Shown here one piece after another: positions 1-37,757 of a stretch of 37,757 nt of DNA. The position numbers and the translations under genes were made by a program. A model generated the notes under the pieces. It had not been told where the DNA came from. It saw only the letters and a program-made list of their open reading frames with translations, and did not search any database. The DNA comes from Hyphomicrobiales bacterium (lineage in GTDB: Bacteria; Pseudomonadota; Alphaproteobacteria; Rhizobiales; Methyloligellaceae). Location: the NCBI GenBank assembly GCA_022361215.1, contig JAKSBI010000530.1:1-37757 (forward strand), written 5' to 3'. Position 1 is the stretch's first letter. Every line of letters begins with the position of its first letter.

Positions 1-1131
1 CGAGGCCGTGAACCCGCCGGCGTTCGACGGCGGCGGCGGCTCCACCTCGACCATGCCGAAGCCATGCGCGTCCAGGTGCTCGCGCAGCGCCGGAACGATG
101 CGGTCCGCATCGGTCTCGGAGACGTAGCGGAGCTGGCAATGGGCCCGCGCCATGGGCGAGATGGCGTTCACGGGGCTTTCCGGAATGCCCGATTTGTAGG
201 CCAGCACCGCGAAGCTGTTCCAGGCATAGACCTTCTCAGCCGGGGTCAGGCCCGGCTGCCCCCAGTCCGGATCGATGTTCGGCGCCTTGGCGCCGCCGGT
301 GATCTCCACGTCCTTCAAGGCGTCGCGGACCGAGTTGGAGATGGGCGGCGGCAGCCAGTCCTTGATCTGGATCTCGCCCTTCGGCCCGACGATGGTGGCG
401 AGAGCGTGGGCCAGGACGAGGCCGGGATCGGCCAGCAGCCCGCCCCAGTTGCCGGAATGGTGCCCGCCCTCGCGGAACCGGCAGACCAGGTCGAAGTTCG
501 CCGCACCGCGTGCGCCGAGCGACATGGTCGGCCGGTCGGGCTGGACGCGGGGCCCGTCGGACGCGATGAAGACGTCGGAGGCGAAGTCGTCCAGGTTCTC
601 CGTGACCACCTCGCGCAGCCCCTTCGAGCCGTTCTCCTCGCCCATCTCGATCAGGAACCTGGCGTTGAAGCCGAGCCGGCCCCGCTCCTCGAGCACGGCG
701 CGGGTGGCCGCCATGTTGATGGTGTGCTGGCCCTTGTTGTCGGCAGTGCCCCGGCCATACATGCGGTCGCCGTCGCGCGCCGTCTTCCAGGGGCCCGCGC
801 CCTTCGTCCACTGGTCGTCGAGGCCTCGGATGACGTCGCCATGGCCGTAGCCGAGCACGACGGGCAGGCCGTCCTCCTCCATCCGCGACGCCAGCAGGAA
901 CGGACCGCCGTCCGAAAAGGGGTTCTCGTATTTCTTGCATTCGAAGCCCATGGCCTCGAAGGACGGGATCATCTCCTCGTCCAGATAGCCGTGCAGCTCC
1001 GGCCCCGAGTCGGAACGCTGGCTCTCCGTGCGATAGGCCACGCGGCGCCCGATCTCCTCCTCGAACCCGCCGTCGTCGAAATAAGCCAGGCCACGCGCGA
1101 TGGCGCCGGCGCGGTCTCCTTCAGCACTCAT
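1..1131 (-). CDS. M20-family metallopeptidase (C-terminus outside window)
   Basis: A zinc-dependent amidohydrolase/peptidase of the ArgE/DapE/carboxypeptidase group, expected to cleave short peptides or N-acyl amino acids in the cytoplasm. The 377 visible codons show the family's metal motifs: GYGHGDV (His97, Asp99), GRGTADNKG (Asp131, the bridging ligand), EMGEENG (Glu165 catalytic, Glu166 ligand), SDGP (Asp192) and [10 protein letters not shown] in the lid region. The ATG overlaps the stop of the upstream ATPase gene as ATGA, so translation is coupled and this is the last visible gene of the peptide-importer operon. That position suggests it processes the imported peptide or acyl amino acid. 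The exact substrate cannot be read from the sequence. The family is certain. Confidence 0.93.
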
Positions 1132-2111
1132 GAGGCAAGCCTCCCGGTTTCTTCTTGTTCGTCGTAGAGATGACATTCGACATGGCCGCTGTCGGTGGCG
1201 ATGGGCCGCGGCGCGATCTTCGAGCACTGGCCCATGACCTTGGCGCAGCGCGGATGGAAGGTGCAGCCCGAGGGCATGTCGAGGGGGTTGGGGTAGGCCG
1301 CGCCCAGATGGGTGTCCGGCACGCCGAGCCGCGGGTCGGGCGTCAGCACGGAGTCCAGCAGGGCCTCGGTGTAGGGGTGCTTCGGCGCCGAGAACAGCGT
1401 CTCCGTATCCGCCTGTTCGACCAGGCGCCCCAGATACATGACGGCGACGCGGGTCGCCAGATGCTCGACCACCGCCAGGTTGTGGCTGATCACCATGTAG
1501 GTCAGGCCGAGCTCGGACCGCAGGTCCTGCAGCAGGTTCAGGATCTGCGACTGCACGGAGACGTCGAGGGCCGAGGTGGGCTCGTCGCAGATCACCACGC
1601 GCGGGCGGTTGATCAGCGCCCGGGCGATGGCGACACGCTGGCGCTGACCGCCCGAGAGCTGGTTCGGGTAGTTGTTGAAGACCCGGCGCGGCAGGCCGAC
1701 CAGCTCCATCATCTCCTCGGCGCGGGCGCGCCAGGTGTCCGGATTGGCGTCGCCCTGCACCTTCAGCGGCAGGGTGATGATGCTGCCCACGGACTTGCGC
1801 GGGTTCAGCGAGGAATACGGATCCTGGAAGATCGGCTGCACCACGTTGGCGATGTCCAGCCGGCCCAAGGACCCGATCGGCTTGCCGTCGATGTGGATCG
1901 AGCCCGAGGTCGGCGGCAGCAGCCCCAGCAGCATCTTGGCGAGCGTGGTCTTGCCGCAGCCGGACTCGCCCACCAGCGCGACGATCTCGCCCTTCTCGAC
2001 CTGAAGGCTGACGCCGTTCACCGCATGCAGCGGCCGCTTGCCGCGCATGAACCCGGCCGAGATCATGAAGGTGCGGGTGACGTCCCGCGCTTCCAGCACG
2101 ACGTTGCTCAT
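1128..2111 (-). CDS. Peptide ABC transporter ATPase, DppF/OppF type
   Basis: A 327-residue ATPase that powers import by the adjacent permease pair from the cytoplasmic face. Walker A is GESGCGKTT at residues 48-56, the signature is LSGGQRQR, Walker B is [12 protein letters not shown], and the switch histidine is in ISHNLA. The C-terminal oligopeptide-transporter extension has CTFHPRC plus two further cysteines, a set found in DppD/DppF-like subunits and in some cases linked to an iron-sulfur cluster. The open frame continues upstream, but [11 protein letters not shown] is the natural start because its ATG overlaps the stop of the preceding ATPase gene as ATGA. It is the second of two ATPases, as usual for dipeptide, oligopeptide and nickel systems. 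Confidence 0.95.
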
Positions 2112-3121
2112 GCCACGGCCTCGATGTCGAAGCTGGCCGCGGTCTTGTCCGGCGCCAGCACGCAGCGATAGTCGTGGCCCTCGCTGGCGGCCGGCGTGAG
2201 CGCTACGTCCTCGCGCCAGCAGGGATCGTGCGCCAGCGGGCAGCGGCTGGCGAAATGGCAGCCCCGCATGTCGCCCACCAGCGACGGCACGATGCCCGGA
2301 ATGGCGCCGAGATGCGCGCCGCGCTCGGTCTTGCCGGGGATCGGGATGCAGGCCAGCAGGCCCTGGGTGTAGGGATGGGTCGGAGACTCGTAGATCTGCG
2401 CCGCCGTGCCCTTCTCGACGATCTGGCCCGCATACATCACCGCCACCCTGTCCGCCACGCGCGCCACCACGCCCAGATCGTGGGTGATCAGGATCAGCCC
2501 CATATGGAACTCGTCCTGGAGCTCGGCCAAGAGGTGCAGGATCTGCGCCTGGATGGTGACGTCGAGCGCCGTGGTCGGCTCGTCGGCGATGATCAGGTCC
2601 GGCTCGCACATCAGCGCCATGGCGATCATGACGCGCTGGCGCAGGCCGCCGGAGAGCTGATGCGGGTACTGGCCGAGCCGGCCCTTGGCGGCGGTTATGC
2701 CGACGCGCTCCAGCAGATAGATGGCGCGGTCGCGCGCCTCGCTGGCCGTGACCTTGCGATGCCGCAGCAGCGCCTCGGCGAGCTGGTTGCCGATGGTGTA
2801 GGCCGGGTTGAGCGAGGTCATCGGCTCCTGGAAGATCATGCTCATCCGGTTGCCGCGGATGTCCGCCATGGGCCGTTCGCCGATGTCGAGAATGCTCGAC
2901 TTATCCAGCTCGAGCCTGGCCGCGCGCCGTATGGCCTTCTGCGGCAAGAGGTCCATGACGGCGAGCGACGTCAGCGACTTGCCGCAGCCGGACTCGCCCA
3001 CGATGCACAGCGTCTCGCCGCGGTCGACGTGGAAGCTGATCCCCTGCACCGGGTGCAGCACACCCGACGGCACAGGGATGTCGATGGTGAGGTCTTCGAC
3101 CTCGAGGATTCGCTCTGGCAC
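2108..3121 (-). CDS. Peptide ABC transporter ATPase, DppD/OppD type
   Basis: A 337-residue ATPase subunit, partner of the DppF-like protein. Walker A is GESGCGKS at residues 42-49, the signature is LSGGLRQR, Walker B is [12 protein letters not shown], and the switch histidine is in ITHDLG. The C-terminal oligo_HPY-like region holds the four-cysteine pattern CHFASRC, PC and YRC. The start [11 protein letters not shown] lies 11 bases after the permease stop. The gene overlaps the next ATPase by four bases. Length and motifs are standard for the family and nothing looks broken. Confidence 0.95.
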
Positions 3122-3132
3122 TCCCGTATCCC

Positions 3133-4053
3133 TCAGTTTCTGTTCTCGGGCGCGGTGATGTCGCGCACACCGTCGCCGAGCAGGTTGATCGACAGCACCA
3201 GGGTGAACAACGCCACGCCCGGAATGGTGATCAGCCAGGCGTCGAAGAAGATCAGCCCCCTGGCCTCGGAGACCATCAGACCCCAGCTCGGATCGGGCGG
3301 CTGCACGCCGAGCCCGAGGAAGGAGAGCGCCGCCTCCAGCAGGATGGCATGGGCCATCTCGATGGTGGCGATGACGATCAGATGGTTGGCGATGTTGGGC
3401 AGGATCTCGGTCATCACGATGCGTGGCGTCGAGCAGCCCAGCGCCTCCGCGGCGGCCACGAAGTCGAGGCCGCGTACCTGCTGCGTGGCACTGCGCATGA
3501 CCACGGCGAACCGGTCCCAGATCAAGAGCCCGAGCACCCAGATGACCACGGTCAGCGAGGAGCCGACCAGGCTGACCACGGCGAGCGCCACCAGCACCAC
3601 CGGCAGCGACAGCCGCGTGGTGATGATGAAGTTGACGACCATGTCGACCCGGCCGCCGAAATAGCCGGCGGCGACGCCGAGCGCGGTGCCGATGATGCCG
3701 GAGATCAGCATGGCCGAGAAGCCGATCAGCAGCGAGATGCGCGCGCCGTAGAAGAGCCGCGAGAGATAGTCCCGCCCGAGCGCGTCGGTGCCCAGGATAT
3801 GATCCCAGGTGGCCTTGGGGTGGTCGTACCAGACCGGCGGAATGAGCTTACGCGCGAGCTGCTGGTCGAAGGGGTCGTGCGGTGACAGCCAGGGCGCGAA
3901 GATGGCCACGAAGACGATGATGCCGAGCGCCGTGGCGCCGATCATGAAGCCCGCATGGCCGAAGACGCGCTTGCGCATCAGCGCGCCGGGCGACGGCTCC
4001 AGAAGCTCCTCGGCGGCGGGAACCTCTCGTTTGATGTCGGTGAGGCTTACCAT
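3133..4053 (-). CDS. Peptide ABC transporter permease, DppC type
   Basis: A 306-residue inner-membrane permease, the second of the pair that forms the translocation channel. It has a cytoplasmic N-terminus of about 35 residues, a first membrane helix (GFMIGATALGIIVFVAIF), and the DppC-typical segment HILGTDALGRDYLSRLFYGAR before the helical core. The coupling-helix EAA loop reads AAEALGCSTPRIVMTEILPN. The start codon follows the dppB-like stop by one base, so the two permeases are translationally linked. Confidence 0.95.
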   Translation of the reverse strand: MVSLTDIKREVPAAEELLEPSPGALMRKRVFGHAGFMIGATALGIIVFVAIFAPWLSPHDPFDQQLARKLIPPVWYDHPKATWDHILGTDALGRDYLSRLFYGARISLLIGFSAMLISGIIGTALGVAAGYFGGRVDMVVNFIITTRLSLPVVLVALAVVSLVGSSLTVVIWVLGLLIWDRFAVVMRSATQQVRGLDFVAAAEALGCSTPRIVMTEILPNIANHLIVIATIEMAHAILLEAALSFLGLGVQPPDPSWGLMVSEARGLIFFDAWLITIPGVALFTLVLSINLLGDGVRDITAPENRN

Positions 4054-4054
4054 C

Positions 4055-4972
4055 TCACGATACCCTGATCCGCGGGTCCAGGAAGGCGTTCAGCATGTCC
4101 GCCAGGAAGGTCAGCACGATGTAGATGACGCTGAGCACCAGCACGATGGCCTGCATCATCGGCAGGTCGGCGCGCTGGATCGACTCGTAGGCCAGGAAGC
4201 CCAGGCCGTTGATGGCGAAGATCGTCTCGATGACGATCGAGCCGCCGAGCATCAGCCCGAACAGGACCGCCGCCAGCGAGACCACCGGGATGATGGCGTT
4301 TCTCAGCGCGTGCTTGAACAGGACCGTGATTGGCCTGAGCCCCTTGGCCCGCGCCGTGCGGATATAGTCCGAGGCCAGCACCTCGAGCATGCCGGCCCGG
4401 GTCAGGCGCATCACCGCGGGCGTCACGTAATAGCCGAGCGCGATGGACGGCATCACGAAATTCGCCCAGCTGTTGCTTCCCGTGATCGGCAGGATGCGCC
4501 AGATGACGCCGAACCACAGCATCATGGTCAGCGCGAACCAGAAGGTCGGCATGGCCTGGCCCACCACCGAGAGGGTGAGCGCGAAACGGTCGATCAGGCT
4601 GTTCGGGCGAACGGCCGCCAGCACGCCCAGCGGAATCGAGAGCGCCAGCGCGAAGGAGAGCGCGCAGACGCCGAGCAGCATGGTGGTCGGCAGACGCTCG
4701 AAGATCACGTCCGCCACGTCGGCCCGCAGATAGTGCGACCGGCCGAAATCGCCCTGCACCGCGTGATAGAGCCAGTTCAGATACTGCACCACGATCGGCT
4801 GGTCGTAGCCGTAGACCCGGCGGATATTCTCGATGTCCTGTTGGGTCGCAGTCTCGCCGGCCAGCGCGATGGCCGGGTCCCCGGAGAGATAGATCATGGA
4901 GAAAGTGATGAGCGACACGGTCAACGCGACCAGGATGGCCACACCGAGCCGCTTGATGGCGTAATAGAGCAT
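4055..4972 (-). CDS. Peptide ABC transporter permease, DppB type
   Basis: A 305-residue permease with the DppB-family N-terminus (MLYYAIKRLGVAILVAL), the periplasmic stretch YGYDQPIVVQYLNWL and the EAA-loop segment YIRTARAKGLRPITVLFKHA. Six or so membrane helices are apparent. It is separated from the binding-protein gene by 74 bases that carry a strong hairpin, and is followed directly by the DppC-type gene. It is the first of the membrane components in the operon and full length for the family. Confidence 0.95.
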   Translation of the reverse strand: MLYYAIKRLGVAILVALTVSLITFSMIYLSGDPAIALAGETATQQDIENIRRVYGYDQPIVVQYLNWLYHAVQGDFGRSHYLRADVADVIFERLPTTMLLGVCALSFALALSIPLGVLAAVRPNSLIDRFALTLSVVGQAMPTFWFALTMMLWFGVIWRILPITGSNSWANFVMPSIALGYYVTPAVMRLTRAGMLEVLASDYIRTARAKGLRPITVLFKHALRNAIIPVVSLAAVLFGLMLGGSIVIETIFAINGLGFLAYESIQRADLPMMQAIVLVLSVIYIVLTFLADMLNAFLDPRIRVS

Positions 4973-4996
4973 AGCTCGCGCCCCCGCATGAAGGGC

Positions 4997-5026
4997 GGCT
5001 CGGTCCGGCCGTGGCCGGGCCGAGCC
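4997..5026 (-). promoter_or_regulatory. Hairpin between binding-protein and permease genes
   Basis: Two 14-base arms (4997-5010 and 5013-5026) pair along their whole length, with one G-T wobble, between the stop of the solute-binding-protein gene and the start of the DppB-type gene. Such palindromes at this position in importer operons are known to protect the upstream message or thin out downstream transcription, giving more binding protein than permease. No U-tract follows, so it is not a plain intrinsic terminator. Confidence 0.6.
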
Positions 5027-5046
5027 TGGGTGTCAGTCCGCGATGT

Positions 5047-6585
5047 TCACTTCCACTTTGCCGTGTAGAAGCGCGGGATCTCGTCGGACGTCGTCTTGAA
5101 GTCGAGGTCCTTCGACCACGCGTAGTACTTGGCGTAGCTGAACATGGGCAGCCAGTAGAGCTCGCCCGAGATCTTCGTGAGCGCCCGCTTGTAGGCCGCC
5201 TTGCGGGCCTCCGGGTCGACCGAGGCGTCGCCCTCCTGGAGCGCCTTGATCACCTCCGGGTCCTTGGCCGGGTCGTCGCGGCCGCCGGCGAAGAAGTGGC
5301 TGGTGATGGCCGACACGTCCGGGATCGAGTTCGAGCCCCAGGTCATGTGGTTGATCGGTGTCCTGCCCTTCCAGACCAAGTCGCGGAGCGCGCGGTACTG
5401 CATGAAGGTGAGCTTGGCCCTGATGCCGACCTTGGCCAGGTCGCCGATCACGGCCTCGGTGTACTCGCGCTGGCGGTAGGCGTAGATGTCGAACTCGAAG
5501 CCGTCCGGATACCCCGCCTCGGCCAGGAGCTTTTTCGCCTTGGCCGGGTCGTACTCCCACTTCGGCACGTCCTGGGTGCAGGCGAACTGATCCGGGTGGC
5601 AGGCGGAATGGATGACGACGGAGGCCGGTCCGACCAGGTTCTTGGTGATGGCCTCGCGGTCGATGGCGTGCGCCACGGCCATGCGGACCCGCTTGTCCGT
5701 GAAATACTTCTGGCCCGAGTCCCCGTCCACGTCGAACGCCAGGTAGGAGACGCGCATGGTCTTGGCGTTCTCGACCGTCACCGACCCCTGGGCCGCCAGG
5801 CGCTCGGCCTGGTCCTTCGGCACGTCCCAGATCCAGTCCAGGCCGCCCGTGAGCAGCTCGGCCATCTGGGTGTTCATTTCCTTGATGGTGCGGAAGCGGA
5901 TGTTGCCGATCGAGGGCTTGCCCTTCGGCGAGCCATCGAAATAGCTCTCGTTCTTCTTCCAGAGCACGTACTCGCCGGCCTTCAGCTCGACGAACCTGTA
6001 CGGTCCTGTTCCGATCGGCTTGACGGCGCCCCAGTCCTTCGTGCCGTCGGCCTTCGCGGGCGCCTTGTCGTAGTGGCCCGCCGGCATCATGAAGATGGCG
6101 TTCGAGAGATAGGCCAGCGCCGCCGGGAACGGCTTGTGCAGAGTGACGCGGATCTTGTACGGGCCGAGCTTCTCGGCCTTCTTGATCCAGGACACGTTCT
6201 TGTAGGTGAGAACGCCGTTCTCTTTCTTGGAGACGTGGTTGAGCGTGTAGACGGCGTCGTCGGCGTCGAAGTCGGAGCCGTCGTGGAACTTGACGCCCTG
6301 GCGCAGCTCGAACTCGAGCGCGAGGTTGCCCTTCCATTCCCACTTGGTCGCCAGCAGCGGCTGGAACTCGCCGGTCTCGAGATCGCGATAGAGCAGCCCG
6401 TCCCAGCCCATATGGCCCTGGATCACGAGCTCGCGGGTGTTGTTGTAATAGGGGTCGATGACGGCGCTCTCGCGGTCCGTCGCCCAGTTCAGCGTGTCGT
6501 CGGCTTTCCCGGCCCAGGCACCCTCGGACGTGACGAGGAATGCGGCCGCCAGGACAGCGAACCATGTCAGATATGCGCGTTTCAT
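5047..6585 (-). CDS. Peptide ABC transporter substrate-binding protein (SBP family 5)
   Basis: A 512-residue periplasmic binding protein that delivers substrate to the permeases. The N-terminus MKRAYLTWFAVLAAAFLVTS is a Sec signal peptide, probably cut after AWA. The family-5 hallmarks follow: LELRQGVKFHDGSDFDADDAVYTL, GTGPYRFVE, and RVRMAVAHAIDREAI. The frame is open further upstream, but only the start at 6585 gives a proper signal peptide. A GGGAG lies about 13 bases before it. It is the first gene of the operon. The ligand class (peptide, nickel or other) is not readable, but the downstream M20 peptidase favours peptides or acylated amino acids. Confidence 0.94.
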   Translation of the reverse strand: MKRAYLTWFAVLAAAFLVTSEGAWAGKADDTLNWATDRESAVIDPYYNNTRELVIQGHMGWDGLLYRDLETGEFQPLLATKWEWKGNLALEFELRQGVKFHDGSDFDADDAVYTLNHVSKKENGVLTYKNVSWIKKAEKLGPYKIRVTLHKPFPAALAYLSNAIFMMPAGHYDKAPAKADGTKDWGAVKPIGTGPYRFVELKAGEYVLWKKNESYFDGSPKGKPSIGNIRFRTIKEMNTQMAELLTGGLDWIWDVPKDQAERLAAQGSVTVENAKTMRVSYLAFDVDGDSGQKYFTDKRVRMAVAHAIDREAITKNLVGPASVVIHSACHPDQFACTQDVPKWEYDPAKAKKLLAEAGYPDGFEFDIYAYRQREYTEAVIGDLAKVGIRAKLTFMQYRALRDLVWKGRTPINHMTWGSNSIPDVSAITSHFFAGGRDDPAKDPEVIKALQEGDASVDPEARKAAYKRALTKISGELYWLPMFSYAKYYAWSKDLDFKTTSDEIPRFYTAKWK

Positions 6586-6739
6586 GAAACCAATATGTCT
6601 CCCTTTGACAGTCTCTTGGCGCAAACTGTTGCCAGACGACCTTAACACCGCGGCGCGGCCGGCCGAAATCCAGCTTACAGTTTTTTCCGAACCCTGGCGA
6701 ACCTCGCTGACCCGGACAGGCGTCGACGCCATCGCCATC

Positions 6740-6785
6740 TAACAGCACGGATTCACGTTGTATTACATTGTGATATGTGCTGTTA
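6740..6785. promoter_or_regulatory. Inverted repeat in the importer/IclR divergent region, probable operator
   Basis: TAACAGCAC at 6740-6748 and its exact reverse complement GTGCTGTTA at 6777-6785 are separated by 28 bases. The interval contains a smaller TGTATTACA palindrome. The site lies between the divergent importer operon and the IclR gene, where IclR regulators usually bind. Binding by the neighbouring IclR protein is inferred. Confidence 0.5.
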
Positions 6786-6835
6786 ATTGCCGATAGACTA
6801 GTGCTGACTCAGGACTCCGTCAACCGGCTCCCAGC

Positions 6836-7657
6836 ATGCAGGAACGCACACGCAGCAAGCGGACGAGCGATACGGCCGGGACCCTGTTCGTGGGATCGGT
6901 CGAGAAGGGGTTCCGCGTCCTGGACGCGTTTCGCAGGGCGCAGAACGAGCTCGGACTGAGCGAGCTCGGACTGACGGAGGTCGCCAGGCTCTCCGGGCTC
7001 GACAAGAGCGCGGCGCAGCGTTTCACCAACACGCTCGCCCAGCTCGGCTATCTGGACAAGGACCCCCGCACCCGCCGCTACCGGCCGGCGATCAAGCTGG
7101 CGGAGTTCTATCACACCTACGTCGTCGGCAATCATCTGGCCGAGCTGGCGATGCCGCGCCTGATCGAGGCCAGCAAGGTCTACGACACCACGGTCAATCT
7201 GTGCGAGCCCTCGGGCACCGGCATCATCTACATCATCCGCATCCCCCATCAGAAGGCCTACTACAACGCCACCATCGCCGGACGCTGGATGCCGGCCTTC
7301 TGCACCGCGTCCGGCGTCGTCATCCTGGCCAACCGGCCGCGGGAGGAGACGGACGCCATTCTGGCGGCCTCGGACCTGACCCCGCTGACGGAATGGACGG
7401 AAACCAACCCGAAGCGCATCCGGGCCCGCATCGATCGGGCCCGCAAACGCGGCTACGACATCGGCATTCAGCAGTCGCTGAGGCATGAGATCAGCACCGC
7501 CGCGCCGGTGCTGGACAGAGAGGGCAAGGCCATCGGCGCGGTCCAGATCCCCGTCTACATGCCGAGCTGGCGCGAGGCGGAGGTCAGGAAGAAGATCGTT
7601 CCGCTGGCCATGGAGACGGCCCGGGCGATTTCCGGCTCGCTCTCCGGCGAAGCGTGA
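6836..7657 (+). CDS. IclR-family transcriptional regulator
   Basis: A 273-residue regulator with an N-terminal winged helix (GSVEKGFRVLDAF through SGLDKSAAQRFTNTLAQLGYL) and a C-terminal IclR effector domain (NLCEPSGTGIIYIIRI, MPAFCTASGVVILA, and VLDREGKAIGAVQIPVYMPS). It is transcribed away from the peptide importer and followed after 13 bases by the DMT exporter gene, so it probably controls one or both. The helix-turn-helix carries a 15-base tandem duplication (6946-6960 and 6961-6975, 14 of 15 identical) that duplicates the pentapeptide LGLSE/LGLTE just before the recognition region. The frame is intact. Confidence 0.94.
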   Translation: MQERTRSKRTSDTAGTLFVGSVEKGFRVLDAFRRAQNELGLSELGLTEVARLSGLDKSAAQRFTNTLAQLGYLDKDPRTRRYRPAIKLAEFYHTYVVGNHLAELAMPRLIEASKVYDTTVNLCEPSGTGIIYIIRIPHQKAYYNATIAGRWMPAFCTASGVVILANRPREETDAILAASDLTPLTEWTETNPKRIRARIDRARKRGYDIGIQQSLRHEISTAAPVLDREGKAIGAVQIPVYMPSWREAEVRKKIVPLAMETARAISGSLSGEA

Positions 7658-7670
7658 AGGCGTCCCCCAT

Positions 7671-8600
7671 ATGCCCTTGATAAAGGCGCCGGCGCGGCCC
7701 TTCAGCGAACCTCTCGTCAGCGCCTTCTGGATGATCGTGTCCTGCGCCCTGCTCGCGGGTCTCAGCGCCCTGGCGCGCTATCTGGCCATCGATGGCATGC
7801 ACCCGTTTCAGATCGTCTTCTTTCGCCTGCTCTTCGGCGTGGTGGCGATCTCGCCGCTCTTGCTGTCGCGCGGCCTCGCCTTCGCCAAGACCAGGCAGCC
7901 CGGGCTCTATCTCATCCGCGTTGCCCTCAGCCTGATCACGATCATGACGTGGTTCTGGGCGCTCGCCTACGCGCCGCTCGGCGAGATCACGGCCATCAGC
8001 TTCCTGGTGCCCATCCTGGCGACCATCGGGGCCGCGCTCTTTCTCGGAGAGACGGTCCGGCTCAGGCGCTGGACGGCCACGCTCGTCGGTTTCGCAGGCG
8101 TGCTGATCATTCTGCGTCCCGGCATGGTCGACATGGGCCTGGGCAAGTGGCTGGCGCTGCTGTCGGCCATCGCCATGGGCATCTCGACCCTCTTCATCAA
8201 GCGCCTGACCCGCTTCGACGACCCGGACAAGATCGTCTTCATCTCCGCCTCGCTGATGACGCCGGTGGCGCTGGTTCCCGCCCTCTTCGTCTGGCAATGG
8301 CCCGAGCCCGCGCAGTGGCCCCTGCTGGCCCTGATGGGTGCGGTGGCCACGCTCGGGCACATCACGCTGACGCGGGCGCTGGCGGCCTCCGACGCCTCCT
8401 ACGTGGTCAGCTTCGATTTCGCCCGGCTGCCCTTCGCCGTGCTCCTAGGCTACGTCCTGTTCGACGAGATCACGGACCTCTGGACCTGGGTCGGCGCCGG
8501 CGTCATCTTCGCCGCGACGGTCTACATCACCCGGCGCGAGGCGCAGCTTAAGCGCGCCGTGGACGGAGCCGGCCGCTCGACCGACACGTCCGGAAGTTAG
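7671..8600 (+). CDS. DMT-superfamily (EamA) transporter
   Basis: A 309-residue inner-membrane protein with about ten hydrophobic helices in two EamA repeats, the family of metabolite and drug exporters. Recognisable pieces are the first repeat's FFRLLFGVVAISPLLL and PLGEITAISFLVPILATIGAALFLGE, and the second repeat's end, with an acidic residue in VLFDEITDLWTWVGAGVIF. The start MPLIKAP is chosen because it follows the IclR stop by 13 bases and gives the usual length. Upstream in-frame codons would overlap iclR. The substrate is unknown. Pairing with a peptide importer and IclR suggests an amino-acid or metabolite overflow exporter, which is inference. Confidence 0.9.
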   Translation: MPLIKAPARPFSEPLVSAFWMIVSCALLAGLSALARYLAIDGMHPFQIVFFRLLFGVVAISPLLLSRGLAFAKTRQPGLYLIRVALSLITIMTWFWALAYAPLGEITAISFLVPILATIGAALFLGETVRLRRWTATLVGFAGVLIILRPGMVDMGLGKWLALLSAIAMGISTLFIKRLTRFDDPDKIVFISASLMTPVALVPALFVWQWPEPAQWPLLALMGAVATLGHITLTRALAASDASYVVSFDFARLPFAVLLGYVLFDEITDLWTWVGAGVIFAATVYITRREAQLKRAVDGAGRSTDTSGS

Positions 8601-8625
8601 CCCTTTCCCGCTTGACGAGCCCCAT

Positions 8626-8677
8626 CCGCTCTTCTCCCGTCATTCCCGCTTTCGCGGGAATGACGGGAGAAGAGCGG
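8626..8677. repeat. Perfect 24-bp inverted repeat (ATTCCCGC/GCGGGAAT type)
   Basis: Arms 8626-8649 and 8654-8677 are perfect reverse complements with a four-base TTTC loop. The core GTCATTCCCGC / GCGGGAATGAC is a dispersed intergenic palindrome common in proteobacterial genomes. It lies between convergent genes (the DMT exporter ends at 8600, the CocE-type gene at 8764), so it may also terminate transcription from both sides. A half copy occurs at 21081-21099. Confidence 0.85.
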
Positions 8678-8763
8678 CGGGGAATGTCGCCAGTCTTTCA
8701 GGCTGACGATGTGAAACATGCCGCTGGCTCCCTTCGATCCGGAAAGACTCGGGCGCCCCGCCC

Positions 8764-10593
8764 TCACCCCACCTCCACGGGCAGCACGATGGCCGACGGC
8801 GTCGCGCCGCCGCGCAGGACCTGCCAATGCCCCGGCCGGCCGTGCGGCCAGCGGGCGAAGTTGTCCCGGTCGGCGCCGGCGAGCGCCAGGCGCAGCCTGT
8901 GCCCGGCCTTGAAGCGCCAGGAGGTCGCCAGCAGGGCGAAGCGCAGCGCGGCGGGCGTGCCCGGCGTCAGCGGCTCGGCATCGGCGCGGGTGTAGCTGCG
9001 CGTGGGCCAGGTGGTGCGGTAGGTCTGCGGGCCCGCCCCCTCCTTGCGGTGCAGCGCCCGCAGCATGCCCTCGGTGACGTAGCGGACCGTGCCGTCCGGC
9101 GCCTCGTCCTCGAGATAGGCGAAGACGCAGGCGTCGCGCCGATCCGAGCTGAGGTGCAACGTCAGAACCGGGTGGCCGGTGAGCGTCAGGTCCTCAGGCA
9201 ACGGCGCGCTGGCGTAGCGCAGGATGCGCCCCTTCCGCGCGCCCCAGTCCGGGTAGTAGTCCTGGATGTCGAGCGCCGCGAGCCGGCCGTAGCGCGTGTC
9301 GCGGCCGGTGCCGACGCCATAGTCCACATGGTAGGCGTCCGCCCCGTCGTCGCCGGGCATCTCCGCCAGCCCGCCCCCATCGCCCAGATAGAAGGTCCGG
9401 CCGTCCTCCGCGGGCGGCCACTGTGCGGCGGTTTTCCAGGCCTCTTCGGCCATGGTGAAATAGTGCACGGGCGCCTCGTCCGCCAGCCCCGTGTCCTCGC
9501 CGCGCACATAGGTGTCGAAGAAGCGCAGGATCTCGCCGTAGATCGGGAACCGCGGTGCGGCCGCGGCCCGGAACGGGCTGCCATTGGTGCGCGCGCCGTG
9601 GTCCCAGGGGCCGAGCAGCAGATGCCGACGCCGGTTCGGCAGGGACAGGAACCGGGCGATCGAGCCGTTCATATAGCTGCCGTCGAACCAGCCCGAGAGC
9701 GACAGCACGGCAAGCTCCGGATCGACGCCGGGTGAATAGGCGTGCGGGCTGAAGCTGTCGCTGGTGAAGCCCGGGTCGTAAGCGAGCGCGTCGCCGCGAA
9801 ACTGAAACTCCCGAATGAAGTCCGGCATAGCGACGTTCGCCGCGTGCTCGGCAATGGCGGCCTCGAGCAGCGCGCCGTCGCTATCCTGGTCCACGGGCGC
9901 CGGCCCGGCGAGATGGGGATCGGCGAAGTAGGCATAGCGCTTCAGATCCGCGCGCCGGTCCAGATCGAGCGCCGTCATCAGCGCGTCGTAGGCGCCGGCC
10001 AGATGCGTCAGCAGAATGCCGCCCGGATAGAAATGGTCCGCATAGGTGTCCCAGACTGCGCTGATCGGCGCGATGGCCTTCAGCGCCGGGTGCCCGGTGC
10101 TGGCGGCGAAGTCGCAGGCCGCGCCCACATAGGAGATGCCGGTGGCGCCGAGCCGGCCGTCGCACCAGTCCTGCACCGCCACCCAGTCCATGACCGCGGC
10201 ATAGTCGTCGCGCTCCACCGGCGAGCGGAACGAATCGCGCGTGCCGAAGGAGGCGCCGGTGCCGCGCACGTCGACGACAACGGTGGCGTAGCCGTAGGGC
10301 ACGAAGGCGTTGCGGTAGGCCCCGGCGCTCGGACAGGCCTCGGTGTCCGCGGGCGCATCGGGCGTCAGCGCGAAGCGGCGGTAGTAGGGCGTGAAGATCA
10401 GGATCGCGGGAAAGCCCGCCTCGGGCCGCTCCCCCTCCGGCAGATGCACGTCCACGGCGAGCCGGACGCCGTCCGGCATCTCCAGGTAGCGCGACATCGG
10501 ACGCGCAGGCACCGTGTGGGTGCGCGGCCGCGCGTCCAGATAGCGCGCGGGATCCACTCGCCACGCAGCAGACTGTCTCGGATCCTCCGTCAT
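8764..10593 (-). CDS. CocE/NonD-family alpha/beta hydrolase (S15-like)
   Basis: A 609-residue serine hydrolase related to cocaine esterase and X-prolyl dipeptidyl peptidase, acting on esters, acylated compounds or peptides of unknown identity. The nucleophile motif is GISYVG with Ser154. The oxyanion/hydrolase segment VVDVRGTGASFG precedes it, and GWFDGSY (Asp) and GPWDHGA (His) supply the rest of the triad. The C-terminal jelly-roll domain runs to the end (LTLHLSSDRRDACVFAYLED through GHRLRLALAG). The start MTEDPRQSAAW is preceded by a very strong ribosome site, GGGGAGGGGG, directly upstream. No signal peptide is visible, so it is probably cytoplasmic. Confidence 0.92.
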   Translation of the reverse strand: MTEDPRQSAAWRVDPARYLDARPRTHTVPARPMSRYLEMPDGVRLAVDVHLPEGERPEAGFPAILIFTPYYRRFALTPDAPADTEACPSAGAYRNAFVPYGYATVVVDVRGTGASFGTRDSFRSPVERDDYAAVMDWVAVQDWCDGRLGATGISYVGAACDFAASTGHPALKAIAPISAVWDTYADHFYPGGILLTHLAGAYDALMTALDLDRRADLKRYAYFADPHLAGPAPVDQDSDGALLEAAIAEHAANVAMPDFIREFQFRGDALAYDPGFTSDSFSPHAYSPGVDPELAVLSLSGWFDGSYMNGSIARFLSLPNRRRHLLLGPWDHGARTNGSPFRAAAAPRFPIYGEILRFFDTYVRGEDTGLADEAPVHYFTMAEEAWKTAAQWPPAEDGRTFYLGDGGGLAEMPGDDGADAYHVDYGVGTGRDTRYGRLAALDIQDYYPDWGARKGRILRYASAPLPEDLTLTGHPVLTLHLSSDRRDACVFAYLEDEAPDGTVRYVTEGMLRALHRKEGAGPQTYRTTWPTRSYTRADAEPLTPGTPAALRFALLATSWRFKAGHRLRLALAGADRDNFARWPHGRPGHWQVLRGGATPSAIVLPVEVG

Positions 10594-10700
10594 GCCCCCT
10601 CCCCGATCGCTTATGTTTGTGTTGGAGGGTGAAGAAATATCACATCGGCGAAGACATGCGATGGGCCACACTTGCGTCATGGCAACGCGCTGGAGCGGAA

Positions 10701-10910
10701 AAGGAGGTAGGGGCGCGGTTCGGGAGCAACCGCGCCCCAGTGGCGGGCCTTTGGGGCGCGACGATCGAAAGGAGGAGGTGCCGATCGCCGCTTCGCAACC
10801 GTGCGGGCTGGTAGGCCCTTCCCGCACGGAGCCGGGAGGTGAGTCCCGGGCTTCCGGCTGAGCCGGTCGGCCCGGTCCCGACGCTCCTCCGCCCACGGGG
10901 TGGTGGGCGA
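10701..10910 (-). ncRNA. Candidate structured RNA or cocE leader with anti-SD-like loop
   Basis: The 10594-11083 gap has no convincing gene but holds serial hairpins: 10710-10720 with 10728-10738 (11 bp perfect), 10758-10767 with 10782-10791 (9 bp plus one mismatch), 10799-10807 with 10821-10829 (9 bp perfect), 10832-10837 with 10844-10849, and 10890-10896 with 10903-10909 (7 bp). On the minus strand the second hairpin's loop reads GCACCTCCTCCTTT, very close to the 16S rRNA 3' end (CACCTCCTTT). Such loops are known from the alphaproteobacterial 'cuckoo'/CcsR small RNAs. The last hairpin on this strand is followed by a short T run. It could instead be the long 5' leader of the CocE-type gene. 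The boundaries are approximate and no named RNA family was matched. Confidence 0.35.
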
Positions 10911-11002
10911 AGACTACTTCGGAGGGGCGGGCAGCTCTGGCGCGCAGTGACCCCTGGCCCGCTGCGCCGCCCTCTCAAACCTTCAGTGGCCGTAGCCGCA
11001 TT

Positions 11003-11021
11003 TAGTTTCGAAGCGAAACTA
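11003..11021. promoter_or_regulatory. Perfect palindrome upstream of marR-like gene, probable operator
   Basis: TAGTTTCG and its exact reverse complement CGAAACTA flank an AAG centre. The size and form fit a MarR-family dimer site. It lies at the expected start region of a possible leftward promoter (11027-11055) and 63 bases before the marR-like start codon. Confidence 0.6.
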
Positions 11022-11026
11022 TCTGC

Positions 11027-11055
11027 AGGCTATCGGCAGCCGGCACCGTTGTCAA
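11027..11055 (-). promoter_or_regulatory. Possible leftward promoter toward the structured region and cocE
   Basis: On the minus strand TTGACA (11050-11055, perfect -35) is followed after 17 bases by TAGCCT (11027-11032, a weak -10). The -35 overlaps that of the rightward marR promoter. Transcription would start near 11020, on the palindrome at 11003-11021. The weak -10 makes this tentative. Confidence 0.35.
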
Positions 11056-11077
11056 GTTAGTTTGCTAACGCTACTAT
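11049..11077 (+). promoter_or_regulatory. Sigma-70 promoter of the marR-like gene with operator in the spacer
   Basis: TTGTCA (11049-11054), a 17-base spacer and TACTAT (11072-11077) match the housekeeping promoter well. The start point should fall about 7 bases after the -10, at or next to the ATG at 11084, so the message would be leaderless. No Shine-Dalgarno sequence is present before the ATG. The spacer contains the inverted repeat GTTAG/CTAAC (11056-11060 and 11065-11069), placed for repression by a MarR dimer. Confidence 0.65.
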
Positions 11078-11083
11078 TTTTCC

Positions 11084-11686
11084 ATGAGTCGACAGACCGA
11101 CAAGCGCGCGACGACGGCTGCGGAGATGGTGTCCCACGTCGCCAGGCTCGCGCAGGGCGATGGGCACGCGCTCGGCCTGACCAGCGCGCAGTGGACGGCG
11201 CTGCGCTATTTCGGCCGCGCCAACCGGTTCTCGCGCACGGTCACCGCCTTCGCCGACTACCACGCCACCACCCGCGGCACCGCGTCCCAGACCGTCAAGA
11301 GTCTCGTGACCCAGGGCTATCTGAGCCGGACGCCCTCTAGCACCGACGGGCGCAGCTCCCGCCTCGACCTGACCGACAAGGGCCGCACGCTGAGAGAGCA
11401 GGATCCGTTCGACGACCTTGTCGGCGCCATCGCCGACCTGCCGCCCGCCCTGCAGAGTCAGCTCACCGCGGCGCTGGCACATGTGATGGGCCGCCTGGCC
11501 GACGACCGCGGCAAGCGGCCGTTCGGAACCTGCACCGCCTGCAGCTATCTCGAGAACTGCATCTGCCGTCAGCCCGACGACCCGGACCATCTCTGCGCCC
11601 TGGTCGGACAGCCCATGGCCGCGACCGAGCTGGACGAGATCTGCATCAACTTCGAGCCCTGCGGAGACAGCTCCGAAAAGCCTTAG
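11084..11686 (+). CDS. MarR-type winged-helix regulator with cysteine-rich C-terminus
   Basis: A 200-residue protein. Residues 1-105 form a MarR-like winged helix (LTSAQWTALRYF, TASQTVKSLVTQGYL as recognition helix, and a wing around STDGRSSRLDLTDKG). The C-terminal 50 residues are unusual for MarR proteins: seven cysteines at 150, 153, 159, 161, 171, 187 and 193, including CTAC and CIC, and ending CINFEPC. This looks like a metal- or iron-sulfur-binding or redox-sensing module. It has its own promoter with operator-like palindromes, so autoregulation is likely. The next gene on the right is convergent and 13 bases away. The sensed signal is unknown. Confidence 0.85.
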   Translation: MSRQTDKRATTAAEMVSHVARLAQGDGHALGLTSAQWTALRYFGRANRFSRTVTAFADYHATTRGTASQTVKSLVTQGYLSRTPSSTDGRSSRLDLTDKGRTLREQDPFDDLVGAIADLPPALQSQLTAALAHVMGRLADDRGKRPFGTCTACSYLENCICRQPDDPDHLCALVGQPMAATELDEICINFEPCGDSSEKP

Positions 11687-11699
11687 GGGCTGTCGAGAT

Positions 11700-12902
11700 T
11701 TACGTTGCAGTGCCGGCGGGCGCCCGGCCATAGCCGTAGCGCGCGATATAGGCGGCCCAGCGCGTCTCGACCAGGGCGCGCTTCTCCGCCGGCAGCTCGT
11801 AGACGTTGGTCCGGTAGTCCTTCATGCGCCCCAGATAGTCGTCCACCGCCGCCTCGGCCCGCGCGAAGGGGCCAAGCCCGAGACCGTCGTAGATCCGGCG
11901 CAGCGCGGCCTTCGGATCGGCCACCAGCTCCTCGTATCTCACCTCGACGAGCTGGCCCTTGGGCACGCGCTCGCGGTCGCGGGCGTAGCTCGCATCCATC
12001 CGCTCGAAGTTGGAGAGCACGAAGTCCTCGAGCCACGGGTCGTCCCGGGCCGGGTTCTGCAGCCCCTGCACCGAGTTCAGCGACTTCCAGAGGCGCATGG
12101 TGGACGGGAACACGGCGAAGGGATCGCGCGAGATGAAGACGAAGCGGGCGTCGGGGAAGAGCTCCAGCATGGTGGCGACGCGGGCGGTGTGGATCGGCGA
12201 CTTCAGTATCAGCCGCTTGCGCTGCCGGAGCGCCACCCGGCGGATGAACCAGAGGAACCCGTCGATCCAGGTCCGTCGCTCGTCGTCGGTCAGCTCGCTC
12301 AGATCGAAATAGCGCCCGTCCACCGGGCCGGCGCGCGGAAAGGCCATGGTCCGGTAGATCGAGCCGAGCCCCAGATTACAGAGCGCGAACTCGTCCTCCT
12401 GCGGGCGGTCGAAGCCCACGGACATGTTGTCCATGGGCCGCTTCTTGGGCAGGAACAGGTCGAACCAGGCGCGCGCCGTGCGTTCGGTCAGCACGAAGTG
12501 GCTGGGGAAGAAACAGGCATAGGTGGTCGGGTATCCGAAGGCGGGGTCGCAGGACAGGAGGTCGTGCAGCAAGGTCGTGCCCGAGCGCCAGTGGCCCAGC
12601 ACGAAGACCGGCGGCTCGTCGAACCGCACCGCCGCGGCCCGGCGTCGGTAGACCGCCTCGGACAGCCAGTAGAGCAGCGTGTTGAGCGGGCTGAACAGCG
12701 TGACGACCAGGATGTTGGGCAGGCAGTTGAGCGTGACCCGGAAGCGGTTGCGCCACATCAGGCCGAGCCAGACGCCCGGCCGCATGCCGTGCCAGAAATA
12801 GAGCAGCCAGCCGCCATAGCGATGAACCTTGAGCGGCCCTTTTCGCTTCTTCTTCTTGCGTTTCCTGGTCGGCGCCACGTCCTCGGACGCGGACTGAGGC
12901 AT
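11700..12902 (-). CDS. PAPS-dependent sulfotransferase family protein
   Basis: A 400-residue protein with the two PAPS-binding motifs of sulfotransferases: the 5'-phosphosulfate loop LGHWRSGTTL at residues 102-111, and the 3'-phosphate motif FVFISRDPFAVFPSTMRLW. LILKSPIHTARV and VRYEELVADP are further family segments. It would transfer sulfate from PAPS to a lipid, glycan or small molecule. The N-terminus is strongly basic (RKRKKKKRKG, residues 13-22) and is followed by a hydrophobic stretch around 58-80, suggesting membrane association. The start MPQSASEDV is chosen over upstream in-frame codons because the region before it has no family similarity. The acceptor is unknown. Confidence 0.85.
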   Translation of the reverse strand: MPQSASEDVAPTRKRKKKKRKGPLKVHRYGGWLLYFWHGMRPGVWLGLMWRNRFRVTLNCLPNILVVTLFSPLNTLLYWLSEAVYRRRAAAVRFDEPPVFVLGHWRSGTTLLHDLLSCDPAFGYPTTYACFFPSHFVLTERTARAWFDLFLPKKRPMDNMSVGFDRPQEDEFALCNLGLGSIYRTMAFPRAGPVDGRYFDLSELTDDERRTWIDGFLWFIRRVALRQRKRLILKSPIHTARVATMLELFPDARFVFISRDPFAVFPSTMRLWKSLNSVQGLQNPARDDPWLEDFVLSNFERMDASYARDRERVPKGQLVEVRYEELVADPKAALRRIYDGLGLGPFARAEAAVDDYLGRMKDYRTNVYELPAEKRALVETRWAAYIARYGYGRAPAGTAT

Positions 12903-13333
12903 TGCCACGTGCTGGGCTCCCCTTGCGCCGCGGACCGTGTCCCCGCGCGGCGTGGCGCCCCTGTTAGACCCAAATGCAGGCAAAGGGAAGCCGCTCGCCT
13001 GTGTCGCGTCATCGCAGAGGGAGGCCACCACTCGCGTTCCCCTCCTCCGTCATTCTCACGAACACGCACTGGTGTCTGGCTTCCTGAAGAACTGTTCCCC
13101 TAGCCTTGACGGGGAGGGGCTAGGGGTGGGGTGACGAATCAAAGAGGAGCAAGCCGATGCCAGGCAAGCTGGCGCAGAGCCAAGACCTGCCATGACGACC
13201 AGCGCGTCGCGCACGCCGCCAACGCCGCGACGTCCCCCTACCCTGCCCTTCGGGCCAGGGAGGGTTGAGATCTGTCGCGACCAAGTGGGATTGACTGACG
13301 GGAGGATGTGGACCTGATCGGCCAGGACCGCCG
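12903..13333. other. Gene-free gap between sulfotransferase and cckA, with palindromic repeats
   Basis: No supported gene is visible. The gap contains a hairpin with perfect arms CCCCTAGCC / GGCTAGGGG (13097-13105 and 13118-13126), and a second hairpin, CCCTGCCC / GGGCCAGGG with one bulge, at 13241-13260. Both resemble dispersed intergenic palindromes of alphaproteobacteria. The second lies about 75 bases past the cckA stop and might end its transcript. Confidence 0.6.
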
Positions 13334-15895
13334 CTAAGCCTTCAGCGTCTCCTTCACCGCCTCGGCCAACTGCTTGAGCGAGAACGGTTTCGGCAGGAAG
13401 ACGAAGCGCTCGTTCTGCTCCAGGTTCTTCTTGAATGCGTCCTCGGCATAGCCCGAGACGAAGATGATCTTGAGGTCCGGCCTGGTTTTCCTCAGCTCGC
13501 GCAGCAGTGTCGGCCCGTCCATCTCCGGCATCACCACGTCGGAGACCACCAGGTCGACCTCGCCTTCGAACTCGCCGAGCACGTCCAGCGCCTCCGCGCC
13601 GGTGGAGGCCTCGATCACGTCGTAGCCGCGCGAGGCCAGCGCCCGCGCCGCGAAGCTGCGCACCGCCTCCTCGTCCTCGACCAGCAGGATCGTGCCGGAC
13701 CCGGTCAGGTCCTGGCTGGCCTCGCCCTCCGCCGCCGCGGACGCCTCGGCCGCGTCGGCGGCCTGCTCCTCGATGTGGCGCGGCAGGAAGATGCGGAAGG
13801 TGGTGCCGGCGCCGATCTCGCTCTCCGGATAGATGAAGCCGCCGGTCTGCTTGACGATGCCGTAGACGGTCGAGAGCCCGAGGCCGGTGCCCTTGCCGAC
13901 CTCCTTGGTTGAGAAGAACGGCTCGAAGATCTTCTCCAGCACATCGGGCGGCATGCCCGTGCCGTTGTCCGTCACCTCGCAGAGCACGTATTCGCCCGGC
14001 TGCATGCCCGGATAGGCGAAGCCCTTGGACTCGCGCTCGCTCACATTGGCCGTGCGGATCGTCAGCTTGCCGCCGTCCGGCATGGCGTCGCGGGCGTTCA
14101 CGGCCAGGTTGACGATCACCTGCTCGAGCTGATGCAGATCGGCCTTCACCAGCCAGAGCTCGCGGCCGGGCTCGACATTGAGCGTTACCTTCTCGCCCAG
14201 CAGGCGGCCGAGCAGGATGCTCAGATCGCCGAGCACGTCGCCGAGCCCGAGCACCTGCGGGCGCAGGGTCTGCTGCCGCGAGAAGGCCAGGAGCTGGCGC
14301 ACCAGCCCCGCCGCCCGGTTGGCGTTCTGCTTGATGTTCATGATGTCCTGGAACGCCGGGTCGGTGGGCCGGTGATTGGCCAAGAGCAGCTCGGAGAAGC
14401 CGATGATGGCGGTCAGGACGTTGTTGAAGTCGTGCGCGATGCCACCGGCGAGCTGGCCCACGGCCTGCATCTTCTGGCTCTGCGCGATCTGCACTTCCAG
14501 CGCGCGCTGCTCGGTGGTGTCGATGGCGTAGACGATGGCGGCCTCGGCCTCGCCCTCGGCCTGCTCGATCGGGCTCATGTAGAAGCGGCCGTTGCGCCCG
14601 CTGCCCTCGCCGAAGCTGGCGTCCACCGCGTCGATGGCGACCTGGCCCGAGCAGGCGGCGTCGAGCGCATGCTCGAAGGCCTCGCGACCGTCCGTATCCA
14701 CGAGACCGCCGATGACGGTCTGACCGATGGAGTATGGCGCGCCGGCCGCGTCGAGCATGCGCGTGAAGGCGGCGTTGGTGCGGCAGATGCGGCCCTCGGC
14801 ATCGACGGTGGCGATGGCGATCGGCGCGGAGTGGAAGAAGCGGGCGAAGCGAACCTCGGCCGCCCGGCCGAGCTCGTCGTCCGCGGAGGCCTCGGACCGG
14901 TTCAGCACCAGCATGTGGGCCTGGTTCGCCTGTCCGTCGATCAGGGGCAGCGCCCGGAACAGAATGCGCACGGGCAGGCTGGTGCCGTCGCTGCGCATCA
15001 GGTCGATGTCGAACTGCCGGGTTCCGGCGCCCACATCGCCGGCGGCGCGCAGCAGCACGGCGGCCGAATCGTCCGACGCGATATCCGACACCCTCATGGC
15101 GCCGGCCGAGGCTTCCGAAAGCTCCAGCTGCAGCCATTGCGCCAGCGTCGCGTTGAGATATTCGATCTGGCCGTCGCGTCCGAACGAGAAGAAGCCCGCC
15201 GGCGCCCCGTCGAGATACTCGATCACCTGCTGCAGCTTCTCGAAGGCGCCCTCCTCCTGGCGCTGCTCGCCGGTGACGTCCTCGAGCTGCCAAACGGTCA
15301 GGGGCGTGCGGCGGCCGACGGAGCCGGCGCTCGGGAACTGGCGCACCGAAATGCGGAACCACTGGGCTATCGGCTGATCCGTATCGGCCGACCGGTTCGG
15401 CCAGCGCACCGAGAAGCTCTCGCTCCAGCTCTGGCCCTGGCGGGCCGCGCGTGACAGGCGATAGATATGCTCGGCCACGCCGCTGTTGCCGGAGAAGGCG
15501 CGCTCCACGGTCGGAATGCCGCCGTCGTCGCGGGCGCCCACGAGCCGCAGATAGGCGTCGTTGGCATAGAGGATGGTGCCGCCGGACGTTGTGACCAGGG
15601 CGCCGTGCGGCAGGTTGTCGACCAGGGCCTTGGTGACGTCGTTGCGGGCGGCCCGCTCGCCGAAATGCAGGATGCCGACCGCGCCGGCGAAGAGCGAGAA
15701 GACGCCGATCACCGACAGCCCCGCCAGGATGGCCAACACGAAGGGCTCCGCGTCCTCGCGGGTGAGCATGGCCAGCGAGACCGCGGCGATGGCCAGTCCG
15801 AGCGCGAGCAGGACGAGCAGGCCGATGCTGCCGTCCCGCGCGGCACGGTCCTCGGCCGGCTCGGCGTATCTCAATGGCGCGTCGACGTCGCTCAT
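13334..15895 (-). CDS. cckA: Cell-cycle hybrid histidine kinase CckA
   Basis: A membrane hybrid kinase of 853 residues that feeds the ChpT-CtrA phosphorelay in alphaproteobacteria. Two membrane helices lie at about residues 25-85 ([40 protein letters not shown]). Three PAS-like segments follow (about 90-205, 215-335 and 350-460), then the CckA-specific H-box [20 protein letters not shown] with His488. The ATPase domain has [24 protein letters not shown] and [18 protein letters not shown]. The C-terminal receiver domain has the phospho-acceptor Asp786 in [16 protein letters not shown] start 42 bases upstream (15937) is the alternative, since neither start has a well-spaced ribosome site. It follows flhB by 85 bases on the same strand. 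Confidence 0.95.
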
Positions 15896-15980
15896 GGGTG
15901 CGAAAATAGCCGATTCGAACTTAACAAGCGCTGACAAATCTCCGCATCCGAGCGGTTTTTACGCGTCGCAGACCCTAGTT

Positions 15981-17051
15981 TCAACGGCGCTTTCTCTGGT
16001 TCAGCCGCATCACGAAGCCGATCACCTCGGCGACCGCCTTGTAGTGCTCCTCCGGAATCTGGTCGTCGATGTGCACGCTGGCGTGCAGCGCGCGGGCCAG
16101 CGGCGGGTTCTCGACCAGCGGCACGTCGTGCTCCTCGGCCACCTCACGGATCTTCAGGGCCACCGCGTCCACGCCCTTGGCGACGCAGACGGGCGCGTCC
16201 ATGCCGGGCTCGTATTGCAGCGCCACCGCGTAGTGGGTCGGGTTGGTGACCACCACCGTGGCGTTGGGCACGTTGGCCATCATGCGCTTCTTGCCGCGCT
16301 CGATGCGCACCTGGCGCAGCTTGGCGCGCACCTGCGGGTCGCCTTCGAGCTGCTTGTACTCGTCGCGCAGCTCCTTGACCGTCATGCGCTGCTTCTTCCA
16401 CCAGGTGTGGCGCTGGAAGGAATAGTCGATCGCCGCCACGATGGAGAGGATCGCCACCACGCCGATCAGCACCTTGCCGGCCATGGACTGGGTGAAGACG
16501 AGCAGCGCCAGCGGGTCCATGGTGATCAGGGCGTCGAGGTTGTCCTTGTTCGGCCAGACGATGGCGGTCATCACCGCGGAGACGATGACGAGCTTGGCCA
16601 GCCCCTTGGCGAAGTTCATCAGGCTGGTTGCGGAGAACAGCCGCTTGAAGCCGGCCAGCGGCGAGACCTTGGAGAGCTTCGGCTTGATCGGCTCGGCCGA
16701 GAACAGCAGCCCGTGCTGCACCAGATTGCCGGCGATGCCCGAGAGAAAGAGCAGCAGCAGCGGCACGGCGAGCGCGGCCAGCACCGCCGCACCGAGCATC
16801 CCGGTCAGCGCCCGAAGGCCGCTGCCGTCGGCCGGCAGCTCGTGGGCTTGGGAGAGAAAGGTCTGGAGCGCCGCGCCCAGGGAGACGGCGATGTCCTTGG
16901 CGAAGATCATCACCACCAGCGTGGCCGCCACCATCAGGAACCACGACGTGACCTCCTGGCTCTTGGCGACGTCGCCCTTCTTGTGGGCGTCCTCGAGCTT
17001 CTTTTGGGTCGGTTCTTCTGTCTTTTCGTGTTCTTCGGGCGTGTCGGCCAT
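15981..17051 (-). CDS. flhB: Flagellar export apparatus protein FlhB
   Basis: A 356-residue inner-membrane export-gate subunit that switches substrate specificity from rod/hook to filament. The N-terminus EEPTQKKLEDAHKKGDVAKS is typical. About four membrane helices follow, then the cytoplasmic domain with the autocleavage motif NPTH at residues 270-273, almost the same position as in Salmonella (N269/P270), and the following HYAVAL and VPLVENPPLARALH. The cleavage motif is intact, so switching should work. It is the last export-gate gene in the flgB-flhB operon, 15 bases after fliR. Confidence 0.97.
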   Translation of the reverse strand: MADTPEEHEKTEEPTQKKLEDAHKKGDVAKSQEVTSWFLMVAATLVVMIFAKDIAVSLGAALQTFLSQAHELPADGSGLRALTGMLGAAVLAALAVPLLLLFLSGIAGNLVQHGLLFSAEPIKPKLSKVSPLAGFKRLFSATSLMNFAKGLAKLVIVSAVMTAIVWPNKDNLDALITMDPLALLVFTQSMAGKVLIGVVAILSIVAAIDYSFQRHTWWKKQRMTVKELRDEYKQLEGDPQVRAKLRQVRIERGKKRMMANVPNATVVVTNPTHYAVALQYEPGMDAPVCVAKGVDAVALKIREVAEEHDVPLVENPPLARALHASVHIDDQIPEEHYKAVAEVIGFVMRLNQRKRR

Positions 17052-17066
17052 GGCTCTGTCCCGTAC

Positions 17067-17834
17067 TCAGGTCGCCAGATAGGGGCTGATCGCCTGGGCG
17101 AAATAGTCGAGATACCAGAGCATCATGGTGCCGAGCAGCAGCATCAGGAGCACGAAGCCCAGGAAGATGTTGGCCGGCATGGCCAGAAAGAACACCTGCA
17201 CCTGGGGGATCAGCCGGGTCAGCACGCCGACGCCCAGATAGAAGATCAGGCCGAACACCAGAAAGGGCGACGCCAGTTGCAGCGCCACCCTGAAGCCGTC
17301 GGCCATCGTCTTCAGCGCCACCTCGGCGAAATCCCCCGCCGGCAGCAGCGCGCCCGGCCTGAACAGCACGTAGCTGTCGTGAATGGCCGCCAGCAGCACG
17401 TGGTGCATGTCCGTGGCGAAGAGCAGCGTCACCGAGAGCATCGACAGGAACGAGCCGAACAGCGAGCTCTGGATGCCCTGGGCCGGATCGAGGTTCTGGG
17501 CGAAGGCGAGACCGGTCTGAAAGGCGATGGCCGTGCCGGTGACCTGAATGGCGGCGATGATCATGCGTACGGTCAGGCCGATGGCCAGCCCGACCATCAG
17601 CTCGGACAGGATCGCGGCCAGCATCCCGTTGAGCGCCGTCGGCAGACCGGAAAAAGCTTTTTGGACAATCGGATAGAGGATCAAGCTCAAAGCCAGAGCG
17701 AAGACCAGCCGAAGCCGTGTCGGGATCGCCCGGTCGCCGATGCCCGGAATGGCCATGACCATGGCGCCGACCCGCGCGAAGATGAGCAGAAAGGCGAAGG
17801 CCGTCTGCGGCAGGAAATCGAGCGTAAGGGTCAT
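17067..17834 (-). CDS. fliR: Flagellar export apparatus protein FliR
   Basis: A 255-residue integral membrane export-gate component with about six hydrophobic segments. Typical FliR features are FARVGAMVMAIPGIGDRAIPTRLRL near the N-terminus and FQTGLAFAQNLDPAQGIQSS in the middle. A GGAAGAG ribosome site sits directly before the ATG. The 154-base gap to fliQ is unusually long for these genes and carries a palindromic repeat. Confidence 0.96.
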   Translation of the reverse strand: MTLTLDFLPQTAFAFLLIFARVGAMVMAIPGIGDRAIPTRLRLVFALALSLILYPIVQKAFSGLPTALNGMLAAILSELMVGLAIGLTVRMIIAAIQVTGTAIAFQTGLAFAQNLDPAQGIQSSLFGSFLSMLSVTLLFATDMHHVLLAAIHDSYVLFRPGALLPAGDFAEVALKTMADGFRVALQLASPFLVFGLIFYLGVGVLTRLIPQVQVFFLAMPANIFLGFVLLMLLLGTMMLWYLDYFAQAISPYLAT

Positions 17835-17891
17835 CTCTTCCGAGACCAGTTGCCTGCGAACGGCTCTAGGGCCTGTTGTCGTTGAGCGTGC

Positions 17892-17964
17892 CCGCCCCTC
17901 TCCCCCTGCCCAACCACCCGATGGAGGTTACCCTTGGGGTGGTTGGGCAGGGGGAGAGGGGCGG
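17892..17964. repeat. Dispersed palindromic element (copy A) inside the flagellar operon
   Basis: Perfect 28-base arms at 17892-17919 and 17937-17964 enclose a 17-base centre, between fliQ and fliR. The same element, including much of the centre, recurs in degraded form at 24513-24579 (14 of 17 central bases and most of one arm match when copy A is read on the minus strand). A conserved centre as well as arms points to a mobile, MITE-like or REP-like repeat, not a simple terminator. Confidence 0.75.
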
Positions 17965-17988
17965 ATAAGCCCGCGCAAACCGAGATCC

Positions 17989-18252
17989 CTACCCTCCGAT
18001 GATGTGGGTCGCCACCCGGTCCATATAGCCGGCGAGCGCCGCCCCCATGAACGGCAGCGCCACCATCATCGTCAGGAAAATGGCGATGATCTTCGGGATG
18101 AAGACCAGCGTCATCTCCTGGATCTGGGTGAGCGCCTGGAAGAGCGCGATCAGAATGCCCACCAGCAGGCCGACGATCATCAAGGGACCGGACACCTTCA
18201 AAAGCGTCCAGATCCCGTCCCTGGCAATGTCGAGTATCTCGGCTCCACTCAT
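17989..18252 (-). CDS. fliQ: Flagellar export apparatus protein FliQ
   Basis: An 87-residue export-gate protein with two membrane helices (LMIVGLLVGILIALFQA and IIAIFLTMMVALPFMGAAL) linked by the conserved TQIQEMTLVFIPK segment. The usual length is 88-90. The start MSGAEILDIAR fits. Codons further upstream in the same frame would add sequence unlike the family. It lies between fliE and fliR on the same strand, with hairpins on both sides. Confidence 0.95.
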   Translation of the reverse strand: MSGAEILDIARDGIWTLLKVSGPLMIVGLLVGILIALFQALTQIQEMTLVFIPKIIAIFLTMMVALPFMGAALAGYMDRVATHIIGG

Positions 18253-18325
18253 CCCCTGCCCCCCTTGGCAGTTTCCCCCGGTTGCCTGTTGCGGCGGTTC
18301 CAACGCCGATCCAGGGCCTCAGCTC

Positions 18326-18352
18326 GGGCCTGCCGCATAGGGCAGCAGGCCC
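18326..18352 (-). promoter_or_regulatory. Hairpin between fliE and fliQ
   Basis: GGGCCTGC (18326-18333) and GCAGGCCC (18345-18352) form a perfect 8-bp stem just after the fliE stop. It could weaken transcription or protect the upstream message, so that rod genes are made in excess of the export gate. No U-tract is present. Confidence 0.4.
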
Positions 18353-18366
18353 GCCCCAGCCCGGCC

Positions 18367-18687
18367 CTAGATCGGCATGTTCATGATCTCCTGATAGGCC
18401 GAGATGACCCGGTCCCTGACCGTCACCAGCGTCTGGACGGCAAGCTCGGTCTCGGCCACGGCGGTGACCAGATCGACCACGTTGGCCTTGCCGGATGCCA
18501 GATCCGCCACGCTGGCCTCGGTGGCCTTGCCCGTCTCGTTGGTGCTTTCGAGCGCGGACTTGACGAGCTCCGAGAACCCGCCGGCGTCGCCCAGCGCCCC
18601 GGTCGACGCCTTCTGCTGGGCCGACTTGTCCAGCAGGTTCGCGGCGGACAGATAGGCGTTCGCGGCTGTGGTTACGTTGGCGCTCAT
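18367..18687 (-). CDS. fliE: Flagellar hook-basal body protein FliE
   Basis: A 106-residue adaptor that joins the MS ring/export gate to the proximal rod. The C-terminal half is characteristic: FSELVKSALESTNETGKATEAS, DLVTAVAETELAVQTLVTVRDRVISAYQEIMNMPI. A GAGGAG ribosome site lies about seven bases before the ATG. It is 20 bases after flgC in the same operon. Confidence 0.96.
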   Translation of the reverse strand: MSANVTTAANAYLSAANLLDKSAQQKASTGALGDAGGFSELVKSALESTNETGKATEASVADLASGKANVVDLVTAVAETELAVQTLVTVRDRVISAYQEIMNMPI

Positions 18688-18707
18688 GCTTCAGCTCCTC
18701 TTGGCTC

Positions 18708-19118
18708 TCACGCCCTCAGGATGTCCAGCGTCCGGCTCAGCATCCGCCGCGTGGCGCCGATGACGTTGAGGTTGGCCTCGTAGCTGCGCTGGGCCTCGCG
18801 CATATCCATGCTCTCGACCAGTGTGTTCACGTTCGGCAGCTTGACGTAGCCGTCCTTGTCGGCGGCCGGGTGGCCCGGCTCGAAGCGGCGGCCGAAATCG
18901 CTGCGGTCGAGCTTGATGCGCCCGCTCTTGACGATGTTGGCGCCGAGCTCGCGGTCGAACTCCTGCTTGAAGGTCGAGACCCGCCGCTGATAGGGGTCGC
19001 CGTCCGGGGTCTTGGCGGTGGAGCTGGCGTTGGCCAGGTTCTCCGCGATCACCCGCATACGGCCGCTCTGCGCGCGCAGTCCCGACGCCGCAACCTTCAT
19101 TGACGCTATCAGATCCAT
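18708..19118 (-). CDS. flgC: Flagellar proximal rod protein FlgC
   Basis: A 136-residue rod protein with the N-terminal rod signature (MKVAASGLRAQSGRMRVIAENLANAS), the FlgC-typical PYQRRVSTFK and VKLPNVNTLVESMDMREAQRSYEANLNV, and the heptad-rich C-terminus. It is exported by the flagellar type III system and has no Sec signal. It lies 40 bases downstream of flgB. Confidence 0.97.
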   Translation of the reverse strand: MDLIASMKVAASGLRAQSGRMRVIAENLANASSTAKTPDGDPYQRRVSTFKQEFDRELGANIVKSGRIKLDRSDFGRRFEPGHPAADKDGYVKLPNVNTLVESMDMREAQRSYEANLNVIGATRRMLSRTLDILRA

Positions 19119-19158
19119 CGTGGGTCCACCTGTGCTCTCTCCGGATTCGGTTCAGTCG

Positions 19159-19569
19159 TCAGCCGTTGCGCCCGACGGCCGTGCGCAGCAGCCCCAGCGA
19201 GCGCGAGTAAAGCGTCGAGGCCATCTGGAAATCGAACTGGTTCTCCGAGACCTTGATCATCTGCTCCTCGAGCACCACCGCGTTGCCCGCGGGCGTCACC
19301 TCCCAGCCGCCGCCCCGCGCGGACGCGAAGGGGCCCGGCGCCGGCATCGGGCTGCCTTTGATGTGGGCGACGTTGGTGCGCATCGGCAACAGCGCCCCCG
19401 AGCCGCTCGCGGCGACCCGGCTTTCGAAGGACATCGGCTTCAGGTCGTTCGGGCGGTAGCGCGGCGTGTCCGCATTGGCGACGTTCTCCGCCAGCACCCG
19501 CTGACGGGCCTGATGCCACTGCATCTTGGTCTTCAGGAAAGCGAAGAGTTTCAGGTCGCCCAGCGCCAC
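19159..19569 (-). CDS. flgB: Flagellar proximal rod protein FlgB
   Basis: A 136-residue proximal rod protein: LKLFAFLKTKMQWHQARQRVLAENVANADTPRYRPNDLKP at the N-terminus, and VLEEQMIKVSENQFDFQMASTLYSRSLGLLRTAVG at the C-terminus. The family begins just before LKLFAFLKTK, so the GTG at 19569 (VALGDLKLF) is chosen. It has GGGGG five bases upstream and gives the usual length, whereas the nearest in-frame ATG would add about 50 unrelated residues. It is the first gene of flgB-flgC-fliE-fliQ-fliR-flhB, behind a CtrA-type box. Confidence 0.95.
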   Translation of the reverse strand: MALGDLKLFAFLKTKMQWHQARQRVLAENVANADTPRYRPNDLKPMSFESRVAASGSGALLPMRTNVAHIKGSPMPAPGPFASARGGGWEVTPAGNAVVLEEQMIKVSENQFDFQMASTLYSRSLGLLRTAVGRNG

Positions 19570-19646
19570 GTCAGCCCCCAGTTTCAGTCCGGCGCGGGCA
19601 GTGCCCCCGACCGCGCTCGACCCGGCAAAGTTTGCCTGCGACAGGG

Positions 19647-19661
19647 TTAAAAAGGGGTTAA
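19647..19661. promoter_or_regulatory. CtrA-type box, flgB side
   Basis: TTAA-N7-TTAA, an exact match to the core CtrA recognition sequence known from Caulobacter, 78 bases upstream of the flgB GTG. A weak sigma-54-like match (CGGCACG-N4-CCGCG on the minus strand, 19667-19682) lies just beyond it. Confidence 0.65.
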
Positions 19662-19726
19662 GGTGGCGCGGGATCCGTGCCGGATCGGCACGCGCGTCCC
19701 GAAACGATGCGACAGACCGCAATCGC

Positions 19727-19741
19727 TTAACGCTTTGTTAG
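19727..19741. promoter_or_regulatory. CtrA-type box, fliO side
   Basis: TTAA-N7-TTAG, one base off the CtrA core, in the same divergent region and about 88 bases before the fliO start. With the box at 19647 it gives one site near each divergent operon. Confidence 0.5.
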
Positions 19742-19828
19742 GCATCTTCGCGGCAATTTTTGCCTAGCCCGATCAACCAATTCGCCGCGCGTCCCCGAGG
19801 GGTCTGCGGCCCGAACCGCGAGCGCTCC

Positions 19829-20224
19829 ATGGGGACTGAATTGGACGACCTGATCATCTATATCGGCGCCTTCATCTTCGTGTTGGCGCTGATCGTGGTC
19901 GGCGCCTGGCTGCTGAAGGCGATGACCGGCGGCGGCGGCGTCGCGCGGACCGGCCTGTTGCGCGGCCGCGAGCGTCGCCTCGGCGTGGTCGAGGCCGCCT
20001 CGGTGGACGGACGGCGCAAGCTGGTGCTGGTGCGCCGCGACGATGTCGAGCATCTGATCATGACCGGCGGCCCGGTCGACGTCCTGATCGAGACGGGCAT
20101 CGAGCGGTCGCGCCCCTACGAGCCCACCATCGACCAGACCTTCGAGCCCCTGCACGACGATGCCGGGGTCACCATCGCGCGCGACGAGGATCGGCCCAAG
20201 CCTGGCAAAGATGACCGGATCTGA
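19829..20224 (+). CDS. fliO: Flagellar biosynthetic protein FliO
   Basis: A 131-residue membrane protein that stabilises FliP during assembly of the export gate. One membrane helix (IIYIGAFIFVLALIVVGAWLL) is followed by a small basic cytoplasmic domain with the FliO pattern RLGVVEAASVDGRRKLVLVRRDDVEHLIMTGGPVDVLIETGI. FliO is poorly conserved, so position directly before fliP is part of the evidence. The ATG at 19829 is chosen over an upstream in-frame codon because it puts the helix near the N-terminus. It ends four bases before the chosen fliP start. Confidence 0.88.
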   Translation: MGTELDDLIIYIGAFIFVLALIVVGAWLLKAMTGGGGVARTGLLRGRERRLGVVEAASVDGRRKLVLVRRDDVEHLIMTGGPVDVLIETGIERSRPYEPTIDQTFEPLHDDAGVTIARDEDRPKPGKDDRI

Positions 20225-20228
20225 CCCG

Positions 20229-20981
20229 ATGCAGAGAAGAGTGGCACGCAGCGCCGGTTACGGCGCCATCGCCGGCGGAGCGCTGCTGATCGCCATGGCC
20301 GAGCCCGCCCTGGCACAGAACGTCACCATCGGCTTCGGCGAAGGCTCCGGCGTCACGGAGCGCGCCATCCAGCTCATCGCGCTGATCACGGTGCTCAGCC
20401 TGGCGCCGTCGATCCTGGTGATGGTCACCTCCTTCACGCGCATCATCGTGGTGCTGTCGCTGCTGCGCACGGCCATCGGCATCCAGCAGTCGCCGCCCAA
20501 CTCGGTGATGATGAGCCTGGCGCTGTTCCTGACCGCCTTCGTCATGGCCCCGGTCTTCCAGCAGTCTTACGACGCCGCCATCAAGCCGCTGATCAATGAC
20601 GAGATCGAGCTGAACCAGGCCTTCGAGAAGGCGTCGAAGCCCTTCCACGGCTTCATGCTGCATCACGTGCGGGAGAAGGACCTGGGCCTCTTTCTCGACC
20701 TCGCCGGCGGCGAGCAGCCCAAGACCCAGGAGGACGTCAGCCTGCGCGTCCTGGTCCCGGCCTTCATGATCTCCGAGCTGAAGCGGGCCTTCGAGATCGG
20801 CTTCCTGCTGTTCGTGCCCTTCATCGTCATCGACATGGTCGTGGCGTCGGTGCTGATGTCCATGGGCATGATGATGCTGCCGCCCGTCATCATCTCGTTG
20901 CCGTTCAAGCTGATCTTCTTCGTACTGGTGGACGGCTGGCATCTGGTCGCCGGCAGCCTGGTGCAGAGCTACGGCGTCTAG
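20229..20981 (+). CDS. fliP: Flagellar export apparatus protein FliP
   Basis: A 250-residue export-gate core protein, made with a cleavable signal peptide (RSAGYGAIAGGALLIAMAEP, cut near ALAQ). The FliP hallmarks are all present: SFTRIIVVLSLLRTAIGIQQSPPN, VMMSLALFLTAFVMAPV, LVPAFMISELKRAFEIGFLLFVPFIVIDM and SVLMSMGMMMLPPV. An alternative ATG at 20211 would overlap fliO and add six residues before MQRR. Neither start has a strong ribosome site. It is transcribed with fliO, divergent from flgB. Confidence 0.96.
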   Translation: MQRRVARSAGYGAIAGGALLIAMAEPALAQNVTIGFGEGSGVTERAIQLIALITVLSLAPSILVMVTSFTRIIVVLSLLRTAIGIQQSPPNSVMMSLALFLTAFVMAPVFQQSYDAAIKPLINDEIELNQAFEKASKPFHGFMLHHVREKDLGLFLDLAGGEQPKTQEDVSLRVLVPAFMISELKRAFEIGFLLFVPFIVIDMVVASVLMSMGMMMLPPVIISLPFKLIFFVLVDGWHLVAGSLVQSYGV

Positions 20982-21374
20982 ATGCTCTCCAGCGGAGCGA
21001 AGGACACCGACGGTGGTGCGCGGGAGATCAAGTCTTGTGCCGATGGTCTTACCGCACGGAGAGGTGAAATGAAGTCCTGTTTTCGCGGGAATGGCGGGAA
21101 AGGCCTTACCGTTGTTCGGTAGAGCGCACCCCCTCGGCAAAGAAGAAGATGCCATCACATTCGATCACAGTGGGTGGGCAATGCAGCGCCTTGTCAACTG
21201 GTTGACATCTCTGCTTCAGTCCTCTCCCTATCTTTCAAGATGTTACCGCACATCGACTGACACACCGTCGATTGCGGTCGCGGCAACGCTCCGTTGCCGC
21301 GCCGCAAAGCGCATGCGCGTGGCCCGACGCGGGATCGGCTCGATGGCGACTCAATGGGAGGATTTACGAACGGC
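20982..21374. other. Gap between fliP and TRAP operon: repeat remnant, operator and promoter signals
   Basis: No gene is supported here. The left half contains a one-sided remnant (21081-21099) of the palindrome at 8626-8677, matching 18 of 19 bases. The right half holds the palindrome and -35 described separately, upstream of the TRAP genes. Confidence 0.6.
21192..21207. promoter_or_regulatory. Palindromic operator overlapping a consensus -35 before the TRAP operon
   Basis: TGTCAAC-TG-GTTGACA is a perfect 7-bp-arm palindrome. Its right arm contains TTGACA (21202-21207), a perfect sigma-70 -35. A clear -10 is not evident (CCCTAT after 18 bases is weak). The layout fits repression of the TRAP genes by a GntR- or LacI-type dimer encoded elsewhere, since no such regulator gene is in the window. 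Confidence 0.5.
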
Positions 21375-22661
21375 ATGATCACCTTCGGCATGCTGATCAT
21401 GTTGATCATACTGATCCTGCTTGGCGTGCCGATCGGCTTCGCCATGGCGCTCCTGCCGACGGTCTACATCGCCTTTACCGACGCGATCCCGCTGACCTCG
21501 GTGCCCTATCAGATGTATTCGGCGCTGGACAAGTTCCCGCTGGTGGCGGTGCCGCTGTTTCTGCTCGCCGGCGAGCTGATGAACCTCGGCGCCGTGACCG
21601 ACCGCCTGCTGGCGCTCAGCCGCGAGCTGGTCGGCCGCATCCGCGGCGGGCTCTCCCACATCACCGTGCTGATGTCGATGCTGTTCGCGAGCCTGAACGG
21701 CTCGGCGGTGGCGTCGACCGCAACCGTTGGCGGCATGATGATCCCGGCCATGAAGAAGGCGGGCTACAGCGCCGGCTTCTCCGCCTCCGTCACGGCCGTC
21801 TCCTCGACCATCGGCGGCATCATCCCGCCGAGCATCGCCATCGTGCTGTTCGCCAGCGTCACCAACAAGTCGGTTGGCAAGCTGTTCTCCGCAGGGATCC
21901 TGCCGGGCATCCTCGTCGGGCTGATGTTCATGGCCGTCTGCTACGTCATTTCCGTGCGGCAGGGCTATGAGCGCTACGAGGAGCCCTTCCGGCTGGCAGC
22001 GCTCGGCCGCGCCTTCATGCGCGCGTCGCTGGCGCTGACGCTGCCGTTCATCCTCTATTTCGGCATCGTCGGCGGCGTCTTCACGCCGACCGAGGCCGGC
22101 GCCGTGGTCTGCGGCCTGGCCTTTGTCCTCGGCAAGTTCGTCTACAAGTCGCTCACCTGGGCGCAGCTCTGGCAGGCGCTGACGCGCACCGTGCATCTGA
22201 CCGCGGCGATCTTCATCATCATCGCGGCGGCGGGCCCGTTCTCGTGGCTCCTGACCCGGCTCGGCGCCCTGCAGGGTCTGGAGAACTGGCTGGTGGGCTT
22301 CGAGCACAACCTGGCGCTCTTCATGCTGGTGTTCCTCGCCATCGTGCTGATCGCCGGCATGCTGGCGGACATCGTCGCCAACCTGATCATCCTCGGACCC
22401 ACATTGCTGGCGGCGGCCGAGAGGGTGGGCATCAGCGACACCCAGGCCTCCATGGTGATCTGCGTGGGCTTCCTGCTCGGCACCGTCACCCCGCCTGTGG
22501 GCATCTGCTATTTCGCGGCGGCGCGCATCGCGGAGGAGAAGCTGGAGCGCGTGGCGGTCACGCTGCTGCCCTTCATCGGCGTCGAGCTGGTGCTGCTGGT
22601 GATGATCCTGCTGATACCGCCGCTGACCGGCTTCCTCCCGACCCTGGCGGGGTTCAACTGA
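21375..22661 (+). CDS. TRAP transporter large permease, DctM type
   Basis: A 428-residue inner-membrane permease with about 12 helices, the sodium-coupled transport subunit of a TRAP system. Family segments include LLGVPIGFAMAL near the start, DKFPLVAVPLFLLAGELMN, FASLNGSAVASTATVGGMMIPAM, GGIIPPSIAIVLFAS, VVGG-like GGVFTPTEAGAV, and MVICVGFLLGTVTPPVGICYF. The ATG at 21375 is chosen because it gives the typical N-terminus and has GGGAGG upstream. An in-frame ATG at 21354 would add seven residues. Here the large permease comes first, where most TRAP operons begin with the binding protein. Confidence 0.95.
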   Translation: MITFGMLIMLIILILLGVPIGFAMALLPTVYIAFTDAIPLTSVPYQMYSALDKFPLVAVPLFLLAGELMNLGAVTDRLLALSRELVGRIRGGLSHITVLMSMLFASLNGSAVASTATVGGMMIPAMKKAGYSAGFSASVTAVSSTIGGIIPPSIAIVLFASVTNKSVGKLFSAGILPGILVGLMFMAVCYVISVRQGYERYEEPFRLAALGRAFMRASLALTLPFILYFGIVGGVFTPTEAGAVVCGLAFVLGKFVYKSLTWAQLWQALTRTVHLTAAIFIIIAAAGPFSWLLTRLGALQGLENWLVGFEHNLALFMLVFLAIVLIAGMLADIVANLIILGPTLLAAAERVGISDTQASMVICVGFLLGTVTPPVGICYFAAARIAEEKLERVAVTLLPFIGVELVLLVMILLIPPLTGFLPTLAGFN

Positions 22662-22662
22662 C

Positions 22663-23304
22663 ATGAGCGGGGCCCTGAAGCGCATCGACGACGCCATCGG
22701 CCGGCTGACCACCCTGGCCAGCAACGCCCTGCTCGTGCTGATCGTCCTGGTCGTGCTCTACAACGTGGTGATGCGCTACGTGTTCGAGGCGCCGCCCTTC
22801 TGGACGGACCGCATCGGCGTCTTCGCCAATATCGGCATGATCCTGTTCGGCCTGAGCCTGACCGTGCGCGACCGCGAGCTCATTGCCATGCAGGCGCTCT
22901 ACGAGAAGATCTCGCCGCTCTTCGCCCTGGCGCTGGACGCCACCTGGAACGCGCTGATCCTTATCTTTTCTATCATCTTTGCGTGGTATGGGCTCGAAGC
23001 CGCCATCAACATGCCGGGACAATACTGGGACTTCCAGGACTTCTGTATCGACCTGGATCTCGGCGACGACGGCGGCCAGGGCATCGCGCTGACGATCGCC
23101 AAATCGGTCGAAACCGTCGTTGGCATGGCGGTCCGGCCCTTCTGCGTCGATGGTGCGGTTCCGCAAAAGTACCTCGCGATGCTCATGCCCATTTCCGGGC
23201 TCTTGCTGGTCATCGCGAGTCTCGGCGTTTTGATCGAGGACGCCAAGCAGCTTCGCGCCATGAGAGGGCGCGGAGCGGTCAGGCCAGACGAGACCGCCGA
23301 TTGA
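22663..23304 (+). CDS. TRAP transporter small permease, DctQ type, with long loop insertion
   Basis: A 213-residue four-helix membrane protein that pairs with DctM. Typical features are LYNVVMRYVFEAPPFWTDRIGVFANI, GMILFGLSLTVRDRELIAM and the third helix LILIFSIIFAWYG. Between helices 3 and 4 lies an extra stretch of about 40 residues (roughly 118-165) with acidic DLGDD and cysteines at 128 and 161. Most DctQ proteins have only a short loop there and a total of about 160-180 residues. The ATG follows the dctM stop by one base, so the two are coupled. Confidence 0.92.
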   Translation: MSGALKRIDDAIGRLTTLASNALLVLIVLVVLYNVVMRYVFEAPPFWTDRIGVFANIGMILFGLSLTVRDRELIAMQALYEKISPLFALALDATWNALILIFSIIFAWYGLEAAINMPGQYWDFQDFCIDLDLGDDGGQGIALTIAKSVETVVGMAVRPFCVDGAVPQKYLAMLMPISGLLLVIASLGVLIEDAKQLRAMRGRGAVRPDETAD

Positions 23305-23364
23305 GGTGGACCGGCCCGCTCGTCGCCGAGCCTGGCAGGACTGAACCAAAACGGAGGATGTGTC

Positions 23365-24426
23365 ATGAACACAATTGGGAACATCAGAAAAGGGCTGCTG
23401 ACTTTGGTGCTCGCCGGCACCGCGGCGCTGTGGTCGCAGGGCCTCTCCGCCGCCGAGATCGTGCTGAAGACCGGCACGAGCTGGAACGACAAGTTCCCCA
23501 TGAAGGCGATGCTGAAGGACGTCCTGAAGCCGAAGCTCGAGGAGCATTCCGGCGGCCGGATCTCGCTCGACGTCCACATGGCCAAGAGCCTGTGCTCGGA
23601 GAAAACCTGCGTCGAGCAGGTCAAGCTCGGTCAGACCGATATCGGCACGGCGTCGGTCGCCAATTACGGCGGCTTTCACAAGACCTACGAGATTCTGACT
23701 CTGCCCTACATCTTCAAGGACGACGCGGCGGCCGAGAAGGTGCTGAGCTCCTTCCTGTTCGACGAGCTCAACAAGATCTCGGTCGAGCGCGACAGGATGA
23801 AGATCCTGGCGGTGGTGCCGTTCCTCGGCTTCCGTCACCTCCAGACCAATGTCGGCGTCATCAAGACGCCGAAGGACCTCAGGGGCGTGAAGATCCGGGT
23901 GACCAAGTCGCCGCTGGACGGGGCGCTGCTGAAGTCCTGGGGCGCGGTGACCACGCCGGTGGCCTGGGCCGAGACCTATGACGCGGTCCAGCAGAAGGTC
24001 GTGCGCGGCCTCTACATCCCCAAGTCCATTCACGCCATGATGAAATTCCACGAGGTCTCGCCCTACGTCACCATGACGGGCGGCGCCTGGACCCCGATGA
24101 TCATCTTCATGGACATGAAGCGGTTCGAGGGCCTGCCGGACTGGGCGCAGCAGGCGCTCGACAAGGCTGCCGCCGACCTGCGCGGCAAGGTGTTCGCGAT
24201 CGACGCCGAGTACTCCGCGAAGCTCGGCCGCGAGAACAAGGCGAAGGTGAACTACTACACGCCGAGCGAAGCCGAGCTGGGGCAATGGCGCAGGGCCTCC
24301 GCGCGCGCTTGGCTGGTCGGCAAGAAACTCAAGCTCTACGACCCCAAGCTGGCACGGCGCATTCTCGAGTCGCAGGCCGGCCTGGAAGATCTGGTCAAGG
24401 AGCTCGAGAGGCTCGGCGCGCTCTAG
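23365..24426 (+). CDS. TRAP transporter substrate-binding protein, DctP type
   Basis: A 353-residue periplasmic binding protein. Signal peptide 1-29 ends at SAA. The DctP fold is shown by GGRISLDVHMAKSL, EQVKLGQTDIGTASVANY, LRGVKIRVTKSPLDGALLKSWGAVTTPVAWAETYDAVQQKV and later helices. The arginine in KIRV is the usual carboxylate-binding position. Two oddities stand out: a cysteine pair (C77 and C82, LCSEKTC) in a surface segment, and VRGLYIP where most relatives have VDG followed by E or Q. A GGAGG ribosome site lies eight bases before the ATG. The substrate is probably a carboxylate, identity unknown. Confidence 0.93.
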   Translation: MNTIGNIRKGLLTLVLAGTAALWSQGLSAAEIVLKTGTSWNDKFPMKAMLKDVLKPKLEEHSGGRISLDVHMAKSLCSEKTCVEQVKLGQTDIGTASVANYGGFHKTYEILTLPYIFKDDAAAEKVLSSFLFDELNKISVERDRMKILAVVPFLGFRHLQTNVGVIKTPKDLRGVKIRVTKSPLDGALLKSWGAVTTPVAWAETYDAVQQKVVRGLYIPKSIHAMMKFHEVSPYVTMTGGAWTPMIIFMDMKRFEGLPDWAQQALDKAAADLRGKVFAIDAEYSAKLGRENKAKVNYYTPSEAELGQWRRASARAWLVGKKLKLYDPKLARRILESQAGLEDLVKELERLGAL

Positions 24427-24437
24427 CTCTTTGTTGA

Positions 24438-24484
24438 AGCATGTCTTTTTCCCGAAACCGGTATCCACTTTCGGGAGACATGCT
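24438..24484. repeat. Dispersed palindrome AGCATGTC...CCCGAAA...TTTCGGGAGACATGCT
   Basis: Stem AGCATGTC/GACATGCT (24438-24445, 24477-24484) and inner stem TCCCGAAA/TTTCGGGA (24450-24457, 24469-24476), with a four-T bulge and an 11-base loop. It follows the TRAP binding-protein gene. This composite palindrome belongs to a type widespread between genes in Rhizobiales and related alphaproteobacteria. It may end the TRAP transcript. Confidence 0.7.
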
Positions 24485-24512
24485 CTAGCGCGTTCGAGCT
24501 GATCGGTCCCAC

Positions 24513-24579
24513 CCCGCTCCCCCGGCTCTACGCCCCCCAAGGGCAGTCTCCATCGGGAGGTTGGGCAGGGGGCAGCGGG
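24513..24579. repeat. Dispersed palindromic element (copy B, degraded)
   Basis: A degraded copy of the element at 17892-17964. The centre CAAGGGCAGTCTCCATC (24538-24554) and the right arm through GGTTGGGCAGGGGG match copy A read on the minus strand, while the left arm has diverged. It lies between the TRAP and AhpD-like genes. Confidence 0.65.
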
Positions 24580-24630
24580 CAGTGGACCGGTCCCATCGAA
24601 CCCATAAGGCCCGAGGTATCGAAAACCAGC

Positions 24631-25179
24631 ATGAGCGAAACGACGCAAAGGATCCCCTGCTACGAGCCCGGCGGCGGGCTCGCCGAGTCCGACCAGGCCC
24701 TGGCCGACATGTCGAAGATGTTCAATGGCCGGATCCCGAATTTCCATAAGGTCCTGGCCAACAGCCCTGCGGCCGTCACGGCCTTCGAAGCCATGCGGCG
24801 CACGCTGCAGCGCACCAAGCTGCGCGCCGCCGAGCGGGAGATCATCTCCCTGGAGGTGTCGCGGCGCAACGCGTGCGAGTATTGCCTGGCAGCCCACGCC
24901 AAGTTCCTCCGGATGATGAAAACGCCCGAGGACCAGATCGAGGCCGCCGTCTCCGGCACGCCGATGTCCAACCCGCGCCACGCGCTGATCCAGCGGGTCG
25001 CGCAACGGCTGATCGACAGCCAGGGACGGATCACCGATCAGGAGCTTCAGGACTTCCGGGAGGCCGGGCTCTCCGACGGCGAGCTGATCGAGATCGTCGC
25101 CATCATCGGCTGGTACACCCAAGCCACGATCACCAACAACCTCGCCCGGACGGTCGTCGACCCCTTCTGGACCGAGTAG
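24631..25179 (+). CDS. AhpD-like / carboxymuconolactone decarboxylase-family protein
   Basis: A 182-residue all-helical protein of the AhpD/CMD family, often peroxidase-related. The active-site pattern E-x11-C-x2-C-x3-H is complete: Glu70, Cys82, Cys85, His89 (EREII ... ACEYCLAAH). It therefore resembles the thiol-active AhpD branch more than the decarboxylase branch. It follows the TRAP operon after 204 bases of repeat DNA on the same strand, so co-regulation is possible but not shown. The reducing partner and substrate are unknown. Confidence 0.9.
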   Translation: MSETTQRIPCYEPGGGLAESDQALADMSKMFNGRIPNFHKVLANSPAAVTAFEAMRRTLQRTKLRAAEREIISLEVSRRNACEYCLAAHAKFLRMMKTPEDQIEAAVSGTPMSNPRHALIQRVAQRLIDSQGRITDQELQDFREAGLSDGELIEIVAIIGWYTQATITNNLARTVVDPFWTE

Positions 25180-25433
25180 CGCGAGCCTTCGGTCCGATAG
25201 GGGTCAGACCCCAATATCTGTGTTTCCCGGCTTGACCGGGCAATGACGGATGAGGGCCTGTCCTGTTTAATGGGGCTGATTCGCCTCTCTCCCGTCAGTT
25301 CCGCGGAAATGCAGCGGTGTCCGGGATTATGCGAGCGTGTCGGTCTGCATGGCAGGCGCGGCCTTGGTTTCAGGACTGAAGCTGTGTGCCCGGACAGTCG
25401 TTCGGGTGGTCTACCGCCCCCTCGGTTTTCGTC

Positions 25434-25456
25434 ATGCCCGGACCTGATCCGGGCAT
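25434..25456. repeat. Dispersed palindrome GTCATGCCCGGA...TCCGGGCAT
   Basis: Perfect 9-base arms with a CCTGA loop, preceded by CGTC and followed by CCA. This is a very common intergenic repeat type in alphaproteobacteria. Confidence 0.75.
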
Positions 25457-25524
25457 CCATTCCACTGGCCTCTCGGCGAAATCGAGAGGAAACGGCATGG
25501 ATTACCGGGTTAAGTGTTCAGCCC

Positions 25525-25542
25525 GGGGACATGTATGTCCCC
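25525..25542. repeat. Palindrome GGGGACATGTATGTCCCC
   Basis: Perfect 8-base arms around GT. With GGGGTCAGACCCC at 25200-25212, it resembles short palindromes often found near REP-associated (IS200/RAYT-type) transposases, though no such gene is in the window. Confidence 0.6.
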
Positions 25543-25863
25543 AGTCCGTACATCAAGCCCGGCAATGACGACGGTTGGGGACAAGCTTCGCTCAAGTCCC
25601 GGACAGTACTGGGCGCAGGCCGGGATGACGCCGGAGGACCTCTCCCAGACACTCACGCGGCGCCGGCGTAGCGCCCGTCGGGCCACGGCCGCCGCCGCAC
25701 CGCCCCGAAACCGATCGCCTCTACAGGCCCAGCTTCATGGACCTCTTGCGTTTCTTCCCCTCTGATCGCATGTCAGACCGTTGAGACTTTGCCTGCGGTC
25801 CGGTAACCGTGGCGGCGTCCACGGGTCGCAGAGTGTGCGATTCTGCTTTAGGTGTGATCGGCA

Positions 25864-28290
25864 ATGACCATGGAACCCATCAGCCGGCTCGCGGCCGTGC
25901 TGGCCATGCTGTGTGCGATGGCCGTAGCGGCGCTTGCGGAAGAGCCGGACGGCCTGATTCCGGACCCGCCCGAGGCGGCGCAGCCGCAGGCCCTCAACAT
26001 CGCAGCCCCGCTGGCCCCCTGGCAGGCGACGCTGCGCCGGATCGAGAAGGCGCTCGGGCGGACGAAGCTGACCGACAGCGCGCTCGAGAAGATTCGCGAC
26101 GAGCTCGACCGCGTGCAGACGGAAGCCCTGGGCTTCGTCGAAAAGAACGAGCCGCGCTTCGTCGAGGCCCAGGCGCAGCTTGAGAAGCTGGGGCCGCCGC
26201 CCGACAAGGACGCGGCCAAGCCGGAATCGGATCCGGTCGCCCAGGAGCGGGCGAAGCTGACCCAGCTCGTGGCCGAGATCGGCGGGGCCGTGAAGACGGC
26301 AGGGGTCATTGCCGCGCGCGCCAGCCAGCTCCGGGCGCAGGGCCAGGCCATCGCGCGCGAGCGCTTCTCGCAGCAGCTCCTGCAGCGCTTCAAGTCTCCG
26401 CTGCAGCCGGGCGTCTGGACGGACATCTCCAGAGAGTTCGGCGGGGCCTGGCGCAGCTTCAAGCTGCTGATCGACGACTGGCTGGGCAGCATGCCGAGCC
26501 GGTGGCCGCTCGTCCTGACCGCGCTCGCCGCCCTCGGGCTCTTCGTTCCCCTGTGGTGGATCTGCCGCATCTGGGTCGACCGGCTGCGCTATCCGGCGGA
26601 GCTCGGCGAGATCGAGTTTTTCGAGCGGGCCAGGTCGGCGCTCTGGGTGACCGGTCTGCGCGCGCTGCCCTTCTTCGGCCTGGCGGCGGTCCTCTATGGC
26701 GGGCTTTACGCCTTCGACGTGCTCCCCAACCGGATCGACACGCTCGCCATAACGCTTTGCCTCACCATCGCCGGGGTTGCGGCGGCCAGAGCGTTGCTGA
26801 CCACGATCCTCGCCCCCACGCGGCCCTATTGGCGCATCTATCCGGCCTCGGACGCGCGCGCCCGGCGCATGAACCACATGCTCGGGGCGATCGTCGTCGT
26901 TTACGGCGTCGACCTGTTTCTGGCGCGCCTGAACGAGGTTCTGGTCTCTCCCCTGCCCCTGACGATCACACAGAGCTTCTTCGCCAGCGTCCTCTTCGCC
27001 GTGCTGCTGGCCGCGGCCCTGCGCGCGCCGGCAGGGGCGGACGAGGGACAGCGTCCGCGCTGGCTGGCCTGGATCAGGATCCCGCTCTGGGCGATGGTCA
27101 TCGCCATTCTGGCCGCCGGCGCGACCGGCTACATCGCCCTCGCCCGCTTCCTCGCCACTCAGGTCGTGGTGACGGGCTCCATTCTCGTGGTGCTTTATCT
27201 GCTCTACATCACCGTCGACGAGATCGCCGACAGTATGGTGAAGCCCGATACGCTGATCGGCGGCTGGCTGATGCAGCGTATGTCGGTGAGCCCGGCGCGG
27301 GCCGAGCAGATCAGCGTGGTGACGCTGCTGCTGCTCAACCTGCTGCTGATCACCATCGGCCTGCCGCTGCTGGCCCTGCAATGGGGCTTTAGCTGGGACG
27401 ACGTTCAGAGCTGGCTGAAGGCCGCCTATTTCGGGTTCGAGATCGGCCATCTGCGCATTTCGCTCGCCGCTATCCTGTTCGCCCTTCTGCTGTTCGCGGT
27501 CGGTCTCTACGTGGCAAGGGTGATCGCCAACTGGCTCGACCGGCGCATCCTGTCGCGGGCCCGCCTCGACCGCGGCCTCAGGGATTCGATCCGCACCGGC
27601 CTCGGCTATGTCGGCGTCGTGATCGCCTTCCTGATCGCGGTCTCCTATGTGGGCGCCGACTTCACCGACCTGGCGCTGGTGGCCGGCGCGCTGTCGGTGG
27701 GCATCGGCTTCGGCCTGCAGACCATCGTCAACAATTTCGTCTCCGGCATCATTCTGCTCGCGGAACGGCCGATCAAGGTCGGCGACTGGATCGTCGTTGG
27801 TACCGAGGAGGGCTATGTCCGGCGCATCAATGTGCGCGCCACGGAGATCGAGACCTTCGAGCGCTCGCACGTGATCATCCCGAACTCGAGCCTGATCGGC
27901 GGCGAGGTGAAGAACTGGATGCTGCGCAGCCCCGTGGGCCGGGTCGAGGTGGTCGTCGGCGTCTCCTACGACTCCGACCCCGAGCAGGTGCGCGATATCC
28001 TCCTCGGCATCGCCCATGCGCATGAGGCGATCCTCCAGCACCCGGCGCCGTTCGTCCGGTTCATGGATTTCGGGGCCAGCTCCCTGGACTTCTCGCTGCG
28101 CGCCTATATCGGCAACATCGATTCGTCGCTGTCCGTGCGCAGCGACCTGCGCTTCGCCATCTTCGCCGCCTTCCGCGAGGCGGGCATCGAGATCCCGTTC
28201 CCGCAGCGCGATGTCAATCTGAAGGATATCGACCGTCTCGAAGCGGCCCTCGGCAAGGCGGAGCGCGGCGGGCCTGCGAGCGGGGCTTGA
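25864..28290 (+). CDS. DUF3772 / MscS-family mechanosensitive ion channel
   Basis: An 808-residue inner-membrane channel of the large MscK/YbdG-like type. Signal peptide about 1-25 (LAAVLAMLCAMAVAALAEE). The periplasmic helical region from 50 to 210 includes a DUF3772-type segment around FGGAWRSFKLLIDDWLGSMP. It is followed by about ten membrane helices, then the MscS core at about 590-780: the pore helix and SVGIGFGLQTIVNNFVSGIILLAERPIKVGDWIVV, the beta domain (INVRATEIETFERSHVIIPNSSLI), and the C-terminal cage (FVRFMDFGASSLDFSLRAYI). It should release solutes during hypo-osmotic shock. It ends 26 bases from the convergent TPR gene. A second ATG at 25870 is also possible. Confidence 0.93.
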   Translation: MTMEPISRLAAVLAMLCAMAVAALAEEPDGLIPDPPEAAQPQALNIAAPLAPWQATLRRIEKALGRTKLTDSALEKIRDELDRVQTEALGFVEKNEPRFVEAQAQLEKLGPPPDKDAAKPESDPVAQERAKLTQLVAEIGGAVKTAGVIAARASQLRAQGQAIARERFSQQLLQRFKSPLQPGVWTDISREFGGAWRSFKLLIDDWLGSMPSRWPLVLTALAALGLFVPLWWICRIWVDRLRYPAELGEIEFFERARSALWVTGLRALPFFGLAAVLYGGLYAFDVLPNRIDTLAITLCLTIAGVAAARALLTTILAPTRPYWRIYPASDARARRMNHMLGAIVVVYGVDLFLARLNEVLVSPLPLTITQSFFASVLFAVLLAAALRAPAGADEGQRPRWLAWIRIPLWAMVIAILAAGATGYIALARFLATQVVVTGSILVVLYLLYITVDEIADSMVKPDTLIGGWLMQRMSVSPARAEQISVVTLLLLNLLLITIGLPLLALQWGFSWDDVQSWLKAAYFGFEIGHLRISLAAILFALLLFAVGLYVARVIANWLDRRILSRARLDRGLRDSIRTGLGYVGVVIAFLIAVSYVGADFTDLALVAGALSVGIGFGLQTIVNNFVSGIILLAERPIKVGDWIVVGTEEGYVRRINVRATEIETFERSHVIIPNSSLIGGEVKNWMLRSPVGRVEVVVGVSYDSDPEQVRDILLGIAHAHEAILQHPAPFVRFMDFGASSLDFSLRAYIGNIDSSLSVRSDLRFAIFAAFREAGIEIPFPQRDVNLKDIDRLEAALGKAERGGPASGA

Positions 28291-28316
28291 TCGCGGCCGA
28301 CGCGCCGCTCAAGACA

Positions 28317-31300
28317 TCAGCCCGCCCGGCCCTGCGCCGCGCCGACGTCGGTCTGGCTGGTCTTGGGATCGACGAAACGCTTGCGGAAGTCCTTCATGAA
28401 GGCGTCGAGCGTATCCGTCGCGGCGATTTCCTTCGCAAGGCGGCGAAAATCGATGCCCTGGGCGTTCACCGGCCGCGTCACCAGGGTGAAGGCTTCGGCG
28501 TCGGGCGTCTTCAGCATCTTGCCGTAGAACTTCTTGCGCAGACGATCGAGCGCGAACTGATCGCTGGCGAGCGAGTATGAGATCCCGGCCCGCAGCACGT
28601 CGAAGCGCTCCCCGTCGGCCAGCGGCTTCGGCATCTGCCAGCGGTCGCCGAGCGTCTTCTCGAGCTGCTCGCCCGCCTTCTGCCATTTCTGCGCCATCCA
28701 GAGCGCGTCCGACTTCAAGCGCTCGACATCCTTGCCCTGCATGGTGTTGAGGATCTCGATGGCCGCTTCCGCCCGCCCCAGCTCGCCAAGGGCGCGGGCT
28801 TCCAGGAGGTTGCGGCTGCGGTGCATCTCGTTGGGCAGGCCGGCCTGCCGCGTCCGCCGCAGCGTGCGCAGCGCCAGGTCGGGCTTGCGGTTCATCATGT
28901 GCACCATGGCCAGCCGGGTCGCGACCTGCGCCCGCGCCGCGCCCGACAGGCGCTTGCGCACCTGGTGGTCCAGCAGCTCGGCCGCCTGGTCCAGCAGGTC
29001 CACCGAGATCAGCCGGTCCGCAAGCTGGCGGATCATCTCGTCGCCGAGCCGCCCGACCGGCGTCAGCTCGCGGTGGTCGTAGTAGAGGCTGAGCGCTTCG
29101 ATCGGCTTCAGGGCGTCGCTCCTGCCGCCGATGAACAGGCCCTTGAAGACGTCCTTCATGTCGTCCTGGATCTGCAAGGCGATGTCGGATCTCGGAAACG
29201 CCAGCACCGCGTTCTTCATGACGTCGAAGGCATCGCGGTAGCGCGCCGCCCTGACGTACAGGCTCGCCAGCAGGCGCAGCGTTCTCAGCTCCACATCGTC
29301 GCCGCGCCAGACGAGCTGAAGCCGCTCCAGGCTCTTGATCGCCTCCTCGTCGGCGATCTTCTTCATCTTGAGCAGCAGCGAGATCGTCCGGAGCTCGGCC
29401 TCGGCCACCGCCGGCCGGACGTCGCTCTTCAGCACGACATCGAACGACTGAAGCGCGGTCTCGCTCTGGCCCGTCTCGCCCAGATACCAGCCCTTCAGCA
29501 GGTCGGCCTCCGCGGAAAGCCGTCGCGGCAGCGCCGCGTCCGGCAGCGCGTCCAGCTCGTCCGCGGCGCGGTCGAGCCGGGCCAGCTCCAGCGCCGCGCG
29601 GGCCGCGGCCAGGCGGAAGCGGGCCTGCAGGTCGGCGCTGTAGGACTCGATCGCCAGCGCGCCCTCGTGAAAGCTGCGCAGCGCGGCGCTCCAGTCCTTG
29701 TCCTGGACCTGAAGCAGGCCGCGCCAGAGCGCTGCATCCTGATCGTTGGCGAGCGCGTGCACCTCCAGGTCCTTGCGCGCATCGTCGGCGCGTCCGCTGA
29801 GGACGTTGGCGGCGCCGCGCATGATGTTGAAGGAGGGATCGCCGCCGATCTTGGGATCGGCATCGGACATCTGCCGCAGCACGCCGAGGGCTTCCATGGT
29901 CATGCCGTTGGCCAGATAGGACCTGGCCAGGGAGAAGCGCAATCCGGTCCGCTCCTCCGGCGGGCTGACCGCGATGGCGCGCTGCTGCTTCGAGAGCTGG
30001 CCGGAGAGCCGGCTCGGATCCCTGACGCGCCAGCCGGCGAAGTCGAGGAAGCCGGCGCGCGCCGACTTGTCGAGCGACTGCTTGCCGGGAACGTATTGCC
30101 GGGCGAACCCGGCCGACAGCGTCAGGCCCTTGTGGCGCGTGACGACGACCTCGTCGAACCGCTGCCGGACGCCGATGTCGTCGGAGTTGGGCCGGATGGC
30201 GATGCCATGAGTGGTCGGCAGCGCCGTGAACTCGACGAAGTCCTGCGGCTTGGTCACGCTACGCGGCGGCGCGAAGGCGGTGACCACGGCGATGCGGTCG
30301 CCGATCTCCGTATCGTGCAGCCAGTGCACGCGACCGGGGTTCTTCAGGGCGATCCGGATGACCGACCGGTTGTCGCGGCGCAGCGCCCGCTTCAGGTTGA
30401 GCGGCTCGGCCTCGCCGGTGATCAGATCGCCGATGTCGACGGTCCAGGAGCTGTCGTTGTGCGAGACATAGCTCAGCCAGGGCCGCGACAGCGTCAGCCG
30501 GAAATACTGCATCGAGCCGGAGCGCACATGCTCCATGTCTACCACCTTGCTGCCGGGCGGGTCGCGCAGCGCGGCATCGTCGAGCTTCACATTGGAATCG
30601 AACACCAGCCAGATCGTGCGGCCGCGCCGGAAGACGGCCCCCGAGATCGGCTTGGGGAAGGGAAAGACCAGCCGCAGATTGGCGCCGGCCTCGCGCACCT
30701 GCACCGGCACCTTCTCGCCTGCCGGCACCGGCTTCGCCACGGGCTTGGGCTTGGCTGAAGGGGCCGGCGTCTTCGCCGGCGCGGCCTTCGGCTTCTTCGG
30801 CGGGGCCGGCGGCATCGTCTTCGCCATGCGCTTGCGTGCCGCCGGCAGCTCGGGCTGTGCCAGCCGCTTCGCGGCGCCGGGCGCGTCCCAGTCGCCATAG
30901 TCGTCCGCGCGATACTTGCGCGGCTCGAAGCGCATGACGGCGGACTGGAACTCGGGCTGCGACACGGGCTCGAACCCGTCTCCCTTCGCCTCCGAGATAT
31001 CCGATTGCGCCGCCAGCCGCGTCTCCGCCTCGGCCTTGGCTGCCTTTTTCGGTTTGCGGGGCGCCTGCGTCTTCTCCGCGGTCTCGTCGTCGACGGCCTT
31101 CGCCGCCTCCGCCACCGACGCGTCCAGCGCCGCCTCCGGACCGGTCAGGTCGACGATATAGGAGAACCCTTCGCGGAAGCCGCGCACGTCGACGTCGTCG
31201 TCGACGGTGAGCTGAATCGTCATACCGGTCTCGAGCTTCTTGGACTTGACCGTGCGCAGGAATTTCGGGGGATCGACCTTGAGCCGCGAGAGGTCGAGCG

Positions 31301-31994
31301 GCGCCTGCTGTCCGAAGGTGAGCGCGATCTGATTACCCTGACGGCCCATATTCACCGTCACGAACTTGTTCCACTCGAAGACGATGCGGCTGAAGGTGGG
31401 CTGGTGCGCCAGGCGCACCTTGACCTTGTAGGGCACCTTGACGTGCTTGAGCTGGATCGCCTGCACGCGCTCCCTCTCCTCGGCCTCCGCCGCCGCGCGG
31501 GCCAGCTCGCGCATCACCGACTGCGGCAGCACCGGCGGCGCGCCCCTCCAGGACGGCGGCAGCAGGTCCACGAACAGCTTCTTGCCCGCCTCCATGATGT
31601 TGACCTTGAACGACCGGACCAGCGCGAAGCGGATGGCGCGCCCGTCCGGGTCCCGCCGCGAGATCGACACATAGTCCGAGAGCGAGAGCGCCACCTCCTC
31701 CAGATTGATGTTCACAGCCTCGTCGAAGGACAGCACCAGAACGCCCGATGCGAGCTCGTCCCTGTAGACCGGCAGCCGGTCGAACTCGATCACCAGGCGG
31801 CCGAAGCCCACCTCCTTGCGGGCGTTGACGGTGGCGTCGATCTCGCCCAGCGCCGGCGTCAAGGCGGCGAACGCGAGCGCCAGCGTCACGGCGGCGAAGG
31901 TCAGGCCCCGGCGGACGGCCTCGACGAGCGCGCGCAAGCGCCGGCGGCCGGCAGCGGCCGGCTCGCGACAGTCGATCTCGACGAGAGGATTCAA
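28317..31994 (-). CDS. Large periplasmic AMIN-like/TPR protein of the flagellar cluster
   Basis: A 1225-residue protein of unknown function. The N-terminus has a signal-like helix at about 30-50 (LTFAAVTLALAFAALTPALG). Three beta-rich AMIN-like modules follow at about 58-150, 190-290 and 434-540 (pattern RLVIEF/RIVFEW/LRLVFPF, then a charged turn and a closing FVDLL, YIVDL or WTVDIGD). The linker at about 300-430 is lysine-, proline- and alanine-rich, like a peptidoglycan- or wall-spanning tether. From about 650 to 1170 there are helical TPR-like repeats. The start is TTG, supported by AAGGAGGG nine bases upstream. No in-frame ATG occurs before residue 130 or so. A perfect CtrA box lies about 90 bases upstream. 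It follows fliM, DUF6468 and motE-like genes on the same strand. Confidence 0.85.
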   Translation of the reverse strand: MNPLVEIDCREPAAAGRRRLRALVEAVRRGLTFAAVTLALAFAALTPALGEIDATVNARKEVGFGRLVIEFDRLPVYRDELASGVLVLSFDEAVNINLEEVALSLSDYVSISRRDPDGRAIRFALVRSFKVNIMEAGKKLFVDLLPPSWRGAPPVLPQSVMRELARAAAEAEERERVQAIQLKHVKVPYKVKVRLAHQPTFSRIVFEWNKFVTVNMGRQGNQIALTFGQQAPLDLSRLKVDPPKFLRTVKSKKLETGMTIQLTVDDDVDVRGFREGFSYIVDLTGPEAALDASVAEAAKAVDDETAEKTQAPRKPKKAAKAEAETRLAAQSDISEAKGDGFEPVSQPEFQSAVMRFEPRKYRADDYGDWDAPGAAKRLAQPELPAARKRMAKTMPPAPPKKPKAAPAKTPAPSAKPKPVAKPVPAGEKVPVQVREAGANLRLVFPFPKPISGAVFRRGRTIWLVFDSNVKLDDAALRDPPGSKVVDMEHVRSGSMQYFRLTLSRPWLSYVSHNDSSWTVDIGDLITGEAEPLNLKRALRRDNRSVIRIALKNPGRVHWLHDTEIGDRIAVVTAFAPPRSVTKPQDFVEFTALPTTHGIAIRPNSDDIGVRQRFDEVVVTRHKGLTLSAGFARQYVPGKQSLDKSARAGFLDFAGWRVRDPSRLSGQLSKQQRAIAVSPPEERTGLRFSLARSYLANGMTMEALGVLRQMSDADPKIGGDPSFNIMRGAANVLSGRADDARKDLEVHALANDQDAALWRGLLQVQDKDWSAALRSFHEGALAIESYSADLQARFRLAAARAALELARLDRAADELDALPDAALPRRLSAEADLLKGWYLGETGQSETALQSFDVVLKSDVRPAVAEAELRTISLLLKMKKIADEEAIKSLERLQLVWRGDDVELRTLRLLASLYVRAARYRDAFDVMKNAVLAFPRSDIALQIQDDMKDVFKGLFIGGRSDALKPIEALSLYYDHRELTPVGRLGDEMIRQLADRLISVDLLDQAAELLDHQVRKRLSGAARAQVATRLAMVHMMNRKPDLALRTLRRTRQAGLPNEMHRSRNLLEARALGELGRAEAAIEILNTMQGKDVERLKSDALWMAQKWQKAGEQLEKTLGDRWQMPKPLADGERFDVLRAGISYSLASDQFALDRLRKKFYGKMLKTPDAEAFTLVTRPVNAQGIDFRRLAKEIAATDTLDAFMKDFRKRFVDPKTSQTDVGAAQGRAG

Positions 31995-32080
31995 GACGCC
32001 GCTCCCTCCTTGGGCATCCGCCGGATAGAGGCTGCGGGGCTCGCCGGGCGAGCCCGACGCTCAGACTAGTAAAACAGCGG

Positions 32081-32095
32081 TTAACGACAGCTTAA
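32081..32095. promoter_or_regulatory. CtrA-type box upstream of the AMIN/TPR gene
   Basis: TTAA-N7-TTAA, an exact core match, between the stop of the motE-like gene (32138) and the TTG start at 31994. It suggests a separate CtrA-responsive promoter for the large TPR protein. Confidence 0.6.
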
Positions 32096-32137
32096 GAAAA
32101 TCGAATCAGGCCATGAGAAACAGCGGGTTAGACGCGA

Positions 32138-32920
32138 TCAGCGGGGCGCGGGGCTCTGGATCTTCGGAAGCGTGCTGTTCGGCCCCGGAACGACCTGGCT
32201 CTCGCTCGCCAGCTCCAGGGTCAGCCGCTGCGCGGCCTTGGTCTCCATCGCCGCCAGGATCTCGGCCATGGCGCGCGGCTTGATGCGCTTGGCCAGGCCC
32301 TTCTGGACCTCGATGTCCAGGCGGTTGAAGATCTTCGCGGCCTTCTTCGGCTTCATGCCCGAATACATCTTCACCAGACCGGCGAGCTGCTTGTCCCGCT
32401 CCTTGTCCTGCTTCTTGTGCGTCTTCTCGATGCGGGCCTCGATCGCCTTGAGCTGCGTTATGCGCTTCTGGACGCGCTGCTCGGCCGCTTTCAGCAGGTT
32501 CTCGCGAAGCTGCAGCTCGCGCTCGCGCTTTTCCAGCTCCTTGCGCCGCCTGGCGAGGCTTTGCAGCACCGCAAGCTCCGCGCTTGTCGGCGTCGCCTGC
32601 GGCCCCTTCGCAGGACCGCTCAAGGGCCCCGCGGGCGCCTGCTGGCCCGTCTCGGCCGCCGCCATCTTCGTCCCCTGGCCGTCATTCTCCGCGCCGGGCT
32701 CCGCCGCCTCCGCCTCGGCACCGGCCTCCTCCGTCTCGGTCGCCTCGGGCGCGGCCGCGGCCTGCTCCTGCTGGGCGGCGGCCGCCTCGGTGTTCTGGGC
32801 GCTGGCCGGCGCGGTGCCCGAAAGCATGGAGCCGTCGCCGAACATGAGCCCGGCCAGCTTCAGCACGAACAGGCAGAACGCGGCGAACGCCACCAGCGGC
32901 AGCAGGCGGACGGGCTGCAT
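32138..32920 (-). CDS. MotE-like flagellar protein (MgtE-N-type C-terminal domain)
   Basis: A 260-residue protein with one N-terminal membrane helix or uncleaved signal (residues 5-27), an alanine/glutamate-rich spacer, a coiled coil at about 113-170 (LARRRKELEKRERELQLRENLLKAAEQRV), and a C-terminal MgtE-N/MotE-like domain (YSGMKPKKAAKIFNRLDIEVQKGLAKRIKPRAMAEILAAM). Rhizobial MotE is a periplasmic chaperone for the motor protein MotC, and related proteins sit in flagellar clusters of Rhodospirillales. The start shares one base with the preceding stop (TGATG), so it is coupled to the DUF6468 gene. Confidence 0.85.
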   Translation of the reverse strand: MQPVRLLPLVAFAAFCLFVLKLAGLMFGDGSMLSGTAPASAQNTEAAAAQQEQAAAAPEATETEEAGAEAEAAEPGAENDGQGTKMAAAETGQQAPAGPLSGPAKGPQATPTSAELAVLQSLARRRKELEKRERELQLRENLLKAAEQRVQKRITQLKAIEARIEKTHKKQDKERDKQLAGLVKMYSGMKPKKAAKIFNRLDIEVQKGLAKRIKPRAMAEILAAMETKAAQRLTLELASESQVVPGPNSTLPKIQSPAPR

Positions 32921-33393
32921 CAGCCGGCCTCCCGATGCGCTTTCGCCCCATCGGCGTCGGAGCGACGCTGGGCGTTGAGCAACCCGAGACCCACCTGGCT
33001 CGCGCGCGGCGCAGGCCGTGGCGGGGCGGCGGGTCGTGCCGCAGGCTCGGGCGCCGTGCGGCGCGGCGGCGCGCCCGCCACCGCCTTCAGCTTCGAAAGC
33101 AGGTCCTCGCCCTGCTCGAGCGCGACGGCGAGCTGCGCGTTGAGCTCCGCCGCCCCGTCGATACGGGCCGTCAAGGTCTCCTCCGCGGTCCCGGCGGTCG
33201 AGCGCAGCGTCGCGATGGCGTTCTCCGCCTGCCCCGTCGCCGCGCTCAGGTCCCGGATCACGCTGCGCATGTCGGACTGTTCCGAGCGCAGCTGCTCGAG
33301 CTTGCGATTGACGATCACGCAGTAGCCGATCGTCACCGCGAGCAGGATCGCGACGAGCAGTTCAATGAAGAGTCCGAAAGAGCCTGCGAGCAT
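32920..33393 (-). CDS. DUF6468-type membrane protein in the flagellar cluster
   Basis: A 157-residue protein of unknown function: an N-terminal membrane helix (LFIELLVAILLAVTIGYCVIV), a coiled-coil segment (RKLEQLRSEQSDMRSVIRDLSAATGQAENAIATLR) and a proline/alanine-rich tail ending in LGLLNAQRRSDADG. It resembles the DUF6468 family found next to fliM in alphaproteobacteria. That assignment is from memory of the family's shape and neighbourhood. It begins two bases after fliM and overlaps the MotE-like gene by one base, so the three are co-translated. Confidence 0.75.
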   Translation of the reverse strand: MLAGSFGLFIELLVAILLAVTIGYCVIVNRKLEQLRSEQSDMRSVIRDLSAATGQAENAIATLRSTAGTAEETLTARIDGAAELNAQLAVALEQGEDLLSKLKAVAGAPPRRTAPEPAARPAAPPRPAPRASQVGLGLLNAQRRSDADGAKAHREAG

Positions 33394-33395
33394 GG

Positions 33396-34583
33396 TCAGA
33401 CCGCCTCCGCCATGGTGTCCTGATCCGCGCCTTCGTCCTGGGCGCCGTTGTTCGGCCGGTCGATGCCGCGCGCCACCCGCACGGCGATATGGTCTCCCAT
33501 GCGGCCGATATTGCCTTGTGTCAGGGGAATGTCCCCGCAGCGCAGCGACACCGGGTCGTCGGGGCCGCAGTTCAGCGCGATGGTCTCGCCGACGCGCAGG
33601 TTCATGACCTGCTTCAGCGGCAGCGTGAGCTGATCCAGCACCGCCTCGATCGGGATCGCGGTCTTGTAGATCTCCGTCGCCAGATGGCTCTCCCAGATGT
33701 TGTCATGGCCGAACTTCTCGCCCATGAAGCCCTGCAGCAGCAGCTCCCGGATCGGCTCCAGCGTACCGTAGGGCAGCAGCACCTCGACGCGCCCGCCGCG
33801 ATCCTCCATATCGATGCGCAGCTTGATCAGAATGGCGGCGTTGGCCTGCCGCGCGATCGCGGCGAAGCGGGGGTTGGTCTCCAGGCGCTCGAGCTCGAAC
33901 CGCACCGGCGACAGCGGCTCGAAGGCCTTCTCCGAGTCCTCCAGGATGACCTCCACGAGCCGGCTCATAAGATTGGTCTCGATGGTGGTGTAGGGCCGGC
34001 CCTCGATACGGATGGCCGGTGTGCCGCGCCCGCCCAGCAGCACGTCGACGATCGAGTAGATCAGGTTCGAGTCCACCGTCATGAGCGCGTAGCCGTCCCA
34101 CTCCACGGCCTTGAACACGGAGATCATGGCCGGCAGCGGGATCGAGTTCAGATAGTCGCCGACGCGCATGGTGGAGATGTTGTCGAGGCTGACCTCCACA
34201 TTGTCGGAGGTGAAGTTGCGCAGGCTGGTGGTCAGCAGCCGCACCAGCCGGTCGAAGACGATCTCGAGCATCGGCAGGCGCTCGTAGGACACCATCGCCG
34301 AATTGATGATCGCCCGGATACCGCTGGTGTCGGTCAGCGCCTGCTCGTCGAGATCGAAGCCCAGCAGGCTGTCGATCTCGTCCTGGTCGAGGATGCGCTC
34401 GCCGCCGCCGGAGGACGACTCCGAGCCGCCGCCGACGTCGCCGTCGTCGATCATCGCGGCCCATTGTGCCGCAACGTCCTCGTCTAGGCCGGCGTCCTCG
34501 CCGTCGCCGTCGTCGCCGTCGAGCGCCGCGCCCCATTCGGCGGCCAGCGCATCTTGATCAAGCTCGTCGTCGTCATCAACCAT
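33396..34583 (-). CDS. fliM: Flagellar motor switch protein FliM
   Basis: A 395-residue C-ring protein that binds phospho-CheY and joins FliG to FliN. The CheY-binding motif ILDQDEIDSLLGF is at residues 64-76, not at the extreme N-terminus. It is preceded by an acidic extension with two related short repeats (LDQDALAAEWGAALDGDDGD at 8-27 and LDEDVAAQWAAMIDDGD at 33-49). The middle domain (ERLPMLEIVFDRLVRLLTTSLRNFTSD through GGRVEVLLPYGTLEPIRELL) and the C-terminal surface domain (VMNLRVGETIALNCGPDDPVSLRCGD) are complete. The gene follows fliL by 13 bases. Confidence 0.96.
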   Translation of the reverse strand: MVDDDDELDQDALAAEWGAALDGDDGDGEDAGLDEDVAAQWAAMIDDGDVGGGSESSSGGGERILDQDEIDSLLGFDLDEQALTDTSGIRAIINSAMVSYERLPMLEIVFDRLVRLLTTSLRNFTSDNVEVSLDNISTMRVGDYLNSIPLPAMISVFKAVEWDGYALMTVDSNLIYSIVDVLLGGRGTPAIRIEGRPYTTIETNLMSRLVEVILEDSEKAFEPLSPVRFELERLETNPRFAAIARQANAAILIKLRIDMEDRGGRVEVLLPYGTLEPIRELLLQGFMGEKFGHDNIWESHLATEIYKTAIPIEAVLDQLTLPLKQVMNLRVGETIALNCGPDDPVSLRCGDIPLTQGNIGRMGDHIAVRVARGIDRPNNGAQDEGADQDTMAEAV

Positions 34584-34596
34584 GGCAGCCGCTCTG

Positions 34597-35133
34597 CTAC
34601 TGGACGATAATTTCCTTGAAGAGAACGCGCGTTACTTTGTTGGGATAAATCTCGATGTTGACACGGCGCAGCAGCTCCTCCTTCAGCCGGAAGATGCCGG
34701 CGGAGCCGTCCAGGTCGGTGCTTCTGAGCTCGCGGAGATAGAGCTGGAACATGTCGAGCACGCGCGGCAGAGCCGGTTGCAGCGCCTCGATCACCTTCTT
34801 GTCCTCCGCCTCCAGCGACACCTTCAGCTTGAGATACTGAGCCCGCTGCTCGGCCGAGCTCAGGTTCACCACCATCTCCGGCAGGTCGTAATAGACGAGC
34901 GGCGCCTTCTGACCGTCGCCCGCGCCGCCGCCGGGCGCGAACAGGCCGAACATGTCCACGGCAACGTAACCGCCGCCGCCCAGCGCCAGCAGCAGAGGCA
35001 CGATCACGGCCACCAGCTTCAAAGGGCCCGGCCCGCGCTTCTTCGGTGCCGCTTCGGCGGCCTCGACCTCTGCGAGCTGGTCCTGGCTCTCGTCGTCGCT
35101 CTCGGCCTCGGTTGCCTCGGGCTCGTCGCTCAT
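34597..35133 (-). CDS. fliL: Flagellar basal body-associated protein FliL
   Basis: A 178-residue inner-membrane protein that surrounds the stator. An acidic cytoplasmic N-terminus precedes one membrane helix (LKLVAVIVPLLLALGGGGYVAV). The periplasmic FliL domain then has VYYDLPEMVVNLSS, AQYLKLKVSLEAED and the C-terminal RVNIEIYPNKVTRVLFKEIIVQ. The start MSDEPEATEAES gives the normal length. The frame stays open to 35340, but that part has no family similarity. It is the first gene of fliL-fliM-DUF6468-motE-like, divergent from flgF. Confidence 0.95.
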   Translation of the reverse strand: MSDEPEATEAESDDESQDQLAEVEAAEAAPKKRGPGPLKLVAVIVPLLLALGGGGYVAVDMFGLFAPGGGAGDGQKAPLVYYDLPEMVVNLSSAEQRAQYLKLKVSLEAEDKKVIEALQPALPRVLDMFQLYLRELRSTDLDGSAGIFRLKEELLRRVNIEIYPNKVTRVLFKEIIVQ

Positions 35134-35352
35134 TCCGGCAGACTCCGCATCGCTCCATCCGCTTGGAGCGTCAGCATTTTCGGCGCTTTCCGCCGCCCTC
35201 GGGATCAGTCGGCATTGTTGGGCCGACAGGGTTAACGAATGGTTTCCGAAAGGCCCAAAGCGGCAATATTTGCCCGGCCGTTTTTTCCGCCCGGCGCGTG
35301 CCGCCGCTCCCCATGGAATCGATAAACTATTGATATACAATTATTTTCCATC

Positions 35353-35368
35353 TGGCATGCGGCCTGCA
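35353..35368 (+). promoter_or_regulatory. Sigma-54 promoter of flgF-flgG-flgA
   Basis: TGGCATG-N4-CTGCA, with GG and GC exactly ten bases apart, matches the -24/-12 consensus TGGCAYR-N4-YTGCW at every key position. Transcription would start near 35380, about 80 bases before flgF. Sigma-54 control of rod and hook genes is known in Caulobacter. The activator site was not identified. Confidence 0.75.
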
Positions 35369-35459
35369 TCGTAAACCGCACAGGCCGCCCTGGGCACAAC
35401 CGGCCCACCTGTCACGTGTTGCGGCTCCCCTTGCACACCGAGTTGGAACGCGAGCTGAA

Positions 35460-36203
35460 ATGGAAAACGCCCTTCTCATCTCCATGTCGCGGCAGATGGC
35501 GCTGCAGCGCCGGATGGACGTGCTCGCCAACAACATGGCGAACGTCAACACGGCCGGCTTCAAGAGCGACAGCCTGATGTTCGAGGAATACCTCATGCCG
35601 GTCGCGCGCATGAACGACGTCAACGGCTCGCCGTCACGGCTGTCCTACGTTCAGGACGTGGCCGTCTACCGCGACTTCGCCGAGGGCACCGTGGAACAGA
35701 CCGGCGGAGAGCTCGACGTGGCGCTCTCGGGCGACGCCTGGCTCGTCGTCGACACGCCCAATGGCGACCGCTATACGCGCAACGGCCAGCTCAAGCTCGA
35801 CGCCGACGGCCAGCTCGTGACCCTGGACGGCTTCGCCGTGATGGGCGAAGGCGGCCCGCTCACCTTCACCGTGGACGAGAGCGGCATCGAGATCGCGCGC
35901 GACGGCACCATCTCGACCAGCCAGGGCATCAAGGATCAGCTGCGCCTGGTCCGCTTCGAGAACAACAACCTGCTCTCGAAGGAGGGCTCGACCCTGTTCT
36001 CGTCGGAGGCTGCACCGATCGCGGCAGAGAATGCCGAGGTGATGCAGGGCATGATCGAGAAGTCGAACGTACAGCCGGTGATCGAGCTGACCCGGATCAT
36101 CGAGACCGTGCGCGCCTACACGTCCGTGACCCGGACACTGCAACAGACCCATGACCTGAGGCGAGACGCCATTGAGCGGCTCGGAAGCCCGAACCAGGCC
36201 TAG
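35460..36203 (+). CDS. flgF: Flagellar basal-body rod protein FlgF
   Basis: A 247-residue proximal rod protein with the N-terminal rod motif (SRQMALQRRMDVLANNMANVNTAGFKSDSLMFEEY), the middle DVALSGDAWLVVDTPNGDRYTRNGQLKLDADGQLVTLDG, and the C-terminal VQPVIELTRIIETVRAYTSVTRTL helix. It has no Sec signal because it is exported through the flagellum. It is the first gene behind the sigma-54 site, 43 bases before flgG. Confidence 0.96.
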   Translation: MENALLISMSRQMALQRRMDVLANNMANVNTAGFKSDSLMFEEYLMPVARMNDVNGSPSRLSYVQDVAVYRDFAEGTVEQTGGELDVALSGDAWLVVDTPNGDRYTRNGQLKLDADGQLVTLDGFAVMGEGGPLTFTVDESGIEIARDGTISTSQGIKDQLRLVRFENNNLLSKEGSTLFSSEAAPIAAENAEVMQGMIEKSNVQPVIELTRIIETVRAYTSVTRTLQQTHDLRRDAIERLGSPNQA

Positions 36204-36246
36204 ACGCCCGGCGTCGGCCCCGAGGGAAGAAAGAGGACGAACGGCC

Positions 36247-37035
36247 ATGAAATCCCTGCAAATCGCCGCAACCGGCATGATGGCGCAGCAGCTCAACGTG
36301 GAGGTGATCTCCAACAACATCGCCAACATGCGGACCACCGGCTACAAGAAGGTGCGCGCCGAGTTCCAGGATCTGCTCTACCAGGACGTCCGGCGCGTCG
36401 GCGCCACCTCCTCGGACGCCGGCACCACCGTGCCGTCCGGCATTCAGATCGGCTTCGGCGTCAAGACCGGCGCCACGCCCCGGGTCATGAGCCAGGGCAA
36501 CCTGAGCAGCACGGAGAAGGAGCTCGACGTCGCCATCCGCGGCGAGGGCTATTTCCAGGTCAACCTGCCGAACGGACAGACCGCCTATACCCGCGACGGC
36601 TCCTTCGAGCTGGACGCCCAGGGCCGCCTGGTGACGCTCGACGGGTTCGAGATCCAGCCCGGCATCACCATTCCCGACAACGCCCGCGAGATCACCATCA
36701 ACCGCGAGGGCACGGTGCAGGTGCTCGTCGACGACGACACCGCGCCGCAGGAAGTGGGCCAGATCCAGCTCGCCCGCTTCGTCAACAAGGCCGGCCTCCA
36801 GGCCATCGGCGACAACCTGTTCCTGGAGACCCCGTCGAGCGGCACGCCCACCACCGGCAATCCGGGCGATGCCGGGTTCGGCAGTGTCCTGCAGAAGTTC
36901 CTCGAATCCGCCAATGTGAACGCGGTGGCGGAGCTTTCCGACCTGATCGCGGCGCAGCGCGCCTACGAGATGAACGCCCGGATCATCTCCTCGTCCGACG
37001 AGATGATGTCGGCCGCGACGCAGATCCTGAGATAA
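36247..37035 (+). CDS. flgG: Flagellar distal rod protein FlgG
   Basis: A 262-residue distal rod protein, the canonical length. N-terminus MKSLQIAATGMMAQQLNVEVISNNIANMRTTGYKKVRAEFQDLLYQ. It then has the FlgG-specific extension about 50 residues in (DAGTTVPSGIQIGFGVKTGATPRVMSQG), the central LDVAIRGEGYFQVNLPNGQTAYTRDGSF, and the C-terminus VNAVAELSDLIAAQRAYEMNARIISSSDEMMSAATQI. AGAGGA precedes the ATG. An upstream in-frame start would overlap flgF and is rejected. It is 18 bases before flgA. Confidence 0.97.
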   Translation: MKSLQIAATGMMAQQLNVEVISNNIANMRTTGYKKVRAEFQDLLYQDVRRVGATSSDAGTTVPSGIQIGFGVKTGATPRVMSQGNLSSTEKELDVAIRGEGYFQVNLPNGQTAYTRDGSFELDAQGRLVTLDGFEIQPGITIPDNAREITINREGTVQVLVDDDTAPQEVGQIQLARFVNKAGLQAIGDNLFLETPSSGTPTTGNPGDAGFGSVLQKFLESANVNAVAELSDLIAAQRAYEMNARIISSSDEMMSAATQILR

Positions 37036-37053
37036 CGCGCTAGGGAGCGACGC

Positions 37054-37757
37054 ATGACCCGACGCCCGCCGTCCCCCCTCCTGGCGACCGCCCGCCGGAC
37101 GCTGACCGTCATCCTCGGCCTTTGGCTGCTGGCACCGGCATGGCCGGCGGCGGCGCAGACCCCGGAACCGGTCCTGCGCGAGCAGATCCATGTCAGCTCG
37201 GACGTGGTGACCCTGGCCGACCTCTTCGAGAATGCGGGCGCGGCCGGCAGCACGCCGGTCTTCCGCGCTCCCGATCTCGGCACCGAGGGTGTCGTCGCCA
37301 GCAAGCGGGTCGCCGCCGCGGCCCGGCTGCACGGCCTCTTCTGGCGCAATCCGGGCGGCATCGAGCAGATCGTCGTGCGCCGGCCGAGCCGGCTGGTGAC
37401 CGCTGACGCCATCGCCAACCTGGTCGAGGCCCGCGCGGCGAAGGAGAGCGGCGCCACCGACCGGTCCGCCTTCGACATCCGCTTCTCGCGCAGGCCGCGG
37501 CCGTTCCATCTGGACACGCGCGTGACCGCCCCTCTCGTCATCAGGCGCTTCGAGCTCGACGACAGCAACGGGGCGTTTCGTGCCGTCGTCGGCGTCGACA
37601 CCACGGTTCAGGCGGTGCGCGACCGGGTCTATCAGGGCCAGGCCTACGAGTCCGTGCCCGTGGCCGTGCCGGCGCGAAACATCCCGCGCGGCGCCACCAT
37701 CGCCGAGGAGGACATGCGCATTATTCGCATGGCCAAGCGGCGCATGCCCGCAGGGGC
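37054..37757 (+). CDS. flgA: Flagellar P-ring assembly chaperone FlgA (C-terminus outside window)
   Basis: The first 234 codons of a periplasmic chaperone needed to form the P ring. A Sec signal peptide spans about residues 1-35 (LTVILGLWLLAPAWPAAAQ). The mature part contains an SAF-type segment near the window edge (VPVAVPARNIPRGATIAEEDMRI), typical of FlgA. AGGGAG lies six bases before the ATG. flgH would be expected next, but is not in the window. Confidence 0.92.
   Translation, partial: MTRRPPSPLLATARRTLTVILGLWLLAPAWPAAAQTPEPVLREQIHVSSDVVTLADLFENAGAAGSTPVFRAPDLGTEGVVASKRVAAAARLHGLFWRNPGGIEQIVVRRPSRLVTADAIANLVEARAAKESGATDRSAFDIRFSRRPRPFHLDTRVTAPLVIRRFELDDSNGAFRAVVGVDTTVQAVRDRVYQGQAYESVPVAVPARNIPRGATIAEEDMRIIRMAKRRMPAG

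Follow-up and report, generated by a model that had tools for sequence, protein, structure and literature searches.

Structured mRNA leaders exist that mask their own Shine-Dalgarno site, and an anti-Shine-Dalgarno signature is also carried by several described small RNAs. The ar14/cuckoo RNAs (RF02344; NfeR1, SmelA075) contain three hairpins with CCUCCUCCC in the unpaired part of each, as set out in PMC10746234; the CcsR RNAs of the CIN1 locus are cotranscribed with a DUF1127 gene according to PMC10253847, and the ar8/SisA-D RNAs combine the 10-mer UUUCCUCCCU with a Rho-independent terminator according to PMC12559287. For positions 10701-10910 of the window (the whole stretch of 37,757 nucleotides analysed), a cuckoo/CcsR small RNA or alternatively a leader of the neighbouring cocE-type gene had been proposed, and the leader reading fits this stretch better.

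The marR-cocE locus

Contig C604, which is the window, belongs to a genome of 5.37 Mb in 903 contigs (completeness 99.74, contamination 6.19). The hairpin stretch lies inside the 490-base gap between a divergent cocE/marR pair, and the following genes and elements were recorded.

8764-10593, minus strand: cocE-type hydrolase, ATG at 10593; Pfam Peptidase_S15 and PepX_C
10594-10604, minus strand: cocE ribosome site GGGGAGGGGGC, with the G-rich core GGGGAGGGGG
10700-10708, minus strand: ACCUCCUUU, a second run like the 16S 3' end, just 3' of H6, the last hairpin
10710-10738, minus strand: hairpin H6, an 11-bp perfect G+C-rich stem (10710-10720/10728-10738) with the loop GCUCCCG
10758-10791, minus strand: hairpin H4, 11 pairs (two of them G-U), stem 10791-10781/10768-10758
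10780-10769, minus strand: H4 loop, the 12 nt CACCUCCUCCUU, anti-Shine-Dalgarno-like
10799-10829, minus strand: hairpin H3, a 9-bp perfect stem (10799-10807/10821-10829) with a 13-nt loop
10836-10881, minus strand: branched element H2, with alternative pairings; CACCUCCC is exposed in part
10886-10913, minus strand: hairpin H1, 11 pairs, loop CACCCC; inverted repeat 10887-10896/10903-10912 (90%)
11084-11686, plus strand: marR-type regulator, ATG at 11084; Pfam MarR_2

The cocE homologues align from residue 1 at ATG 10593, and the nearest named ones come from metagenome-assembled genomes labelled Hyphomicrobiales or Hyphomicrobiaceae. A coding reading of the hairpin stretch was rejected, as the minus frame is open across the region (710-aa ORF), yet the homologues start at that ATG, and a 112-aa ORF has no Pfam match. 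In the regulator, the MarR_2 match covers residues 30-91, and a cysteine cluster, CTACSYLENCICRQPDDPDHLC, which is possibly a metal or cluster site, lies C-terminal to the match and outside it.

Hairpins and predicted folds

The inverted repeats described in the original prediction are all present, with two stems of 11 bp and 9 bp at 100%, a third at 90%, and the loop hairpin in addition, while the count of five hairpins stands only if it takes in H2 (about 10836-10881), which is branched and less stable. As stated there, 10768-10781 on the minus strand is GCACCTCCTCCTTT, with the loop proper at 10780-10769; the ACCUCCUUU run at 10708-10700 had been overlooked. H4 formed in each of four minus-strand folds that differed in length, with the CCUCC of its loop unpaired at 0.99-1.0. 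The CCUCC of the 10708-10700 run was unpaired at 0.93-0.98 in short folds and at 0.47-0.64 in leader folds, and both segments were single-stranded in a fold of 100 nt.

The hairpins of 10701-10910 are real and the excess of structure lies on the cocE-sense strand: the minus strand gave a z of -5.27, with none of 200 shuffles folding as well, and the plus strand -2.17, with 5 of 200. For the unit formed by H4 and H6 (10699-10798), the values were -4.38 (0 of 200 shuffles) on the minus strand versus -1.31 on the plus strand. An equal fold excess was reached by 2 of 290 background segments of the window, both at 8581 and representing the two strands of one palindrome. This palindrome (8581-8710) is very strong whichever strand is folded (z -7.9 and -6.9) and is probably a dispersed repeat, since the adjoining frame reading SPVIPAFAGMTGE recurs on contig C275 of the same genome. 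A plus-strand reading of the hairpins, with the GGAGG loop as a ribosome site, was discarded because no start codon lies at a usable distance, and it is also disfavoured by the weak plus-strand fold over 10699-10798.

Excess of anti-Shine-Dalgarno motifs

The motif excess exceeds what composition would give. ACCTCC occurs three times on the minus strand of the core (10693-10930) against 0.185 expected, a count reached by at most 1 of 2000 shuffles, and ACCTCCT occurs twice there against 0.029 expected (1 of 2000 shuffles). Across the whole marR-cocE gap CCTCC was found six times against 1.21 expected (0 of 2000 shuffles), and ACCTCCTTT at 10708-10700 is the sole occurrence in the window. One hairpin in the window combines a stem of 10 or more pairs with ACCTCCTCC in its loop; the mean over 120 window shuffles was 0.008. 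By a looser criterion, the excess of CCTCC-loop hairpins in the window is weak, with two by position (one hairpin counted twice) and a mean of 0.47 and a maximum of 3 in the shuffles. In a genome sample of 367,033 non-N bases (41 contigs including the window; 22 all-N contigs left out), CCTCC lies in the loop of four hairpins with 10 or more pairs, of which H4 alone has ACCTCCTCC. The 14-mer CACCTCCTCCTTTC has one exact match in this genome and one with one mismatch. At 13117 on the minus strand, between the minus-strand ORFs 13334-15937 and 11700-13031, a 9-bp hairpin with the loop CCUCCCCGUCAA was also observed, which may simply be a terminator-like stem.

Candidate promoters and putative operator

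Three candidate control elements lie on the marR side of the gap.

11003-11021, no strand assigned: palindrome TAGTTTCG-AAG-CGAAACTA, putative MarR operator
11027-11055, minus strand: candidate cocE promoter TTGACA-17-TAGCCT, found by eye, with a start near 11020
11049-11077, plus strand: marR promoter TTGTCA-17-TACTAT, from the promoter scan

The marR promoter adjoins its ATG, so the marR mRNA would be leaderless or nearly so, as we infer, and the hairpins would fall outside it. The 11003-11021 palindrome is likely a MarR operator. By eye, similar palindromes of the TAGTTTCGAAAC type and a CGCTACTAT promoter core recur ahead of several of the family's marR paralogues, and these are likely the self-recognised operator of this MarR group.

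On the minus strand, the candidate promoter matches the -10 at 3 of 6 positions, is absent from the promoter scan list, and has a TTGACA that is for the most part the marR -35 read on the other strand. No AT-rich promoter was seen just upstream of H4 on reading the sequence, and the nearest promoter-like site seen for the H4-H6 unit lies in the operator region. The terminator scan listed no minus-strand U-run terminator and did not call UACCUCCUUUU, which follows H6, so transcription would continue into cocE.

Predicted pairing with the cocE ribosome site

Upstream segments complementary to cocE's own ribosome site were found, all as isolated duplexes. The strongest predicted partner is the following segment.

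10920-10932, minus strand: GCCCGCCCCUCCG, duplex with the cocE ribosome site of -19.5 kcal/mol

The H4 loop reached -17.7 kcal/mol on the same site, and 10712-10697 reached -14.3 kcal/mol; these energies are for isolated duplexes, and contact of the H4 loop with the ribosome site would be a pseudoknot, outside the fold model. The 3' end of the 16S rRNA was searched for in this genome and not found, and the tail used for comparison, which we take to be the universal sequence, gave -14.5 kcal/mol, weaker than the H4 loop. Of 4000 random 23-mers, 2 reach -17.7, and among 107 mechanically defined starts in the window the cocE start ranked second for pairing with the loop, behind the start at 13031. 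The H4-cocE duplex requires G-U pairs. The 10920-10932 segment pairs with the ribosome site in the 10593-10930 fold and with upstream sequence in folds that begin at 11021; in the longest fold (the leader and 40 coding bases), the ribosome site is mostly paired with nearer sequence and not with the H4 loop. Of the proposal that the loop pairs with the cocE site and controls translation in cis, the pairing is predicted for the isolated duplex, and translational control may follow from it.

Comparison with known small RNA families

At the gathering cut-off, no Rfam family matched anywhere in the window, and the permissive search gave eight weak matches with a best E of 0.15. On the minus strand, ar14/cuckoo (RF02344) scored 19.9 bits against a cut-off of 58.8 (E 0.15), and CC1840 (RF01521) scored 25.9 bits against 50 (E 0.22). 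A custom covariance model, R2, for which seven ar14-like loci from the window's own bacterial family served as input, gave 9.1 bits at 10794-10728 minus, and no family was returned for 10701-10910 by either route.

The locus is like ar14/cuckoo in its stable hairpin with a CCUCCUCC-type loop, its G+C-rich hairpin on the 3' side and its single-stranded anti-Shine-Dalgarno segments. Unlike ar14, in which the loop ends in CCC and the motif is looped three times, the H4 loop ends in CCUU and there is one CACCUCCUCCUU loop, the H6 loop being GCUCCCG and the extra ACCUCC standing unlooped 3' of H6; the locus also has the tail UACCUCCUUUU in place of a U-run terminator and may form part of an mRNA leader. 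CcsR1-4 of Rhodobacter sphaeroides are likewise hairpin RNAs of anti-Shine-Dalgarno type, whereas here a single unit is found, with no tandem cluster, no terminator and no DUF1127 gene on the contig (PF06568: seven matches in the genome, none on C604). The anti-Shine-Dalgarno signature is shared with ar8/SisA-D and MmgR, but the marR-cocE gap contains neither the 10-mer UUUCCUCCCU nor a Rho-independent terminator on the minus strand. Taken with the scores below cut-off, these differences speak against the cuckoo/CcsR membership of the original prediction. Like leaders that mask a Shine-Dalgarno site, the locus would carry, ahead of its ribosome site on one transcript, a pyrimidine segment complementary to that site, and it differs in having several CCUCC segments, one of them whole in a hairpin loop.

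An ar14-like RNA is present in relatives of the same family, represented by one locus and 16 others.

L045 1501-1591, plus strand, together with 16 further loci in genera g3 and g4: ar14-like sRNA, loop CUCCUCCUCCCUU

At E <= 1e-6, R2 matched 17 of 30 family genomes, all of genera g3 and g4, with scores of 39.8-115.2 bits at the 17 loci, of which five to seven had built the model. Nine pairs with two-sided compensatory change were observed in these loci against 5.4 in shuffles (2 of 500), and the covariation score was 0.238 against 0.124 shuffled (0 of 500), with slid controls at 0.091 or less, in an alignment fitted to the structure of the model. The members inspected carry a U-tailed terminator, and none of the 30 family genomes exceeded the 58.8-bit Rfam cut-off for ar14.

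These relatives give some weight to a trans-acting anti-Shine-Dalgarno sRNA of the cuckoo/ar14/NfeR1 kind, in which H4-H6, alone or cut from a longer minus-strand RNA, would use the H4 loop and the 3' ACCUCCUUUU to bind the ribosome sites of several mRNAs. The two-hairpin layout aligns weakly with CC1840 and ar14, the best two minus-strand Rfam matches, and the 100-nt fold leaves both motif runs unpaired. We nonetheless regard such an RNA as unlikely, given scores far under the Rfam cut-offs and low with R2, the lack of a U-run terminator and of a promoter-like site just upstream, and the restriction of the covarying family RNAs to g3 and g4, the best R2 match in this genome (E 0.236) lying on another contig.

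Homologue searches

DNA matching the gap was found in 1 of 61 relatives, 7 of 397 genomes of the order and 7 of 385 of the class, the own genome being included each time; no genome from its own genus was found. The 12 non-own matches are 29-52 bases long. Open frames were looked at for eight of them (L069, L070, L139-L144; L071-L074 not among them): each falls in a frame that runs from stop to stop over 94-717 codons, 294 or more in seven cases, and these eight were taken for chance matches in coding DNA. Plasmids gave no match to the gap, and viral contigs gave none by exact 18-mer.

A second model, R1, consisting of the single window sequence entered twice, was run on the 397 order genomes. 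At E <= 0.1 it matched 35 of them, own included, with 36 non-own matches; among the 19 loci inspected no convincing homologue was seen. A complete CCUCCUCC loop was seen in the hairpin of L087 alone; at L097 the loop is of a shorter, CUCC-like type and belongs to a terminator hairpin. The hairpin at L087, which precedes a gene that we take to be etfB-like, was rejected as a homologue: among 15 other upstream regions a start was found in 11, and all 11 lack it. In genome G056 (L103 5080-5115), a 12-bp hairpin with the loop ACCUCCUCCC stands just upstream of an etfB-like start; it is absent upstream of the other etfB-like copies inspected, so a conserved role is not needed for a loop of this kind to arise.

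No leader was present in the four closest cocE homologues with full N-terminus and upstream DNA (L023, L024, L025 and L027; 60-65% identity). The closest cocE genes begin 12-27 bases behind another gene (the L027 distance being by eye), presumably a glutathione S-transferase from its reading, and leaderless L024 also has a G-rich site, GGGGGAG. In none of 12 cocE loci tested was marR found, some of these being the same genome twice and some having short upstream sequence. The marR-cocE arrangement with its leader is accordingly known only from this genome, and the leader appears to be lineage-specific.

That conservation was found in no sample, whether of relatives, order or class, would suit a feature of the DNA itself or a neutral one, namely a G+C-rich divergent gap whose palindromes are binding sites or drift and which makes no functional RNA. 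The stems at 10710-10738 and 10799-10829 are perfect palindromes that would serve either strand, and over 10799-10930 the plus strand likewise forms a good fold (z -3.45). The strand asymmetry of the fold excess, strongest over 10699-10798, the G-U pairs in minus-strand H4 and the ACCUCC excess run counter to this explanation, and we consider it rather doubtful. A degenerate version of some described riboswitch, or of another Rfam family, would agree with the folded leader position and nothing further, and the Rfam results above make it very improbable.

A putative leader of cocE

The account we favour, tentatively and short of calling it probable, is a lineage-specific cocE mRNA leader of about 430 nt whose anti-Shine-Dalgarno segments would mask the ribosome site. 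The minus-strand cocE transcript would start inside the operator region between marR and cocE, MarR would set the transcription of both genes, and the 11003-11021 palindrome would serve the cocE side. If the candidate TTGACA-17-TAGCCT promoter works, the leader would carry all the hairpins and display six CCUCC, one group of them whole in the stable H4 loop. The 10932-10920 segment, the H4 loop and the 10708-10700 run would then compete with the ribosome for GGGGAGGGGG, keeping translation of cocE low until the site is released through a protein, a second RNA, temperature or cleavage by RNase.

Such a leader is favoured because the fold excess lies on the cocE-sense strand and CCTCC and ACCTCC are overrepresented; because the H4 loop binds the cocE site better than the 16S tail does, second among the 107 starts; because no U-run terminator intervenes, the nearest promoter-like site is in the operator region and the hairpins fall outside the marR mRNA; and because the four closest cocE homologues do not have one. 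Against it count the weak minus-strand promoter, with a TTGACA that is mostly the marR -35 in reverse complement, and the fact that any anti-Shine-Dalgarno-like loop pairs with any G-rich site, here with G-U pairs and with 13031 ranking higher. The longest fold pairs the ribosome site nearby, leaderless L024 has a G-rich site too, no homologous leader offers covariation, and the isolated etfB-like hairpin of G056 is not kept in other copies. A dual role, in which the MarR-controlled leader masks cocE in cis and a cut near 10700 frees a trans-acting anti-Shine-Dalgarno RNA independent of ar14/cuckoo, seems improbable to us.

At present, the finding amounts to one uncharacterised putative leader in one draft genome, and the case is ordinary in kind. 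If the cocE leader is real, it illustrates how anti-Shine-Dalgarno segments can supply a translational lock to a gene that has recently come to lie next to a MarR regulator, and shows that such loops arise outside the ar14/cuckoo families. The more generally useful result is the covarying ar14-like RNA in 17 of the 30 family genomes, which is missed by the Rfam cut-off.

Follow-up and report, generated by a model that had tools for sequence, protein, structure and literature searches.

A 1225-residue AMIN- and TPR-containing protein encoded next to flagellar motor genes in a Hyphomicrobiales bacterium as a new member of the FssB/MotK family

The evidence collected on a 1225-residue protein encoded in the window (the whole stretch of DNA that was analysed, 37,757 nucleotides of contig JAKSBI010000530.1) supports well its identification as a new member of the FssB/MotK family of flagellar motor proteins and, by analogy with its relatives, it probably serves as a scaffold that extends from the cell wall to the motor and acts on the stators. 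The preliminary description had called the protein undescribed, which has to be corrected given the published accounts of FssB of Caulobacter crescentus (PMC7885107) and of MotK of Cereibacter sphaeroides (PMC10954123); the family, which extends over the class, has been treated in papers from 2021 to 2026. The paralysed fssB and motK mutants establish that the family is needed for stator action, but its reach and domain plan have barely been described. The survey reported here indicates that almost all fliM-bearing Alphaproteobacteria in the sample carry it and that, by profile, the fliM-linked and motA-linked forms make up a single family; the survey also identifies the motif at residues 966-1035 and the beta domain at residues 529-632 as mutable targets for locating the contacts with MotE and the stators.

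The open reading frame runs from a TTG start (31994-31992) to a stop codon at 28317-28319 on the minus strand and is preceded by a ribosome-binding site (table 1); the frame described earlier is thereby confirmed as real. Pfam and NCBIfam assignments also bear out its location after fliL, fliM, the DUF6468 gene and a motE-like gene, in this order and on one strand. The motE-like product reaches neither curated cut-off in its matches to the FlbB collar model (E 3.7e-8) and to MgtE_N (E 2.4e-4); the DUF6468 family was also detected in the Caulobacter vibrioides control genome, and the true start of fliL probably lies downstream of that of the listed frame. The downstream neighbour is a convergent, unrelated gene for a mechanosensitive channel. 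The source assembly, which is fragmentary (903 contigs), yielded neither motA nor motB; motA is present in all four genomes of the same family that were tested, with 77-90% identity to the query.

The gene has, as previously claimed, its own CtrA box. The expectation for CtrA-type sites with at most one mismatch is 0.29 per window by chance. When 18 upstream regions of homologues were compared, 11 of them proved to have an exact box at 44-114 nt from the start, mostly with an overlapping second half-site after it; the box was absent from those of three more distant homologues. The spacer letters vary while TTAA is kept, and the box ahead of this gene family is a phylogenetic footprint and no chance match.

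Table 1. Features of the gene, of its product and of the neighbouring genes, with positions in the window.
Feature	Position	Strand	Basis
FssB/MotK-family periplasmic flagellar motor protein gene	28317..31994	minus	1225-residue open reading frame; homologues across Alphaproteobacteria; link to MotK-position protein
TPR-type helical region, residues about 660-1210	28365..30017	minus	AlphaFold2, PDB profile search, fold search
Most conserved stretch of the family, residues 966-1035 (ELTPVGRLGDEMIRQLADRL...VDLLDQAAELLDHQV)	28890..29099	minus	Invariant columns and conservation profile
Conserved beta-rich domain, residues 529-632	30099..30410	minus	Between AMIN 3 and TPRs
AMIN-like module 3, residues 430-528	30411..30707	minus	AlphaFold2 strands; homologous by profile to modules 1 and 2
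Lys/Pro/Ala-rich low-complexity linker, residues 291-430	30705..31124	minus	Between AMIN 2 and AMIN 3
AMIN module 2, residues 186-290	31125..31439	minus	VIA match to AmiC AMIN; amidase profile match
AMIN module 1, residues 56-150	31545..31829	minus	AlphaFold2 strands; homologous by profile to module 2
Signal peptide-like segment, residues about 27-51 (RR...LTFAAVTLALAFAALTPALG)	31842..31916	minus	Read from sequence
AGGAGG ribosome-binding site	32005..32010	minus	10 nt before TTG; read from sequence
CtrA-type box TTAA-N7-TTAA, TTAAGCTGTCGTTAA	32081..32095	minus	Exact match, 87 nt upstream of start
motE-like gene, E-ring candidate	32138..32920	minus	N-terminal hydrophobic helix, coiled coil, MgtE_N-like end
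DUF6468 protein gene, probable PflI counterpart	32920..33393	minus	PF20072, E 1.2e-16
fliM	33396..34583	minus	Pfam/NCBIfam
fliL	34597..35340	minus	Pfam/NCBIfam; open reading frame as listed

The anatomy proposed in the preliminary description, namely a signal-like helix, three AMIN-like modules, a tether and TPR-like helices, was recovered almost in full, and the predicted structure did consist of AMIN and TPR folds. The hydrophobic N-terminal helix is also found in two homologues and, to judge from this signal-like N-terminus, the protein is probably periplasmic. The three beta modules have an identical strand order in the AlphaFold2 model and are mutually homologous in profile comparisons (probability 99.6% for modules 1 and 2, 97.9% for 1 and 3, 98.2% for 2 and 3). 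Module 2 provides the connection to known AMIN domains, with a VIA Z score of 12.6 over 101 residues (2.4 A) against that of the amidase AmiC (4bin), of about 10.5 against that of PilQ (4aqz and 4av2; for the latter, Z 10.3, 91 residues, 2.2 A) and a profile match of 95.5% to amidase AMIN domains. Module 3 could not be linked directly by profile to the AMIN domains of amidases; its fold matches a Synechocystis chain (5h3k, VIA Z 11.2) that is titled hypothetical protein and that, from this match, we would read as AMIN-like. The family profile also matches the AMIN part of two AMIN plus amidase proteins, confirmed by Pfam, of other Proteobacteria. The Pfam AMIN model itself finds no match in the protein even at E 10, and it is profile-profile comparison together with the predicted fold that confirms the AMIN assignment. 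An identity of the beta modules as small heat-shock or CS domains was dropped, such sandwiches reaching only Z values of about 8 or less as compared with AMIN.

The Lys/Pro/Ala-rich tether exists, but it separates AMIN 2 from AMIN 3 and does not, as had been thought, connect the AMIN block to the TPRs. It is disordered, with a pLDDT of about 30 over most of its length, and is the least conserved part of the protein. The beta domain that follows module 3 is highly conserved at residues 561-620, is modelled with low confidence and has no profile relation to AMIN modules 1-3. Note that the modest quality of the N-terminal model (mean pLDDT 56) and the blurring of residues 529-632 are due to the AlphaFold2 input alignment, which held three sequences.

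The C-terminal half contains about 31 helices in the AlphaFold2 model, identified as TPRs both by PDB profile search and by fold. Among its Foldseek matches is a chain of the periplasmic scaffold of the Campylobacter flagellum (9hmf, E 2.3e-5), which ranks 13th among generic TPR proteins, and generic TPR similarity cannot prove that a partner is shared with other TPR proteins. Searches of Pfam, NCBIfam and PDB sequences with the single protein returned only weak TPR/PPR matches; identities as SctY, EccA or PorW/SprE were discarded as sub-threshold TPR matches.

The distribution of the family follows that of the flagellar motor genes. Of 61 close relatives, 28 encode the protein, exactly the same 28 in which DUF6468 scores above cut-off, and 27 of these have fliM, the exception being a genome that is 84% complete, in which the gene is present and no fliM was found. 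Two close relatives with only a divergent fliM are without the protein, and one of them has a MotC-type system. In a class-wide sample of 192 alphaproteobacterial genomes of at least 90% completeness, the protein was found in 104 of 112 genomes with fliM versus 4 of 80 without it (Fisher 9e-39, a value that overstates independence, the sampled genomes being related to each other, the pattern being nonetheless plain). Of the 94 genomes in which both were found, 72 encode the protein no more than 10 kb from DUF6468; in the other 22 the two genes are on different contigs (18), far apart (three) or at 10.5 kb (one). Eight genomes of this sample with fliM gave no match to the single-protein query: three of them differ in their MotA/MotB set, have a divergent FliM and carry another type of flagellum; in another, fliM-DUF6468-motE is followed by an unrelated gene, and yet another yields only weak matches to the family profile. 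Full-length matches in a phylum sample were confined to Alphaproteobacteria, and a plasmid search with the protein gave only partial TPR matches. Homologues thus track fliM and usually adjoin DUF6468 and motE; they are not mostly found in non-flagellated genomes or away from motor genes, which would have refuted the preliminary description. The restriction to one alphaproteobacterial group that had been suggested does not hold for a family that spans the class.

In C. crescentus, FssB (CC_2058/CCNA_02137) is a motility factor on which stator activity depends, and its gene adjoins the motE-like CC_2059; on its deletion filaments are assembled and rotation stops, as in a motB mutant, and it has been assigned to a stator-dependent pathway (PMC7885107). 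Equivalence of the present protein with CC_2058 rests on gene order and on the published description. For MotK, which was reported to have no BLAST similarity to the Caulobacter proteins (PMC10954123), a relation could be traced through proteins that occupy the MotK position in the genomes surveyed. The published MotK order, fliL-DUF6468-motE-motA-X, was found at loci L094 and L098, with fliL, motE and motA present at L095 and the pair motA-X at L093; three genomes have the MotK-type order. The X proteins of these four loci align with the 1225-residue family at 99.4% hhalign probability (E 5e-22, 395 columns), part of which may reflect general TPR similarity, and MotK-position proteins were also matched by the family profile in whole-genome searches. 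As operon position and end motif are shared as well, common descent of the two is the better reading. A 655-residue protein of a further genome was rejected as a Cereibacter-type case, there being no motA in that place of the operon.

A mechanism can be proposed from these elements. CtrA would control the gene along with the flagellar genes, and the product would be exported to the periplasm. Its AMIN modules, which need not bind peptidoglycan, would hold either peptidoglycan or an adjacent ring of the envelope, with the flexible linker bridging the gap. The TPR solenoid would contact MotE, the E-ring protein, as well as MotB in its periplasmic part, and the stators would in this way be recruited to the surroundings of the rotor, positioned there or activated. 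Both the contact with peptidoglycan and the geometry of a spoke are inferred, and an activity equal to that of the FssB and MotK relatives would follow by analogy. The stator-anchoring scaffold put forward in the preliminary description is therefore retained as to its role, which the present evidence and the literature support and which is PflA-like, and not as to its novelty and its restriction to one group. Bolder, and held with somewhat less than even confidence, is the proposal of one continuous, sequence-recognisable spoke family in the Alphaproteobacteria with CtrA-linked flagella, in which the number of AMIN modules would vary (none, one or more), the conserved beta domain would precede the TPRs, the near-invariant ELTPVG/GDEMIRRLADRL would be the docking site for MotE or the stator, and the unrelated MotC would replace the family in Rhizobium-type motors.

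Other explanations of the same observations need to be weighed. The protein might be an assembly or stability factor that holds MotE or the stators until their incorporation without being a structural part of the motor. The dependence of MotE stability on MotK in Cereibacter (PMC10954123) and the first description of MotE as a chaperone for MotC in Sinorhizobium (PMC13023049) speak for it; we consider it unlikely in view of the localization of MotK at the flagellated pole and its binding to MotB, besides MotE (PMC10954123), and of the long solenoid with AMIN anchors, which is scaffold-like in build, a TPR chain of matching fold being visible in the Campylobacter motor.

Less probable still is a function in polar placement, by which the protein would fix the flagellar site with DUF6468/PflI, the loss of rotation being secondary. 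Caulobacter without FssB makes its filaments and is paralysed like the motB mutant (PMC7885107), and 12 genomes of the class-wide sample have the protein and no detectable DUF6468, although DUF6468 does adjoin the gene nearly always and Caulobacter PflI has been tied to flagellar positioning (PMC10954123). Finally, the resemblance of modules 1 and 2 to the AMIN domains of cell-wall amidases could suggest a general envelope regulator of peptidoglycan turnover that would be encoded in a flagellar operon only by coincidence. This is very improbable: no catalytic domain was found in the protein, its presence tracks fliM throughout the class with near-absence from non-flagellated genomes, and both the CtrA box and the operon position are conserved. 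The scaffold acting on the stators is thus the preferred reading, and its relation to the known systems can be outlined as follows.

With FssB, which is needed for stator function, the protein shares a TPR region, a motE-like neighbour and an AMIN-like N-terminus (PMC10954123), and its signal-like N-terminal helix may correspond to the Sec-type signal of FssB; it differs in that a single N-terminal AMIN-like region (residues 36-132) is described there for FssB. MotK of the C. sphaeroides Fla2 system likewise combines an AMIN-like N-terminus with TPR-like helices and an operon with fliL, DUF6468/pflI and motE (PMC10954123), but it has 652 residues and one AMIN domain versus 1225 and three, and it is encoded after motA in an operon without fliM, whereas the present gene follows fliM-DUF6468-motE-like. 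Assembled flagella that do not rotate are the known outcome of deletion for both FssB and MotK (PMC7885107, PMC10954123). MotC of the Sinorhizobium type is also periplasmic, TPR-like and a partner of MotE in the literature, but its operon differs, and hhalign gave a probability of 0.4% against one NCBIfam-identified MotC of a Rhizobium-type cluster, a single-sequence comparison that very remote homology could escape. Campylobacter jejuni PflA (PMC11870540) similarly joins an AMIN-like beta sandwich to many TPRs, is a partner of a MotE/FlgY-type ring protein and is a stator scaffold; its AMIN-like part is compared there with PilQ, in passages that do not show binding to the wall. The kinship with PflA has been proposed on structural grounds only, and the best matches of the TPR half in the PDB are generic TPR proteins; it agrees with two reports in which both FssB and MotK are discussed as PflA-like partners of the E-ring (PMC13023049, PMC11870540).

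In the FssB/MotK-family scaffold protein, the third AMIN module is followed by a conserved beta-rich domain, which by profile is related neither to these modules nor to any of the Pfam families seen. Shorter, probable members of the family were also found (table). The profile match of the 655-residue homologue is limited to the TPR half, and this protein seems to be a form that has lost the AMIN half.

Coordinates of the features discussed
Feature	Location	Strand	Remarks
Conserved beta-rich domain, scaffold residues 529-632	window 30099-30410		motif HWLxDxEIGDRIAVVTA..P..
Short scaffold homologue, 655-aa ORF	L060:5996-7963		after fliL-fliM-DUF6468-like-motE
616-624 residue protein	L091:7758-9608 and L092:5489-7363		neighbours flgE-, flgK-, flgL-like genes
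Large mechanosensitive-channel protein with DUF3772	window 25864-28290	+	convergent to scaffold gene

At L077:4506-6615 (genome G228) no scaffold gene follows fliM-DUF6468-motE, and a transporter-like ORF occupies its place. The genome of a relative, G015, carries, along with the usual copy, a second one (contig C25:19931-23317; 30% identical), which may be a paralogue, part of a second flagellar system or a contamination. Clear motA or motB genes were not found in the whole source assembly, in which flagellar operons are present; given its fragmentation into 903 contigs, an assembly gap is likely.

The AMIN part was not detected in the 616-624 residue proteins; profile comparison shows the L091 copy to be a homologue of the scaffold TPR half (97.9%). 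In genome G607 such a short protein and the MotK-type operon (fliL-DUF6468-motE-motA-X) lie on different contigs, a separation that suggests that a second flagellar system is present and has a scaffold-family member to itself.
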